Source: Thiomicrorhabdus cannonii
GTDB taxonomy: Bacteria > Pseudomonadota > Gammaproteobacteria > Thiomicrospirales > Thiomicrospiraceae
Direction: 5' to 3'
Assembly (NCBI RefSeq): GCF_013391695.1
Contig: NZ_JACBGH010000002.1
Span: forward strand, 124,001 to 188,000
Length of the DNA: 64,000 nucleotides
Under the pieces are notes generated by a model, which saw only the letters and a list, made by a program, of their open reading frames with translations, was not told where the DNA came from and did no database searches. Below, piece after piece: positions 1-64,000 of the stretch; the stretch's first letter is position 1, and each line of letters starts with the position of its first letter. The translations under genes were made by a program, and so were the position numbers.

Positions 1-201
1 GTAACCCAGCTGCGCGTTAATCTCATGGTAGAGACGCTCTTTGTGGTCGACCTGAGCTTTGAACTCGATGACCTCATCCACATTCTGCTGCTGAAGGTTA
101 TAAAATATCCCGAATCCAATGCTGTTAATGACTATAAACAGCGCAAAATATATCATCACATTCTGAACGGTCGACCGACCGCGTATACTACTGCTTTTCA
201 T
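1..201 (-). CDS. Membrane-anchored protein, N-terminal fragment (cut by window edge)
   Basis: Only the first 67 codons are inside the window; the rest lies to the left. The ATG is preceded by GCGGAG at good spacing. A short basic N-terminus (MKSSSIRGRS) leads into one hydrophobic segment at about residues 14-37, followed by a polar, helix-prone stretch rich in Q, E and K (QQQNVDEVIEFKAQVDHKE). This is the usual start of a bitopic inner-membrane sensor such as a chemoreceptor or a diguanylate cyclase, with the sensory loop following the first membrane helix. Nothing visible identifies the family, so no function is assigned. Confidence 0.6.
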   Translation of the reverse strand, partial: MKSSSIRGRSTVQNVMIYFALFIVINSIGFGIFYNLQQQNVDEVIEFKAQVDHKERLYHEINAQLGY

Positions 202-594
202 GACTAACTCCGCTCAACATACACCCAATCTTATTGTTATGATTTTCTTGTTTTCTTTACTTTTATATCTGTTGTCACACCAAAATTGACGAAGCCCCCC
301 CTTTCTGCCCCATCAACTTTACCCCGCATAATACCTCAAGAGTTTAACAACTTAGAGGTTTCACTTCATAAACTGCACTAAAAAACCATTAAAACCGCTA
401 TTTCTCATGAGAACTCTACGAAAAATGCAAAAAACACGTGCATTATAAGCAGGTTAACCCATAATAAAAAACACAAAATTAATAAGCGATTTGCTTATAA
501 AGCCTTGTGTCTCAATGCGTTTTCCGCCCGTTAAAAACTTGACTCACGACCCAAAAATTTCCACAATCGCTGTAAATAACTCCTTGGATTGAGC
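202..594. other. Intergenic region, 393 bp
   Basis: AT-rich region between two divergent genes, so it must hold promoters for both. A TTGACT at 539-544 is a possible -35 for the rightward gene, but no convincing -10 follows. I see no RNA gene, strong terminator or recognisable repeat. Confidence 0.5.
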
Positions 595-1575
595 ATGCAA
601 CACATCGAATTCTCCGGTCTCAAACATGCCTTGCTGCTCGACAGTCAAGGCGGAGCCAGCGCAATCAGCTGGCAGCAAGCGCAACACTGGCAAGCAGAGC
701 AAGGGATTCTATGGCTGCATTTCGATTACTCTTCGACAGAAACGCAAACCTGGTTTAAAGAGCATAGCGGTCTTGATCCACTGATCAGCGAAGCCTTGCT
801 TACCGAAGAAACCCGCCCCCGCAGCCACGCGATTGGCGACGGCCTGCTGGTAGCATTGCGCGGCATTAACCACAACCCCGGCGCCGCACCGGATGACATG
901 GTCTCGATCCGTATCTGGATCGAACAGAACCGCATCATTACCACCGGCAGACGCAAACTGCTCTCGGTGGAAGACCTGCACAATTTCCTGCTGAAACACC
1001 AGGGGGTCAGCAATGCGGCAGAATGGCTCGTGGACTTGTGCGACCGCCTGGTGTGGCGAATGGGGGATACCGTCGATCAGTTTGAAGACGATATGGCGGA
1101 GCTTGAAGAAAACACCCTGAGCGAATCGCAGGCCACTTTGCGCCGCGACCTTTCCAATCTGCGCCGCCAAACCATTGCGTTGCGGCGCTATCTGGCACCG
1201 CAGCGCGAAGCCTTACTGCGCCTGCAAGTGGAAAAAGTCAGCTGGCTGGAAGATATTCACCGCCTGCAGCTGCGTGAAATCGGTGACCGGCTGATTCGCC
1301 ATATTGAAGACATTGATGCGGTACGCGAACGCGCCGCCGTGACCCATGAAGAACTGCTCAGCCACGCCTCCGAAGAGCTTAACCAGCGCATGTATATGCT
1401 GGCCATTGTCGCGGCAATTTTTCTACCGCTGGGCTTTGTGACCGGTCTGCTCGGCATTAACGTGGCGGGCATTCCCGGCGCGGACAATCCTTACGCTTTT
1501 TTAGTGGTTAGCGGCACCCTGACACTGGCCGTGATTCTGCAGATTCTGTTTTTCAAATGGAAAACCTGGCTTTGA
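595..1575 (+). CDS. zntB: Zinc transport protein ZntB (CorA family)
   Basis: A 326-residue CorA-superfamily protein of the inner membrane. The long soluble N-terminal part is followed by an acidic helical stalk and two C-terminal membrane helices (about residues 267-287 and 300-320). The pore signature at about 287-289 is GIN rather than the GMN of CorA magnesium channels, within LLGINVAGIPG; this variant is characteristic of ZntB-type zinc transporters. A TTG at 589 is in frame, but ATG 595 is preferred because GGA sits six bases upstream of it. Stands alone, divergent from the truncated membrane protein. Ion specificity is inferred from the family only. Confidence 0.85.
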   Translation: MQHIEFSGLKHALLLDSQGGASAISWQQAQHWQAEQGILWLHFDYSSTETQTWFKEHSGLDPLISEALLTEETRPRSHAIGDGLLVALRGINHNPGAAPDDMVSIRIWIEQNRIITTGRRKLLSVEDLHNFLLKHQGVSNAAEWLVDLCDRLVWRMGDTVDQFEDDMAELEENTLSESQATLRRDLSNLRRQTIALRRYLAPQREALLRLQVEKVSWLEDIHRLQLREIGDRLIRHIEDIDAVRERAAVTHEELLSHASEELNQRMYMLAIVAAIFLPLGFVTGLLGINVAGIPGADNPYAFLVVSGTLTLAVILQILFFKWKTWL

Positions 1576-1871
1576 ATTTCGGATATCCATATTTCGTGAT
1601 TGATAAGTTGATGATGATTAAAACCACGAAGAACGCGAAGACCACGAAGAGCACGAAGTTTTTCTAAGTAATTGACACATATTATCAACCCATCTTATTG
1701 ATTTTAAATGCTTTTAAAACCGCTTTAAAACACAAAAATAACACCAACGAATGATTAACGCTCAAAATCTTCGTGCTCTTCGTGTACTCAGTGGTTCAAT
1801 AAATCAATCATAAAATGTGGTTACCCTGAATTTCATGCCCTAAAAAAGTCAACAGGCCGGGTCAGCGGCTT
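1576..1871. repeat. Intergenic CACGAAG palindromic repeat (copy 1), plus uptake-like motif
   Basis: Between convergent genes. Left arm at 1623-1658 carries four tandem 9-mers of the type ACCACGAAG; the right arm at 1769-1797 carries the reverse complement (CTTCGTGCTCTTCGTG, then GTGGTTC), giving an imperfect palindrome of about 175 bp with an AT-rich centre. Related copies lie at 12977-13034 and 46542-46634. The repeat at 1842-1862 is listed separately. Confidence 0.75.
1842..1862 (+). repeat. Uptake-sequence-like repeat, copy 1
   Basis: Copy of the AAAACTCAACAGGCCGGGTA repeat with one change (GTC for CTC before the core). It sits just after the 3' end of the ROK kinase gene. Confidence 0.7.
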
Positions 1872-2759
1872 TCACCACAGCCAGGCCGCGCCGCGCACCC
1901 CGCTGGCATCGCCGTATTTCGGCGCCACCAGCCGGGTATCGACCCGATCACTAAACACCCACTGCTGCCAGAGTTTCGGCACCTCTTCATACAACTCGGC
2001 AATATTGGACATGCCGCCGCCCAATACAATCACATCCGGATCAATCAGGTTGATCACGCTCGCCAACCCTTGGGCAAGCCAGCGGTAGTAGTCGCGCATC
2101 AACTGAGCGGCTTTTTCATCGCCCTGTCTGGCTAAAGCGACAATCTGCTGCGCCTTGATGGCATCGCCGCCTCGCTCAACAAAATGCGCCTGCAACCCGC
2201 TGCCGGATAAAAAGGTTTCGTTGCAACCGTTCAGACCGCAGTAACAGGGCAAACGGCTGTCTTGCGGCAATGCCCAAGGCAGGGGGTTATGACCCCACTC
2301 GCCGCCAATGGCATTGACTCCGTTAAGAATCCGGCCGTTGACCACTATGCCGCCGCCGCAGCCGGTACCAATAATCACGCCAAACGCCACTTCCGCCCCC
2401 TGTGCCGCGCCATCCATCGCTTCGGAAAGGGCAAAACAGTTGGCATCATTCGCAAGCTTGACTTCGCGCAGCAAGCGGCGCTGCAGGTCGCCCTGTAAAT
2501 CCTGACCGATCAACCAGGTGGAATTGGCATTTTTAACACGGCCGGTTTTATGCGACACGGCACCGGGAATCCCCACGCCCAGAGAGCCCTTCTGTCCTAA
2601 AATCGCGTCCGCCTCTTCAACCAGCGCCGCAATACATTCAAGCGTGCCGGCGTAGTTGCCTTTGGGTGTGTCCACGCGTTTTTGATGGCACACCGCTCCC
2701 TTGTCATCCAGCGCAATGATTTCGATTTTGGTTCCGCCCAAATCCACGCCCAAACGCAT
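1872..2759 (-). CDS. ROK-family sugar kinase (fructokinase/glucokinase-like)
   Basis: A 295-residue cytosolic kinase of the ROK family, expected to phosphorylate a hexose with ATP. Visible signatures: phosphate-binding LGVDLGGTKIEI at residues 3-14; GGEWGHNPLPW, containing the catalytic/zinc-region histidine; and the structural zinc motif C-Y-C-G-L-N-G-C immediately after it. The frame is open 52 codons upstream, but those codons overlap the preceding methyltransferase gene; ATG 2759 starts the domain exactly and has AAAGG upstream. It lies 4 bp after the methyltransferase stop, so the two are co-transcribed. The zinc motif and length fit Mak-type fructokinases, but substrate cannot be told from sequence alone. 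Confidence 0.85.
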   Translation of the reverse strand: MRLGVDLGGTKIEIIALDDKGAVCHQKRVDTPKGNYAGTLECIAALVEEADAILGQKGSLGVGIPGAVSHKTGRVKNANSTWLIGQDLQGDLQRRLLREVKLANDANCFALSEAMDGAAQGAEVAFGVIIGTGCGGGIVVNGRILNGVNAIGGEWGHNPLPWALPQDSRLPCYCGLNGCNETFLSGSGLQAHFVERGGDAIKAQQIVALARQGDEKAAQLMRDYYRWLAQGLASVINLIDPDVIVLGGGMSNIAELYEEVPKLWQQWVFSDRVDTRLVAPKYGDASGVRGAAWLW

Positions 2760-2763
2760 AATG

Positions 2764-3435
2764 TTACCTTTTGTATAAAAACACGGTGAAATCGTTATCC
2801 AAATAGCCCTCACAGCAGACGACCCTGGAGGCAAACGACCGACAATAATCGACAATCTGCTGCGGCTCAAAACTCTGCAAATCCGAGCGCGCCCGAACCC
2901 ACTGGTTGCGTGCATCCAGCAGGTTAAAGGCCACCGCGATGCGGCAGGTTTGATACATTCTGCGAATCACCGCTTTTGCATAACGCCCTTCATGCCCCGC
3001 ATTGTGCTCGGCTTCTGTCTCGACCACTTCATTCAGCGCACCGGAAAGCAGCACATAATCAAAACTCTCATCCGCGGGGTTCAAATCGAACAGATCCCCT
3101 TGCATCACCTGAATGCCCGGATATTGAAACCCTGCGCTCTGCACCATATCCGCCGACAGATCGATTCCCTGATAGTCGACATGAATATCGTTTTTTTGCA
3201 AAAATGCCCGCAAATCACCAAAACCGCATCCCACATCCAGCACCGACCCGGCCTGTTGAGTTTTGGAAGCGTCAAAAACCTGCGCCAGAATTTCAAAGCG
3301 CTGCTGCTGAATCTCCCGGCTGCTCCAGAATAATGCCTGCGGCGTATAACCAAAGCGCTCCAAGGAGTAGCGATGACGCGTCTGAATACGCAAACGCTGT
3401 TTCTCGGACAATAATGCGGGGAATGGCGAAGTCAT
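2764..3435 (-). CDS. Class I SAM-dependent methyltransferase
   Basis: A 223-residue protein with the Rossmann-type methyltransferase fold. Motif I is VLDVGCGFGDL at about residues 65-75, and the acidic residue at the end of strand 2 is in YQGIDLS. The substrate is unknown. Just before motif I, the segment SKTQQAGS is encoded by a full copy of the genome repeat at 3246-3264, so the repeat forms a surface-loop-like linker in front of strand 1. The gene lies between the DUF455 gene (15-bp gap) and the ROK kinase gene (4-bp gap), forming a three-gene unit with no evident pathway link. Confidence 0.8.
   Translation of the reverse strand: MTSPFPALLSEKQRLRIQTRHRYSLERFGYTPQALFWSSREIQQQRFEILAQVFDASKTQQAGSVLDVGCGFGDLRAFLQKNDIHVDYQGIDLSADMVQSAGFQYPGIQVMQGDLFDLNPADESFDYVLLSGALNEVVETEAEHNAGHEGRYAKAVIRRMYQTCRIAVAFNLLDARNQWVRARSDLQSFEPQQIVDYCRSFASRVVCCEGYLDNDFTVFLYKR
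3246..3264 (-). repeat. Uptake-sequence-like repeat inside methyltransferase gene
   Basis: Exact core copy of the repeat, read in the coding strand as AAA ACT CAA CAG GCC GGG, giving KTQQAG immediately before methyltransferase motif I. The same frame is used by the copy in pabB. Confidence 0.8.
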
Positions 3436-3450
3436 ATGGTCACGCTACCT

Positions 3451-4248
3451 TCAAAGAGTCTTTAACCAAGCAATCTCTTCTGCCGAGAACCCGGCCTGCT
3501 CTCTGGCTTCGTAATTAAACGGCCCGCGCAGATCGCCGTGAAAATAGTTTTCCACGATCCATTGGAAATGGTTAAAAGGATTCAGCTGACGCTGTTGGCA
3601 CAGATAGCGGAACCAACGCGTGCCGACTTCAACATGACCGATCTCGTCGCGTAACAGAATCTTGAGGATTTCGACGCCGCGCTTGTCGCCAATCGCGCGC
3701 AATTTCTGAATCATCGGCGGCGTCACATCCAAACCGCGTGCTTCAAGCGTACGTGGCACCAGCGCCATGCGCACCAGCGGGTCGTGATCGGTTTCATAGG
3801 TGGTCAGCCACAAGCCATTATGCGCCGGCATATCGCCGTACTCATAACCCAAATGATTCAAATGTTCGCGTACCATCTGAAAATGGTAGGATTCTTCCCC
3901 GGCCACCCCCAACCAGTCGCGGTAGTAGTCGTAAGGCATTTCCTGAAAGCGGTAAATGGCATCCAACGCCAGATTGACCGCATTGAATTCGATATGGGCA
4001 ATGGAATGCATCAAAGAGGCGTGGCCTTCAGGCGTGCCCAATCCGCGCTTGGGCAATTCCTTGGGTGCGACCAACTGCGGTCTGTCCGGACGACCGGGAT
4101 CGGCAATGCGCACCACCTCAGCCGTGGGGGTAAAGTCAAAGCGATCCTGCGACCAATCTTCCTGCAGCTGCGAAAGCAGGCTGACTTTGGTATTCAGGTC
4201 TTTTTCCATCAAGCAGTCGAACGCCGCCTGAAAAAGATTTTTTTTCAT
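3451..4248 (-). CDS. DUF455 ferritin-like protein
   Basis: A protein of about 265 residues of the DUF455 family, with a ferritin-like four-helix core. Candidate di-metal ligands are the Glu/His pairs in SIAHIEFNAVNLALDA, AGEESYHFQM and DEIGHVEVGTRWF, the usual helix positions for E-x-x-H ligands. The biochemical activity is not known; a diiron or oxygen-related role is inference. An in-frame ATG lies seven codons further upstream (4269), but MKKNLFQAAF at 4248 matches a normal start better; neither has a strong ribosome site. First gene of the operon with the methyltransferase and ROK kinase. Confidence 0.75.
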   Translation of the reverse strand: MKKNLFQAAFDCLMEKDLNTKVSLLSQLQEDWSQDRFDFTPTAEVVRIADPGRPDRPQLVAPKELPKRGLGTPEGHASLMHSIAHIEFNAVNLALDAIYRFQEMPYDYYRDWLGVAGEESYHFQMVREHLNHLGYEYGDMPAHNGLWLTTYETDHDPLVRMALVPRTLEARGLDVTPPMIQKLRAIGDKRGVEILKILLRDEIGHVEVGTRWFRYLCQQRQLNPFNHFQWIVENYFHGDLRGPFNYEAREQAGFSAEEIAWLKTL

Positions 4249-4316
4249 AGAGAAACCCAACACATACACAAATACTGACGGACGGTTCTTATAACCCGCT
4301 CCTTTGCACTAAAAAC

Positions 4317-4346
4317 GAAAAAAGCCGGTAAAAACCGGCTTTCTTT
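4317..4346 (-). terminator. Rho-independent terminator of the small exported protein gene
   Basis: Perfect stem AAAGCCGGT / ACCGGCTTT around AAAA, followed on the minus strand by a T-rich tract. It lies just downstream of the stop at 4366. Confidence 0.85.
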
Positions 4347-4365
4347 TGCTTATCGAAGCTCGAAA

Positions 4366-4722
4366 TTAACGGTAGTAAGACGCCATGTTGTAGCGAGTAC
4401 CAGTGAATTTCTTAGCGTCGATTGCATCAAACAATGCAGCCCACTTGGCGCGGTCTTCTGGAGTCATGACTGAAGATGGGTTTACACCTTTAGTTTTGTC
4501 GCCGTATTTCGCTTCGATTTTGTTCAACTCGCCAAAGCATTGCTCAACAGTGGTTTTTTGCTCAATTTTACGAGCAGCTGGACCACCCTCTTTTTTAGCA
4601 GTAGCGATAACGTGCTCAGCATCCGCCAAACATTGGCTGTATACGTCGTCAGCTGCTTGAACATTCAAAGAAGCAACCGCAAAAGCTGATACGAATAAGG
4701 CTTTTAGTGTTAAGTGTTTCAT
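4366..4722 (-). CDS. Small exported protein of unknown function
   Basis: A 118-residue protein with a typical signal peptide (MKHLTLKALFVSAFAVASLNVQA, then ADD), so the mature form of about 95 residues should be periplasmic. It has two cysteines, in DVYSQCLADAE and TVEQCFGEL, which could form a disulfide, and a charged, helical mature part. CTGGAG precedes the ATG. It is monocistronic: a terminator follows and about 100 bp separate it from the next upstream gene. I do not recognise the family. Its strong terminator and clean ribosome site suggest good expression. Confidence 0.75.
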   Translation of the reverse strand: MKHLTLKALFVSAFAVASLNVQAADDVYSQCLADAEHVIATAKKEGGPAARKIEQKTTVEQCFGELNKIEAKYGDKTKGVNPSSVMTPEDRAKWAALFDAIDAKKFTGTRYNMASYYR

Positions 4723-4820
4723 TCAATAAACTCCAGGTTTGGTTTGTCTCTATAACGCGTCAATTCTGAACTGTTTCTACGCAAAATGCAACCCAAACAG
4801 GTTAGAAAATAATTAAATGC

Positions 4821-5309
4821 TTATAAACTTTTTTTATCCGCTAACGCCTTGTTTACAACCAATTTCTTGAGGTTTTGCCATCCCCAAACCACGAGCAGTA
4901 GTATTGCCGACAGATACGAGAGTTGGTACAGTCCGTGCAGCATCATAAACTCCTGCCAGAGCGCTGACCCTTTTGGCACCCCCTCTGGAAATCCGGCTTT
5001 TAACGCTTCCATTTCAGGCCCAAGCCAGAAGAGATTGATTGCCAACAACAGCATTAACAACACAAACGTCTTGCCAAAAACCCAAGCATGGCGATAAAAC
5101 CAAAAAGCGGTCGCACTTAACAACAGCCAAACCAAGACAAAACTCTGCGACCATTGCAATAAGACGCCGACCAATTTGCCCGCCGCCACTTCAGACAACT
5201 CGGCAAACAGCAACGGTGCCACCACATAACCAACGGTTAGCAGAACGGCGGCCAGCCACCATCCCGAAGTGGCAAACAAAACGGCCAATGGAAAACTGAA
5301 GCGTTTCAT
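4821..5309 (-). CDS. DUF4149 membrane protein
   Basis: A 162-residue integral membrane protein with four hydrophobic segments (roughly residues 8-34, 48-72, 78-96 and 124-146). It resembles the DUF4149 / TMEM205-like family: an early VAPLLFAEL segment, then a glycine-containing second helix. Function is unknown in bacteria. It lies about 20 bp after greA on the same strand, so it is probably co-transcribed with greA and, through readthrough, possibly with carAB. No catalytic motif is visible. Confidence 0.7.
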   Translation of the reverse strand: MKRFSFPLAVLFATSGWWLAAVLLTVGYVVAPLLFAELSEVAAGKLVGVLLQWSQSFVLVWLLLSATAFWFYRHAWVFGKTFVLLMLLLAINLFWLGPEMEALKAGFPEGVPKGSALWQEFMMLHGLYQLSYLSAILLLVVWGWQNLKKLVVNKALADKKSL

Positions 5310-5327
5310 TTGTGGCCGCTCGTCCTT

Positions 5328-5804
5328 TTAAATATATTGAATTTCGATGATTTCGTAATCGATATTGCCGCTTGGCGCCTCAACGATCACTTCATCACCT
5401 TCTTGCTTGCCGATCAACGCACGCGCAATCGGCGAATTGATCGAGATTTTGTTGGCCGTCACATTCGATTCTTCATTGCCGACAATTTTGTAGGTCAGCT
5501 CTTCATCGGTATCGATATTCAACACCGTGACCGTAGCGCCGAACACCACCTTGCCGTTTGGATTCAATTTGGTCACGTCAATAATCTGCGCATGCGCCAA
5601 AACCGACTCGATCTGTTTGATACGCGCTTCAACCAAGCCTTGCTGCTCGCGTGCCGCATGGTATTCGGCGTTTTCTTTCAAATCGCCATGCTCGCGCGCC
5701 TCGGCGATCGCCTCGGTAATGCGCGGGCGATCTTCTTTCTTGAGTTTGTTCAACTCCGTCTGCAGGGCTTCCGCGCCCTCTTTTGTCATAGGATGTTTTG
5801 TCAT
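5328..5804 (-). CDS. greA: Transcription elongation factor GreA
   Basis: A 158-residue factor that binds in the RNA polymerase secondary channel and stimulates cleavage of the backtracked transcript. The N-terminal coiled coil (about residues 1-75) carries the acidic tip region [25 protein letters not shown], typical of GreA, and the C-terminal half is the FKBP-like domain ([11 protein letters not shown], then [12 protein letters not shown]). Length is normal for GreA. AGGAAACAGGCG precedes the ATG. It lies downstream of carB with a stem-loop in the gap, and upstream of the DUF4149 gene. Confidence 0.97.
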
Positions 5805-5882
5805 CGCCTGTTTCCTTGATAACTATTCAATAGGCTTGCGGGCATCTTGATTGCCCCTAACGAGCGCCTTTTAAAACACAAA

Positions 5883-5912
5883 CGCCAAAGCCCACTTCCG
5901 CAGACTTTGGCG
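5883..5912 (-). terminator. Stem-loop between carB and greA
   Basis: CGCCAAAG / CTTTGGCG inverted repeat with a 14-base loop. On the minus strand it is followed by a broken T tract, so it may act as a partial terminator after carB. Confidence 0.55.
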
Positions 5913-5930
5913 CTTTGCAAAAAGAACCGA

Positions 5931-9146
<3,216 letters not shown>

Positions 9147-9169
9147 GTCTTGTTCCTATTTCCTATCGT

Positions 9170-10303
9170 TCAGGCTTTTTTGAAAGCTTTCATATTTTCA
9201 ATAAATTGGTCGAAAAGCGGCGCCACGTCATGTGGACCCGGGCTGGCTTCAGGGTGCCCCTGGAAGCTGAAGGCCGCTTTATCGGTACGCGCAATCCCTT
9301 GCAAAGTACCGTCAAACAAAGACTTGTGGGTAGCACGCACATTGGTTGGCAAGGTCGCTTCGTCTACCGCAAAACCGTGGTTCTGTGCCGTGATCATCAC
9401 TTTTTTGCTGTCCGTATCCTGAACAGGGTGGTTGCCGCCGTGGTGACCGAACTTCATTTTCACCGTTTTCGCACCACTGGCCAACGCCAACAACTGGTGA
9501 CCTAGACAGATACCGAATACAGGCACCTCGGTTTGCAACACTTGCTGAATCGCTTCAATCGCGTAGTCGCAAGGCTCCGGATCGCCAGGACCGTTTGACA
9601 GGAACACACCATCCGGATTCATGGCCAATACGTCAGCAGCCGGCGTTTTGGCGGGAACAACCGTCAGCTTGCAGCCGCGGTCAGCCAGCATACGCAAAAT
9701 ATTGCGTTTGATACCGTAATCATACGCGACCACATGGAAATCGTGATTGGCAGAGCAGTCTTTATGCCCTTCACCCAACACCCAAGTGCCTTCCGTCCAC
9801 ACATAGGTTTCTGCGGTGGTGACTTCTTTGGCCAGATCCAAACCTTTCAGACCACTGAAGGCTTTAGCCTTGGCGACCGCGTCTTCGGCATTGATATTGT
9901 CGCCGGCAACGATAATGCCGGATTGCGCACCTTTGTCACGCAGAATACGCGTCAGCTTACGGGTATCGATATCGGCAATCGCCACGACGTTTTGTTCTTT
10001 CAGATAGTCAGGCAGTGTTTTTTGCGCGCGGAAATTACTCATCAATGGAGGGCAGTCTTTAACAACCAGGCCTTGCGCCATAATGCGGGGGGATTCTTCA
10101 TCCTCGGCATTGACACCGACGTTACCGATATGCGGATAAGTCAACGTAACGATTTGTTTGAAATAAGAAGGATCGGTCAAGATCTCTTGATAACCAGTCA
10201 ACGAAGTATTGAAAACCACTTCGCCTACGGTCTCCCCTTCCGCACCCAATGAAGTTCCCCAGAAAAGGGTACCGTCTTCTAAAGCCAGTAAAGCCTGTGT
10301 CAT
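9170..10303 (-). CDS. carA: Carbamoyl-phosphate synthase small (glutaminase) subunit
   Basis: A 377-residue subunit that hydrolyses glutamine and passes ammonia to CarB. The N-terminal half is the CarA-specific domain ([29 protein letters not shown]). The C-terminal half is a class I glutamine amidotransferase with nucleophile cysteine in [14 protein letters not shown] and catalytic His/Glu in [11 protein letters not shown]. First gene of the carAB unit, preceded by a 448-bp gap containing a large palindrome and the dapB terminator, so it probably has its own promoter. Confidence 0.98.
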
Positions 10304-10337
10304 GTAGTGTGTCCGCCCAAGATAGAAACTGTTCTAA

Positions 10338-10477
10338 GGAGCTTCTGATTAACTATTACGCTTGCCAATCCATCGTTGAAATTGACCTCAAAATGCTCAT
10401 TTACACTGTGTAAACTGCGCTTTTTCGGCCAATTTCGCCTTGTCTTGCCTGCGCTCATGACGTTAATCAGAGCCCCT
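10338..10477. repeat. 140-bp imperfect palindrome (MITE-like)
   Basis: Intergenic element upstream of carA. The ends are AGGAGCTTCTGATTAAC and its near reverse complement (GTTAATCAGAGCCCCT), the centre is TTTACACTGTGTAAA, and the arms match over most of their 70 bases, including GAAATTG(A/G)CC. It would fold as one long hairpin. A 17-base match to its left end lies at 44041-44057. Confidence 0.75.
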
Positions 10478-10550
10478 CTAAGTTGCAAGCGACTGTGTGA
10501 GTGTTAAATATTCGTAAAATGTAAGTGAAAAAATAAATTGCGCATATAAA

Positions 10551-10590
10551 AAAACGGAGCCAGCCCCCTTTCAAGGACTCACTCCGTTTT
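10551..10590 (-). terminator. Terminator after dapB
   Basis: Outer stem AAAACGGAG / CTCCGTTTT (10551-10559 and 10582-10590), with an inner stem that on the minus strand closes on a GAAA tetraloop, followed by a run of T. It lies 160 bp after the dapB stop; nothing else is between. Confidence 0.75.
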
Positions 10591-10750
10591 AATAAGCCAA
10601 ATGACCTGTCGTCATCGCTGCAAAATACCCCGTATACACCACTAAATATCTAATTTTAGTCGCAAATTTGAATTAGCGGGATTTTACTTGATTTACCAAT
10701 TCTTGTCTAGGCTAATTATGGGAAATTTCATAGACACTTCTCAATGGATC

Positions 10751-11563
<813 letters not shown>

Positions 11564-11630
11564 CTATTCCTTAACGTTTGCTGCCAATCCTTCACTGCGA
11601 CAACAATAATTTAATTCGTATTGAGAATCT

Positions 11631-12806
11631 TCAATCATTCCACGGATCATTTTTATCTTTTTTAGCGTCTTTGTCAGCCTCATCCTCGCCGGTGAAGAAC
11701 GATTTAACGCTATCAAAGAACGAGTGCTCTTTTGGACTATGCTGCTTGTAGTGTTTGCCTTTCAGGCTGGCCTCAAGCTCCTCCAGCAACTCTTTCTGGC
11801 GCGCCGTCAACTTCACCGGCGTTTCGATATTGACCTGCACAATCAAATCGCCCACAAAAGACGAACGTACCGATTTAACCCCTTTACCGGCCAATTTGAA
11901 ACGCTGGCCCGACTGCGTGCCCGCCGGAACTTTCAACGAGGCTTTACCGCCGAGTGTCGGCACTTCGACCGAACCACCCAACGCCGCGGTCGGGAAGCTC
12001 AATGGCAGTTCGCAATACAGATTGTTGCCGTCGCGCTCGAAAATCGCATGACGTTTAACGCGAATACGCACATACAGATCACCGCGTGGCGCGCCCGGCT
12101 CGCCTGCTTCGCCTTCACCCTGAAGGCGGATGCGATCACCGTTATCGACACCGGCCGGAATCTTGACCGACAGGGTTTTATTGCTGTGGGTAAAGCCTTC
12201 ACCACGGCACTTGCGGCAAGGCGTTTTAATGATTTTGCCCTGTCCATGACAGGTCGGACAGCTGCGATTGACCGCAAAAAAGCCCTGCTGCATGCGCACC
12301 TGGCCGGCGCCATGACAGGTCGGACAAGTCTGCACCTCTGAACCCGGCTCGGCACCGGTACCGTCACAGGCATCACAAATGTCTTTGGTCGGAATGCGGA
12401 TATCCACCGTCGTGCCGGCGACCGCCTCTTCTAACGAGATTTCCAGTTCGTACTGCAGGTCATTGCCCGGCTGCGGGCCGCGACGCCCGCCGAAACCGCC
12501 GCCGAACATCTCACTGAAAATATCCCCGAATGCGTCGCCAAAGCCGCCGCCGAAACCGCCATGACCGCCGCCGGCATGTCCTTCCAATCCGGCGTGACCG
12601 AACTGGTCATAGGTCGCGCGCTTTTGAGAATCCGACAACACCTCATAAGCTTCCGAGGCTTCCTTGAAATTGTCTTCCGCCTCTTTGTTATCGGGATTAC
12701 GATCGGGATGGTATTTCATCGCCAATTTACGATAGGCCTTTTTAATCTCGCCTTCTGAAGCGGTTCTAGCCACACCTAAAACTTCGTAATAATCTCTTTT
12801 TGCCAT
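11631..12806 (-). CDS. dnaJ: Chaperone protein DnaJ
   Basis: A 391-residue class I J-protein that stimulates the DnaK ATPase and delivers substrates. The J domain has its HPD motif in [10 protein letters not shown] near residue 33. A Gly/Phe-rich linker follows ([17 protein letters not shown]), then four zinc-binding C-x-x-C-x-G-x-G repeats ([32 protein letters not shown]), then the C-terminal substrate domains. The frame extends 14 codons upstream, but [11 protein letters not shown] at 12806 is the canonical start. The tail is longer and more acidic than in E. coli. Separated from dnaK by 240 bp containing two repeat elements. Confidence 0.98.
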
Positions 12807-12898
12807 ATAAGTGATCTTTTTCTGCTTCTTATTCAATAACCAAGGCAAACCCGCTTAACACTTAAGCCCGTTTGCGTTGGTTACTCATTACCGGCCAT

Positions 12899-12920
12899 AC
12901 CCGGCCTGTTGAGTTTTTTT
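12899..12920 (-). repeat. Uptake-sequence-like repeat, dnaK-dnaJ gap
   Basis: Exact 18-base copy including the T tract (TACCCGGCCTGTTGAG followed by seven T on the plus strand), in the spacer between dnaK and dnaJ. Confidence 0.8.
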
Positions 12921-12976
12921 GAGGCAATTCAAACTGATATTCAACGCCTCAAAAAAGCCGCTATTTAAACACAAAA

Positions 12977-13034
12977 GCACGAAGCTTTTTGAAGGAACTC
13001 AAGCATCCCTTCGTTTCTTCGTGCCTTTGCGGTT
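12977..13034. repeat. CACGAAG palindromic repeat (copy 2)
   Basis: GCACGAAG on the left and CTTCGTTTCTTCGTGC followed by GCGGTTAA on the right form a hairpin between dnaK and dnaJ. The same right-end GCGGTTAA occurs in the copy at 46542-46634. Confidence 0.7.
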
Positions 13035-13046
13035 AATCCCTAAGGA

Positions 13047-14960
13047 TTATTTTTTGTCGTCCACTTCTTCAAACTCGGCATCAACGATATCGTCATCCGC
13101 CTTGCTTGAACCTTGCTGCTGGGCTTCCGCACCGCCGGCCTGCTGCTTGGCTTGCGCTTTCTGAGCGATCGACTGGCTGGCCGTTGCCAACGCCTGAACC
13201 TTGGCTTCGATGTCCGCCTTGTCATCACCTTTGATCGCCGCTTCCACATCCGCAATGGCTTTTTCGACCGCTTCTTTTTCAGCCGCATCGACTGCATCAC
13301 CGGCGTCCGTTACCATTTTGCGCGTCGCATGCACCATCGCATCCGCCTGGTTGCGGGTTTCCACCAGCTCTTTCATTTTGCGGTCTTCTTCAGCGTGCGC
13401 TTCGGCATCCTTGACCATTCTTTCGATCTCATCTTCAGACAAACCTGAAGACGCCTGAATGGTGATGTGCTGCTCTTTGCCGGTATTTTTGTCTTTTGCA
13501 GACACGTTCAAAATACCGTTGGCATCGATATCAAAAGTCACTTCGATCTGCGGCATACCGCGTGGCGCTGCTGCGATGTCATCCAGGTTGAACTGACCCA
13601 GCGACTTGTTGCCAGAGGCCATTTCACGCTCACCTTGCAGAACATGAATCGTTACCGCCGACTGGTTGTCTTCCGCCGTTGAGAACACTTGCGACTTGCG
13701 CGTCGGAATCGTGGTGTTCTTCTCAATCAACTTGGTCATCACGCCACCCATGGTCTCGATACCCAAAGACAGAGGGGTTACGTCCAACAGCAGCACGTCG
13801 TTGACATCACCCGACAAAACGCCACCTTGAATCGCAGCACCCATCGCCACCGCTTCATCAGGGTTTACGTCCTTGCGCGGCTCTTTGCCGAAGAACTCTT
13901 TGACTTTCGCCTGTACCATCGGCACACGCGTTGAACCACCCACCAGAATCACATCGTCGATTTCGGAAGCGGACAGGCCGGCATCTTTCAGCGCAATGCG
14001 GCAAGGTTCGATTGAACGGTTAACCAAGGCTTCGATCAACGATTCGAACTTGGCACGGGTAATTTTAATATTCAAGTGCTTAGGACCGGTTGCATCCGCC
14101 GTGATGTATGGCAGGTTGATATCAGTCTGCTCACGTGAAGACAATTCGATCTTGGCTTTTTCAGAGGCTTCGCGCACACGCTGCAACGCCAGTTTATCCT
14201 GCTTCAGGTCAACGCCCTGTTCTTTTTTAAATTCGTTGGCCACGTATTCCACAATGACGTTGTCGAAGTCTTCACCACCCAGGAAGGTATCCCCGTTGGT
14301 CGACAGCACTTCAACCTGTTTTTCGCCGTCCAGATCAGCCACTTCGATAATGGAGATATCGAAGGTACCGCCACCCAAGTCGTAAACCGCGATTTTGCTG
14401 TCGGCTTTGACTTTGTCCATACCGTAAGCCAGTGCCGCCGCAGTCGGTTCGTTGATGATACGTTTTACTTCAAGACCGGCGATCTTACCGGCATCCTTGG
14501 TCGCCTGACGCTGCGCATCATTGAAGTAAGCCGGAACCGTAACCACCGCTTCGGTGACTTCATGCCCCAGATAGTCTTCGGCGGTTTTCTTCATTTTCAT
14601 CAGGGTACGCGCGGAGACTTCCTGCGGAGACAGTTTTTTACCGTCTACTTCCACCCAGGCATCGCCATTGTCGGCCGCTACGATTTTGTATGGCACCATG
14701 TCTTTGTCTTTGGCCACAACCGCATCATCCGCACGACGCCCGATCAGACGCTTGATAGCAAACAAGGTGTTTTCAGGATTGGTCACCGCCTGGCGTTTTG
14801 CCGGATCGCCCACCAACACTTCACCGTCTGCGGTGTAAGCCACGATTGAAGGCGTGGTACGCGCACCTTCGGCATTAGGAATAACTTTGACATCCTTGCC
14901 TTCCATAATAGCCACACACGAGTTGGTGGTTCCCAAGTCAATACCAATGATTTTTGCCAT
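13047..14960 (-). CDS. dnaK: Chaperone protein DnaK (Hsp70)
   Basis: A 637-residue Hsp70. The ATPase domain begins [15 protein letters not shown] and includes [13 protein letters not shown] and [11 protein letters not shown]; the substrate-binding domain follows ([17 protein letters not shown] linker region). The C-terminal tail ends in the acidic [16 protein letters not shown] typical of bacterial DnaK. A start seven codons upstream is in frame, but ATG 14960 begins the conserved protein and has GGAG at nine bases. Third gene of the hrcA-grpE-dnaK-dnaJ cluster, so its heat regulation is expected through the CIRCE operator at 16850-16876. Confidence 0.99.
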
Positions 14961-15102
14961 CTTCGTTTTCTCCAAACTCAATTTTTTAAATGCTTTTAAA
15001 ATGTTTAAAGCACCGTTTGATGCTTCAAATTTAACGATGTTCGTTTAATAGTGACGCCTCAATCCGTTTCAAGAGTGTCATCACATTTTTTACGTTTTTT
15101 TG

Positions 15103-15675
15103 TTATTGCGCTACGATAACACGCGCAGGACGCACCAAACGCTCATTCAAGGTATAACCTTTCTGGAACACATCCATCACGGTTTGCGATTCGTGATCGG
15201 GAGAAGGCACCATCGTCATGGCTTCGTGCAACTGGGGATTGAACTTCTCCCCCTTAGGATCGACACGTTCCACATTGAAACTCTGCAAAATATCCAGCAT
15301 CTGTTTGAACGTCATCTCCAGCCCTTCGCGGATACTGTCGATAGAAGCCTCTTCCTTGCTGGCGGCATCCAGCCCCATCTCCATCGAGTCCATCGCCGGA
15401 ATCAACGCATTCACAAACTTTTCCAACGCGAATTTACGTGCTTCTTCAATATCCAGACGGGTACGGCGACGCAGATTTTCCATATCGGCCTGCAGACGCA
15501 AGGCCATATCGCGGTGCTTGGCGGCCTCTTCGCGCGCCTCGCTCAACAATGCCTCGATATCACCGGCAACCGCCTCTTCAACCTGTTCCAGCGTCTCTTC
15601 CTGAGCGGCCTCATCCACCATTGGAATCGCCTCTTGCTCTTGGTTTTCCTGTTGTTGCGTTTTGTTTTCTGTCAC
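15103..15675 (-). CDS. grpE: Nucleotide exchange factor GrpE
   Basis: A 190-residue co-chaperone that releases ADP from DnaK. The N-terminal third is acidic and glutamine-rich (EEAVAGDIEALL), followed by the long dimerising coiled coil (ARE.AAKHRDMALRLQADMENLRRR) and the C-terminal beta domain (VMDVFQKGYTLNERLVRPARVIVA). I chose GTG 15675 because AGGA lies eight bases upstream; in-frame ATG 15729 and TTG 15741 would add 18-22 residues that overlap no conserved region and lack ribosome sites. It lies between hrcA (about 100 bp) and dnaK (about 140 bp). Confidence 0.93.
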   Translation of the reverse strand: MTENKTQQQENQEQEAIPMVDEAAQEETLEQVEEAVAGDIEALLSEAREEAAKHRDMALRLQADMENLRRRTRLDIEEARKFALEKFVNALIPAMDSMEMGLDAASKEEASIDSIREGLEMTFKQMLDILQSFNVERVDPKGEKFNPQLHEAMTMVPSPDHESQTVMDVFQKGYTLNERLVRPARVIVAQ

Positions 15676-15773
15676 GGTTACTTTCCTATTACTTGGGCTG
15701 CCCGGAACGTCCGAAGGCTCACCATTCATTAACAAATACAAACTCGAATATTGGGGTGTTTGGGGATAGCGCC

Positions 15774-16799
15774 CTATTTTTTCAAGAGCGAACTTAAAAT
15801 TTTTGCCGTCACATCCACTTTCGGCACCACCTTATCGTAACGCATACGGCTCGGTCCGATAACGCCCAACACCCCCAGCACCTCGCCATCGACCTCATAA
15901 GGAGTGGTCACCAAACTACAGTCCTGATAAATCTCACTGCCGCACTCCTTGCCGATAAAAATCTGTACGCCTTTGGCCTGCATACTCTTGTCCAAAAGTT
16001 TCAACATCTCGGAGTGCTGCTCAAAAGCATCAAACAGCGCACGCAAGCGCTGACTGCTGGCCAACTCCTGATAGTGCAGCAGATTGGTTTTGCCCGACAC
16101 CAAATACGGCAGCTTCTGCGCAAGCTGGTCGCTCAACACCTCATCGGTCGCCTCGATGACCGACAGCATCATGCTGTTCAATGTCTGGCGCAGACGCTGC
16201 ATACGCTCCACCAGCAGATGTTTGGCCTCGGCCAGATTGCGCCCGACAAACTGCTCGTTCAAAAAGTTCGCGGTCTGCTGCAACTCGGCGGCCGAAATCG
16301 GCTGTTCCAATTCGATAATACGGTTCTGAATATCCTGATCATTGAACACCAGCACCACCAACACGCGGTTCGCCCCGAGCGCAATGAAATCGATGTGCTT
16401 CAAGACTTCGCGCTCTTTGCGCGGCATCAGCACCATACTGGTCATACCGGTCACGCCCGACAACACGCGGGAGACATTGGCCAGCAATTCATCCTGATTC
16501 AAACGCGGCGAGAGTTGCTGCTGAATGGAATCCAAACTCTGCTTGGAAAGCGGCTGATAACTGATCAGCGAATCCACAAACAGGCGGTAACCCAGCTCGG
16601 TCGGAACCCGCCCGGCAGAGGTATGCGGTGACTGGATCAACCCCAATTCCTCCAGATCGGCCAGGACGTTACGCACCGTCGCCGAACTCAACCCCACATC
16701 CGGCAATTTCGCCAGTGTGCTTGAGCCTACCGGTTTACCGTCATTCAGGTATAATCCCATTAAATTTTTAAACAAAAGTTGTGAACGGTCGTTTAACAT
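15774..16799 (-). CDS. hrcA: Heat-inducible transcription repressor HrcA
   Basis: A 341-residue repressor of class I heat-shock genes that binds the CIRCE inverted repeat and senses free GroEL. An N-terminal winged helix covers about residues 1-80 (VGSSTLAKLPDVGLSSATVRNVLADLEELGLI, then PHTSAGRVPTELGYR), followed by the GAF-like and dimerisation region. ATG 16799 starts the conserved MLNDRSQLLF; 19 upstream codons in frame are not conserved. It is the first gene of the cluster, so it is autoregulated through the operator 50 bp upstream. HrcA is patchily distributed in gammaproteobacteria, which otherwise rely on RpoH. Confidence 0.96.
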   Translation of the reverse strand: MLNDRSQLLFKNLMGLYLNDGKPVGSSTLAKLPDVGLSSATVRNVLADLEELGLIQSPHTSAGRVPTELGYRLFVDSLISYQPLSKQSLDSIQQQLSPRLNQDELLANVSRVLSGVTGMTSMVLMPRKEREVLKHIDFIALGANRVLVVLVFNDQDIQNRIIELEQPISAAELQQTANFLNEQFVGRNLAEAKHLLVERMQRLRQTLNSMMLSVIEATDEVLSDQLAQKLPYLVSGKTNLLHYQELASSQRLRALFDAFEQHSEMLKLLDKSMQAKGVQIFIGKECGSEIYQDCSLVTTPYEVDGEVLGVLGVIGPSRMRYDKVVPKVDVTAKILSSLLKK

Positions 16800-16849
16800 T
16801 CCGGCACCCTGGGTCGGCTGAAGCCCGCAAAAATGACACTCAAGAAATA

Positions 16850-16876
16850 TCAGCACTCTTGCTGCTAGAGTGCTAA
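16850..16876 (-). promoter_or_regulatory. CIRCE operator (HrcA binding site)
   Basis: Inverted repeat TTAGCACTC - 9 bases - GAGTGCTGA on the minus strand, one mismatch from the CIRCE consensus TTAGCACTC-N9-GAGTGCTAA. It begins at the base right after the -10 box, so bound HrcA would cover the transcription start. Confidence 0.96.
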
Positions 16877-16904
16877 ATTATAGGTTCGAAAAACGGTTAT
16901 TCAA
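16877..16904 (-). promoter_or_regulatory. Sigma-70 promoter of hrcA-grpE-dnaK-dnaJ
   Basis: On the minus strand TTGAAT (16899-16904), 16-bp spacer, and consensus TATAAT (16877-16882), directly abutting CIRCE. No RpoH-type promoter was apparent by eye. Confidence 0.85.
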
Positions 16905-16950
16905 GACCCAGGGCAGACTTTCCCGCGACTTTTTCAAGGTTAAGACAGTG

Positions 16951-17826
16951 ATGTTTCAAAAAATCGGCATTTTTGGCAAGTACGACGGCATTCAGTGTTG
17001 GGACAATATTGAAACCCTCATTGAGTTCCTGCACTCGCGTGCCCGCGACGTCTATTTGGACGACACCTCCTGCCATAACTTTCCGGCGTCGGTCTACAAC
17101 ATTCAGATAGTGCCGCGTGCCGAGCTGGCCCAAAAAATCGATCTGGCCATCGTCGTCGGCGGCGACGGCACCTTTCTGGACGTGGCCCGCTATGTGGTCG
17201 ATGACGAGGTGCCGATTCTGGGCATCAACCTCGGCCGTCTGGGCTTTCTGACCGATATTTCGCCGGATAATATGCTCAAGGCTCTGGATGAGATTCTCGC
17301 CGGGGTATTCGATGCCGAACAGCGCAATTTGCTGCAAGTGACCATCTATGACGGCGACGAGGTCGTGTTTGAACACAAGGCATTCAACGATGTGGTGATC
17401 CACAAGACCGAATCGCCGCGCATGATCGAATTCGAAACCTTCGTCGACGGCCGCTTTTTGAACAGCCAGCGTTCCGACGGCATGATCATTTCCACCCCGA
17501 CCGGCTCGACCGCCTATTCACTCTCCGCCGGCGGGCCGATTCTCGATCCGAGCCTGGATGCCATCACTCTGGTTTCGATCAACCCGCACACCATGAGCAC
17601 ACGCCCCTATGTGATTTCCGGGGAAAGCGAAGTCGAACTGCGTCCGCACGAAGACTGCCACGGCACCGCGCAAATCATCTGCGACGGACAGATCACCCAC
17701 ACCATCTCGGCGGTCAACAAAACCCTGGTGCGCCGCAATCCCAAATATATTAAGATGCTACATCCCAAAGGCCACGATCACTTTGAGCTTTTGCGCGCCA
17801 AACTGCATTGGGGCGACAAACTTTGA
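16951..17826 (+). CDS. nadK: NAD kinase
   Basis: A 291-residue enzyme making NADP+ from NAD+ and ATP. The signature GGDG is in VVGGDGTFLDVAR near residue 70; the conserved substrate loop is SDGMIISTPTGSTAYSLSAGGPI near residue 180. ATG 16951 starts MFQKIGIFGKYDG; the frame is open 27 codons upstream, but that stretch overlaps the CIRCE/hrcA promoter. AAGG lies eleven bases before the ATG. Divergent from hrcA and followed about 100 bp later by recN, an order common in proteobacteria. Confidence 0.97.
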   Translation: MFQKIGIFGKYDGIQCWDNIETLIEFLHSRARDVYLDDTSCHNFPASVYNIQIVPRAELAQKIDLAIVVGGDGTFLDVARYVVDDEVPILGINLGRLGFLTDISPDNMLKALDEILAGVFDAEQRNLLQVTIYDGDEVVFEHKAFNDVVIHKTESPRMIEFETFVDGRFLNSQRSDGMIISTPTGSTAYSLSAGGPILDPSLDAITLVSINPHTMSTRPYVISGESEVELRPHEDCHGTAQIICDGQITHTISAVNKTLVRRNPKYIKMLHPKGHDHFELLRAKLHWGDKL

Positions 17827-17926
17827 GGCGGTGGATTGACCGCCATGACAACTTCATAAATGCTATTAAACGTTATTAAACGCTATCGGCCTCCCTTTTA
17901 AGGATTTATAAGGATTTCAGACCTAA

Positions 17927-19591
17927 ATGCTGCAAGAACTGTCGATTCAAAACCTGGCACTGATTGAAAACCTCACCTTAAACTTCAAATCCGGCTTCAC
18001 CACACTCACCGGTGAAACCGGCGCCGGCAAATCCATTTTGCTCGACGCCCTCGGACTGGCGCTGGGCGACCGCGCCGACAGCGCACTGGTGCGTTTTAAC
18101 ACGCCGCGCGCCGATGTCAGTGCCCAGTTTGACATCAGCGCCCTGCCGCAAGTGCAAAACTGGTTGCAAGAAAACGATCTGGACGACGACGATCTTTGCC
18201 TATTGCGCCGCACCGTCACCGTTGAGGGGCGCTCCAAGGCCTACATCAACGGACGTCCGGCACCGGCCAACAGCCTGAAGGAACTCGGCAATCTGCTGAT
18301 TGACATTCACGGCCAGCACGAACACCAGTCTCTGCTGTCCGCGCAGGAACAGCTGCACCTGTTGGATGCCTATGCACAGCACCCCCAACTGCTCAATGCG
18401 GTGCGCGAACACTACCAGCACTGGCAACAGCTCAAACGCCGCCTGGCGCAGCTGCAGGCAGAACAGAGCGACTTTCAGAGCAAACTCGAACTGTTGAACT
18501 TCCAAAAACGCGAATTCGAAGAAGTTCAGCCCAAAGAAGGCGAGTTCGAAACCCTCTCGGAAGAACAGAGCCAACTCTCCCACGCCAACGAAATCAAACA
18601 GGCCTGTGAACTCGGCTATTACGCATTGGAGGGTGAACAAGGTGCGACCGATCAGCTGCAACGCGCCATCCATGCACTGGAAGAGATTGTGGAATACAGT
18701 CCTGCGCTGCAAAGCGTAATCGACCAACTCAACAGCGCGCTGATCGACATTCAGGAAGCCGCCAGCGAAACCCAGCACCTGGCCGAGCGCATCGAACTCG
18801 ATCCGCAACTGCTGGCGCAGGTCGATGAGCGTCTGCACAACCTCTTTGCCCTGGCTAAAAAATACCATCTGGAGCCGGAACAACTGGTCAGCAAACATCA
18901 GCAGATTCTGGCTGATCTGGCGAATCTGGAACACTCCGATATTGAGCTGGAAAATCTGCAAAAACAAATTGAACAGGCCGGGTCGGCCTATCAGCAAGCC
19001 GCCAAGGCCTTGCAAGACTCAAGGCAACAGGCTGGCGGCAAACTCAGTCGCATTGTCACCGACGGCATGCAGCATCTGGGCATGCCCAACGGCCATTTTG
19101 AAATCCAGCTCGGCGCTGCACAAGCCGGCGCTTTGGGCATCGACAAGGTTGAATTCATGGTCAGCGCCAACAAAGGGCAACCGCTGCAGCCGCTCGCCAA
19201 GGTCGCTTCCGGCGGGGAATTGTCACGCATCAGCTTGGCCATTCAGGTCGCCACCTCCGAGGTCGCCAGTCTGCCCACGCTGATTTTCGACGAGGTCGAC
19301 GTCGGCATCGGCGGCGGCATCGCCGAGGTGGTCGGCAAAAAAATGCAGCAGCTCGGCAGCCGCAAACAGATTCTCTCCATCACCCATTTGGCGCAGGTCG
19401 CTTCGCATGGCCATCAGCACTGGAAAATCGAAAAACAGACCGTCGATGACAACACCTTTACCCGGGTCAGCGAACTATCCGAAAACGAGCGCGTCGCCGA
19501 ACTGGCACGCATGATGGGCGGCCTGAAAGTCACCGAACAGACACTGAACCACGCCGCCGAAATGCTCGCCGAAGCGCAAAAGACAGCTTAG
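17927..19591 (+). CDS. recN: DNA repair protein RecN
   Basis: A 554-residue SMC-like ATPase for double-strand-break repair. Walker A is in GETGAGKSILLDALG near residue 30; a long coiled-coil central region follows (about residues 160-370); the C-terminal half has the ABC-type signature region ASGGELSRISLAIQVATSE and Walker B LIFDEVDVGIGG. Length is normal. AAGGATTT precedes the ATG. It probably forms a unit with nadK. It ends at a bidirectional terminator shared with the convergent chemoreceptor gene. Confidence 0.97.
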   Translation: MLQELSIQNLALIENLTLNFKSGFTTLTGETGAGKSILLDALGLALGDRADSALVRFNTPRADVSAQFDISALPQVQNWLQENDLDDDDLCLLRRTVTVEGRSKAYINGRPAPANSLKELGNLLIDIHGQHEHQSLLSAQEQLHLLDAYAQHPQLLNAVREHYQHWQQLKRRLAQLQAEQSDFQSKLELLNFQKREFEEVQPKEGEFETLSEEQSQLSHANEIKQACELGYYALEGEQGATDQLQRAIHALEEIVEYSPALQSVIDQLNSALIDIQEAASETQHLAERIELDPQLLAQVDERLHNLFALAKKYHLEPEQLVSKHQQILADLANLEHSDIELENLQKQIEQAGSAYQQAAKALQDSRQQAGGKLSRIVTDGMQHLGMPNGHFEIQLGAAQAGALGIDKVEFMVSANKGQPLQPLAKVASGGELSRISLAIQVATSEVASLPTLIFDEVDVGIGGGIAEVVGKKMQQLGSRKQILSITHLAQVASHGHQHWKIEKQTVDDNTFTRVSELSENERVAELARMMGGLKVTEQTLNHAAEMLAEAQKTA

Positions 19592-19635
19592 TCACGGCTG
19601 AATTGCAGTTTAACCAGCCCAAACCCCATAATAAA

Positions 19636-19658
19636 AAAGCGCCTGAAAACGGCGCTTT
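19636..19658. terminator. Bidirectional terminator, recN / chemoreceptor
   Basis: Perfect stem AAAGCGCC / GGCGCTTT around a 7-base loop, with A tract on the left and short T/A tract on the right, between convergent genes. Confidence 0.8.
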
Positions 19659-19678
19659 AAAACTCAACAGGCCGGGTA
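19659..19678 (+). repeat. Uptake-sequence-like repeat after recN
   Basis: Exact 20-base copy of the consensus, immediately beyond the recN terminator stem. Confidence 0.85.
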
Positions 19679-19711
19679 AGCCAACGCACTCACCCGTCGC
19701 TTTGCCCCAAA

Positions 19712-22711
19712 TCAACCCTGCATATCGATCAGCTGGTTCAAATAAGACACCACCTTTTCACTGAGTTCATCTATCTGCACAACGGCCTGCTCCATGGTTT
19801 CATAGTCATCCAATGCAAACGAATCCATGACGACTTTGATGGTGGCATGCATCTGCGCGTGGTCTTTGACCAGTTGCTGCATCAACGGCAGATTCATCAT
19901 CTGCTGCCCCGCGCCCTGGAACAACCATTCGCCCAAGGCGCAAGCCTTGTCATTGATGGCACGCTCATAGGTCACGCCAATGTCGGCACCATCAATAAAA
20001 CTGCGGATCTTGCGTTTCCAGCCCAGATGCGCATCGATCATCTGCTGGAACTGCTTGGCGGCAGCCGAACTCTCCACCAGCTTGGCGCGACGTAATTTCA
20101 TGACTTCATTATTGCGGGTGTTAGGCTTGCAATTCAGCTCATTCAGCAGTGCGAGCATCTCCTGCAGCTGCAGCGGTTTGTGCAGCAGCGCATTCATGCC
20201 GGCGGCCTGAGTCTGCTCGATGAACTCATCGCCATGTCCGGTATAGGCGATAATCGGCTGTTTGTAGCCGCTGGCACGCAACTCGCGCGTGGCCTGCAAG
20301 CCATCCATCAATGGCATCTCAATATCCATCAGGATGACACTTGGCTGGTAGCGTTTGCATTGGGAAACCGCTTCCCGGCCATTGCTCGCGGTTTTGGTGG
20401 CAAAGCCGTGTTTCTTCAACAGCAGAGTCGCGACCTTGAGATTGGAAATATTGTCATCCACCACCAGCACCAGAGCGCCCTGCGCTTCCTCTTTGGCGAT
20501 TGCCGCCTGCTCTACCTCGCAATCGCCGAGATCGTAGGTGCCAACCAGTTCGTCCAGACTATTGGCCACATCCCCTAAATATTCCGCCAGGGAAGCATTT
20601 TCCATCACCAAGGTGGCATTGCTATTGGCTGCATCATCCAACGAAATAATGGAACGGTTCACTTCGTTAATCTGCTGCGACTGCGCCTGCGCATTGTCGG
20701 AAATCATCGAAATATTTTCGCTCATCAAGCGCACCTGGTCGATAATCTCCGTCAGGGATTCGCCGGTGGCCTGCACCTTCTCGGTACCCTGTGCGATCTT
20801 ATCGGAGGTCATGTCAATCAACGCCTTGATTTCGCGCGCCGCATCGGCCGATTTTTGTGCCAGCGTGCGAACTTCGCCGGCAACGACCGCAAAACCGCGG
20901 CCGTGCTCGCCGGCACGCGCCGCTTCAACCGCGGCATTCAACGCCAGCAGATTGGTCTGAAAGGCGATGCTATCAATCAGGGTGACGATACTGGTGATCT
21001 GACTGCTGACCTCACCGATCTCGCTCATCGCCTGAATGGCCTCCTGCATCGTCTGATTACCCTGCTCCACACCGCTGCGTGTTTGCAGTGCCAGCTGGTT
21101 CGAATTGCGCGCCTGCTCGGCGGTTTCATTCACTTTCTGGGTCAACTGGCGCATCGCCTGGGCGGTATTTTGCAACTCCCTGGCCTGGTTTTTAATCGAG
21201 GTGGATAACTCTTCGTTACTTTCCGACACATGCTGTGCCGAGCGGTTGACCTCTTCAGCCTGATTGTTCACGCGACAAAAAGACTCGCGCAAAGCATGAA
21301 TGCCTTCGGCCAGGTTTTTCAGCGTCCATCCATACTGCCCAAAATGGGTTCCCTTCGCCTTCAGGGTCAGATCCTTGGTGGACAGTCCGCCGATCAGAAT
21401 CGAAATATCCTTAAGAGTCTGCTGCAGATTGTCGATCAAACCGTTGATCTCGTCGGTCAATTCGCGATAGAAACCCGACAACTGCGAAGTGTCGACACGC
21501 GAGTGCAAACGGCCCTGCTTGGCATCCTGCACCAGCTTCTTGATATTCTCCTGAACAAAAAGTTCCTGAAAGATATCCTGCCACTCAATCACCACACCCA
21601 GCTTGTTGCCGCTGCGGGCGTCAGTAATCGGCGTAATCTGCAGCTGCAGCTGCGCGCCAAAGAACTCGAATTTGAATATCTCGGAACGCGTCAAGTGATA
21701 CACCGCCTCAAGAATATGCATATTCTTCTCGAACAGACACCCCAGCGGCTTCCCATAAAGCTTATCGAGCACAAAATCGGGAATCTCTTGTTGAATCTGC
21801 GGTTCCAATTGACGCAAGTAGGTTTTGAGCGACTGATTGAAATAGACAATGGTTCCCGTCTGGTCGGCCAGCATCATGTTGGCATTCAGATTATCCAGCC
21901 CCGCTTCCAAACGTGCGGAACGCCGCCCTTGTGTCAGCACATCGTTCATTTGGGCGCCCAAACGAATCTGCAAGGTTTTAATGCGACGGTTTATCGCTCC
22001 CGAAGCGTTGGCACCGTGTGTTTTGACATAACCGGCAAGATTGCCCTCGGCAATCTCGTCCACCGCCTTGATCGCATCCTCAATACGACGCAGGAAATAA
22101 ACAATATGCACGGTTGACAACCCCACCAGAAAAATCACCACGTCATTCAAAACGCCCGGCCGATAACCGTAAAGCCATGCATAGATTTCCGTCATCAGCG
22201 CAAAGACAACGGCCGGGATCAAGGTGACCAACGGCGACCAATGGGCAAAAATATTGAGACGCCCCCACAGGCTATCCGCTTCGCCGTAACGCAGTTTGAT
22301 TTTTTTGGCGGCCACCGCAGCATAAGCCGCTTCTGCCGCCTTGATCTGCTCACGCTGGGCGGGGGTGCGCACACTCATGTAACCGACGATTTTCCCCTTT
22401 TCCAAAATCGGGGTGGCGTTGGCCTCAACCCAGTAATGGTCGCCATTCTTGCGGCGGTTTTTAACAATCTGACGCCACGGACGCCCCTGCTGGATCGTCG
22501 ACCAAAAATCGGCAAACACCTGTTCCGGAACATCCGGATGGCGCAACAGATTATGCGGCTGCCCCATCAGTTCCTCATAGTTGTATCCGCTCGCCTCGAC
22601 AAATGCCTCGTTGGCATAGGTGATATTACCGTGCAAATCGGTGTGGGAAACAAGAAGGTAATCTTCTGGAAGCACGTACTCTTTCTGAGTCACAGGCTGA
22701 TTATTGCGCAT
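19712..22711 (-). CDS. Aer-type chemoreceptor with receiver and CZB zinc-binding domains
   Basis: A 999-residue inner-membrane signalling protein. Residues ~15-115 form a PAS domain very close to that of the Aer redox receptor ([13 protein letters not shown], then [17 protein letters not shown]), which binds FAD in Aer. Two membrane helices (~160-182 and ~190-210) and a HAMP-like linker follow, then a second PAS-like region (~270-390), the methyl-accepting signalling domain with hairpin tip [21 protein letters not shown], a receiver domain with phospho-acceptor aspartate in [12 protein letters not shown], and a C-terminal CZB domain ([25 protein letters not shown]: the His/Cys zinc ligands). 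A receiver plus a CZB domain on an Aer-like receptor is uncommon. The gene is isolated, with no che genes nearby. Ligand and output are inferred. Confidence 0.9.
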
Positions 22712-22874
22712 GAAAATATCCTAAACTCTCGATAAAAACCGGCAGAAAATGCCTCAATTGCAGTAGATTAGCAAGCCAAATGCCATTTGTTAACTAAAGA
22801 TTACCAAAATCCACAGAATTGAAATCTTCAGGCTGCGCATCGCCCAATGTGCTTGAGGCGCATGATGGCAATAA

Positions 22875-22897
22875 AAAACCTCCCGATGGGAGGTTTT
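22875..22897 (-). terminator. Terminator after fhs
   Basis: Perfect 10-bp stem AAAACCTCCC / GGGAGGTTTT with a 3-base loop; on the minus strand the stem runs into a T tract. Located 27 bp after the fhs stop. Confidence 0.9.
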
Positions 22898-22923
22898 CTT
22901 TAAAAGGACGCCGGTGCAAAAAA

Positions 22924-24600
22924 TCAGAAAAGACCGGTAATAACGCCTTCATCCGAAATATCGATCTTCTCGGCGGTCGGAATTTTCGGCAGGCCGGGCA
23001 TGGTCATCATATTGCCGGCAATCGCCACAATAAAGCCCGCGCCGTTCTCCAGCTTGACCTCGCTGATTTCAACGATATGCCCGCTCGGAGCCCCCTTGGC
23101 CGTCGGATCGGTCGAGAACGACATCTGCGTCTTCGCCATACAGATCGGAAGCGTGCCGTACTTTTCCTGCAAACGCGCGATTTCACCGCGCACTTTGGCG
23201 CTGGCGGTAATCTCTTTAGCACCGTACAAGCGTGTTGCGATGGTTTCGATCTTGTTCCATAGCGGCAGCGCATCGTCATACAGGTATTCAAAACCGGGCT
23301 CGCGCGAATCGGCGATTTCCAGAACCGCCTTGGCCAGCTCTTCCGCGCCGGCGCCGCCTTCCGCCCAGTGTTTGGACACCACACACTTCACACCCAACTC
23401 CTCGCACTTCTGGGTCAGCAAAGCGGTTTCATCATCCGAGTCATAGGTGAAGTGGTTGATACACACCACCACCGGCAAACCGTAATTCACCGTCACGTTA
23501 TGGATATGGCGTTCCAAGTTGGCAAAACCGACCTCCAACGCCGCCAGATTCTCCTGGTTCAAATGGTCTCGCTCCACCCCGCCGTGATATTTCAAGGCGC
23601 GCACCGTGGCGACCAGCACCACCGCAGACGGCTTCAACTTGGCCGAACGGCATTTGATATTCAGGAATTTCTCCGCCCCCAGATCGGCGCCGAATCCGGC
23701 TTCGGTGACCGCATAATCGGCGAGCTTCAACGCCGTTTTAGTCGCCGTGACCGAGTTACAGCCGTGCGCGATATTGGCAAAAGGACCGCCATGCACAATC
23801 GCCAGATTGTTTTCCAGCGTCTGCACGATATTCGGCTTGATCGCATCCTTCAGCAACGCCGCCATGGCGCCGTGCGCTTTCAGATCACTCGCGTAAACCG
23901 GCGTTTTGCCGTCGGTTTTGTAACCGATGACAATGCGTCCCAGACGCTCTTTCAAGTCCGCACGGTTGGTCGCCAGACACAAAATCGCCATGACCTCGGA
24001 GGCCACGACGATGTCAAAGCCGTCTTCACGCAGATAGCCGTTGGCCACCCCGCCCTGACCGACGGTGATCTGGCGCAACGCGCGGTCGTTCATATCCACC
24101 ACCCGTTTCCACTTGATGCGGCGCGGGTCAATGTCCAACGCATTGCCTTGGTGGATGTGGTTGTCGATCAGTGCCGCCAACAGATTATGCGCCACGCCGA
24201 TCGCATGGAAGTCGCCGGTAAAGTGCAGGTTGATGTCTTCCATCGGCACCACTTGCGAATAACCGCCGCCGGCCGCGCCGCCTTTCATACCAAAACACGG
24301 GCCCAGCGAAGGTTCGCGCAGACAGATGATGGTGTCTTTGCCCAAACGGTTCAGCGCATCGCCCAAACCGACCGTGGTGGTGGTCTTGCCTTCGCCGGCA
24401 GGCGTCGGGCTGATGGCCGTGACCAGAATCAGCTTACCCTCTTCCTTTTGATGGGTCAGGCTGTCCACATACTCCAGGGAAAGCTTGGCTTTGTAATGGC
24501 CATAAGGGTCCAGATGTTCGGCGGGAATCGCAAACTTCTCGGCCGCCAATTCGATAATCGGCCGCATTTTGGCGTTTTGTGCAATTTCAATGTCCGACAT
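22924..24600 (-). CDS. fhs: Formate-tetrahydrofolate ligase
   Basis: A 558-residue ATP-dependent synthetase producing 10-formyl-tetrahydrofolate from formate. The P-loop is in [18 protein letters not shown] near residue 65; conserved segments [37 protein letters not shown] and the C-terminal [10 protein letters not shown] are present. Full length. Many gammaproteobacteria lack Fhs. Here it follows glcF by 100 bp on the same strand, so C1 supply is physically linked to glycolate/glyoxylate salvage. It could recapture formate made from glyoxylate or feed serine synthesis; that link is inference. FolD, which acts on the next C1 step, is encoded at 52362. Confidence 0.97.
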
Positions 24601-24655
24601 AAATCATCCTCTATCTCGCTCAGCTCCCCGTCGCCGAGAATGGGTTTAAAAACTA

Positions 24656-24667
24656 CTCAACAGGCCG
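24656..24667 (+). repeat. Partial uptake-like repeat (CTCAACAGGCCG)
   Basis: Twelve bases of the core match, but the flanking GGTA and A tract are missing. It lies in the glcF-fhs gap and may be a decayed copy. Confidence 0.4.
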
Positions 24668-24700
24668 CCTCTCAAGCAAGACAACCAACGTAACTAAAAT

Positions 24701-25897
24701 TCAAGGCTGCTCCACCAGTAACTCAACCCAGTGTTTCACCGGCGTTTCCGTGCCTTTCTGCAAATGCATCAAACAACCGATATTGGCCGTCACAATCACC
24801 TGCGGCTCGCTGACCAGCAAGTTCGCCAGCTTGTTGTCGCGCAACTGCTCGGAAATGGCTTTCTGGAAAATCGAATAGGTGCCGGCCGACCCGCAGCACA
24901 GATGCGCGTCTTTCACCGGACTGACCTGATAACCCAGCGACATCAACACGTGCTCCACCTGCCCCGGCAGCTTTTGACCGTGCTGCAAGGTACAGGGCGA
25001 CTGGAAAACGATTTTGCGGTTCTGGTGGTGTTTGAAAGGCGTCAGATCCTGTTTCAGCAGGTATTCCGAAATATCCATGGTATGCGCCACGACGCGCTGG
25101 GCCTTTTCGGCATAGGCCGCATCGTCCTTCAACAGATGCGCATAATCCTTAATCATGACCCCGCAGCCGCTGGCGTTGGAGATAATCGCCTCCACACCGT
25201 GATCCAGTTCACTGCACCACGCATCAATATTGCGTCTGACCTGCTTCAACGCCTCTTCGCTGGCGGACAGGTGATGCTCAAGCGCCCCGCAGCATTGCGA
25301 CTGCGGCGTTTCGATCACACCGATATTCAACTTCTGCAACACCAGGCGCGTTGCCAGATTGATATTGGGCGCCAACGCCGGCTGTACACAGCCGCTTACC
25401 AGCAATACCTGCTTGGGATACGACTGCTTGGCCGCCGCATCAACCAACTGTTTCAGCTTGAGATTCACCGCCGAATGTTTGGCAAACGGCCACAGCGTGG
25501 TCAGGAAATTGAACAGGCCGGGGTTGCGCATCAGTTTACGCAGCGACCAGCGCAAAACGCGTTGTGCCAAGGGGCGCGGACTTTTTTTCTCGATAAAATC
25601 GCGACCGATATCCAGCAAATGCCCGTACTCCACTCCGGAAGGACAGGTGGTTTCGCAGGAGCGGCAGGTCAGGCAGCGGTCCAGATGCACCAGAGAATTG
25701 GCGCTGACTTCATTGCCTTCCAAGGCGTTTTTAATCAGGTAAATGCGGCCGCGCGGAGAGTCGAGTTCGTCTCCCAAAATGCCGTAGGTGGGGCAGGCTG
25801 ACAGGCAAAAACCGCAATGTACGCAAGAGCGCAGAATCTTGTCGGCGGTTTGGCCCTCGGGGGTATTGAGTAAATCAACTGGAATATGAGTTTGCAT
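24701..25897 (-). CDS. glcF: Glycolate oxidase iron-sulfur subunit
   Basis: A 398-residue subunit passing electrons from glycolate oxidation to the respiratory chain. Two 4Fe-4S ferredoxin motifs lie near the N-terminus (CVHCGFCLSACPTYG and CLTCRSCETTCPSGV), followed by two CCG domains with QCCGALEHH and LCCGSAGTYS. An in-frame TTG at 25915 exists, but ATG 25897 has AGGTG just upstream. Third of glcD-glcE-glcF in transcription order, with a 120-bp gap after glcE and 100 bp before fhs. Codon use matches its neighbours. Confidence 0.95.
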   Translation of the reverse strand: MQTHIPVDLLNTPEGQTADKILRSCVHCGFCLSACPTYGILGDELDSPRGRIYLIKNALEGNEVSANSLVHLDRCLTCRSCETTCPSGVEYGHLLDIGRDFIEKKSPRPLAQRVLRWSLRKLMRNPGLFNFLTTLWPFAKHSAVNLKLKQLVDAAAKQSYPKQVLLVSGCVQPALAPNINLATRLVLQKLNIGVIETPQSQCCGALEHHLSASEEALKQVRRNIDAWCSELDHGVEAIISNASGCGVMIKDYAHLLKDDAAYAEKAQRVVAHTMDISEYLLKQDLTPFKHHQNRKIVFQSPCTLQHGQKLPGQVEHVLMSLGYQVSPVKDAHLCCGSAGTYSIFQKAISEQLRDNKLANLLVSEPQVIVTANIGCLMHLQKGTETPVKHWVELLVEQP

Positions 25898-26017
25898 ATC
25901 ACCTATCAGCGGCAAGCCGCTCCTTCACAAAGGCATTGGCTTTTAGCCGCACTGCGCGGCTCCCCGAAAACCGTGCAGTACCACTATCAAGCCGCTTCAC
26001 TTTTAGCTGTTTGACAT

Positions 26018-26995
26018 TTATAAATTCTTAAACACATTATGCGGATCAAACACCTGTTTCAACCCTTTTTTGATTTTAGCGACCTCTTGGGTGTCGTTAT
26101 GTCGCGGCGCGAAATAACTCTGCCATTGGGTCGAATACGGCGCCGGCGGTTCATCACTCACCACCCAGCGGCGCTGGCCGCACATCCCCACGGCCAAGGT
26201 GTTTGGAATCGACGGCGCCGGGCCTTCGGTATCCACGCGCCACAACTTTTGGCCTGGCGCCAGCTTGGGTTTGAACGGATTCAACGTCAGCCAGACACTG
26301 TTATCGCACGGCGTGGCATCCTGATGCGGGTGCTCGCCATAGACACGGTAATAGAAACGCCCTTCATAATAGGCGCAGCCCGACAGCGGCAAGGTCGTGC
26401 CCGCCATCTGGTTCATGAGGATAATCGCCTCATCCTCGTGCATCTCTTTGTAATAGGTGTGCTCTTCAACCAGCGGAATCACCTTCAGGCTCAACTCGGT
26501 AATCACCGCCATCGAGCCTTTGGAACCCGCCATCATGCGCGACACGTCATAACCGGCCACGTTTTTGATCATCTGCCCGCCGAATGTCAGCGGCTGGCCA
26601 CGGCCGTCCACCATTTTGGTGCCGAGTACAAAATCGCGCAACACGCCGCGAAACGGACGCGACGGCCCGGTCAGCGCACAGGCATAGGTGCCGCCGATGG
26701 TCGAATCGCCGTAATCGGGCGGCTCGAAACCCAACATCTGATTGCGTTCCGCCAACACCTCTTTGAGTTCGGTGAGTTTAGTGCCGGCCTTGACCGTAAT
26801 CACCAACTCGGACGGTTCGTAAGCGATGACGCCGCTGTGCGCCGCCAGATCAATCTGCTCATCACCGTTCAACGGCACCTTGCTTTGATTCCCCGAAATC
26901 TGCAAGGTGCGCTGTTCGGCCACGGCCTGTTTGATCTGCTCGCTCACCTGTTGGGTAAACGCATCATAATGCGTATGACTGCAGCTATGATTCAT
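26018..26995 (-). CDS. glcE: Glycolate oxidase FAD-binding subunit GlcE
   Basis: A 325-residue protein of the FAD-binding PCMH type. The FAD-binding stretch includes DLAAHSGVIAYEPSELVITVKAGTKLTELKEVL and GSTIGGTYACALTGPSRPFRGVLRDFVLGTKMVDGRG, followed by GGQMIKNVAGYDVSRMMAGSKGSMAVITE, all typical of GlcE. Slightly shorter than the E. coli subunit. Its ATG overlaps the glcD stop by one base (TAATG), indicating translational coupling. With GlcD and GlcF it forms the membrane-associated glycolate oxidase. Confidence 0.95.
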   Translation of the reverse strand: MNHSCSHTHYDAFTQQVSEQIKQAVAEQRTLQISGNQSKVPLNGDEQIDLAAHSGVIAYEPSELVITVKAGTKLTELKEVLAERNQMLGFEPPDYGDSTIGGTYACALTGPSRPFRGVLRDFVLGTKMVDGRGQPLTFGGQMIKNVAGYDVSRMMAGSKGSMAVITELSLKVIPLVEEHTYYKEMHEDEAIILMNQMAGTTLPLSGCAYYEGRFYYRVYGEHPHQDATPCDNSVWLTLNPFKPKLAPGQKLWRVDTEGPAPSIPNTLAVGMCGQRRWVVSDEPPAPYSTQWQSYFAPRHNDTQEVAKIKKGLKQVFDPHNVFKNL

Positions 26996-28431
26996 TAAAA
27001 GCGCTCCAATTCCGGAAATGGCAACTGGTTGTTATGTACATGCATCTGTCCGACTTCGGCGCAACGGTGCAGCGTGGGCACCGCCTTGCCCGGATTCATC
27101 AGGCCGGTGTCGTCAAACACCGCCTTGATCGCATGAAAAATCTCCAACTCCGGCGTGGTGAATTGATGGCACATGGAATCGAGCTTTTCGACACCCACGC
27201 CATGCTCGCCGGTAATGGTGCCGCCCACATCCAAACAGAGCTTCAATATTTCAGCACCGAATTTCTCGGTCTCTTCCAGCTCACCGGGCTTGTTCGCATC
27301 ATACAGAATCAGCGGATGCAGGTTGCCGTCGCCGGCATGAAACACATTGGCGACTTTCAAACCGTATTTTTGTGACAGCTTCTCAATCTCTTCAAGCACA
27401 TAGGCAAGCTTGCGGCGCGGAATCGTGCCATCCATACAATAATAGTCCGGCGAATAACGACCGACCGCCGGGAAGGCGTTTTTGCGGCCCTGCCACAAAG
27501 AGATGCGCTGCGCCTCGTTTTGCGACACGGTAATGGAGGTCGCGCCGCTGTTTTTCAGAATCTCGGCAATGCGCTGGGTGTCGACCTTGACCTGATCGTA
27601 ACTGCCGTCCACTTCGCACAGCAACAGCGCCTCAGCCTCCAACGGGTAGCCCACTTTGGCATAGGCTTCGGCCGCCATAATCGAGAACTTGTCCATCATC
27701 TCCAGACCGGCCGGCAGAATCCCCTGCTCCAGCACGCTGGTGACCGCATCGGCGCAGGCGCTGACCGAATCGAACCCCGCCATGACCAGCTGGGCGGTAT
27801 CCGGCTTGGGCAAAAGCTTCACCTTGACCTCGACAATCACGCCCAACAAGCCTTCGGAACCGTTTAACAGGGCAAGCAGGTCAAGACCATCGTCCTTCTC
27901 GTCAAAGATAAGGGTTTCGCCGTCCATATTAATAACGGTAATCGAAAGAACGTTGTGAACGGTCAGCCCGTATTTCAAACAGTGCACGCCGCCCGAGTTT
28001 TCGGCAACGTTACCGCCGATCGAACAGGCCACCTGCGATGAAGGGTCCGGCGCGTAATAAAGGCCGTATTGCTCCACCGCCTGACTGACCTGAATATTGC
28101 GCACGCCGGGCTGCAACACGGCGGTGCGGGACAAAGGGTCGATATGCAGAATTTTATTGAGTTTGGAAAGTCCAAGCACGATGCCGTTTTCCAACGGCAA
28201 AGAACCGCCCGCCAGCCCGGTGCCGGAACCGCGGGTGATCACCGGCACACGGTGCGCCTTACAGATACGCAGTGCGGCTTTGACCTCGTCGACATTGGCC
28301 GGCAAAACCACTGCCAACGGCTTTTGACGATAGGCGGAAAGCCCGTCGCATTCGTAGGGAGAGCACTGTTCAGCGTCAACAATGACGCTGCCTTGAGACA
28401 GTCTTTGCTTCAATTCTTGTATAACACTCAT
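26995..28431 (-). CDS. glcD: Glycolate oxidase catalytic subunit GlcD
   Basis: A 478-residue flavoprotein that oxidises glycolate to glyoxylate. The N-terminal FAD/PCMH domain has VITRGSGTGLAGGSLPLENGIVLGLSKLNKIL and GGNVAENSGGVHCLKYGLT; the C-terminal FAD-oxidase domain ends with NVFHAGDGNLHPLILYD and GGTITGEHGVGVEK, typical of GlcD/D-lactate dehydrogenase-like enzymes. Genetic linkage to glcE and glcF resolves the family to glycolate oxidase. In a RuBisCO-based autotroph the expected source of glycolate is 2-phosphoglycolate from the oxygenase reaction. A perfect FNR-type box lies 14 bp upstream of the start. Confidence 0.96.
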   Translation of the reverse strand: MSVIQELKQRLSQGSVIVDAEQCSPYECDGLSAYRQKPLAVVLPANVDEVKAALRICKAHRVPVITRGSGTGLAGGSLPLENGIVLGLSKLNKILHIDPLSRTAVLQPGVRNIQVSQAVEQYGLYYAPDPSSQVACSIGGNVAENSGGVHCLKYGLTVHNVLSITVINMDGETLIFDEKDDGLDLLALLNGSEGLLGVIVEVKVKLLPKPDTAQLVMAGFDSVSACADAVTSVLEQGILPAGLEMMDKFSIMAAEAYAKVGYPLEAEALLLCEVDGSYDQVKVDTQRIAEILKNSGATSITVSQNEAQRISLWQGRKNAFPAVGRYSPDYYCMDGTIPRRKLAYVLEEIEKLSQKYGLKVANVFHAGDGNLHPLILYDANKPGELEETEKFGAEILKLCLDVGGTITGEHGVGVEKLDSMCHQFTTPELEIFHAIKAVFDDTGLMNPGKAVPTLHRCAEVGQMHVHNNQLPFPELERF

Positions 28432-28444
28432 GACGTGATTATAA

Positions 28445-28458
28445 TTGATTTAAATCAA
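28445..28458. promoter_or_regulatory. FNR/ANR-type box, glcD-aminotransferase intergenic region
   Basis: TTGATTTAAATCAA matches the FNR consensus TTGAT-N4-ATCAA perfectly. It is centred about 47 bp upstream of the start predicted from the TATAAT at 28487-28492 for the rightward gene, and sits 14 bp from the glcD start codon, where binding would overlap early glcD transcription. Use by an FNR/CRP-family protein is inferred from sequence. Confidence 0.65.
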
Positions 28459-28482
28459 GTTTCATTATATTTTTTTATAACT

Positions 28483-28497
28483 CTACTATAATAGTAG
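28483..28497 (+). promoter_or_regulatory. -10 box within a perfect palindrome, aminotransferase promoter
   Basis: CTACTAT-A-ATAGTAG is a 15-bp palindrome whose centre is the -10 hexamer TATAAT (28487-28492). A repressor bound here would block RNA polymerase directly, but a -10 within AT-rich DNA can form this by chance. Confidence 0.5.
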
Positions 28498-28537
28498 GAA
28501 TTAACTCCTTAACCCCGAAAACAAGGAAACCAAGACC

Positions 28538-29653
28538 ATGCAATCGTTCAATCCACCAATTCGCACCCTGATGGGTCCAGGCCCGTCTGACGTTCACCCG
28601 CGCATCCTTTCAGCCATGGCGCGCCCCACCATCGGCCACTTGGATCCGGCTTTTGTCGGCATGATGGATGAAGTGAAAAGCCTGCTGCAATACGCTTTCC
28701 AAACGCAAAATCAAATGACCATGCCGGTTTCGGCGCCGGGTTCTGCCGGTATGGAAACCTGTTTTGCCAACCTGGTTGAGCCGGGCGATAAAGTTATCGT
28801 CTGCATCAACGGCGTATTCGGTATGCGTATGAAAGAGAACGTTGAGCGTACCGGCGGCGTTTGCGTGGAAGTTCACGATGCTTGGGGTACTGCCGTTTCT
28901 CCAGAAAAAGTAGAGGCCGCATTGCAAGCCAACCCTGACGCCAAAATCGTTGCCTTTGTGCACGCCGAAACCTCAACCGGCGCTTGCTCAGACGTTAAGG
29001 CCATCTGTGATATCGCTCACCAGCATAACTGCTTGACGATTGTGGATGCCGTCACCTCTCTGGGTGGTGTGGAATTGCGCGTGGACGATTGGGGTGTGGA
29101 TGCGATCTATTCCGGTACGCAAAAGTGTCTTTCCTGTACACCAGGGCTTTCGCCAGTGAGCTTCAACGAACGCGCTCTGGAAAAAGTCCGCAACCGTAAA
29201 ACTAAAGTACAGAGCTGGTTCCTGGATTTGAACCTGGTCATGGGTTACTGGGGGCAAGGCGTCAAGCGTGCTTACCACCACACCGCGCCCATCAACGCCC
29301 TGTATGCGCTGCACGAGTCGCTGGTGATGCTGAAAGAAGAAGGCTTGGAAAATTCTTGGGCGCGTCACGCCGCCATGCACGAAAAACTCAAAGCCGGTTT
29401 GGAAGAGATGGGCATCAAGTTTGTAGTGGATGAAGCGGTTCGCCTGCCACAGTTGAACTCGGTCTGGATTCCGGAGGGCGTTGACGATGCCGCGGTGCGC
29501 TCGGAACTGCTGAACACTTACAATCTGGAGATCGGTGCCGGTCTGGGCGATTTCGCCGGCAAAGTCTGGCGTATCGGCCTGATGGGCTTCTCGGCAAAAG
29601 AGTCGAACGTACTGTTCTGCCTGTCGGCACTACGCAAAGTGCTGGGCAAATAA
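28538..29653 (+). CDS. Serine/alanine-glyoxylate aminotransferase (class V)
   Basis: A 371-residue PLP enzyme of the class V aminotransferases. The start RTLMGPGPSDVHPRIL, the PLP-lysine segment YSGTQKCLSCTPGLSP (lysine near residue 192) and GLMGFSAKESNVL near the C-terminus are typical of glyoxylate aminotransferases. It makes glycine from glyoxylate using serine or alanine; the donor cannot be read from sequence. Divergent from glcDEF, so the pair oxidises glycolate and aminates the product, completing part of a C2 salvage route for RuBisCO oxygenation. AAGGAAACC precedes the ATG. Followed by an inverted repeat pair and a strong terminator. Confidence 0.92.
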   Translation: MQSFNPPIRTLMGPGPSDVHPRILSAMARPTIGHLDPAFVGMMDEVKSLLQYAFQTQNQMTMPVSAPGSAGMETCFANLVEPGDKVIVCINGVFGMRMKENVERTGGVCVEVHDAWGTAVSPEKVEAALQANPDAKIVAFVHAETSTGACSDVKAICDIAHQHNCLTIVDAVTSLGGVELRVDDWGVDAIYSGTQKCLSCTPGLSPVSFNERALEKVRNRKTKVQSWFLDLNLVMGYWGQGVKRAYHHTAPINALYALHESLVMLKEEGLENSWARHAAMHEKLKAGLEEMGIKFVVDEAVRLPQLNSVWIPEGVDDAAVRSELLNTYNLEIGAGLGDFAGKVWRIGLMGFSAKESNVLFCLSALRKVLGK

Positions 29654-29661
29654 GACGCTGA

Positions 29662-29694
29662 TACCCGGCCTGTTGAATTTTCAACAGGCCGGAT
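29662..29694. repeat. Inverted pair of uptake-sequence-like repeats
   Basis: Two copies head to head: TACCCGGCCTGTTGAA then TTCAACAGGCCGGAT, giving a 13-bp perfect stem right after the aminotransferase stop. Inverted pairs placed as terminators are a known behaviour of Neisseria uptake sequences. Confidence 0.85.
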
Positions 29695-29711
29695 TTGCCG
29701 CAAAAACCATA

Positions 29712-29752
29712 AAAAAAGCCGCTATAAGAAACTTTCTTATAGCGGCTTTTTT
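29712..29752. terminator. Bidirectional terminator, aminotransferase / fur
   Basis: Perfect inverted repeat of about 19-20 bp (core GCCGCTATAAGAAA / TTTCTTATAGCGGC) flanked by A and T tracts between convergent genes. Confidence 0.9.
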
Positions 29753-29779
29753 GTATGCGCACCCCGTTCGGAATAACGC

Positions 29780-30190
29780 TTAATGACCGTTTTTCAAGGT
29801 GCCGTAAATCACCAGATTATGGCCAGACAGATCATAGCCGTGCTCTTTGGCGATTTCACTGATACGTTCTTCGATAATCGGGTCAACAAACTCTTTGACC
29901 TTGCCGCTTTTCAAGCAGACCAGATGGTCGTGGTTATCGCCGGTGTCCAACTCAAAAATGGAAATGTTGTTCTCGAAGTTTAAACGGCGCACAATACCGG
30001 CCTGTTCAAACTGGGTCAACACACGGTAAACCGTGGCCAATCCCACCTCTTCGCCCTGCTCCAGCAGGATCTTGTAAACGTCTTCAGCTGTGAGATGGTG
30101 ATCTTCACCCGCCCCTTCCAAAATCTCCAGGATTTTCAGTCGTGGCAAGGTCACTTTCAGGCCAACTTTTTTTAGCTCAGCTCCGCTCAT
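29780..30190 (-). CDS. fur: Ferric uptake regulator Fur
   Basis: A 136-residue metal-dependent repressor. The winged helix is at about residues 1-82 (HHLTAEDVYKILLEQGEEVGLATVYRVLTQFEQAGIVRR). The dimerisation domain carries the DNHDHLVCLKSGKVKEF metal region. E. coli Fur has C-x-x-C there; here the second cysteine is serine (CLKS), a variant seen in other functional Fur proteins, so the structural Cys4 zinc site is absent. The C-terminal histidine-rich tail is short. Placed next to divergent bamE as in many gammaproteobacteria. Confidence 0.97.
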   Translation of the reverse strand: MSGAELKKVGLKVTLPRLKILEILEGAGEDHHLTAEDVYKILLEQGEEVGLATVYRVLTQFEQAGIVRRLNFENNISIFELDTGDNHDHLVCLKSGKVKEFVDPIIEERISEIAKEHGYDLSGHNLVIYGTLKNGH

Positions 30191-30298
30191 TTAAACCTCG
30201 ATTCTTCATACTTGATTATTGTATTATTCGTATTCAAACGCATTACACACGCCTAATAGCGTGTATAATAAACCATTTTAGAGCCAACTAGAATATTA

Positions 30299-30700
30299 AT
30301 GAAAATGATTTCAATCCTAAGTACCACTCGCTCTGCATTCCTCCCGGTTTTTAAGACACGCGCCGCCAAACTATTGCTGACGGCAGGCTTAAGCATCAGC
30401 TTGTTAAGTGGTTGCTCTTGGATTGAGCCCTACAAACCGACTCTGACTCAGGGCACCATCATTTCCCAGGAAGCGCTCAGCCTGTTGCAGGAAGGCCTCA
30501 CCAAAACCCAGGCCAGACAGCTTTTTGGCCCGCCAATGGGTGAAGACCCCTTCAATCCGAACCAGTGGGATTATGTGTTCTATACAACCGACGACAGCTT
30601 CCATCCGGATGCGATCAAACAACTCACCTTGCAATTTGATGCCGACGGCATGATCAGCTCGTGGAACGTTTCGGACAGCACGCCTCTGGATTTGAAATAA
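30299..30700 (+). CDS. bamE: Outer-membrane assembly lipoprotein BamE
   Basis: A 133-residue lipoprotein of the SmpA/OmlA family, part of the BAM complex that inserts outer-membrane beta-barrels. The lipobox LLSGC places the lipidated cysteine at residue 39, giving a somewhat long signal region; an internal ATG at 30305 could also serve. The BamE fold follows: QGTIISQEALSLLQEGLTKTQARQLFGPPMGEDPFNPNQWDYVFY. Divergent from fur, with a TATAAT at 30264-30269 as a likely -10. It ends at a strong terminator facing rnfH. Confidence 0.95.
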   Translation: MKMISILSTTRSAFLPVFKTRAAKLLLTAGLSISLLSGCSWIEPYKPTLTQGTIISQEALSLLQEGLTKTQARQLFGPPMGEDPFNPNQWDYVFYTTDDSFHPDAIKQLTLQFDADGMISSWNVSDSTPLDLK

Positions 30701-30722
30701 TCCGTAGCAAAAAGACATAAAA

Positions 30723-30752
30723 AAAAGGCCGGATCACAATTTCCGGCCTTTT
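30723..30752. terminator. Bidirectional terminator, bamE / rnfH
   Basis: Perfect stem AAAAGGCCGGA / TCCGGCCTTTT around an 8-base loop, flanked by A and T tracts, between convergent genes. Confidence 0.9.
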
Positions 30753-30775
30753 TATTTCTACCTTGCAAAGCACGA

Positions 30776-31057
30776 TTACCTGGTGTTTTGACGGCGCTCC
30801 TCTTCCACCTGCTGGCGTCGTCTGTCGCGCGGGTCTACCTTAAGCGGACGGTAAACCTCGATGCGATCCCCTTCGCGCAACACCGTATCGTGGGGAACCG
30901 GCCTGCCGAAAATGCCCACCTTTTCAATATCCAGGCCGGGAATCTCTTTCAGCAGACGGGATTGCTGCAACGCCTCTGCAACCGTGGTGCCTTCGGCCAC
31001 CTCTTCCACAAACAGAAACTGCTCTTTCGGCAACGCATAAGCCACTTCAATTCGCAT
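30776..31057 (-). CDS. rnfH: RnfH/RatB family ubiquitin-like protein
   Basis: A 93-residue protein with the beta-grasp fold of RnfH (formerly RatB). Typical segments are VEVAYALP-like MRIEVAYALPKEQFLF near the start, the VGIFGRPVPHDTVLREGDRIEVYRPL core and an arginine-rich C-terminal tail. Function is not settled; it is usually encoded beside ratA and bamE, as here, where it follows ratA by 23 bp. There are no rnf electron-transport genes in the window. Confidence 0.93.
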   Translation of the reverse strand: MRIEVAYALPKEQFLFVEEVAEGTTVAEALQQSRLLKEIPGLDIEKVGIFGRPVPHDTVLREGDRIEVYRPLKVDPRDRRRQQVEEERRQNTR

Positions 31058-31080
31058 AACGTTTTCCTACCACTTCAAAC

Positions 31081-31512
31081 CTAACCGTACACCTGTTTGG
31101 CGCGCTCGCAAAAGGCATCCACCAAGGTATTGGCAATCTGCTCAAAAATCGGGCCGATCGCCGCATTCAGCAAACCGCTGTTCACCTCAAACTCCACCTC
31201 AAACAGAATCTTGCAGGCGTCCACATCCAACACCTTGAAATTCCATTCGCCGCGCAAACTTTTAAACGGGCCGTCCAACAACTGCATCTCGATACGCTGC
31301 CCGGGCACCAGATGATTGCGCGTGGTAAAGGTCTGCTTGATGCCGGCCTTGGCGATGGTCACCTGCGCCTGCATTTCGTATTCGCTGGCGGCCAATACCT
31401 TTGAACCGCCACACCAGGGCAGAAACTGCGGATAAGCCGCCACATCGTTCACCAAATCGTAAACCTGCTGAGCGGAATAAGGCAAAAGCGCCGTACGGGT
31501 AATTTTCTTCAT
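31081..31512 (-). CDS. ratA: Ribosome association toxin RatA (START-like)
   Basis: A 143-residue protein of the polyketide cyclase/START family. Conserved features are LLPYSAQQVYDLVNDVAAYPQFLPWC at the N-terminus and GPFKSLRGEWNF in the middle. In E. coli RatA binds the 50S subunit and blocks 70S formation; the human relative COQ10 binds ubiquinone, so a quinone role is also possible. It is the first gene of the ratA-rnfH pair. A toxin function is not proven from sequence alone. Confidence 0.94.
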   Translation of the reverse strand: MKKITRTALLPYSAQQVYDLVNDVAAYPQFLPWCGGSKVLAASEYEMQAQVTIAKAGIKQTFTTRNHLVPGQRIEMQLLDGPFKSLRGEWNFKVLDVDACKILFEVEFEVNSGLLNAAIGPIFEQIANTLVDAFCERAKQVYG

Positions 31513-31646
31513 AACACTTCAGCGTGCCGCGGTTACGCCGCACTTAAACAACACCTATTTAATATGCGGGCATTATAACAAAGCTGCTTCGGGTGAATAC
31601 GCTATAATCAAAATTCACCTCTTCCACCATTCAGCAGGAGCTCCGT

Positions 31647-32372
31647 ATGAAAAGAACGCTAGCCCTTTCCCTAACAGCGCTTGGCCTGTGGCAAACCCCG
31701 CTCTACGCCGGCGATTATCAAATTATCGAACATCCCGCGCCACCGGGGCAACTGCTTAAGGACAGCTTTGTCGTAACCTACAGCGCCAATGATTTCAGCG
31801 AAAAGCTGGACGAAGCCAAAGTCATTTTCATTCCCGCCGATTTCCGCACGCAGGCCGCTTTCTTTATGCGCTGCCGCCCCTACTACACCAATTTCAGCGT
31901 GCAATATCTGGAACAGGCCGACGCCCTGAAAGACCGTGACGGTGAACTCGCCAACGATGCCGAGAAATACGCCAAACACGGCTATATTTATAATACGGAG
32001 CATCAACTCACGGTCAGCACGCCAGACGACAGCGAGCGCATTGACGTACATGTCGGCGGACAAAACAAGCATCTGACCCAGCTTTTCAAAACCGACATTG
32101 CGCAAACAGCCGGCCTGCTGGGAATGAGTTTCCACTTTACCTTCAACTACAAAGAGATGCCCGATTTCCGCGTCGCCAGTAACGACAGCGATACCCGCGC
32201 GGTTTTCAAACTGCTCAATAACGCACTGCAAAAGCAGACACCGCTGCGTTTTGATCTCGACGGCCGCAACGCGCCCGACCGCACCTTTGAACTGAACGCC
32301 CAACGCATGCTGCAAATTGTTCCACCCGAGGTACTTGAATTTTGCCTGACGCGTCGCCAGTTAAACGACTGA
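31647..32372 (+). CDS. Exported protein of unknown function
   Basis: A 241-residue protein with a signal peptide (MKRTLALSLTALGLWQTPLYA, then GDY), so probably periplasmic. CAGGAG precedes the ATG and a TATAAT lies at 31603-31608. The mature part contains two cysteines (MRCRPYY and LEFCLTR) and shows no membrane helices or catalytic motif. I do not recognise the family. It lies between ratA (divergent) and smpB (same strand), where neighbours are housekeeping genes; whether it shares a promoter with smpB is unclear because a separate extended -10 precedes smpB. Confidence 0.75.
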   Translation: MKRTLALSLTALGLWQTPLYAGDYQIIEHPAPPGQLLKDSFVVTYSANDFSEKLDEAKVIFIPADFRTQAAFFMRCRPYYTNFSVQYLEQADALKDRDGELANDAEKYAKHGYIYNTEHQLTVSTPDDSERIDVHVGGQNKHLTQLFKTDIAQTAGLLGMSFHFTFNYKEMPDFRVASNDSDTRAVFKLLNNALQKQTPLRFDLDGRNAPDRTFELNAQRMLQIVPPEVLEFCLTRRQLND

Positions 32373-32417
32373 GCCGGCAAAGCCAAGCCGAGCAGCCTAG
32401 TCGCTGCCGGGATGCTC

Positions 32418-32426
32418 TGCTATAAT
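32418..32426 (+). promoter_or_regulatory. Extended -10 of smpB
   Basis: TGCTATAAT (TG extension plus consensus -10), 49 bp upstream of the smpB start. There is no good -35, as is usual for extended -10 promoters. Confidence 0.6.
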
Positions 32427-32474
32427 AGCCACTTTTCATTTGCCCACGGATTGTCGGCACTTATAGGCATTTAT

Positions 32475-32960
32475 ATGGCCAAACAGAAAGCAAAAACCAA
32501 AGAACCCTCTCGCCAGATTGCACAAAACAAAAAGGCACGCTTCGACTACTTTATCGAAGAGGTGCACGAAGCCGGCCTGTCTCTGGAAGGGTGGGAAATC
32601 AAAAGCATCCGCGCCGGCAAGGTCAATATCAAAGAGAGCTACATTCTGATCAAGAACAACGAGGCGTATCTGTTCGGCGCGCAAATCACGCCGTTGATTA
32701 CCGCCTCCAGCCACCGCGAACACGACCCGCTGCGTCTGCGCAAACTGCTGCTGCATCGCCGCGAGTTGGATCGTCTGGTCGGTCAGGTCGAGCGCGGCGG
32801 CTACACCATCGTGCCGCTGGATATGCACTGGAGCAAAAACGGCAAGGTCAAATGCGATATCGGTCTGGCCAAAGGTAAAAAACTGCACGACAAGCGCGCA
32901 ACCGAAAAAGAGCGCGAATGGAATCGTGACAAACAGCGCATTATGAAACTGGCACGTTAA
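32475..32960 (+). CDS. smpB: SsrA-binding protein SmpB
   Basis: A 161-residue RNA-binding protein essential for trans-translation; it brings tmRNA to stalled ribosomes. Conserved parts are [39 protein letters not shown] at the start and a basic C-terminal tail ([23 protein letters not shown]) that enters the mRNA channel. ATG 32475 starts [10 protein letters not shown]; the frame is open 21 codons upstream through the promoter. The ssrA gene begins 220 bp downstream, so protein and RNA partners are adjacent. Confidence 0.97.
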
Positions 32961-32985
32961 ACTAAAAAAATTATTGCGGCTAAAC

Positions 32986-33016
32986 TTGAAAAAGATTTTG
33001 CCAAACCCTATATAAT
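32986..33016 (+). promoter_or_regulatory. Candidate ssrA promoter
   Basis: TTGAAA (32986-32991), 17 bp, TATATAAT (33009-33016). This would start a precursor about 160 nt upstream of mature tmRNA, which includes a repeat copy. Confidence 0.5.
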
Positions 33017-33126
33017 AACCAGCTGATTGAGAGGCCGTAACAACGCCGATCATCACACCGTTCTTTTACAATTAGGAAACCTAACCCAGGTTTCTTCCGG
33101 TTTTAAATTCCGCCAAAATTGCGTTC

Positions 33127-33148
33127 AAAAAACTCAACAGGCCGGGTA
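33127..33148 (+). repeat. Uptake-sequence-like repeat before ssrA
   Basis: Exact consensus copy with a six-A tract, 33 bp upstream of mature tmRNA and inside its presumed 5' leader. Confidence 0.85.
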
Positions 33149-33180
33149 TTTAAGCCATGTCAACATGACACTCCAAATTC

Positions 33181-33535
33181 GGGGATGTACTGGTTTCGAC
33201 GGGGAGACTGAAGTTTAAGATGCATGTCGTGCCTGAATGATGCACGTAAATCTTAGTTCATTTAGTTATAGTTGCAAACGACGATAACTACGCTCTAGCG
33301 GCTTAATCCCGCTGGTGCAGCACGGGACCGTTGCCTATGGCCCCTGTTGCTGTATCGACTTACATAGGATCGTATCAAGTACGTGTTTGGGTGCTTGGTA
33401 TTAAACTTTACAAGCTCGCTTATCGTGATCCCTGCTGGTCGGGCAACGGTAGGTTAAATTCAAAGACCAAATAAACATGTAGAGTTTTAAGTGGATGCTT
33501 TCCGGACGGCGGTTCGATTCCGCCCATCTCCACCA
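33181..33535 (+). ncRNA. ssrA: tmRNA (SsrA)
   Basis: A 355-nt transfer-messenger RNA. The 5' end GGGGATG pairs with CATCTCC at the 3' end to form the tRNA-like acceptor stem, ending in an encoded CCA (33533-33535). The 5' domain GGTTTCGACGGGGAGACT and the 3' T-arm GGTTCGATTCC are canonical. The resume codon GCA at 33274 starts the tag ANDDNYALAA, ending at TAA 33304-33306, the usual proteolysis tag with hydrophobic LAA end. The 3' end is the integration site of the adjacent element and is left intact by the insertion. Confidence 0.98.
33522..33535 (+). repeat. attL core: 14-bp direct repeat in ssrA
   Basis: GCCCATCTCCACCA, the last 14 bases of tmRNA, repeated exactly at 43210-43223. It marks the left boundary of the integrated element. 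Confidence 0.85.
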
Positions 33536-33545
33536 GATTCTAATT

Positions 33546-33571
33546 AAACCGCCTTGCATGGCGGTTTTTTT
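33546..33571 (+). terminator. Terminator downstream of ssrA, supplied by the element
   Basis: Stem AAACCGCC / GGCGGTTT with a 6-base loop and T tract, only 11 bp after the tmRNA CCA. It lies inside the inserted element, so the element replaces the native tmRNA terminator. Confidence 0.88.
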
Positions 33572-33658
33572 ATGCCCAAAAACAGCGTATTTACGGGCTT
33601 TGCGGCCTTTTCCCTTTCTCACCCCATTGCATCCCCTTGCATATAATTGCACAATAAA

Positions 33659-33733
33659 CGGGGGTGAAAATGGGGGTAAATCTCAATCACCCCCGCTTAC
33701 CCCCAAAATTTTACCCCCGTTTATTTACCCCCA
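33659..33733. repeat. Left cluster of GGGGGTAAA arm-type repeats
   Basis: Six copies of GGGGGT(A/G)AA or its complement within 75 bp (two direct, then four inverted), just before the integrase start. The same motif occurs at the other end of the element (43139-43176). Likely integrase/excisionase arm sites. Confidence 0.7.
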
Positions 33734-33749
33734 TCAAAGAGGTTCACCC

Positions 33750-34988
33750 ATGCCTTTAACAGATACCCAGATCAAAAAAACCAAAGCTAACGGCAAAGTA
33801 CAAAAGCTGAATGACGGGGGCGGGTTGCGGCTGGAAATCTCCAAAGCTGGAAGCAAGGCATTCAAGTACAGAATCAGAATGCAGGGCAAGGATACTGATA
33901 TTACGCTGGGGCTTTATCCTGCAATGAGCCTTGCAGAGGCAAGGGCAAAACGTGATGAAGTCAAAGCAATGGTGAAACAAGGCATTGACCCCATACAGCA
34001 ACGCAACCAACTCCAGAAAGAACAGAAAGCCATTGAACAGGCGCAAGCACAGCGCCTTACGTTTCAAGAACTGTTTGCGCAGTGGTTCAAGCAGAATGCA
34101 GGGGGCTGGAGTTATGACTATCAGATTGACACGCATAACCGAATAACACAGCACCTGTTACCCACACTAGGTGAACAGTTTATTGATGAAGTCACCCCGC
34201 AACAGGTAATTCATGCCCTCAAAACAATGGAGGCCAAAGGGCTAGGGGATTCATTACATAAGGTGAAACAGTATGCATCAAGAATTTTCCGCTTCGGCGT
34301 CGGGCTGGGTTTATGCCCATCCGATCCAGTGCGAGACATCCCGTCGGGGGACATTTTCAAGAAGCAAACAAAAAAGAATTTCCACCACCTGACCAAAACC
34401 AGTGACCTACACCAGCTACTAAATGCTATTGATTTGTATGTTGGGGATATAAGCACCTCCACCGCCTTGAAATTGGCGCCCCATGTGTTTTTACGACCTA
34501 GCGAACTTGCTGGGCTTAGATGGGATGAAGTGGATTTGAATAAAGACATAATCATCATTCCTGCCGAGCGCATGAAAATGAAACGCCCCCACATGGTGCC
34601 CCTATCCAGACAGGCTAAGGCCATTATAGAAACCATGCTGCCATTTAAGCACGGCACAGAGTATGTTTTCCCAAGCCCTAGAAGCCCAAAGCGCCCAATG
34701 TGCAAAGAATCATTAAATGCCGCATTGCACCGCCTAGGCTTCAAGGGCAAGCAGACCGCACACGGCTTTAGACACACCGCAAGCACCCTGCTGCATGAAA
34801 TGGGCTACACCAGCGATTACATCGAAAAACAGCTAGCACATGAACAGGACAACGAGATTAAAGGCGCATACAACAAGGCCGAATACCTAACCCAGCGCGT
34901 CGAGATTATGCAAGCATGGAGTGACCATCTGGATGCTCTCAAAGCAGGCGCGGACGTTATCCCAATTCACAAAAACGCAGGAAAATAA
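33750..34988 (+). CDS. int: Tyrosine-recombinase integrase
   Basis: A 412-residue phage-type integrase. The N-terminal DUF4102-like arm-binding domain (MPLTDTQIKKTKANGKVQKLNDGGGLRLEI, then LGLYPAMSLAEARAKRDE) is followed by a core-binding domain and the catalytic domain with Arg in FLRPSELAGLRW, H-x-x-R in AHGFRHTAS, His in KQLAHEQ and the nucleophile tyrosine in GAYNKAEYL. ATG 33750 has AGAGG at seven bases; the frame is open upstream into ssrA but that part is not coding. It would integrate at and excise from the tmRNA 3' end using the direct repeats. Confidence 0.95.
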   Translation: MPLTDTQIKKTKANGKVQKLNDGGGLRLEISKAGSKAFKYRIRMQGKDTDITLGLYPAMSLAEARAKRDEVKAMVKQGIDPIQQRNQLQKEQKAIEQAQAQRLTFQELFAQWFKQNAGGWSYDYQIDTHNRITQHLLPTLGEQFIDEVTPQQVIHALKTMEAKGLGDSLHKVKQYASRIFRFGVGLGLCPSDPVRDIPSGDIFKKQTKKNFHHLTKTSDLHQLLNAIDLYVGDISTSTALKLAPHVFLRPSELAGLRWDEVDLNKDIIIIPAERMKMKRPHMVPLSRQAKAIIETMLPFKHGTEYVFPSPRSPKRPMCKESLNAALHRLGFKGKQTAHGFRHTASTLLHEMGYTSDYIEKQLAHEQDNEIKGAYNKAEYLTQRVEIMQAWSDHLDALKAGADVIPIHKNAGK

Positions 34989-35063
34989 AAAATATGGATG
35001 GGGTATAGGTTGAGTTTCTCTAAAAAATAACAGTTTTTGTCGTTTACTTGATACAATTACGAA

Positions 35064-35363
35064 ATGAAGTATAAGATATTAACCACCGCAAAATTTAATA
35101 AATGGTTTAAGTCGATTAAGGACAAGCAGACCAAATACCGATTAGAAGCCCGAATTAACCAAGTGGCAAACGGACATTTTGGAGACAGCAAGCCGATTGA
35201 TGCAGACATTCACGAATTACGCTTTTTCTTTGCTGGTGGGATTCGTATTTACTATACGGTTAGAGGCACTGAGGTAGTTTTGTTGCTCAATGGGGGCGAT
35301 AAATCGACACAGACCAAGGACATAGAACAGGCTAAGAACCTGTTTAAGCAACTGGGGGAATAA
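35064..35363 (+). CDS. HigB/RelE-like toxin (addiction module killer family)
   Basis: A 99-residue basic protein of the phage-derived Gp49-like / RelE-superfamily toxins. Recognisable parts are TAKFNKWFKSIKDKQTKYRLEARINQ near the start and ELRFFFAGGIRIYYTVRGTEVVLLLNGGDKSTQTKDIEQA, the RelE-type beta-sheet core typical of the COG3657 killer family. Such toxins are mRNA interferases that stop translation. The toxin gene precedes the antitoxin by 2 bp, the order of HigBA-type pairs. Probably stabilises the element after integration. Confidence 0.9.
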   Translation: MKYKILTTAKFNKWFKSIKDKQTKYRLEARINQVANGHFGDSKPIDADIHELRFFFAGGIRIYYTVRGTEVVLLLNGGDKSTQTKDIEQAKNLFKQLGE

Positions 35364-35365
35364 TC

Positions 35366-35650
35366 ATGGCACTGGAATTACAAGAATTTGAATTTGCTCA
35401 AGGTGTGGATACAAAAGAGGATATGGCCTTGTATCTCAGCACCTACTTAGAAGAAGGTGGTATTAACGGCTTGCTGGATGGGTTGCGACACTTGGCTAAA
35501 GAGAAAGGCATAACCGAAACAGCAGAACTCAGCGGCCTAAACCGACAACACCTTTACCGCGTATTGAACGGAGAGACAAAACCAAAGTTTGAAACGCTGG
35601 ACAAGCTACTACACGCCCTAGGATTCAAGATTGCGGTTGCTGTGGCCTGA
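35366..35650 (+). CDS. HigA-like antitoxin
   Basis: A 94-residue antitoxin of the HTH type paired with the preceding toxin. An acidic N-terminal half (EFAQGVDTKEDMALYLSTYLEEG), likely to wrap the toxin, is followed by an HTH (KGITETAELSGLNRQHLYRVLNGETKPKFETLDKLLHALG) near residues 50-88. The combination is typical of COG3636 'putative addiction module antidote' proteins. It should autorepress the pair through an operator before 35064. Confidence 0.9.
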   Translation: MALELQEFEFAQGVDTKEDMALYLSTYLEEGGINGLLDGLRHLAKEKGITETAELSGLNRQHLYRVLNGETKPKFETLDKLLHALGFKIAVAVA

Positions 35651-35687
35651 TAACTCAGCCCTTTCAAAGGAAAAGAAGTGGCGCGTA

Positions 35688-35831
35688 ATGAGTGACTTTT
35701 TTAATGAATTAAAAGCATCCGTGCAAGAAGCGGTCGAGATCAAGCAAGGCATAAACGCAAAGTACTCCGGCACAGCTTTGCCTGTGCGGGTGCGTAGAGG
35801 CGCGGATTTTCTCTACATACGAGAATATTAA
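35688..35831 (+). CDS. Small acidic-helix protein, possible truncated antitoxin
   Basis: A 47-residue reading frame, starting 38 bp after the antitoxin. Its N-terminus (MSDFFNELKASVQEAVEIKQG) resembles the start of HTH regulators/antitoxins of type II modules, but the sequence ends before any helix-turn-helix. AAGAAG lies upstream. It may be the remnant of a second antitoxin or simply a decaying coding region. No function is claimed. Confidence 0.45.
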   Translation: MSDFFNELKASVQEAVEIKQGINAKYSGTALPVRVRRGADFLYIREY

Positions 35832-35956
35832 AAAGCGGAGTGCCTACCTAACAGCAGCATTGGCGCGGCCTAGCCCGACGGGGCAAAAAGGGATTATCCA
35901 CCCCCTGACCGTGCCACCTTATTTAAACCGGATAACGAAGCTGGGAGGCTTTGATT

Positions 35957-36610
35957 ATGAATTATTTAGACCTTTACCAACTGCACCCCACGCTACAAAT
36001 TTGGGAAGCAGCCGCCCTACTAATAGATATTAATCCGTACCTAGTGCATGAGCCTACCGGGTACAGTGATGACAATGATTATGCATTGATGGTATGGAAC
36101 GACGGAATAGGCACAGAAAGAGATGAAAACCCCAAATACCAGCTAATCATCAAGACACTAATCAAGGCGGCAAACTACGGTAAGTTTGACGACATCCCCG
36201 GCATTGAAACCCCGCATTACGCACATAGCGAAATCAGCGCGCAAAACCTAAAGGACTGGGCGTTATCTACCGGCCAATTTAAATGCGAATATCTAGGTAA
36301 CACCAGCAGCGCAAACGATACAGGCCACGAAGAACCAGCAGAGCGCGTAGCACAATCCAGCAGCCCGGCCTATCTTGATGAAGACAGCCCAAACTATGCC
36401 CCAGATTTAGCGTTAGCGATTCAAGCATGGGAGGCCGTGAATAATGGCTATGGTCGTGCTGGCGATACGTTTAAAAACAGGGTTATTTATTGGCTGGAAG
36501 AAAATCACGGCATTGGCCGCAAGAATAAGCAATACGGAACAGAAACAAATAACCTTGATTCCAGAGCAAGCCAAATTGCAACCGTGGCAAATCCCAACAG
36601 ACGGAAGTAA
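35957..36610 (+). CDS. Hypothetical protein of the integrated element
   Basis: A 217-residue soluble protein. The first 35 residues (MNYLDLYQLHPTLQIWEAAALLIDINPYLV) look like the 'W-x-x-x-E-A-A-x-L-L-x-x-I-x-P' start found in many island and prophage hypotheticals; the rest is acidic with a low-complexity middle. GGGAGG lies eight bases before ATG 35957; an in-frame TTG at 35951 is less likely. It is followed by a terminator, so it is transcribed separately from the replication operon. Function unknown. Confidence 0.7.
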   Translation: MNYLDLYQLHPTLQIWEAAALLIDINPYLVHEPTGYSDDNDYALMVWNDGIGTERDENPKYQLIIKTLIKAANYGKFDDIPGIETPHYAHSEISAQNLKDWALSTGQFKCEYLGNTSSANDTGHEEPAERVAQSSSPAYLDEDSPNYAPDLALAIQAWEAVNNGYGRAGDTFKNRVIYWLEENHGIGRKNKQYGTETNNLDSRASQIATVANPNRRK

Positions 36611-36631
36611 ACCTTAAGTAAGCCACTTGCA

Positions 36632-36660
36632 AGCCGCTATTTAAGCGGCTTTGTTGTTTT
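36632..36660 (+). terminator. Terminator after the element hypothetical
   Basis: Stem AGCCGCT / AGCGGCT with ATTTA loop, followed by TTGTTGTTTT, 22 bp after the stop at 36610. Confidence 0.8.
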
Positions 36661-36812
36661 GGTGCACCTAGAAACGTGCCATATAAACCTTTAAACAGGT
36701 GGACAGATACTTTAATTTGTCGGACTAAAAACGACCACCCACCCCCGCTTTAATTGCCTCCAAGCGCACCCAGTTGCGCAATGCTAAAACCCATTGCATG
36801 GAGGTAATCACA

Positions 36813-37004
36813 ATGCAAAAAATCAGAATGGCAGCCCTTGCCAAACAATTCCAAGTTAACCCGGCCACTATCTACCGCTGGATAAAAACGCAGGGATTCC
36901 CTAAGCCTATCAAATTAAGCCCGAATTGCAGCGCGTGGAATGTTGCAGAGGTGGAAGCCTGGGAGAAAACCCGCGAACGTGGTGTAACAGAGGGGGCGGC
37001 CTGA
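36813..37004 (+). CDS. AlpA-family transcriptional regulator/excisionase
   Basis: A 63-residue MerR-like winged helix protein of the AlpA type. The domain covers almost the whole protein: RMAALAKQFQVNPATIYRWIKTQGFPKPIKLSPNCSAWNVAEVEAWEKTR, with the classical 'x-F-P-x-P-x-x-L/I' and 'W-x-x-x-E-V-x-x-W' pattern. GGAGG lies eight bases before the ATG. In P4-type elements AlpA controls excision or early genes. It is the first gene of a run of overlapping genes to 40935. The upstream 36661-36812 presumably holds the operon promoter; I could not place it. Confidence 0.88.
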   Translation: MQKIRMAALAKQFQVNPATIYRWIKTQGFPKPIKLSPNCSAWNVAEVEAWEKTRERGVTEGAA

Positions 37005-37411
37005 TGAAAAACCGCACCACTCAAACGAATAGCGCGGCAACGGGATTACAGGAACAGCCCCATTCTACACCGCCAACCATCAACAACAAACCTAAACGCA
37101 CATGGCGCGATGTATTAGAACCACAAGGTAACCATAAGGGTTTAACCGTGACCAGTGAGCGCCAATACCGCTTAATGCTGGCAATCCTTGAAGCCCCCAA
37201 GCCTATCAACGCCCTGATTCAGATTGTGGGCGCAAACAATGTGCCCGACATTGTGAAGAAGCTACGCGCCAGAGGCTGGCAGATCCACACCCTAACCGCC
37301 CCCGTTTATGACCGTGACGGCAACAAAGTATCCGGGGGCAGCTATGTGCTGGACAAATCCCAGTTAGAGGACGCTAAGGCCGCGCTAAGGGTTTACAGAG
37401 GAGCTAAGTGA
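37004..37411 (+). CDS. Hypothetical protein, winged-helix-like
   Basis: A 135-residue protein whose start overlaps the alpA stop by one base (TGATG), so it is translationally coupled. The C-terminal half (SERQYRLMLAILEAPKPINALIQIVGANNVPDIVKKLRARGWQIHTLTAPVYDRDGNKV) looks like a winged-helix domain of the 'Q-x-x-R-L-L-x-x-L' type found in phage and island proteins, and could bind DNA. The N-terminus is low-complexity and rich in N, T and P. Function unknown. Confidence 0.7.
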   Translation: MKNRTTQTNSAATGLQEQPHSTPPTINNKPKRTWRDVLEPQGNHKGLTVTSERQYRLMLAILEAPKPINALIQIVGANNVPDIVKKLRARGWQIHTLTAPVYDRDGNKVSGGSYVLDKSQLEDAKAALRVYRGAK

Positions 37412-37641
37412 TGACATACGCAACCATTTGCAACGCTATGCACTTGCAAGCACCAAACAAACCCGCTAACATTGTCTGCACTACTAAAACACCAGCGGCA
37501 CGTTGCGCAGCCGTAAACAGCGCTTTTTTTATGCCCAAAATCTGTGCATTCCTATGCGCTATGGGCATGGAAGACCGTAACCGTATTTACCAAAATGCGG
37601 GCGGGTTGATAGCCCCTAATACAAGACCGTTTAACGGGAAT

Positions 37642-37735
37642 ATGGGCAGCCGACTGGTGTCGGTAGTTGAGACCCGCCCACCTGAAACTAAAACAGGTGG
37701 GCAAACACTAACTAAAACACCAGGAGGGCACACCA
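37642..37735 (+). ncRNA. Candidate C4-like antisense RNA / ribosome-site switch
   Basis: Two consecutive hairpins: CCGAC-TGGT-GTCGG (37650-37663) and GCCCACCTG-9 nt-CAGGTGGGC (37676-37702). The same left arm GCCCACCTG is complementary, except for one base, to CAGGAGGGC at 37721-37729, which contains the ribosome site of the gene starting at 37735. So one strand can pair either with its own hairpin partner or with the ribosome site. This layout, upstream of a small regulatory protein in a P4/P1-like context, recalls C4 antisense RNA. The assignment is inference. Confidence 0.4.
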
Positions 37736-38013
37736 TGCCTAACACTTCTTTTGGCCTGCATACCGTGGGCGATTATTCCCTTACCGTTTCCTTACCGTCA
37801 AACAGCTTTATCCGCGAATTTATGGCGTCATTTAATGGCTGTCATTGGATTGTTTCTGTTATTACCACCAAAGACCAGATAAGCACCATTAAACAGCGTG
37901 ACGGCGGTTTATTGGCGTTTGATACGTTGGACAGCGTGGCGCGCTTTCTAGCTGACCAGGGCGCGCCCGATATGAGCGTTTCTTTGCTGGGCTTAATCGG
38001 GGGGCGTGCGTAA
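37735..38013 (+). CDS. Small element-encoded protein under possible RNA control
   Basis: A 92-residue protein (MPNTSFGLHTVGDYSLTVSLPSNSF...). ATG 37735 is chosen because CAGGAGGG lies just upstream. The frame is open back to ATG 37411, which overlaps the preceding stop and would add 108 residues rich in short motifs with no clear fold (for example RPPETKTGG encoded by a hairpin), a region that looks like RNA rather than protein. In P4/P1-like elements similar long frames are annotated as Ash/Icd-like proteins. The mature protein is unrecognised; it ends one base before the next gene's start. Confidence 0.6.
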   Translation: MPNTSFGLHTVGDYSLTVSLPSNSFIREFMASFNGCHWIVSVITTKDQISTIKQRDGGLLAFDTLDSVARFLADQGAPDMSVSLLGLIGGRA

Positions 38014-38345
38014 TGGAAAAACTGATTAAAATCATGCGCTCTAACAACCTAGAGGCCATTGCCAACCGTGTTCGCATGGGCAAGGCCGCTGGGAATGATT
38101 TGGCAACGCTTAGAGAGTTTGCTTGGCAAGCAGAAACGCACATTGAATGCCGCCTGGTTCAACTTGAAAGCCTTGCAAAAGCCCTTCAAGTGGCTTGTCT
38201 AGATGCGGATAATACAGGCATTTTTGACCCTAAAATAGACGGCTTTAACTTTGGGTTCTGGTTACAAGAAGAAGCCCAGACCCTGCAAGCCCTAACCGCT
38301 ATGCAATCAGATTTGGAGTATCTGAGCCGCGGGGGTGAAGCATGA
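38013..38345 (+). CDS. Hypothetical helical protein
   Basis: A 110-residue, mostly alpha-helical protein (DLATLREFAWQAETHIECRLVQLESLAKAL, then WLQEEAQTLQALTAMQSDLEYL). Its ATG overlaps the preceding stop (TAATG), and its own stop overlaps the primase-like start by four bases (ATGA), so it is part of the tightly packed replication operon. No family recognised. Helix content and position suggest an accessory to the downstream primase-like protein, which is inference only. Confidence 0.7.
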   Translation: MEKLIKIMRSNNLEAIANRVRMGKAAGNDLATLREFAWQAETHIECRLVQLESLAKALQVACLDADNTGIFDPKIDGFNFGFWLQEEAQTLQALTAMQSDLEYLSRGGEA

Positions 38346-39424
38346 CCGCACTAGCCTTAAACCCTACCCCTCAACTACCCCTCAATCAACGCCCACCGAT
38401 TGACCTTAGCACGCTTACCCAGATGCTGACCTACATCCCCGCCGATACCGACCGGGGGGAATGGGTAGCGGTACTTATGGCAATTAAATCCGAGTTTGGA
38501 GACGGCGCCAGAGAGACCGCCCGCGAATGGAGCGCCACCGCCGCCACTTACCGGCCTGCTGACTTTAACGACACCTGGAGAAGTATCAAGGCCGGGGGCG
38601 GTGTCACCATTGGCACACTAGTAAGCAAGGCCAAAGCGAACGGCTTTAGATTCCAGCCGATCAGTCAACACGAACGCCAACGGCTGACAATGGCACAGCA
38701 ACAGCGCAAAACCCAACAGGCCGCCGCCCTTGCCATTGAAGCCCAACGGCTGGCCGCCAACTACCAGCGCGCCAGTGAACAGGCCTACCGCATACTGGGA
38801 AGCGCCCAACCCGCCCCCGCTAACCATCCCTATCTGATCCGCAAGCAAATAGACGCTCACGGCGTTCTATATGGCACGGTGTGGAGTTACGAGGATGCCT
38901 TAATTATTCCCATGGCCGGAACTCAACCGCCCTTTGCCGGTGTAGTGCAATCCCTGCAATTCATTCAGCCGGACGGCACTAAACGCTATTTGAAAGGCGC
39001 AAAGAAAGACGGCGGTTACTACCCCATCCAGTGGGTTGAAGATGCGCCTATTGTGATTTGTGAAGGCTTTGCCACCGGCGCAACACTGGCACAGCACTAC
39101 ACCCCATTCAGCAGCGTGGTATGTGCGTTTGATGCGGGCAACCTGCTGGCCGTGGCACGGTTTTTCCGCAAACAATACCCAGCCGCACAAATCATCATTG
39201 CCGGGGACAACGACCACCACACCGAGCGCACCACCGGCCGCAATCCGGGCAAAGACAAGGCCACCGCCGCCGCGCGTGCCGTTGGGGCAGAAATCAGCCT
39301 ACCCTACTTTGCTGAAACCGAAGCGGGCACCGACTGGAACGACCGCTATTTAATCGACCAGAACAAGCTGGAAAACATGGAACATAACGCACTTTATACC
39401 GAACGCCTAGGGGGTGAAGCATGA
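38342..39424 (+). CDS. Primase-like protein (PriCT-2 and Toprim domains)
   Basis: A 360-residue replication protein. Residues ~20-100 resemble a PriCT-2 domain (LSTLTQMLTYIPADTDRGEWVAVLMAIKSEFGDGARETAREWS, then DFNDTWRSIKAGGGVTIGTLVSKAKANG). A Toprim-like catalytic region follows at ~230-310: VICEGFATGATLAQ supplies the conserved glutamate, and IIAGDNDHH the D-x-D. Such proteins prime replication of mobile elements. Overlaps its neighbours at both ends (ATGA). A likely partner of the DUF3987 protein, and the repeat region after it may be the origin. Confidence 0.87.
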   Translation: MTALALNPTPQLPLNQRPPIDLSTLTQMLTYIPADTDRGEWVAVLMAIKSEFGDGARETAREWSATAATYRPADFNDTWRSIKAGGGVTIGTLVSKAKANGFRFQPISQHERQRLTMAQQQRKTQQAAALAIEAQRLAANYQRASEQAYRILGSAQPAPANHPYLIRKQIDAHGVLYGTVWSYEDALIIPMAGTQPPFAGVVQSLQFIQPDGTKRYLKGAKKDGGYYPIQWVEDAPIVICEGFATGATLAQHYTPFSSVVCAFDAGNLLAVARFFRKQYPAAQIIIAGDNDHHTERTTGRNPGKDKATAAARAVGAEISLPYFAETEAGTDWNDRYLIDQNKLENMEHNALYTERLGGEA

Positions 39425-40935
39425 CCGCCGCAAAAAAAGACAACATCACCCGCTTAGAAACGGTTTCACCCTACCCCGCCCCCGAACCATTGGGATATAA
39501 AGATAACGCCGCCGCACCCTATCCAGTGGACGCACTGGGGGATTATCTGGCAAACATGGCAAGGTTACTGCATGAAGTGGTACAGGCACCGCTGGCCTTG
39601 TGCGGTCAGTCGGTACTTATGAGCGCGTCCCTGGTGGCGCAGGGCTACCGCAATGCCGAAATAGACGGGCGAACCATTCCGTTAAGTTTGTTTGCCCTGA
39701 CCATTGCCGAATCCGGGGAGCGCAAAAGCGGGGTTTATCGCTGGGCAACCGCCCCCATCAATGCCCTTGAAAAGCAACTGGCCGAAACCTTTAGGGAGGA
39801 TTTAACCGCTTACCGTTTGGAGAATGAAGCCTATTTGCAGGCTAAAGCCAATATCAAGGCAAAGCTCAAAAAGACAACCGACCCGGACGAACTCACGCAA
39901 GCACTCAAAGCACTGGGCACACCACCCCCAGCGCCTAAAGACCCGGTTATATTGCCGGAAGACCCCACCATTGAAGGCATGACAAAGCACTTAGCACGCG
40001 CCCAGCCTTGCGCCGGTATTTTCACCGATGAAGGGGCGGCATTCTTTGGCGGGCATTCCATGGGCAAGGAAAAGGCCGCCCGCACCGTGGCGCTCTATTC
40101 GCGCGCGTGGGACGGCTCACCGCTGGGCATGATGCGATCCAATGAGGACGCGCCCAACTTCAAGATATACAACCGCCGCATTGCAATGCACCTAATGCTA
40201 CAACCCGTCATTGTTAGAGAGGTATTCAATAACCCGCTACTGATTGAGCAAGGGTTTATCCCCCGCTTTCTCATTGCCTACCCACCCAGTGCAATGGGCA
40301 CACGATTTTACAATGAGGCAAGCATAGCAGACGATACACGCTTCAAAGCCTACTTTGCCCGCCTGCTGGAACTACTGGAAAACGGCTGGCACATTGACCC
40401 AGACGGCGGCCTAGACCTGTTAAACCTGACCATTACCGGCACAGCCAAACAAGCCTTTATCGCCTTTAGTGACGAAGTGGAAAGGCAACTACACCCTAAC
40501 GGGGATTTACGGCACATAAGCGGCACAGCGGCCAAAATAGCCGAACAGTCCGCCCGCATTGCCGGGGTACTTACATTCATCAAGGACGGCACACAGGCAA
40601 AGACCATAGCACCAGAACAGATGCGCGCAGGCATTACCCTGGCACGCTATTCACTGGCCGAACTCTTAAGGCTAAAGGAGAACGCCACCATAGCCCCCGA
40701 AATAGACAAAGCAAGGGCATTGCTGGGCTGGGTAAAAATCAACGGTTTAAGTTACCTTTATCAAAACCTAATGGCAAGCTACCGACCAAGGGCGCTACGT
40801 GCAAAGCAGGATTTTGAACAGGCCGCCCGCGTATTGGTTGAACACGGGTATTTATTGCCCGTCGAACCAATGGAATTGAACGGCAGTTTGCGCAAGGAGG
40901 TTTACCGCGTTTTACATACAGATGAGCCTGATTAA
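39421..40935 (+). CDS. DUF3987 family protein (helicase-like)
   Basis: A 504-residue protein of the DUF3987 family, common in mobile elements beside Toprim primases. The P-loop-like segment is IAESGERKSGVYRWATAPI near residue 100; ESGERKSG departs from the G-x-x-x-x-G-K-S/T consensus by losing the first glycine. A further conserved acidic segment is PCAGIFTDEGAAFFGGHSMG. The C-terminal part resembles a winged helix (DFEQAARVLVEHGYLLPVEPM). Starts four bases inside the preceding gene. Probably the replicative helicase partner of the element; ATPase activity is inferred. Confidence 0.83.
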   Translation: MTAAKKDNITRLETVSPYPAPEPLGYKDNAAAPYPVDALGDYLANMARLLHEVVQAPLALCGQSVLMSASLVAQGYRNAEIDGRTIPLSLFALTIAESGERKSGVYRWATAPINALEKQLAETFREDLTAYRLENEAYLQAKANIKAKLKKTTDPDELTQALKALGTPPPAPKDPVILPEDPTIEGMTKHLARAQPCAGIFTDEGAAFFGGHSMGKEKAARTVALYSRAWDGSPLGMMRSNEDAPNFKIYNRRIAMHLMLQPVIVREVFNNPLLIEQGFIPRFLIAYPPSAMGTRFYNEASIADDTRFKAYFARLLELLENGWHIDPDGGLDLLNLTITGTAKQAFIAFSDEVERQLHPNGDLRHISGTAAKIAEQSARIAGVLTFIKDGTQAKTIAPEQMRAGITLARYSLAELLRLKENATIAPEIDKARALLGWVKINGLSYLYQNLMASYRPRALRAKQDFEQAARVLVEHGYLLPVEPMELNGSLRKEVYRVLHTDEPD

Positions 40936-40956
40936 AAATCACACTCTAGGGAAAGT

Positions 40957-41250
40957 GGCTTTTTTGGCTATTGTGGCTATTCCGACAATATGCCAACCCC
41001 CAAAGCCCGTAAACATGCGGGTTTGCGGGGCTTTAAAAAAAAGCCACCCCCCGGCTATTAGCGGCTATTCTTTGGCTATGTTTCCAAAAAAAGCCAACGA
41101 GAAGCCACAGAATAGCCACCCATAGCCACCCACTGGCTATTTTTCCCAGACATTCGCAACCCCCCTGAAACCCGCTAACCATGCGGGTTTCAGCATTTAG
41201 GCCACCTTACCAAGATTCAAAAAAAGCCAAAAAGCCAAAATAGCCACCTT
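40957..41250. repeat. Iteron family A: GGCTATT / AATAGCC
   Basis: At least ten copies in both orientations with 9-11 bp spacing: for example GGCTATT at 40966, 40975, 41053, 41063, GGCTATG at 41074, and inverse TAGCCACC copies at 41112 and 41123 and AGCC cores at 41224-41245. Spacing close to one DNA turn suggests cooperative protein binding. Confidence 0.7.
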
Positions 41251-41349
41251 TCCTAAAACCTGTTTTTTATTCAGGCCGCCAATTCACCCGAAAAAGAAGA
41301 GAACGCCTTTACCACCGGATTTACTCTCTTTTACCCTCGCCCCAACATC

Positions 41350-41775
41350 GCCCTCACCGTGACCTTACCGTAAAAGCACAAAGCATTGGGGTTGTCTTGG
41401 GGTTATCTGACACGGTAAAAGAGTATCGTTTCCGAAACACCCTTATCAATAGCTTATCAACCCTTACCGTAACCTTGCCGTAATGGTCGTTGCGACATCG
41501 TTGTCTTAAGGTGCCGTCACCTTGCCGAAGAAAAATGCTGACATTCTTTTTGTGACATTGCGTGACAAGTCGTGACGCGCTCAAAGTCATTTCTAAGCCT
41601 ACCTCTTAAATACCCGTTATTTGGAACACTACCATCGCCCTTATATCGCCCTTGGTGGTCATTTACCCGTGCCGTAACAATGCCCTAATTTCAGTTCTAA
41701 CCCTTAGTGCTACCTTAGTGTGATTGACCCTACCCGTCATTTTTACCCTTGCTGTAACCTTGTTGTTAATTCGCT
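41350..41775 (+). repeat. Iteron family B: TTRCCGTRACCTTRCCGTAA
   Basis: Six degenerate copies of a unit built from two 11-mers, at about 41355 (CACCGTGACCTTACCGTAA), 41463, 41512, 41671, 41704 and 41749. Similarity falls off toward the right end. The first copies are the best conserved. Confidence 0.65.
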
Positions 41776-41811
41776 AAAATGATTCCTGTTACGTCATTCA
41801 AGGGAACGGCA

Positions 41812-42174
41812 ATGAACTACCGAGTACAGCTAATCGAATTGCTTAGACGCTGGGGCTATTACATCAATCAGCAGCGACTTGAGTTAGGAGCAGTAAACTC
41901 AGTATTTCAGTCTGATGCTTTTACACTGGGTGGACGAGTTGACCAGTGCAAGATGAATGAAAGTCTTGGTTTAACTAATGAAGATTGCACCTTCAACTAC
42001 TCTCCTGAACTAGATCGGCTAACAGAAATCATCAACAACTTGCCACCGCCAGAGAGACAAGATATTTACCGAGCCTATGCAGAACAGAGTACCGAACTAA
42101 ACCATCAACTAGGCAGTGCATTGTCGTTATTGATTGCAAGGATTACCAAGCAGCAGCATGATGCTTTACACTAG
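41812..42174 (+). CDS. Hypothetical cargo protein A
   Basis: A 120-residue protein (MNYRVQLIELLRRWGYYINQQRLELGAVNSV...). The N-terminus is a basic amphipathic helix resembling small phage regulators, but no family is recognised. AAGGGAACGG lies upstream of the ATG. It is the first of three genes between the repeat region and the right end of the element, the place where satellite elements often carry accessory or defence genes. No catalytic motif is seen, so function is open. Confidence 0.65.
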   Translation: MNYRVQLIELLRRWGYYINQQRLELGAVNSVFQSDAFTLGGRVDQCKMNESLGLTNEDCTFNYSPELDRLTEIINNLPPPERQDIYRAYAEQSTELNHQLGSALSLLIARITKQQHDALH

Positions 42175-42200
42175 CCTTTATTCATTCAAAGGGGCGCATT

Positions 42201-42791
42201 GTGTTCAGCAAACTAAAATCATTCTTTGGAATCGGGCAACAAAAAGCACTTGATGACTGGCATACACAGCTAACAAGTCAAAATGAATCGGTGAACCTCG
42301 ACACTCACCCACAATGCCCTAAATACCTTTCACTTGAAGTCACTGACTTTCACCATCCAAACGAAAACAGGGGGGTGTTTACGGTCGAAGCGGCTGAACT
42401 ATTGCAATGGTTCATAAAACGTGGCCGGCAAAGTGATTTTGAAACAACCTTTAGACAATGGCTAGGCAATGCCGACAGTGGCAACGAAGAAACCTATGCG
42501 CTTTCAGCAAACACCATCCATAAACTCAACCTTCAATTTTTCGTTGATGACGCACTCGAATATGGCCACGCAATTAAAGCCCACTGCCCTGTGTGTGATC
42601 AAGAACGTACAAACGATGAATTAAAACTGATTCAAGAATCATGCTCCGGCTGGGTGTATCGCATGGTTGATTGTCAATGTGGAAACAGGCTGGCGAGTTA
42701 TCAGGTTATGCACCTGATGTTAAGGGCTGGTGCTGAAATGCCAAAAAGTGCAACGCGAGTGGTTAAGGATTTTGGAAATGTAAACACATGA
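42201..42791 (+). CDS. Hypothetical cargo protein B with zinc-ribbon-like cysteines
   Basis: A 196-residue protein starting at GTG 42201 with AAAGGGGCG upstream. The C-terminal half carries C-P-V-C, then a cysteine in ESCSGW and C-Q-C (HCPVCDQERTNDE ... MVDCQCGNRL), which looks like a zinc-binding ribbon. The N-terminus (MFSKLKSFFGIGQQKALDDWHTQL) is amphipathic and could contact membrane or protein. It overlaps the next small gene (ATGA). No family recognised. Confidence 0.65.
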   Translation: MFSKLKSFFGIGQQKALDDWHTQLTSQNESVNLDTHPQCPKYLSLEVTDFHHPNENRGVFTVEAAELLQWFIKRGRQSDFETTFRQWLGNADSGNEETYALSANTIHKLNLQFFVDDALEYGHAIKAHCPVCDQERTNDELKLIQESCSGWVYRMVDCQCGNRLASYQVMHLMLRAGAEMPKSATRVVKDFGNVNT

Positions 42792-42958
42792 GTAAAAGCA
42801 AGCCAGATAATGCCTCTAGAGAACTGACTCAAGAAGAAATGGATGCGTTAAGAAAGGAGATGAAAGAAGCCTCCAAAAAGCTTTCGGAATATTTTAGGAA
42901 TAACCCTAGAGTAATTAGATTCAAGGAGAGGCTTTCAAAGGAAAGAAGTAACCACTAA
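42788..42958 (+). CDS. Small highly charged protein C (56 aa)
   Basis: A 56-residue reading frame starting at ATG 42788, four bases inside the preceding gene (ATGA), and ending at TAA 42956-42958. The product is dominated by a charged helix (ELTQEEMDALRKEMKEASKKLSEYF) with a basic tail. Coupled translation and coding-like composition support it; no family is recognised. Could partner protein B. Confidence 0.6.
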   Translation: MSKSKPDNASRELTQEEMDALRKEMKEASKKLSEYFRNNPRVIRFKERLSKERSNH

Positions 42959-43209
42959 CGACACTCAGTGACGAAAGCGGCTAGAAGTCTCACTGATGAA
43001 TCCCCTGGGAAATGCAAATCTAAAAACAGTATCGACAATCACCATGCACTTGTCAAAGAGCGTTCAGTGAATAGGAAGTGAACACCGATCCTAAAACTTG
43101 TTTTTATGTCACGGACTGGCATCCAAGCGCAGAAAAAACGGGGGTAAATTCGGGGGTAAAAATGACATCAACCCCCTGTAGGCCAGTAAAAACGGCACTA
43201 TTTGCCATT
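42959..43209. other. Right end of the integrated element, no gene seen
   Basis: About 250 bp between the last cargo gene and the right attachment core. Apart from the GGGGGTAAA arm repeats I see no gene, terminator or promoter. With the 90 bp beyond attR the gene-free stretch is 355 bp. Confidence 0.5.
43139..43176. repeat. Right cluster of GGGGGTAAA arm-type repeats
   Basis: Two direct copies CGGGGGTAAA at 43139 and 43151, and an inverted ACCCCC at 43170-43176, mirroring the cluster at 33659-33733. Confidence 0.7.
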
Positions 43210-43223
43210 GCCCATCTCCACCA
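43210..43223 (+). repeat. attR core: 14-bp direct repeat
   Basis: GCCCATCTCCACCA identical to the end of tmRNA at 33522-33535; the bases just outside differ. It defines the right boundary. Confidence 0.85.
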
Positions 43224-43269
43224 ATCATTAATTCTTTTTGATTCTTTCAGTTTTTAGCGCCCATAAAAA

Positions 43270-43289
43270 AAAGTGGCCGGAGCCACTTT
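43270..43289. terminator. Terminator of the 177-residue hypothetical gene
   Basis: Stem AAAGTGGC / GCCACTTT with CGGA loop and a T tract on the minus strand. It lies just outside attR, so before integration it may also have stopped ssrA transcripts. Confidence 0.8.
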
Positions 43290-43313
43290 CAATAATAGAG
43301 TCACTTTCAGTGA

Positions 43314-43847
43314 TTATTCCATACAGCTGAAACGGCACACATTCACACTGATATATTCACTGTAGGCGCTACCAGACTGCACCCAGTTTTTGACTTTGTT
43401 GCTGATCGCCTGCGGCAGCATTTTTTCATCCAGCGACAGATGAAAACCGTATTTGAATCGCGGACTGCTGTTGTCTTCCGCCACGACCTTGCCGTCTTCG
43501 ACAAACAACTTAAACGTCGTTTCCTTGCCCGGCATGGAGATAAACGCATTTTCGCCGTGTTCCTGAATCAACGCCGACAGTTCACGATTGAAATACTCTT
43601 TGCTCAACGGGTTGAACTGATAGTACTCTTTAAGGATCGATTCGGCATTGGCCAGCAAATGCGCCTTAAGCGCCTGAGCGGAATCGAATTGTTCGTCGCC
43701 CAACTCGTAAATCACATAAGCCTCTTCCGGCTTGCCGAGCGCCAACGCCTTGTCCTGAAACACCACCAAAGCCGCGCCGTCCAGCACCGCTTGATAGTCT
43801 TCGTCAGCAAAGGTTTGCAACGCTTCTTTAAATTGTTCCGTATTCAT
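43314..43847 (-). CDS. Conserved-looking hypothetical protein near cbb operon
   Basis: A 177-residue soluble protein with a clear ribosome site (AAGGAGAAACAG). The N-terminal part is helical (MNTEQFKEALQTFADEDYQAVLDGAALVVFQDKALALG); the C-terminus carries two cysteines in VNVCRFSCME. No signal peptide or membrane helix. I do not recognise the family. It is host DNA, outside the integrated element, and lies on the same strand as the cbb operon but downstream of its terminator, so it is expressed separately. Confidence 0.7.
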   Translation of the reverse strand: MNTEQFKEALQTFADEDYQAVLDGAALVVFQDKALALGKPEEAYVIYELGDEQFDSAQALKAHLLANAESILKEYYQFNPLSKEYFNRELSALIQEHGENAFISMPGKETTFKLFVEDGKVVAEDNSSPRFKYGFHLSLDEKMLPQAISNKVKNWVQSGSAYSEYISVNVCRFSCME

Positions 43848-43864
43848 CTGTTTCTCCTTTATTT

Positions 43865-44024
43865 GAGACCTTTGTGCGAGTGGAGCACAGAAAAAAAATG
43901 CGGAAAAACTTCTCTGATTGAGGCGGAAAACTGAGCCAATAGCCAGCTATTGGTCAGTTTTCCAACAAAAATCAGGGAAGTTTTAACCCTTTTTATCTGT
44001 GCATCCACCTCGTTCAAAGGTCTC
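43865..44024. repeat. 160-bp imperfect palindrome upstream of the hypothetical gene
   Basis: Arms of about 80 bases begin GAGACCTTTG and end CAAAGGTCTC; further paired blocks are GTGGAGCACAG/CTGTGCATCCAC, AAAACTTCTCTGATT/AATCAGGGAAGTTTT and GGAAAACTGAGCCAATAGC/GCTATTGGTCAGTTTTCC, centred at 43944-43945. Either a MITE-like element or a long RNA hairpin in the leader of the 43314-43847 gene. Confidence 0.8.
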
Positions 44025-44090
44025 TCTAGCCCTTACCCTGAAGGAGCTTTTGATTAATAGGGATTATTAGGATTTGAAGTTCATTATAAA

Positions 44091-44125
44091 AAATCCCCGA
44101 AGGAACTGCTTCCTGTCGGGGATTT
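44091..44125 (-). terminator. Terminator of the cbb operon
   Basis: Stem AAATCCCCGA / TCGGGGATTT with an inner AGGAA / TTCCT hairpin; the minus-strand side runs into a T tract. It lies 43 bp after cbbO. Confidence 0.88.
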
Positions 44126-44133
44126 GCCTGACC

Positions 44134-44157
44134 TACCCGGCCTGTTGAGAATTTTTT
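44134..44157 (-). repeat. Uptake-sequence-like repeat after cbbO
   Basis: TACCCGGCCTGTTGAG with two extra bases before the T tract, in the gap between cbbO and its terminator. Confidence 0.75.
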
Positions 44158-44167
44158 GCGACGATTT

Positions 44168-46501
44168 TTAGGTCGTCAAATTCGCAAACAAGGTCGGCAG
44201 TTTTTCAGGCAGACGCATCACATTATCAACAATCGCGTAACGGTTCACACCGAAAATCTGCTGCACGTATTTGTCAGCATACTGGTCGATGGTCAGACAG
44301 TAAGAGTAAATCCCCTTGGACTGCAACTCTTCGACCGCTTTCTTGGCATCCTGTTTCAGATACTGACCGTCTTTTTCGTCGATATCCGCCGGCTCGCCGT
44401 CGGTAATCACCAACAACAGTTTCTGCTTGCTGGTCTGTCTCTCCAGATAGTGACCGGCATGACGCATCGCCGCGCCCATACGCGTGGAAAGCCCGCCTTT
44501 CATCCCCGCCAGTTTGGCGTGAACATCGGCATCAAACGGTTCGTCGAACTGTTTGAAACGCGTATATTGTACGTCATGACGACCGTCGGACGAGAAGCCG
44601 TGAACCGCAAACTGGTCGCCGATACCGTTAATGGCGTGCGACACCAGAATCGCCGCTTCCTGCGTGACCTCGATGATTGTCTTCTCTTCACCGTTGATGA
44701 ACTCATTGGTGGATTCGGACAAATCGAGCAGAATCACCACCGATACTTCACGCGAACGGATCACGTTTTTCATGGTGATACGCGGATCCGGCTCCTGCCC
44801 CATGCGGATCGCGGTAATCGCTTCCACACAGGCGTTCAAGTCCAGCTCGTCGCCGTCTTCGATACGACGGATACGCTGCAGACCGACCGCTTGCAGCTTA
44901 TCAACAATCTGCTTGATGCGGTGTGCAATGCCTTTATTGGCGTCCAGAATGCGGTGGTAGATGTCCGGATCGCCCTTCTTGGCGCGATGCTCGTACAAGG
45001 TTACCCAGCTCGGACGGTGCAACTGCACGCGGTAATCCCACTCGTGGTAATGGTACGGATCGGAAATCGGTTCGACCCCTTCCATCTCGTTAAAGGAGAT
45101 ACCGTTGTCTTCATACGGGAAGAACTCGCTGCCCAACACCCAGATTTCGTCGTGGTCAACGTCCACCAGTTCGGAGTCGATCTCGTTGATCATCTCCATC
45201 ACCGACACATATTTACGCACGGTTTCTTTGTAGCCGCTACCGCCGCCTTCCATCTCCGCCCACTCTTCACTCGCCCACACCAGACGGTTGTCGTCGCGGT
45301 AGGCAAAACGCAGTTTGTTGATTTGCGTCAGCGATTCCCAACGGGTCGTCGCCTGGTTAAGCACATTGTAGAGCAGAATCCCCAAATCCCACGAGAACTG
45401 TTCGTTCAGGCGGTTTTCTTCGATTTTTTCGTGGAACGCATCCGCCACCACCTGCATCTGTGTATCGTCCAGCTCGTAGTCGGCATCCATCAACGCCAGA
45501 GACAACTGCTCCAGTCGCGCTGCGGTCGAACGCGGATCGAGCTGGCGCTCTTCCATGCTCGCACGAATCACTTTCAACCACAGGTTTTTCAACCCCGGGA
45601 AGTTCTTGATGGCGTTGTACTCTACGCGGGCGTCTTCAATCAATTCGATAAAGAACATCTGCTGGTGGTTCAACTGCTCCATGCTGATGGCGTTTTTGGT
45701 GTAGGCCACGTGCGAAGCCAAGTGCGCCGCCATGGCACGGTACAAATCAACCCCTTTGATGTCACCCAAATCGTTCAAGGCATCCGGCAGATGCAGCGCC
45801 ATTTTTTCGAAGTAGGGTTTAAAGTCGTCAAAATCGGCCGCCGCAGGGCGGATAAAGAAATCACGCCCCCAAAAAGCGCGCAGATAGAAGTTGATGGAAC
45901 GGTGGTTGTCGATAAACAACGAACCTTTGCGCTGCTGCTGGAAAACCGCTTTGGAATCCGCCGATTTCAGCGAGAAATACTCGAGCTGCGCACCGAAGTT
46001 GCGGGCGTGCGCCTGCGCACCCCACTGCGCCCAACGACGCAGACCAGACACCGTCAACTTGGCCATCAACTCGTCCATGATATTCAGCATCGGGCGCAAA
46101 CCGCGCGGGGTTTTCGAGCCGATCTGGTAGATCAACGCCAAATACTGACGGCACAAGTCGATATCGCCGGTACGCTCGGCAATCAACGGCAGCGAATCCA
46201 GCATCAAGGCAACCACTTCACCCGATGTCACCGAAGACAGCTTCATGATGGTTTCCAGAATATCGTCGAGGATCTCGTCGTCGATTTTGGCGATCACCTG
46301 CGGCACCGCCACCAGATAGCTGATAACGACCTGCTGACCTTTACCCAGATAGGCGATACCCTTGGCGTTCTGCAACCAGGTTTCGCGCGAGGCTTCGTTC
46401 ATATAGTGCGAAGCTTCCTGAATCAACGAATCGAGCATCTCCTCCAGCTGGGGCACGCTTTCGATCAGCGATTGTTTGACTTCTACAATATCAAAACTCA
46501 T
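44168..46501 (-). CDS. cbbO: RuBisCO activase accessory protein CbbO
   Basis: A 777-residue protein that, with the CbbQ ATPase, removes inhibitory sugar phosphates from RuBisCO. The C-terminal von Willebrand factor A domain has its MIDAS motif in VVILLDLSESTNEF (D-x-S-x-S) near residue 590 and downstream ITDGEPADIDEKDG. The N-terminal region is the CbbO-specific helical domain. Length is normal. Last gene of cbbLSQO, 145 bp after cbbQ with a CACGAAG palindrome in the gap. The large reading frame on the opposite strand is a shadow. Confidence 0.96.
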   Translation of the reverse strand: MSFDIVEVKQSLIESVPQLEEMLDSLIQEASHYMNEASRETWLQNAKGIAYLGKGQQVVISYLVAVPQVIAKIDDEILDDILETIMKLSSVTSGEVVALMLDSLPLIAERTGDIDLCRQYLALIYQIGSKTPRGLRPMLNIMDELMAKLTVSGLRRWAQWGAQAHARNFGAQLEYFSLKSADSKAVFQQQRKGSLFIDNHRSINFYLRAFWGRDFFIRPAAADFDDFKPYFEKMALHLPDALNDLGDIKGVDLYRAMAAHLASHVAYTKNAISMEQLNHQQMFFIELIEDARVEYNAIKNFPGLKNLWLKVIRASMEERQLDPRSTAARLEQLSLALMDADYELDDTQMQVVADAFHEKIEENRLNEQFSWDLGILLYNVLNQATTRWESLTQINKLRFAYRDDNRLVWASEEWAEMEGGGSGYKETVRKYVSVMEMINEIDSELVDVDHDEIWVLGSEFFPYEDNGISFNEMEGVEPISDPYHYHEWDYRVQLHRPSWVTLYEHRAKKGDPDIYHRILDANKGIAHRIKQIVDKLQAVGLQRIRRIEDGDELDLNACVEAITAIRMGQEPDPRITMKNVIRSREVSVVILLDLSESTNEFINGEEKTIIEVTQEAAILVSHAINGIGDQFAVHGFSSDGRHDVQYTRFKQFDEPFDADVHAKLAGMKGGLSTRMGAAMRHAGHYLERQTSKQKLLLVITDGEPADIDEKDGQYLKQDAKKAVEELQSKGIYSYCLTIDQYADKYVQQIFGVNRYAIVDNVMRLPEKLPTLFANLTT

Positions 46502-46541
46502 AGTGCATACTCTTTTGTTCGATTCTTGGCCTTGAAAGTTG

Positions 46542-46634
46542 AACCACGAAGAACACGAAGGTCACGAAGTATTTACAATTTAAGTGAGAATACTTAGTTT
46601 TCATCCCTTCGTGCGCTTCGTGAGCTTCGCGGTT
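46542..46634. repeat. CACGAAG palindromic repeat (copy 3)
   Basis: AACCACGAAGAACACGAAG on the left, CTTCGTGCGCTTCGTGAG and GCGGTTAA on the right, with an inner AAGTATT / AATACTT pair. It lies in the cbbQ-cbbO spacer. Confidence 0.78.
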
Positions 46635-46646
46635 AAATCTTTTTTA

Positions 46647-47465
46647 TTAACCGAAGAACGTATCCACTGTGGTCAACAGAGTATCCAGAATATCGTCATC
46701 ATCCGTCAGCGGCGTAATCAATGCCATCGTACAGGCTTTCTTAGGCTCGACACCTTTATTGATCAACTGCCCTGCGTAGACCAACAGACGGGTTGAGATA
46801 CCCTCGTCCAGACCGTGACCTTTGAGGTTACGTGAACGCTGTGCGACTTGAACCAGTTTCTCGGCCGTTGGACGGTCAATACCCGCTTCTTTGGAAACGA
46901 TGTCCGCTTCCACTTCGGCTTCAGGGTAATCGAACTTGAAGCCGCCGAAACGCTGTTTGGTCGATTGCTTCAGGTCTTTCATCATCGACTGGTAACCCGG
47001 GTTATAAGAGATTACCAACTGGAAGTCCGGGTGCGCTTCAACCAACTCGCCTTTCTTATCCAAAGGCAATACGCGGCGGTGGTCAGTCAACGGGTGGATA
47101 ACAACCGTGGTATCCTGACGGGCTTCCACCACCTCGTCCAGGTAACAGATGGCGCCGATACGTGCCGCAACCGTCAAAGGACCGTCCTGCCAGCGCGTAC
47201 CGTTGATGTCGATCAGGTAACGACCGACCAAATCCGATGCGGTCATATCTTCGTTACACGCCACCGTAATCAGCGGCTTGCCCAGCTTGTAAGCCATGTA
47301 TTCAACAAAACGCGACTTACCGCAACCGGTTGGGCCTTTAAGCATGATTGGCATACGTGAAGCGTAACCCGACTCAAACAGCTCAATCTCATCCGCTACC
47401 GGACGGTAGAAAGGTTCGTTTTTAATAATATATTGTGTTGGATCTAGAGCGTTGATTTCAGACAT
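46647..47465 (-). CDS. cbbQ: RuBisCO activase ATPase CbbQ
   Basis: A 272-residue MoxR-type AAA+ ATPase that forms hexamers and, through CbbO, reactivates inhibited RuBisCO. Walker A is in [16 protein letters not shown] near residue 43; Walker B in [15 protein letters not shown]; sensor 1 in [12 protein letters not shown]; and the C-terminal region ends the fold. Length and gene order are those of the CbbQ1-type in form IAq operons. It follows cbbS by 264 bp containing several hairpins, which may reduce readthrough from cbbLS. Confidence 0.97.
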
Positions 47466-47543
47466 CAGATTTCTCCATTGTTCATGTCACTTAGAATTGC
47501 CGACTCGGTGAGTCAAATCAGCATGTCTAAATGGGAATCGAGT

Positions 47544-47563
47544 CCAAGTTAGAACAAACTTGG
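47544..47563. other. CCAAGTT / AACTTGG hairpin, cbbS-cbbQ spacer
   Basis: Perfect 7-bp stem with AGAACA loop, just downstream of the larger terminator-like stem in transcription order. Confidence 0.55.
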
Positions 47564-47566
47564 GGA

Positions 47567-47600
47567 TAAAAAGGCCAACCGATTTCGGGGTCGGTTGACC
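47567..47600 (-). terminator. Intra-operon terminator/attenuator after cbbS
   Basis: Near-perfect 10-bp stem (GGCCAACCGA / TCGGTTGACC) followed on the minus strand by TTTTTAT. It would end most cbbLS transcripts, so cbbQO would get less message, fitting the large excess of RuBisCO over its activase. Confidence 0.75.
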
Positions 47601-47609
47601 GTTTTTACC

Positions 47610-47728
47610 CGTTCAGGAGGTAAGGGGCTGAACGGATAAACTGGTTTCGAACGTGGCGATTTTATCTCCCCGTTCAGAATTCTGGGGTGCCACACGGCAG
47701 TCGGGGAACCGCCGCGTGGCCGGACGAT
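47610..47728. other. Further hairpins in the cbbS 3' region
   Basis: CCGTTCAG / CTGAACGG around an 11-base loop (47610-47636), another CCGTTCAG at about 47680, and a GCCAC..GTGGC pair at about 47690-47720. These may protect the 3' end of the abundant cbbLS message. Confidence 0.5.
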
Positions 47729-47729
47729 A

Positions 47730-48083
47730 TTACATATCGCCGCGTTTTACCAACATGTTCGCACCTTGAGACTGTGCGAAGTTGTCATAACCAATCAAAC
47801 GAACGTGGTTGTTTGGGTTGGCTTTGATACAGTTGTTAACTTCTGCCAGTACTGCACTTGCATCAGTTTCACCGAACATCGGCAGCTTCCACATGTACCA
47901 GTAGTAAGAGAAAGCATTCTCTGGCTCAGTGTGTTCGATAGCTGGGTTCCAGCCCTTGCTGATGATGTACTCAACTTGTTTTTTGATCTGATCGTCAGTC
48001 ATTTTTGGAAGGTAAGAGAATGTCTCTGCCTTACGTGACTTTGGATCGGAAATACGTGATGGATAATCTTGTACTTGACTCAT
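47730..48083 (-). CDS. cbbS: RuBisCO small subunit (form I)
   Basis: A 117-residue subunit that caps the octameric large-subunit core. Conserved segments: [37 protein letters not shown], then [25 protein letters not shown]. It lies 22 bp after cbbL. The ATG is preceded by AGGAG (TAGGAGAATAGACA). Form I RuBisCO has both subunits, unlike the form II CbbM also found in related autotrophs. Confidence 0.97.
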
Positions 48084-48105
48084 TGTCTATTCTCCTAAAT
48101 TCAAA

Positions 48106-49524
48106 TTACTTGTGAGCAACATCTAGCTTGTCAACAGTATCGAATTCAAACTTGATTTCTTTCCAAGTTTCCATTGCGATCTTAAGTTCTGGGCTATGCT
48201 TAGCAGCGTTAGTAAGAACTTCTTTACCGTTCTTCTCAACTTCGATACCTTCGTTACGTGCTTGAACACACGCTTCCAAAGCCACACGGTTAGCCGCCGC
48301 ACCTGCTGCGTTACCCCATGGGTGACCCAAAGTACCGCCACCGAACTGTAGAACAGAGTCGTCACCGAAGATAGTTACCAAGGCTGGCATGTGCCATACG
48401 TGGATACCACCAGATGCAACTGGGATTACACCAGGCATCGCACCGAAGTCTTGGTCGAACATGATGCCGCGTGAACGGTTTTCTGGGATGAAGCTATCAC
48501 GCATGATATCGATCCAACCCAAAGTCGCTTCACGGTCACCTTCCAACTTACCAACAACCGTACCTGAGTGCAGGTGGTCACCACCAGACAAACGCAGTAC
48601 TTTAGCCAATACGCGGAAGTGGATACCGTGCATTGGGTTACGGTCGATTACACCGTGCATTGCGCGGTGGATGTGCAACAACAGACCGTTTTTACGGCAG
48701 TAGTTAGCCAGACCCGTGTTGGCAGTCAAACCACCAGTCAAGAAGTCGTGCATGATGATCGGAGTACCGATTTCTTTAGCGAATTCAGCACGCTCGTACA
48801 TCTCTTCTGGCGTACCAGCAGTAACGTTCAAGTAGTGACCTTTACGCTCGCCTGTTTCAACTTGAGCTTTTTCGATAGCTTCTTGACAGAACAGGAAACG
48901 GTCTCTCCAGCGCATGAATGGCTGAGAAGTTACGTTTTCGTCGTCTTTAGTGAAGTCCAGACCGCCACGCAGACACTCATAAACCGCACGACCGTAGTTC
49001 TTAGCAGACAAACCTAGTTTTGGCTTGATAGTACAACCCAACATTGGACGGCCGTACTTATCCATTTTGTCACGCTCAACCTGGATACCGTGTGGTGGTC
49101 CACCGCAAGTCATCACGTAAGCTAGTGGGAAACGGATATCTTCAAGGCGGATAGAGCGCAATGCTTTAAAGCCGAATACGTTACCAACCAAAGAGGTCAT
49201 TACCGATACGATTGAACCTTCTTCGAACAGGTCGATCGGGTAAGCGATGAATGCGTAGTAGGCAGAATCGTCACCTGGAACGTCTTCGATGCGGTACGCA
49301 CGACCTTTGTAGTAGTCAAGGTCAGTCAACAAGTCAGTCCATACAGTTGTCCAAGTACCTGTTGAAGATTCAGCCGCAACTGCCGCCGCACACTCTTCAC
49401 GAGAAACACCTTCTTGTGGAACAACTTTAAAACACGCCAAAAAGTCTGAGTCTTTTGGCTCATAATCTGGCATCCAATACGTTTCGCGGTATTCTTTTAC
49501 ACCGGCATTATAAGTCTTAGCCAT
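48106..49524 (-). CDS. cbbL: RuBisCO large subunit (form I)
   Basis: A 472-residue catalytic subunit that fixes CO2 onto ribulose bisphosphate in the Calvin cycle. Active-site features: [35 protein letters not shown] (the catalytic lysine in TIKPK, and the lysine that is carbamylated in DFTKDDE), loop 6 in [14 protein letters not shown], and HVWHMPALV. The N-terminal [17 protein letters not shown] and downstream cbbQ/cbbO identify form IA of the non-carboxysomal IAq group; no carboxysome genes are nearby. Divergent from cbbR. Its mRNA is probably abundant: codon use here is visibly less GC-rich than in neighbours. Confidence 0.98.
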
Positions 49525-49740
49525 CTTTTACCTCTTTATAGATTGATAGTAAAAAAGTCTGAATTAGCAATTTGTTTGGTGCGTTTCATTTCGCTCCTTG
49601 CCTTCAGTGATTGCTATGTTAGGGAAAACTCTTGATGGCTTCTCGCATGGTTTGTAATACAATTTATATACATTTGTTTATTCATAAACAGTAAATACAA
49701 TAAAATCAATAATTTAAATTTTTGACACGGGCAAAAAACA
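49525..49740. promoter_or_regulatory. cbbL-cbbR divergent control region
   Basis: 216-bp AT-rich region expected to hold CbbR operators. A LysR-type palindrome TTTAT-TC-ATAAA lies at 49677-49688, and TTGTAATACAA at about 49651-49661 is a second dyad. They are spaced by about 26 bp, as CbbR sites often are. Exact promoters could not be fixed. Confidence 0.65.
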
Positions 49741-50667
49741 ATGCAAAATTTACATATCACCGCGCAACAAATTCGAATTTTTGAAGCGGTCGCCCGTCAT
49801 TTGAGCTATACCAAAGCCGCCGAAGAACTCAATTTATCGCAGCCTGCGGTGTCGATTCAGATCAAACGTCTGGAAGAAAATAACGACGTCAAACTGGTCG
49901 AAGTCATCGGCAAAAAACTCTATCTAACGCGCTCCGGCGAACGCATGTATCAAACCTGCCAGCGCATTCTTGAAGAACTCAAAGAATTGAATGGTGTGAT
50001 TAAGTCCGAACACCAGAAAATCGAAGGGCAACTCAAAATCGCCGTGGTGACGCCGGCCAAATACTTTATGCCATACATCCTCAAGGCGTTTCTGAACCGT
50101 TATCCCGATGTGCGCCCGGCCATTACCGTCATCAACCGCCGCCGCATTTTGGACGAACTCAAAAACAATCAATACGACCTGTCGATCATGGGACGCGTAC
50201 CCGAAGAACTCAAAATGGAATCCTTCCCCTTCTTCCAGAACGTGTTGGTGGTCGCGGCTCCGCCCAATCACCCCCTGGCCAAAGCCAAAAGCATCAACCC
50301 TAAAGACATCGCCAACGAGCGCTTTCTGATGCGTGAAAAGGGGTCGGGAATACGCATTTCCGTTGAAGAACGTTTTGCCGAACACGGCGTGACCATTGAA
50401 CCTTATATGGAACTGGGCAGCACCGAATCCATTAAGCAAGCGGTGATGGCCGGTTTGGGCATTTCCGTCCTGCCCAAACAATCCATCCGCATTGAAGCGA
50501 AATACGGCCATTTGGTAATTTTGGATGTGGAAGGTTTTCCGCTGCGGCGCGACTGGTATGTCGCCTGGATGAAAGACAAAAACCTCGATCCCAGCGCACA
50601 AGCCTTTGTCGAGTTCTTGAAAAGTGTCGATATCGACCGCCTGCTGGCGATGTCGGATACACGTTGA
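49741..50667 (+). CDS. cbbR: LysR-type regulator CbbR
   Basis: A 308-residue LysR-family activator of the divergent cbb operon. The N-terminal HTH is TAQQIRIFEAVARHLSYTKAAEELNLSQPAVSIQIKRLEENNDVKLVEV (residues ~7-56); the rest is the effector-binding domain, which in CbbR senses Calvin-cycle or redox metabolites. The assignment rests on its position 216 bp from cbbL in divergent orientation. The ribosome site is not strong (ACGGGCAAAAAACA). Confidence 0.94.
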   Translation: MQNLHITAQQIRIFEAVARHLSYTKAAEELNLSQPAVSIQIKRLEENNDVKLVEVIGKKLYLTRSGERMYQTCQRILEELKELNGVIKSEHQKIEGQLKIAVVTPAKYFMPYILKAFLNRYPDVRPAITVINRRRILDELKNNQYDLSIMGRVPEELKMESFPFFQNVLVVAAPPNHPLAKAKSINPKDIANERFLMREKGSGIRISVEERFAEHGVTIEPYMELGSTESIKQAVMAGLGISVLPKQSIRIEAKYGHLVILDVEGFPLRRDWYVAWMKDKNLDPSAQAFVEFLKSVDIDRLLAMSDTR

Positions 50668-50688
50668 AGAATGGATTTTTTGGCTGTG

Positions 50689-50710
50689 AAAAAACTCAAC
50701 AGGCCGGGTA
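50689..50710 (+). repeat. Uptake-sequence-like repeat after cbbR
   Basis: Exact consensus copy with six A, 22 bp after the cbbR stop. Confidence 0.85.
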
Positions 50711-50748
50711 GGCCCGTTAATTGAAACCATTCATTGAAAGCACTGCTT

Positions 50749-51729
50749 ATGTCCATTCTCCGCATTCACGCCAAGCCCCTCCTCCTCGTCCTCAGCGCCC
50801 TGACATTTTCACCATCCGCGCTGCAGGCCGGCTCCCCGGAGTTATTGCCGATACAAGGCAAACTGGACATTGATAACCGCAATATCAGCGGCCTGGTCGT
50901 CACCGAACGTTTTGCCGTTGTGGCCACCGATGAAGGCAATGCACTGCAGATTCTCAAGAACCATAACGGAAACTATGCCGTCAAAAAGAACGGGGTGGTG
51001 CACTTAACCGACAATAGCGCCGAACTCGATCTGGAAGGTCTGGCGTGGCAAGCCCCCTATCTGTACGCCATCGGTTCACACTCCCGCAAGCGCAAAAAAA
51101 TCGACATTGATGCGTCGGACAAAGACAATCTAAACCGCTTGAGCCGCATTATTCATGAACCCAGCCGTCATCAATTATTTCAAATTGAATTAATGAATAA
51201 CGCAGAGGTGAAACAGATCCGCGCTACCAGTCTCGACAAGTGGATTGCCCAAGAACCGATTCTCGCGCCTTTCAGCGCCCTGCCCAGCAAAGAAAACGGT
51301 ATCGATATCGAAGGCATCGCAGTGGATGGCGAGAAGCTTTATGTCGGTTTTCGCGGCCCGGTATTACGCGGCAACCTCACGCCGATTCTGCAATTCAAAC
51401 TCGACAGCCAGACATTCAGCCTTGCAAAACAGCAGCTGAAACTGCTCAACCTCGGCGGTTTAGGCATTCGCGACATGGCCGCAAATCAGGGGAAACTTTG
51501 GCTATTGACCGGTCCGGTCAACGAAACGCCCTATCTCTTCCAACTCTTTAGCTGGCAAGGACAGCAGGCCTTGACCCCGCTGCCTCCGGCGCAAACCCTC
51601 AAAGGCGACTGGCTTACTGACAAACCCGAAGCGATCGCATTCGACCCGCAGCATCCGCAACAGCTCTGGTTAGCACAAGACGGTGCAAAAAACGGTGCAA
51701 TCCGCCGATTACCGCTAGCAAACAAATGA
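50749..51729 (+). CDS. Exported DUF3616 protein (beta-propeller-like)
   Basis: A 326-residue protein. The N-terminus (MSILRIHAKPLLLVLSALTFSPSALQA, then GSP) is a signal peptide, so it acts in the periplasm or is secreted. The rest matches the DUF3616 pattern: ISGLVVTERFAVVATDEGNALQIL, LEGLAWQAPYLYAIGSHSRKR, NGIDIEGIAVDGEKLYVGFRGPVLRG, probably a beta-propeller. Function unknown. ATG 50749 is chosen; a TTG five codons upstream has no ribosome site. It lies after cbbR but is separated by the repeat. Confidence 0.8.
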   Translation: MSILRIHAKPLLLVLSALTFSPSALQAGSPELLPIQGKLDIDNRNISGLVVTERFAVVATDEGNALQILKNHNGNYAVKKNGVVHLTDNSAELDLEGLAWQAPYLYAIGSHSRKRKKIDIDASDKDNLNRLSRIIHEPSRHQLFQIELMNNAEVKQIRATSLDKWIAQEPILAPFSALPSKENGIDIEGIAVDGEKLYVGFRGPVLRGNLTPILQFKLDSQTFSLAKQQLKLLNLGGLGIRDMAANQGKLWLLTGPVNETPYLFQLFSWQGQQALTPLPPAQTLKGDWLTDKPEAIAFDPQHPQQLWLAQDGAKNGAIRRLPLANK

Positions 51730-51820
51730 CAGAATTGAGGAAATAATATAAGACAGTAATCATCGCGCACTGTATAAATGCGAGTGATAAATTGAATCTA
51801 ACTGAAAAGTAACTGGGAAA

Positions 51821-51898
51821 ATGGGGCGAACGACGGGGATCGAACCCGCGACAACAGGAATCACAATCCTGGGCTCTACCAACTGAGCTACGTCCGCC
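51821..51898 (-). tRNA. tRNA-His (GTG)
   Basis: A 78-nt gene including the extra 5' G (-1) opposite C73 that is the identity element of histidine tRNA, and an encoded CCA. Anticodon loop TTGTGAT with anticodon GTG; acceptor stem GCGGACG / CGTTCGC. Confidence 0.97.
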
Positions 51899-51928
51899 AT
51901 AGTGACATCAAACGAATAACATGTGAAA

Positions 51929-52005
<77 letters not shown>

Positions 52006-52051
52006 TTAACATGTATAGTTGCCAACCAGTAGGTTACTGGCCGGCGGAATT

Positions 52052-52128
52052 TGGTCGGAGTGGAGGGATTCGAACCCCCGACCACCTGTACCCAAAACAG
52101 GTGCGCTACCAAGCTGCGCTACACTCCG
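52052..52128 (-). tRNA. tRNA-Pro (TGG)
   Basis: A 77-nt gene with acceptor stem CGGAGTG / CACTCCG, discriminator A and encoded CCA. The anticodon is TGG. First gene of the tRNA cluster. Confidence 0.97.
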
Positions 52129-52361
52129 TAAAAGATGTGCGTATTGTATAGACGGCCCCGATAGCTGTCAACAAGCATTCATCAAAAAAAACGAAAAATT
52201 CGCGTTTTTTTTAAGCCTTCCAAGCCAATCGATTCTAAGTATTTGATTCTTCATTTTAAGGCGTCCAATAGCCCTATTTTAAAAGGTCCATTTTGCTCTG
52301 CTTTTTTAAAAATCGGGTATCATAGGCTTTTTGTTTTGACCTTAAATTCGGGAGAAATTGT

Positions 52362-53222
52362 ATGTCGGCTAAGATTCTTGACGGCAAAGCCATTGCAGAA
52401 GAACTGCGCGAATCCATTAAACAGGAAGTAGAAAAGCAAGTTGCTCAGGGTAAAAACCCTCCAGGACTCGCAGTGATTATGGTCGGCGAAGACCCTGCCT
52501 CTCAGGTTTATGTGCGCAATAAGAAACTGGCCTGTCAGAAAGCCGGCTTTAAAGACGTGTCTGAAGTGCTTCCCGCAGAAACCTCTCAAGAAGAGGTCTT
52601 GGCGCTGATCGACAAACTGAATGCCGACGACACAGTTCACGGCATTATCGTGCAACTGCCTGTGCCAAAACATATCGATCCCGAAGCGATTATCGAGCGC
52701 ATCCATCCTTGCAAAGATGTGGACGGCTTCCACCCTTATAATGTAGGACGCTTAGCGACGCGCATGCCGCAACTGGCTCCCTGCACACCGCACGGTGTGA
52801 TGACCATGCTCGCCAAAACCGGCATCCCGTTGCGCGGTTTGAACGCCGTGGTCGTAGGCGCATCGAATATCGTAGGTGTACCGATGGCATTGGAACTGTT
52901 AAACGAGCGTGCTACCGTCACTATCTGCCACAGCGCCACCAAAGATTTGCCGCAAAAAGTGTCCGAAGCGGATCTGGTCGTAGTCGGCGTCGGCATTCCG
53001 GAAATGGTCAAAGGCGACTGGATCAAATCCGGCGCGATTGTGATCGACGTGGGCATTAACCGTATGGACGACGGCCGCCTGGTCGGTGACGTGGAATATG
53101 ACGTGGCCAAAGAGCGTGCCAGCTGGATCACCCCCGTTCCGGGCGGTGTGGGGCCGATGACGATCGCCACCCTGCTGGAAAACACCATGCAAGCGGCTTA
53201 TCATCTGGACTGCAAAGTCTAA
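52362..53222 (+). CDS. folD: Bifunctional methylene-THF dehydrogenase/methenyl-THF cyclohydrolase
   Basis: A 286-residue enzyme interconverting 5,10-methylene- and 10-formyl-tetrahydrofolate. Conserved features: [22 protein letters not shown] with the catalytic Y-x-x-x-[11 protein letters not shown], and the Rossmann loop [17 protein letters not shown]. The end [15 protein letters not shown] is typical. GGGAGAAATTGT precedes the ATG. Upstream are divergent tRNAs; it is monocistronic with a terminator built from a repeat-like inverted pair. Together with Fhs it handles C1 units from the glycine/serine part of glycolate salvage. Confidence 0.97.
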
Positions 53223-53254
53223 TCGCGCGCTTTAATACAATAAATTTCCAAATA

Positions 53255-53288
53255 AAAACCGAACAGGCCACCCGGCCTGTTCGGTTTT
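53255..53288. terminator. Bidirectional terminator, folD / ABC exporter (repeat-related)
   Basis: Perfect 15-bp stem AAAACCGAACAGGCC / GGCCTGTTCGGTTTT with a 4-base loop and T tract. Its core GAACAGGCC ... GGCCTGTTC looks like an inverted pair of the genome repeat with modified flanks. Confidence 0.9.
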
Positions 53289-53311
53289 TTTGTGCCCGTC
53301 GTTTCTACATC

Positions 53312-55135
53312 TCAACGGTAAAGTTTATGATAGGTTCCCTGCTGCGCCATCAGTTCGTCATGGCTGCCGGTTTCAATAATATGGCCGTCTTCAAACACCA
53401 AAATGCGGTCTGCCTGACGGATCGAACTTAAACGGTGCGCCACGATCAGCGTGGTGCGCCCCTCAAAGAACGGCGCCAAATCCTGATAAAGACGGCGTTC
53501 TGTTTCCATATCCAAGGCCGAAGTCGCCTCGTCCATAATCACCACTTTGGGGTCTTGCAGAATCATGCGCGCAATCGCCAGACGCTGACGCTGCCCGCCG
53601 GAAAGTTTGATGCCATTGCGCCCCACCACCGTTTCGAGCTGCTGCGGCTGTTGTTTGACGGTCTCTTCCAACTGCGCCAAACGCAACGCCGCCCAGAGTT
53701 TTTCCTCGTCCATTGCTTGCCCCAGTGTCAGGTTAAAGCGGATGCTCTGATGAAACAGCACCGGCTGTTGCAGTACAGTCGCAACATGGCGGCGCACCAC
53801 ACTCTGCCCGACCGCTTCAATCGGCTCCCCGCCATAGCGGATTTGGCCGCTATCGGCCTGATAGAACCCCAAAAGCAACTGCACCAGCGTGGTCTTGCCG
53901 CCGCCACTGGCACCGACCAGTGCGAGTTTTTCTCCCGGCTGAATGGTAAAGCTCAACGCATTGAGCACCGGTTCGGCCTTGCCGGGATAATGGAAACAGA
54001 GTTTTTCCACCTCAATGTTGACAGGGCCGGCCTGTTGAAAAGGATTGACGCGGCTTGCAAACACCGGTTCCTGTTTCAAATCCAACACTTCATTGATGCG
54101 CTGCAAGGCACCGCTCGCGGCACTGTAGCTGTACTGCATGGTCAGCAGTTCCTGCACCGGCCCCATCATAAACCACAGATAACCGAATACCGCCATCATC
54201 TCGCCGATAGTCAAACCGGAGAACACCACCATCAGCATACTCACACCGCGAAAGATGTCGAAGCCGACCAGAAAGATCATAAACGAGAAACGGCTCGCCG
54301 CATCGCTCTTCCAGGTAAACGCCTCGGAGTGCTGCTTGATGGAGCCCGCATGACTACGCACACGGTCAAAAAAGTTTTTATCCTGATTGACGGCACGCAC
54401 CTGCTGCAACGCGTCCAAGGTTTCGGTCAGCGCCTGCTGAAAGGCCTCCACCGCACTGTTTTCGTCTTTTTTGAGGGTTTTGACCTTGCGTCCCATGCGC
54501 ATGGTGAAATAGACCACCACCGGATTCAACAGCAGAATAAACAGCGCCAGCTGCCAGTGCAGCCACAGCAGGATCAAACTGACCCCCACCAGCGAGAACA
54601 GCGCGATGATCAGTTTACCGACGGTCGAGCCGAGAAAGTTATCGATGCTGTTGACGTCATTCACCAACGTCGCCGAAACGCTGCCGCTGCCCAGGGTTTC
54701 GTACTGCGCCATCGCCACCCCCTGCACCCGCGCCAGCAGGTCGCGGCGGATGCCGTAGGTTACATCCTTGGCAATCACGGTGAACTGCTGCATCTGCCAG
54801 ACGCCCAGCCCCAAACCGGCCACACGCAATACGATGGTAATGATCGTAATCGCCACAATATAGTAGGTCGCTCCATACCAGTCGGGCGCTACCAAGCTCT
54901 GCAGGAAACCGACAATCCAGCCCGGTTTATCCAGCAAGACCTCATCCACCAGAATCGGCAGCAGCAGTGGCAGCGGCACAGTCGCCAACATGGCAAACAA
55001 GGCGATAATGTGCGCCTTGACCAGACGCGGCTTATGGCGCTTTACCAGTTCGAAAATACGCTGCCAGGTGTAGGAACGCTCCGACAGCGCTTTGACCGCC
55101 GGCGCTTTTGTGCCAGATTGAGGAGATGGACGCAT
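53312..55135 (-). CDS. ABC exporter, MsbA-like (fused membrane and ATPase domains)
   Basis: A 607-residue half-transporter. The N-terminal membrane domain (about residues 30-325) has six predicted helices; the ATPase domain has Walker A GASGGGKTT, signature LSGGQRQRLAIAR and Walker B VVIMDEATSALD, followed by the H-loop IVAHRLSSI. Its substrate is unknown; lipid A flippase MsbA and peptide/drug exporters share this plan. TTG-ATG at the start: the ATG at 55135 is preferred. It lies after tatD at the end of the fatty-acid operon; a lipid-related substrate is inference. Confidence 0.9.
   Translation of the reverse strand: MRPSPQSGTKAPAVKALSERSYTWQRIFELVKRHKPRLVKAHIIALFAMLATVPLPLLLPILVDEVLLDKPGWIVGFLQSLVAPDWYGATYYIVAITIITIVLRVAGLGLGVWQMQQFTVIAKDVTYGIRRDLLARVQGVAMAQYETLGSGSVSATLVNDVNSIDNFLGSTVGKLIIALFSLVGVSLILLWLHWQLALFILLLNPVVVYFTMRMGRKVKTLKKDENSAVEAFQQALTETLDALQQVRAVNQDKNFFDRVRSHAGSIKQHSEAFTWKSDAASRFSFMIFLVGFDIFRGVSMLMVVFSGLTIGEMMAVFGYLWFMMGPVQELLTMQYSYSAASGALQRINEVLDLKQEPVFASRVNPFQQAGPVNIEVEKLCFHYPGKAEPVLNALSFTIQPGEKLALVGASGGGKTTLVQLLLGFYQADSGQIRYGGEPIEAVGQSVVRRHVATVLQQPVLFHQSIRFNLTLGQAMDEEKLWAALRLAQLEETVKQQPQQLETVVGRNGIKLSGGQRQRLAIARMILQDPKVVIMDEATSALDMETERRLYQDLAPFFEGRTTLIVAHRLSSIRQADRILVFEDGHIIETGSHDELMAQQGTYHKLYR
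54016..54040 (-). repeat. Partial uptake-like repeat inside ABC exporter gene
   Basis: CCGGCCTGTTGAAAA at about 54026-54040 matches the repeat core CAACAGGCCGG but not the outer bases. Encodes PFQQAGPV between the membrane and ATPase domains, again a linker and again QQAG. Confidence 0.5.
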
Positions 55136-55158
55136 CAAAGATGCCCTCGTGAGTAGGG

Positions 55159-55941
55159 TTAAAAATCGACCTTAAAGAGGCGTTTGAAATTGGTTGTGGT
55201 CGCCTCCGCCACCGTCTCGAACGGCAGTTCGCGCAAACGCGCGATCTCCTCGACCACATAACGGGTGTAACCCGGCTGATTGGTCTTGCCGCGGTACGGC
55301 ACCGGCGCCAGATAAGGCGCATCGGTTTCCACCAGAATGCGTTCCAACGGCACGGCCTTAGCCACCTCTTTCAACTCCAGTGCGGTCTTAAAGGTCACAA
55401 TGCCGGAGAACGAAATATAAAAACCGATGTCCATGGCGCGCTCGGCGGTGGCCAAGTCCTCGACAAAGCAGTGCATAATGCCGCCGACATCCCGCGCCCC
55501 TTCCTCTTCCAAAATCTGCAGACAGTCCGGCGTGGAGTTGCGGGTATGGATAATCAGCGGCTTGCCGAGCTGCTTGGCGATGCGGATATGCTGGCGAAAA
55601 CGGTCATGCTGCCACGCCATGTCCATCTCTGCCGGATTAAAGTGAAAATAATCCAAGCCCACTTCGCCAATGCCGATCACTTTTGGATGCGACGCCACTT
55701 CCAACAACTGCTCATCACTCACCACCACCTCCGGCGCCTCGCACGGATGCACGCCGATGGCGGCAAACACCTCTGCATGCGCCTCGGCCAACCCCAGCAC
55801 CTCATGCCATTGCGCCGGGTTGATCGCCACGCAGAGAATGCGACCCACATCCAGTTCCTTGGCCTGCTTAATGACCGCGTTGATGTTGCCCACCTTGTCT
55901 TCAGGCAGGATATTCAAATGACAGTGCGAATCCACAATCAC
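55159..55941 (-). CDS. tatD: TatD-family deoxyribonuclease
   Basis: A 260-residue metal-dependent hydrolase. The metal site starts with VDSHCHLN (H-x-H) near residue 5, followed by GEVGLDYFHF, the glutamate ligand, and HTRNSTPD and EEGARDVGGIMHCFVED with further histidines. GTG 55941 overlaps the holB stop (GTGA) and has AGAGGA upstream; ATG 55962 is in frame but lies within holB and lacks a ribosome site. Role: 3'-5' exonuclease in DNA repair/degradation. Typical position after holB. Confidence 0.93.
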   Translation of the reverse strand: MIVDSHCHLNILPEDKVGNINAVIKQAKELDVGRILCVAINPAQWHEVLGLAEAHAEVFAAIGVHPCEAPEVVVSDEQLLEVASHPKVIGIGEVGLDYFHFNPAEMDMAWQHDRFRQHIRIAKQLGKPLIIHTRNSTPDCLQILEEEGARDVGGIMHCFVEDLATAERAMDIGFYISFSGIVTFKTALELKEVAKAVPLERILVETDAPYLAPVPYRGKTNQPGYTRYVVEEIARLRELPFETVAEATTTNFKRLFKVDF

Positions 55942-56936
55942 GCTAATTGTCCTCTTATCCATTTACCGGCAAACCCGCTTTGCAACGGAGCTTGCGTTTG
56001 CTGACTTTCCAGCCACTCCAAACACAGCGTTTCCAGAACCAGCTGTTTATTGGCATTGCCCAGCCAACTCTCTTTAGCTTGCAGAGTGGCCTGTTGAAAA
56101 CGCAGCCAATTTTGGGTTTGCGATTCTGAACAGGCCGGCTGCTCGGCATAGAACGCATTGCGCAAGACGGCAACGCTCCACTGATAAAAATAGTCGAACG
56201 CCGCTTCGGGACGCGGCCATTTCAACCACTGTTCCACCACCTGCGGCACGGTTTTCTGACCGTTTTGCAACTGCTTGAGGGCGTTTTTCCATTCGGCGTC
56301 TTCTTCAAAACCGCGCGCCTCAATCCACTGCAACGCCGCCAATGGTGCGCCCCAGTTCAAACGCAAAGCGCGCTTCAACAAGGCGGCATCGGCTTGCGGC
56401 TGCTGTTGCTGCAACCAGGCTTGTGCGCTGGCCAAATCCGGCATGGCAAAACGCAGTTTCTGACAGCGGCTGACAATGGTCGCCGGCAAACGCCCCAGCT
56501 GATGCGTCGTCAAAATAAACAGGGTTTGCTGCCCCGGCTCTTCCAAAGTTTTCAAAAGCGCATTGAAGGCCGAGGCGTTCAATAACTCCGGTTGCTCCAC
56601 CCAAGCGATTTTGTAGCCGCCCTGATGCGAGGTTTCATTAAGCTGATAAATCAGCTCGCGCACTTGATCGACGCCGATCTCTTTTTTCTCTTCCAACAGA
56701 CGCAGAGGGAAAAAATCCGGATGCTGCCCGGTGGTATACAGATGACAGCCGCTGCACTGGCCGCAGGCCGTGCCGTGCTGACAGAACAGGGTTTGCGCCT
56801 GTTGCTGCACAAAGGCTTCAATGCCGATGCCCGGCGGTGCCGACAGCAGATAGGCATGCCCCAGACGCCCTTGCAGTGCCAGCCACTGCTGCCACTGAGT
56901 TTGCATCCAAGGGTAGAGAGCCGGATTATTGTCCAT
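55938..56936 (-). CDS. holB: DNA polymerase III delta' subunit
   Basis: A 332-residue clamp-loader subunit. The AAA+-like N-terminal domain shows a Cys-rich zinc site (CQHGTACGQCSGCHLYTTGQHPDF near residue 60) and ELIYQLNETSHQGGYKIAWVEQPELLNASAFNALLKTLEEPGQQTLFILTTHQLGRLPATIVSRCQKLRF, typical of delta'. The nucleotide-binding P-loop is degenerate, as expected. Adjacent to tmk with no gap (starts one base before the tmk stop). The C-terminal domain is less conserved. Confidence 0.92.
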   Translation of the reverse strand: MDNNPALYPWMQTQWQQWLALQGRLGHAYLLSAPPGIGIEAFVQQQAQTLFCQHGTACGQCSGCHLYTTGQHPDFFPLRLLEEKKEIGVDQVRELIYQLNETSHQGGYKIAWVEQPELLNASAFNALLKTLEEPGQQTLFILTTHQLGRLPATIVSRCQKLRFAMPDLASAQAWLQQQQPQADAALLKRALRLNWGAPLAALQWIEARGFEEDAEWKNALKQLQNGQKTVPQVVEQWLKWPRPEAAFDYFYQWSVAVLRNAFYAEQPACSESQTQNWLRFQQATLQAKESWLGNANKQLVLETLCLEWLESQQTQAPLQSGFAGKWIRGQLA

Positions 56937-57563
56937 CTATGCCTCCAACAGCGCTTGCAGGTTTGCGATAATCTGCGCCTGCACCGCCTCCAGCGACTGG
57001 CTGGCATCCAGCACGGCGTAACGTGCCGGCGCCAACTCCGCGCGCTGCAAATAGGCGCCGCGCACCTTCTCGAAAAAGTCGTGGCGTTCCTGTTCAAAGC
57101 GGTCGGTCTGGCCGCCGCGCGAGGCGACGCGTGCCATGCCGATTTCAATCGGTAGGTCGAAGATAAAGGTTTTGTGCGGTTGAAATCCCTGCTGTACCCA
57201 CGCCTCGATCGGTGCGATGCGCTCAAACCCCATGCCGCGCGCCGCCCCTTGGTAAGCATAGGAAGCATCGGTAAAACGGTCGGACACCACCCATTTCCCC
57301 TCGGCCAGCGCCGGCAGGATTTTTTCCTGAATATGCTGGGCACGCGCCGCAAACATCAACAGCAACTCGGTGTCGGCGTGCATTTCGCTATGGCTTTTAT
57401 CCAGCAACAATCCGCGGATTTTCTCGCCGATGGCCGTGCCGCCCGGCTCGCGCGTCACCACCACGTCGATGCCGCGTGCTTGCAGCCAGGTTTCGATAAA
57501 CGCCAGATTGGTCGATTTCCCGGCCCCTTCGGTGCCTTCCAGCGTAATGAATTTACCTTGCAT
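56937..57563 (-). CDS. tmk: Thymidylate kinase
   Basis: A 208-residue kinase phosphorylating dTMP to dTDP. The P-loop is FITLEGTEGAGKSTNLAF at residues 5-22, the DRY-like site is DRFTDASYAYQGAARG, and the LID region RGGQTDRFEQERHDFFEKV. Normal length. It follows mltG by about 90 bp containing a copy of the repeat, then holB begins directly. No frameshift or truncation seen. Confidence 0.96.
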   Translation of the reverse strand: MQGKFITLEGTEGAGKSTNLAFIETWLQARGIDVVVTREPGGTAIGEKIRGLLLDKSHSEMHADTELLLMFAARAQHIQEKILPALAEGKWVVSDRFTDASYAYQGAARGMGFERIAPIEAWVQQGFQPHKTFIFDLPIEIGMARVASRGGQTDRFEQERHDFFEKVRGAYLQRAELAPARYAVLDASQSLEAVQAQIIANLQALLEA

Positions 57564-57600
57564 ACTTCTGTTCCGTCCGTTCCAATCGTTAGCTGCCGAC

Positions 57601-57621
57601 TACCCGGCCTGTTGAGTTTTT
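57601..57621 (-). repeat. Uptake-sequence-like repeat, mltG-tmk spacer
   Basis: Exact core copy (TACCCGGCCTGTTGAG plus T tract) between mltG and tmk. Confidence 0.85.
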
Positions 57622-57650
57622 AAAACCAAAATGTTGCGATGCGCGTTGCA

Positions 57651-58682
57651 TCATCTTTTCAGCTGATACTGGCGCACCGCGCGGTTATGGGCTTCCAAGG
57701 TCTCCGAAAAGACATGCTCGCCATTGCCGGTGGCCACAAAATACAACGCCTTGGTATTCTGCGGATGCAGCGCCGCCCACAAGGCTTCACGGCTCGGCAT
57801 GGCAATCGGCGTCGGCGGCAAACCGCTCATGCGATAGGTGTTGTACGGCGTGCTTTTCAGTAAATCGCGTTTGCGGATATTACCGTCATAACCCTCGCCG
57901 ATGCCGTAAATCACCGTCGGGTCGGTCTGCAAACGCATACCTTTTTTGAGGCGATTGACAAACACCCCGGCAATCAGCGCACGCTCCGCCGCCACGCCGG
58001 TTTCCTTCTCCACCAAAGCCGCCATAATCAGCGCCTCATAAGGAGTTTTATAGGGCAAGCCTTCTGCCCGCGCAGCCCAGACCTGCTGCAATTCGCGCTG
58101 CATCGCGGCATAGGCGCGTTTCAACACCTCCACATCGCTATCGCCGGCCTCATACAGATAGGTCTCCGGCAGAAACCAGCCTTCCAATCCGGCAAACGGA
58201 TACGCCGCCGTGCCGGGATTGGGCAGACCCAATTCGCCGTAGAGTTCAGCCACGCGCTGCAATGAAAGCTGCGACTTGATTTTAGGCAAAGCCTGCAACT
58301 GCGGCAGCATCTGCGCAAACGACTGTCCGGCAACCAGGGTTGCCGGATATTTGACCGTTTCGCCTTTGAGCAACGCCTCGGTCAATTCGGCAACATTCCA
58401 TTGCGGATTAATCTGCAACTCGCCGGTTTTGAGCTGCCCGTGCAACCCGTGGTAACGCAAATACCAGACATAGGCTTTGGGAGCGTCCAGCACGCCGGCC
58501 GTATGCAATTGCTGCGCGACCTTAGCCGCACTCGAACCGGCGTGGATGGCGACAATCCGAGGCTGCTGGCCGGTTGAAATCGGCGATGTCAGAAACTGCT
58601 GAATCTGCCACGCCGCCAACAGGGCAAGGACCAGAATGCCGCTCAAAGCGATTAACAGCAGTTTTTTCCAAGCGCGCATCAT
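57651..58682 (-). CDS. mltG: Endolytic murein transglycosylase MltG
   Basis: A 343-residue inner-membrane enzyme that cleaves nascent peptidoglycan strands. One N-terminal membrane helix (KKLLLIALSGILVLALLAAWQ, residues ~6-26) is followed by a LysM-like region and the YceG/MltG catalytic domain with MAALVEKETGVAAERALIAGVFVNRL (catalytic glutamate in VEKET) and MRLQTDPTVIYGIGEGYDGNIRKRDL. The ATG overlaps the pabC stop by four bases. Genetically linked with folate and DNA replication genes as in many gammaproteobacteria. Confidence 0.95.
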   Translation of the reverse strand: MMRAWKKLLLIALSGILVLALLAAWQIQQFLTSPISTGQQPRIVAIHAGSSAAKVAQQLHTAGVLDAPKAYVWYLRYHGLHGQLKTGELQINPQWNVAELTEALLKGETVKYPATLVAGQSFAQMLPQLQALPKIKSQLSLQRVAELYGELGLPNPGTAAYPFAGLEGWFLPETYLYEAGDSDVEVLKRAYAAMQRELQQVWAARAEGLPYKTPYEALIMAALVEKETGVAAERALIAGVFVNRLKKGMRLQTDPTVIYGIGEGYDGNIRKRDLLKSTPYNTYRMSGLPPTPIAMPSREALWAALHPQNTKALYFVATGNGEHVFSETLEAHNRAVRQYQLKR

Positions 58683-59554
58683 TCAAGCAGTTCCTGCGCC
58701 TGCGCCCATTGCCAATCACACCAACGTTGCCGCAAGTCCATGCCTTGCACCATGCCAAAGGTTCGCTCTGCCAACACCTTGACCGGCATAATGCCACGCA
58801 AGGCATTGGTGACAAAGAGTTCATCGGCCTGTTCAATATCCGCCAAGGTCAAACGCTGCTCTACCACCTCAAAGCCCCATTGCGGGACCAACTGCAGCAG
58901 TTGCGCGCGCGTGGTGCCGGCGACACCGCTGTACTGCAAAACCGGCGTGAGCCAACAGCCGTCCTTGAGCATAAACAGATTGGCCTGCGTGGCGCTAACC
59001 ACCTCGCCAAAGGCATTCAACATAATCCCTTCCGGCAGATTCTGCTCCGCCAACTCGGCGCGCGCCAAGACATTATCCAAACGGTTCAGGTGTTTAAGCC
59101 CGGCGAGCTGAGGCTGAATCGCCGCCTGTGTCTGACAAATGCCCAATGTCAATGCCTGCGGCGCTTGCCTAAAGTCTTCCACCTGACGGTAAAGCGGATG
59201 TTCGGCCAGCTGCCAGATCACAGCAGGCGTCGGCTCGCTCAACGGCGCATAACCGGCTCCGCCGATGCCGCGCGTGACAATCAGTTTGGCCATTAACGGT
59301 GCGAGCTGCAACTCGACCGGCAATTCAGTGAGCGCCTGACGCAATGACATCAATAGCTGCTCTTCATTAAACGCCGGAAATCCTAAGCGTTCCGCGGAAG
59401 TCTGCACGCGACGCCAATGCGCCGGCCAGTTGAACACCTTGCCCTGCATCAGCAGAATGGTGGTGAAAAAGCCGTCGCCGTACTGCACGGCACGATCCTG
59501 CACCGCCAGTTGCGTTTGCTTGACGCCATCCACCCAGATGCCGAGCAGACTCAC
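58679..59554 (-). CDS. pabC: Aminodeoxychorismate lyase
   Basis: A 291-residue PLP enzyme of fold type IV that converts 4-amino-4-deoxychorismate to p-aminobenzoate for folate. The PLP lysine lies in AGLKHLNRLDNVLARAE (near residue 150); IMLNAFGEVVSATQANLFMLKDG and the start QDRAVQYGDGFFTTIL are typical of the family. It is encoded next to pabB, the preceding enzyme, 4 bp away. The end overlaps mltG. Confidence 0.93.
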   Translation of the reverse strand: MSLLGIWVDGVKQTQLAVQDRAVQYGDGFFTTILLMQGKVFNWPAHWRRVQTSAERLGFPAFNEEQLLMSLRQALTELPVELQLAPLMAKLIVTRGIGGAGYAPLSEPTPAVIWQLAEHPLYRQVEDFRQAPQALTLGICQTQAAIQPQLAGLKHLNRLDNVLARAELAEQNLPEGIMLNAFGEVVSATQANLFMLKDGCWLTPVLQYSGVAGTTRAQLLQLVPQWGFEVVEQRLTLADIEQADELFVTNALRGIMPVKVLAERTFGMVQGMDLRQRWCDWQWAQAQELLE

Positions 59555-59558
59555 CGCT

Positions 59559-61004
59559 TTACCCCTGACTTTGCAGGGCGTTGATCAGCCCTTTGGCTTT
59601 ATGGCGCGTTTCGGTCAATTCGTTTTCGGCCACGGAATCCGCGACTATGCCGGCACCGGCACGGAACTGCACGACGGACTGCCCCTGTTGGCGACTATGC
59701 AACATGGTGCGAATCAGGATATTCAAATCCAGCGAACCGTCGCGGTTGATATACCCCAAAGAACCGGTATAGGCCTCGCGCGGCATCTGCTCCAGTTCGG
59801 CGATAATTTCCATACAACGCACTTTCGGGCAGCCGGTAATCGTGCCGCCCGGGAAAAGCGCATGCACAATATCCAAAGGATCAAAACCTGCCTGCAACTG
59901 GCCGCGCACATTGGAAACAATGTGATGCACGTGCTCATAGCTTTCCACCACCATCAGCTCGTTGACTTCGACCGTGCCCGGCTGGCAGATGCGCCCCAGA
60001 TCATTGCGCTCCAGATCGATCAGCATAATATGCTCGGCGCGCTCTTTGGGATGAGAAATCAACTCCTCGATCAGCGCACGATCCTGTTCCAGATCGGCAC
60101 TGCGTTTGCGCGTGCCGGCAATCGGGCGGGTTTCCACCCAGGGCGACTGATATTTGACGAGCCGTTCCGGCGAGGAACTGATAATCGACCACCCGGCCTG
60201 TTGAGTTTTTTCAGCCGGTTCAAACGCACTTGGTTCGCTTAAGCCCCACCCGCCAAAATGCGCCAAAGCGGCAAACGGCGCCGGATTGTGGCGACGCAAC
60301 GCGCGGTATACATCCAAATAGGTTTGGGTGTCGGACAGTGTGACCTGCCATTGACGTGACAGATTGACCTGAAAAACATCGCCGGCGAGGATGTATTCTT
60401 TGACGGCTTCGACCCCTTGCAGATATTTCTGCTCCGGCTCTTCACCTGCGGACTGAATGCTGATTGCCGCCGATTCGTCGGGCAAGGCTAACGCTTGTTG
60501 CAGGTCGGACTCCATCAACGGCAACAATTCGGCATATTCGGCTTCCGCCACCAAAGTGACCGAATCGTCCAGATGGTTTAACACCACGGCGGCAGGTACG
60601 CGAGTCAGAGAGGCCAGTGGGAATTCGGATGGTGGCAACCTCAACGTCGGCTCGACCACTTGCGCGTAATCGTAGCTGAAATAGGCGAACCAACCGCCGT
60701 AAAACGGCAAATCACACTCGACTTGCGCAATCTTAGCCGCTGCGAACCCCTGCTTGGCTTCTTTGACAAAGCGCTGCGCCTCCTCAGGATGCGTCAATTG
60801 CAGGGTTTTCTGCGGGAAGGCAAACAGAATGCTGTGTTGCCCCAACGCGCCCTTGGCGACACTTTCCAACAGAAACGGATAGCGCTCCGCATTGAGCTGA
60901 TGCAGCTTCGACAAATCGACCGCTTTGGCAGAAAGCGGCCTGTCCGAAAAACAAACAGGCCGTGTCACCACAGCCTGCGTGTCGATAGAAGAGGTTCTAT
61001 CCAT
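59559..61004 (-). CDS. pabB: Aminodeoxychorismate synthase component I
   Basis: A 481-residue enzyme using ammonia and chorismate to form 4-amino-4-deoxychorismate. The chorismate-binding domain has SSSPERLVKY, RPIAGTRKRS, HIMLIDLERNDLGRICQPGTVEV and FPGGTITGCPKVRCMEII. ATG 61004 starts MDRTSS; a TTG four codons upstream is less likely. Just before SSSPERL the segment EKTQQAGWS is encoded by an exact copy of the genome repeat (60191-60211), a short insertion compared with the usual spacing here. Component II (pabA) is not in the window. Confidence 0.95.
   Translation of the reverse strand: MDRTSSIDTQAVVTRPVCFSDRPLSAKAVDLSKLHQLNAERYPFLLESVAKGALGQHSILFAFPQKTLQLTHPEEAQRFVKEAKQGFAAAKIAQVECDLPFYGGWFAYFSYDYAQVVEPTLRLPPSEFPLASLTRVPAAVVLNHLDDSVTLVAEAEYAELLPLMESDLQQALALPDESAAISIQSAGEEPEQKYLQGVEAVKEYILAGDVFQVNLSRQWQVTLSDTQTYLDVYRALRRHNPAPFAALAHFGGWGLSEPSAFEPAEKTQQAGWSIISSSPERLVKYQSPWVETRPIAGTRKRSADLEQDRALIEELISHPKERAEHIMLIDLERNDLGRICQPGTVEVNELMVVESYEHVHHIVSNVRGQLQAGFDPLDIVHALFPGGTITGCPKVRCMEIIAELEQMPREAYTGSLGYINRDGSLDLNILIRTMLHSRQQGQSVVQFRAGAGIVADSVAENELTETRHKAKGLINALQSQG
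60191..60211 (-). repeat. Uptake-sequence-like repeat inside pabB
   Basis: Exact core copy read as AAA ACT CAA CAG GCC GGG (KTQQAG), the same frame and peptide as in the methyltransferase gene at 3246-3264. Confidence 0.85.
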
Positions 61005-61029
61005 AAATGCTCTCAATGGCTAACCGCAC

Positions 61030-62268
61030 TTAGATTTTGCCGAATACCAGACTCGCGTTGGTACCGCCAAAACCAAACGAGTTGGACAGGGCAAAATCCA
61101 CTTTGGCATCACGCGCTTCGTTAGCGACGTAATCCAGGTCGCAGCCCTCTTCCGGGCTTTCCAGGTTAATCGTCGGCGGTAATTTCTGTTCGCTGATCGC
61201 CAAGGCGGTAAACACCGCTTCCATGGCGCCAGCCGCACCCAAGGCGTGGCCAGTCATCGATTTGGTTGAGCTCATCGCCAGCTTGTAGGCGTGATCGCCG
61301 AAGGTCGACTTGACCGCCATGGTCTCGCAAACATCACCCGCCGGCGTCGAGGTGCCGTGCGCGTTGATATAGTTGATTTTGCTCGGATCCAGCTGCGCGT
61401 TGCGCAACGCCTGCACCATACAGCGTGCCGCGCCTTCACCGCCGGCTGCCGGCAATGTCATATGATAAGCATCGCCGCTCATCCCGAAGCCTAACACTTC
61501 CGCATAGATTTTCGCGCCACGCGCCTTGGCGTGCTCGTACTCTTCCAATACCACCGCACCGGCACCATCACTCAACACAAAACCGTCGCGGTCTTTGTCC
61601 CACGGACGGCTCGCCGCCTGCGGATTATCGTTACGCGTTGACAACGCACGCGCTGCGGCAAAACCGCCCAGCCCCAACTCAGTGGTGGCATATTCGGCAC
61701 CGCCGGCAATCATCACATCGGCATCGCCGTACTGGATCATGCGAGCGGCGTCGCCGATACTGTGCGTACCAGTGGCACAAGCCGTGCCGATCGCCATATT
61801 CGGCCCTTTAAAACCGAACATAATCGACAGGTTACCGGAGATCATGTTGATAATGGCACTGGGCACAAAAAACGGCGAAATACGGCGAGGACCGCCGTTC
61901 AGCATAGTATTGTGCTGAGTTTCGATTGAACCGATACCACCGATCCCCGAACCGATCGACACGCCGATGCGCGTAGCGTTTTCTTCAGTGACCTCAAGTC
62001 CGCTATCGCGAAACGCCTGAATACCGGCCGCAATGCCGTAATGGATAAACGGATCCATTTTCTTGGTTTCTTTTGCCGGAATGTAGTCGGTCGCTTCGAA
62101 GCCCTTCAGGACCCCACCGAATTTCACCGAAAAAGACTCGGTGTCAAACTTAGTCAGGTAGTCAATTCCACTTTTACCCGCCAACAGGTTGTTCCAGGTC
62201 TCGCCTACATTCAATCCCACAGGTGTCAACACACCCAAACCGGTAATCACCACACGACGCTTAGTCAA
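61030..62268 (-). CDS. fabF: 3-oxoacyl-ACP synthase II
   Basis: A 412-residue condensing enzyme extending acyl chains and making cis-vaccenate. Catalytic Cys is in [11 protein letters not shown] near residue 163; the histidines are in [11 protein letters not shown] and [12 protein letters not shown]. Length normal; C-terminal [12 protein letters not shown] typical of thiolase-fold synthases. Separated from acpP by a terminator-like stem, which may set a higher level for the carrier protein. Only about 25 bp to pabB. Confidence 0.97.
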
Positions 62269-62301
62269 AACGCATCCTCACAGTTGAATTTTATTTACAA
62301 A

Positions 62302-62323
62302 AAAAGCCGTAAAAACGGCTTTT
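62302..62323 (-). terminator. Partial terminator between acpP and fabF
   Basis: Stem AAAAGCCGT / ACGGCTTTT around AAAA, T-rich on the minus strand. It lies after acpP; incomplete termination would explain excess acyl carrier protein. Confidence 0.78.
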
Positions 62324-62347
62324 CGTCCAATCCGATAGGATCAGTAA

Positions 62348-62587
62348 TTACGCATCCAAGTTAGCTTCGATGTAAGCTTTAGCTTGTGCCAGAGTAGAGA
62401 TTTTCTCTGCTTCTTCGTCTGGGATTTCGCAATCAAATTCTTCTTCCAACGCCATTACCAACTCAACAGTGTCCAGAGAATCCGCACCCAAATCATCTAC
62501 GAATGATGCATCAGGAGTAACTTGATCTTCTTCTACACCCAATTGCTCAACAACAATTTTCTTTACGCGTTCTTCAATACTGCTCAT
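62348..62587 (-). CDS. acpP: Acyl carrier protein
   Basis: A 79-residue, strongly acidic carrier of growing fatty acyl chains. The phosphopantetheine attachment serine is in [22 protein letters not shown] (the D-S-L motif, residue 38 or so). The frame runs 44 codons upstream, but ATG 62587 begins the canonical [12 protein letters not shown]. Present as one of the shortest and probably most highly expressed genes of the operon. Confidence 0.98.
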
Positions 62588-62739
62588 GGAATTCTCCAGT
62601 CTTTTTATATAAGGTTTAAAAAAAATAGGTTTTAAATAATTTGTCGTATTTTCGCTCTTACCGCAGCGATTATCAAGTTTTAATCGCGTTTTTTGCGGTG
62701 CGGATTTTACCCGCCCCAAACCGAGCCAAAATAGCGCTT

Positions 62740-63480
62740 TTAAATCATATACATGCCGCCATTCACATTCAGCGTCTGGCCGGTAATATAGGAACCACCC
62801 TCGCCCGCCAGGAATGTAACCGCTTTGGCAATATCTTCCGGCTGCCCCAGACGGTTCAACGGAATCTGCGTCGTCAATGCGGCGCGCTGTTCTTCCGGCA
62901 GAGCACGTGTCATATCGGTATCGATAAAGCCCGGTGCAATCGTATTGACGGTAATGTTGCGCGCGCCCACTTCACGCGCCAGGGATTTGCTGAAACCGAT
63001 AATGCCGGCTTTGGCCGCCGCATAGTTGGTCTGCCCGGCATTCCCCATCACACCCACCACCGAAGCGATATTGATGATACGTCCGCCTTTGGCTTTCATC
63101 ATGCCGCGCAAACAGGCTTTGCTCATGCGGTAAACCGAGTTCAGGTTGGTCTGGATAATATCGTCCCACTCTTCGTCTTTCATGCGCATCAACAGATTGT
63201 CACGTGTGATGCCGGCATTATTGACCAGAATGGTCGGCACACCGAACTCTTCGGTGACCTGTGCCAACACTTCGCCGATCATCTCGGCACTGGTCACATT
63301 CAGACATTTACCGGCACCTTTAGCACCCGCTTCCGCCAAATAGGCACTGATGCTTTGCGCGCCCGATTCAGACGTTGCCGTTCCGATAACGATGGCACCT
63401 TGCGCCGCTAGATCCAGCGCAATCGCCTTTCCAATTCCTCGACTCGCACCGGTAACCAATGCAACCTGTCCTGTCAACAT
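62740..63480 (-). CDS. fabG: 3-oxoacyl-ACP reductase
   Basis: A 246-residue NADPH-dependent short-chain dehydrogenase, reducing beta-ketoacyl-ACP. The nucleotide motif is [15 protein letters not shown] (residues 10-24), the catalytic Y-x-x-x-K is in TNYAAAKAG, and the serine lies in IINIASVVG. The FabG-type end [14 protein letters not shown] is present. Forty-two bases separate it from fabD; 150 bp from acpP. Confidence 0.97.
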
Positions 63481-63522
63481 AAGCTTATTCCTTCACTCTA
63501 TCGGTTTTTAATCGCCACTATT

Positions 63523-64000
63523 CTATAAAGTTGCCAACGCTTTTTCCAGCGTGTCATTGTCATACACGGTATGCACCGGCATCTTGCGGTCAATACGGCG
63601 GTTCAATCCCATCAGAACCTTACCAGGCCCCAACTCGTAAAGATCGGTTACGCCTTGCGCCTGCATGGTCTGTACTGTCTTAACCCATTGCACCGGACGA
63701 TACAACTGTTCAACCAACGCCTGTTTAATTTCGTCGGCATTGCTTGAAACCGCCACATTCACGTTGTGCAACACCGGAACTTGCGCATCGGCAAATGTCA
63801 TGCCGGCCAATTTGTCCGCCAATGCATCTGCGGCTGACTTCATCAAAGAACAGTGTGAAGGCACGCTGACGGCCAAAGGAACCACCTTGATCGCACCGGC
63901 ATCGGTCATAGCCTGCATCGCGGCATCCACCGCCGCTTTTTCACCGGCGATCACTACCTGGCCTGGCGAGTTGAAGTTGACCGCTTCGACAACACCATCA
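63523..64000 (-). CDS. fabD: Malonyl-CoA:ACP transacylase, C-terminal part (cut by window edge)
   Basis: The 3' 159 codons of fabD; the start lies beyond the right edge. It includes VEAVNFNSPGQVVIAG, the catalytic histidine region PLAVSVPSHCSLM, and the C-terminal QMVQ-like RPVQWVKTVQTM and YELGPGKVLMGLNRRI, all typical of FabD. It feeds malonyl units to FabF and the operon downstream. The GxSxG serine is outside the window. Confidence 0.96.
   Translation of the reverse strand, partial: DGVVEAVNFNSPGQVVIAGEKAAVDAAMQAMTDAGAIKVVPLAVSVPSHCSLMKSAADALADKLAGMTFADAQVPVLHNVNVAVSSNADEIKQALVEQLYRPVQWVKTVQTMQAQGVTDLYELGPGKVLMGLNRRIDRKMPVHTVYDNDTLEKALATL

Follow-up and report, generated by a model that had tools for sequence, protein, structure and literature searches.

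The right end of a mobile island in Thiomicrorhabdus cannonii carries three short open reading frames without a recognised family, and the question raised by this locus is whether they form a new anti-phage module, serve the island itself or are merely carried along with it. A first-pass annotation of the window, that is, the whole 64,000-nt stretch of DNA that was analysed, had described ORFs of 120, 196 and 56 aa, the last two overlapping by four bases, and their lengths, coordinates, strand and overlap all proved correct. Gene A (41812-42174) encodes 120 aa and has no accepted relatives; it may be a Q/ArpU-type regulator, which is a weak lead. Gene B (42201-42791) encodes 196 aa from a GTG start, shows a zinc-ribbon pattern and has two homologues, while gene C (42788-42958) encodes 56 aa, among them 15 K/R and 10 D/E. 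The stop codon TGA of B (42789-42791) and the ATG of C (at 42788) form a 4-nt ATGA overlap, and Shine-Dalgarno-like purine-rich stretches precede both A (AAGGGAACGGCA-ATG) and B (AAAGGGGCGCATT-GTG). These three genes are read on the + strand, as are ssrA, the att cores and the genes, RNAs and iteron-like region of the island given below.

The island is 9.7 kb long and is integrated in ssrA, the tmRNA gene (33181-33535, tag ANDDNYALAA), which was detected by ARAGORN and by Rfam RF00023 (210 bits). The attL core GCCCATCTCCACCA (33522-33535) sits at the 3' end of the tmRNA and matches exactly the 14-nt attR core at 43210-43223, the two being 9,688 bases apart, start to start. An empty site was found in a congener, where the tmRNA (L060:987-1341) is followed after about 160 nt by a homologue of the chromosomal gene that lies to the right of attR. 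This locus was the only one among 10 congener loci scanned in which a tmRNA was found near that homologue; in the other nine either this gene has another location or the stretch examined does not include the tmRNA. The boundaries of the island, including the attR placed by the first-pass annotation, are thus confirmed by the 14-nt repeat together with the empty site. Further to the right (46640-50670), genes that look by eye like form I RuBisCO, a LysR-type regulator and an AAA protein of the CbbQ type suggest an autotrophic host.

The order within the island is integrase, toxin, antitoxin, int-alpA RNA, a 219-aa ORF, AlpA, sRNA-Xcc1, primase, helicase, repeats, A, B and C. The tyrosine integrase with its Arm-DNA-bind_3 domain (33750-34988) matched PF00589 at 2.4e-25 and PF13356 at 1.1e-23, both measured on a longer ORF opening at 33495, and NF007246 at 2.3e-74, which is below the cut-off of that model. 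A RelE/ParE-family toxin of the HI1419 type (35064-35363; TIGR02683, 9.3e-33) and an HTH antitoxin of the HI1420 type (35366-35650; TIGR02684, 1.6e-20), both above cut-off, lie directly 3' of the integrase; this pair probably stabilises the island. Between int and alpA an int-alpA RNA (RF02996, 35863-35928) scored 36.5 bits, just above the gathering threshold of 35.8, and is followed by the 219-aa ORF (35951-36610), which had no family in Pfam, PHROGs and NCBIfam scans, and by the AlpA-type regulator (36774-37004; PF05930, 5.3e-9, 36.3 bits against a cut-off of 21). An RNA of the sRNA-Xcc1 family (RF02221, 37599-37687; 57.2 bits, gathering 53) is located between AlpA and the primase. It falls within a naive 201-aa ORF, the N-terminal portion of which may thus not be real. 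The replication genes encode a PriCT_2 and Toprim primase (38342-39424; PF08707 9.4e-16, PF13362 4.1e-11, phrog_2249 1.9e-70) and a DUF3987/YfjI helicase (39421-40935; PF13148 6.6e-89, phrog_2373 2.6e-58). A second, distant DUF3987 gene is present in the same genome (G000:C11:25433-26350; 24% identity, E 2.2e-20), possibly as part of another island.

Downstream of the helicase, an iteron-like region (41350-41766) comprises seven copies of ACCCTTACCGT (41350-41755) that overlap seven copies of AACCTTGCCGT (41361-41766), copies being counted with up to 2 mismatches, and it stops 45-57 nt upstream of A. In 25 dinucleotide shuffles the best-scoring 11-mer never had more than three to five copies, against seven for the iteron-like 11-mer. 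Just 3' of the DUF3987 gene (40950-41145) there are also GGCTAT/AGCCAC repeats and a 67-aa ORF containing AIVAIPT. By eye, seven of 10 sibling loci (L016, L026, L028, L029, L031, L033 and L034) encode, directly after the DUF3987 gene, a protein whose N-terminal region contains Ala/Thr/Pro repeats, e.g. ATATPATLATQ, and this peptide repeat may reflect the in-frame translation of an origin iteron. A promoter and terminator scan of 40900-43350 found no more than was found in shuffles.

Genes A, B and C lie downstream of the primase, the helicase and the iteron-like region and directly before attR, so that their assignment to a cargo slot agrees with the "Late" zone of Gram-negative PICIs as laid out in the parts of the PICI literature drawn on here. 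The slot was compared across related elements. Relatives of the DUF3987 protein occurred in eight other genomes of a 369-genome draw from the class (E 1e-30) and in 38 plasmid records, and 11 sibling loci were read, nine from these eight genomes (L026-L034) and two from plasmids (L015 and L016). Defence genes were found downstream of the DUF3987 gene in three of the 11, which were chosen by eye and then scanned, the PADLOC scan covering eight proteins from L034, L030 and L015 picked by eye as defence-like; in the other eight loci no defence gene stood out by eye. L034, which is also at ssrA and carries the tmRNA and an int-alpA RNA, encodes a type I methyltransferase, PDC-S05 and PrrC downstream of the helicase; its right att was not found in the stretch examined, and these defence genes probably lie inside the element. 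HmaC follows the helicase in L030, and MzaB, a ZorD/DpdE-type helicase and a cytosine methylase follow it in L015, together with an HNH protein without a match; in these two loci the genes may lie inside the element. The int-alpA RNA was detected in three of nine sibling loci scanned (L026, L028 and L034) and may thus mark this element family. Searched against ten sibling loci (L016, L026-L034), A, B and C gave no match better than E 0.11.

B was matched in three of 62 family genomes, its own included (the order search covered the same 62), which leaves two relatives among the 61 others, with about 30-31% and 23% identity. Both keep the CPxC...C zinc-ribbon pattern that had been noticed in B from its sequence. 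The cysteines of B are C129, C132, C158 and C160 (codons C129 to C160, 42585-42680, by comparison of the three homologues); the CPxC pair and C158 are invariant in both relatives, which carry a nearby His at the position of C160, and all three homologues have a further C/H soon after C158. Judged from these alignments, the view that B has the two conserved C/H ligand pairs of a predicted zinc ribbon is supported. A three-protein profile of B found only its own genome in the class draw and in a 398-genome draw from the phylum, each taken evenly from the larger group, so that any function of B would be lineage-bound. A pattern scan of genome contigs recovered one B locus, on the contig of one of the two relatives (Thiotrichales bacterium isolate ZodW_maxbin.150, G041), and missed the other (G055), and a further search of genome contigs with B returned none. 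No homologues were found in phages, plasmids or viral contigs with B, or in plasmids and phages with its relative P0004.

Away from the island, both relatives stand near other defence loci. In G041 the gene (L005:13092-13727) begins 409 nt after a tRNA-His, and the genes that follow it encode an HIT protein, a pair of type II methyltransferases, a type II restriction enzyme and an AAA protein with a match to PDC-M26A. In G055 the gene (L006:10905-11414) ends 13 nt from the nearest repeat, as read by eye, of a CRISPR array belonging to a type I-C locus with Cas1 and Cas8c, and is placed between this array and genes reading by eye as ZnuABC (L006:10500-11700). No integrase, AlpA or DUF3987 gene was seen by eye among the ORFs in about 20 kb around the two relatives, and tblastn found neither A nor C near them, one C match at E 0.31 being rejected. 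The three-gene module proposed in the first-pass annotation is not supported: B occurs twice without A and C, which themselves lack accepted relatives. A perfect inverted repeat (ATAGAACATAT...ATATGTTCTAT) lies 5' of the G055 gene and an inverted repeat (TGTTATTTA...TAAATAACA, L005:12891-13091) 5' of the G041 gene, for which 8 and 4 of 300 mononucleotide shuffles were as good; no counterpart was found upstream of A or B.

Family and structure searches gave B no name. No family above its curated cut-off or otherwise convincing was found for A, B or C in Pfam, NCBIfam, PHROGs and PADLOC; among the defence families of PADLOC, A, C and the B relatives had no match and B matched two PDC-S06 models at E 0.017 and 0.019. 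By sequence, the best solved structures were at E 0.1 for B, 1.3 for A and 0.42 for C, all unrelated. The predicted structure of B, made with one relative in the alignment, had a mean pLDDT of 55, and Foldseek found 0 matches to it at E 0.001 in PDB and BFVD; three BFVD rows below significance (3, 6 and 20) name NrdR-type zinc ribbons, which is compatible with a zinc ribbon and decides nothing. A likeness of the B model to a CRISPR effector chain (VIA-align, best Z 2.9 over 72 residues, rmsd 4.6) was rejected as too weak. That no fold was identified is due to the poor predicted structures (pLDDT 42 for A, which was modelled alone, and 55 for B).

C drew matches to MbpA (NF041418, E 4.4e-4, 20 bits, cut-off 90) and to a NikA-like family (E 3.7e-3, 17.8 bits, cut-off 27), mobilisation proteins; both scores are beneath the curated cut-offs, and lengths and architecture differ. 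Among the 62 family genomes, candidate relatives of C in G007 (E 0.023, interrupted by two stops) and in G012 (E 0.07) were rejected, as were three plasmid records (E 3-4), and viral contigs contained no homologues. Over 15 residues, C (within 42890-42958) shares 53% identity with a segment of the G055 relative of B, a likeness at E 0.02-0.06 in a five-protein comparison that is not significant; a split or fusion would be a possible origin.

We infer, with a probability of roughly 40%, that A, B and C are late or cargo genes of a satellite-like ssrA island, B being a zinc-ribbon accessory protein in phage conflict, A a regulator and C an assisting peptide. B would be a single-protein accessory factor, independently mobile, that binds nucleic acid or protein via its C-terminal predicted zinc ribbon and takes part in the conflict between phage and host, whether by defending the host or by interfering with a rival or helper phage. 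The role of A would be that of a small regulator, possibly one like Q/ArpU. C would be a short basic peptide, probably helical, that is translated in coupling with B; the three need not function as one module. The position of both B relatives beside defence loci, a restriction-modification island and a type I-C CRISPR array, is suggestive of a defence link, but the sample of two is tiny and accessory genes in general tend to gather in defence-rich islands. As a possible new defence gene B is a fair candidate, though an unproven one, and a defence reading is possible for B alone. It is unlikely that B founds a new lineage-restricted zinc-ribbon family with an anti-phage or phage-interference function that moves, within this bacterial family, among the cargo slots of satellites, tRNA islands and the edges of CRISPR loci, with C as its translationally coupled partner in the satellite version. 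The kind of cargo is already known; the B family is nameless in Pfam, PHROGs, PADLOC and NCBIfam.

Three other explanations were weighed. That the right end holds rapidly evolving cargo without a common purpose, in which unrelated accessory ORFs happen to be neighbours and B works outside phage conflict, in regulation, stress or metal metabolism, is somewhat unlikely: the lack of accepted relatives of A and C, the absence of both from the surroundings of the B relatives and the G055 copy standing next to putative ZnuABC genes are all in line with it, but A, B and C share a strand, B and C overlap, and both B relatives adjoin defence loci. It is very unlikely that C and perhaps also A are not genes, so that B alone is real, a reading that overlaps with the others. 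When 41126-43210 was dinucleotide-shuffled 500 times, four of the shuffles contained an ORF of 196 aa or longer, seven contained two of 120 aa or longer, and every one contained an ORF of 56 aa or longer; thus B, which also has homologues, is above chance and A moderately so, and the length of C alone is not. By a codon score for which 35 chromosomal ORFs of the window served as the training set, the annotated frame came first among the six for C, AlpA, the primase, the helicase and, narrowly, the integrase, among others, but not for A, B, the antitoxin and the 67-aa ORF. The failure of A and B possibly counts against both or mirrors foreign codon usage, which is possible given that A, B and C are AT-richer (GC 0.43, 0.44 and 0.37). 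A has no accepted homologue, but it is preceded by a Shine-Dalgarno-like site; C, equally without accepted homologues, has both the ATGA overlap and the best-scoring frame, and its MbpA match beats seven shuffles and one reversal of C in NCBIfam, none of which fell below 0.013.

It is also quite unlikely that the three genes are the satellite's own regulatory or late module, with A as a late-transcription regulator (Q/ArpU), B as a zinc-ribbon regulator working in the manner of the late activator Ogr/Delta, and C as an accessory, together timing late expression or hijacking the late genes of a helper. The only family match of A, to ArpU (TIGR01637, E 0.056, residues 63-119 on 65-123 of 136), points in this direction, but its 13.6 bits are far under the cut-off of 43.1, and the reading is weakened further by one of two shuffles of A, which drew another NCBIfam family at a near-equal E 0.086. 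Moreover, TIGR01637 matched in 31 of 60 family genomes within open frames of 291-344 aa, probably sigma factors, so that weak scores of this family are unspecific. The N-terminus of A aligns with phage Q (LLRRWGYYINQQRLE against VLERWGAWAANNHED; hhalign score 18 over 17 columns), a score reached by three of 200 shuffles, although its probability is 1.8% and five left-out true Q proteins scored 165-308. Pairwise local scores of A against 11 Q proteins were equalled by 5 to 179 of 300 shuffles, and semi-global scores were discarded as overlaps of sequence ends. The idea of a Q protein was followed through quuD, through 10 phage Q genes and through 80 viral loci, each of which is 100% identical to quuD in the matched part. 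A PF06530 search of the island's own genome, which holds A, gave nothing at E 0.001. By tblastn, homologues of A were absent from phages up to E 10 and from viral contigs and were limited to its own genome among the 62 of the family, and two Mucilaginibacter plasmid records at E 4 were rejected. The end of the iteron-like repeats close upstream of A would suit a regulatory module, while B stands against it: no Ogr/Delta domain appeared when the Pfam matches of B and of both its relatives were taken up to E 10, and these relatives lie outside such elements. For A itself, a small regulator of the Q/ArpU kind is possible and serves as a lead.

The satellite cargo reading, with B in phage conflict, matters in that cargo slots of satellites and islands are a known source of defence systems (e.g. 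the parts of PMC12595487 drawn on here), and B is a short, testable candidate found independently beside defence loci. If B were inactive against phages, this would show that a cargo-slot position alone is weak evidence.

In the tmRNA-site islands I23, I44 and I55 of Pseudomonas, as covered by those parts of PMC12595487, a 14-bp repeat, IntY, AlpA and defence cargo are found, and one tmRNA-site island of Pseudomonas is transduced by a jumbo phage. The present island shares with them the integration in tmRNA, the 14-nt repeat, an integrase and AlpA. It differs in that alpA is found near the 3' end in those islands, whose common YqaJ, RadC and Gp2-like genes were absent from the families matched here in Pfam, PHROGs and NCBIfam. 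The likeness of B to PDC-S06, of C to MbpA/NikA and of A to ArpU and phage Q is local and sub-threshold, and lengths and architecture differ.

The PICMI satellites of Vibrionaceae are described in the sections of PMC10803314 considered here as small elements of few genes with int, alpA and a DUF3987 gene; the PICMI model names PF13148 as the primase, and integration at fis is called a hallmark by the authors. The island holds the same set of int, alpA and DUF3987 gene, whereas it is inserted at ssrA, not at fis, and with 9.7 kb carries extra genes. Gram-negative PICIs, according to excerpts of PMC10111431 and PMC6092414, combine a one-directional int, AlpA, replication genes, an origin-like region and a variable late zone. 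In the island, int, AlpA and the primase are likewise on one strand in an integration-replication-late order, the iteron-like repeats at 41350-41766 downstream of the primase are a candidate origin, and a convincing head or tail gene is absent from the ten element proteins compared with PHROGs, the head or packaging matches being sub-threshold (C to a small terminase, E 0.036; the helicase, 0.074). The island departs from these PICIs in its replication genes, which are a PriCT/Toprim primase and a DUF3987 helicase, in the toxin-antitoxin pair after int and in a late zone where phage late genes were not recognised. In gene content and order it resembles Gram-negative PICIs and PICMIs, with A, B and C in the position of the late or cargo zone.
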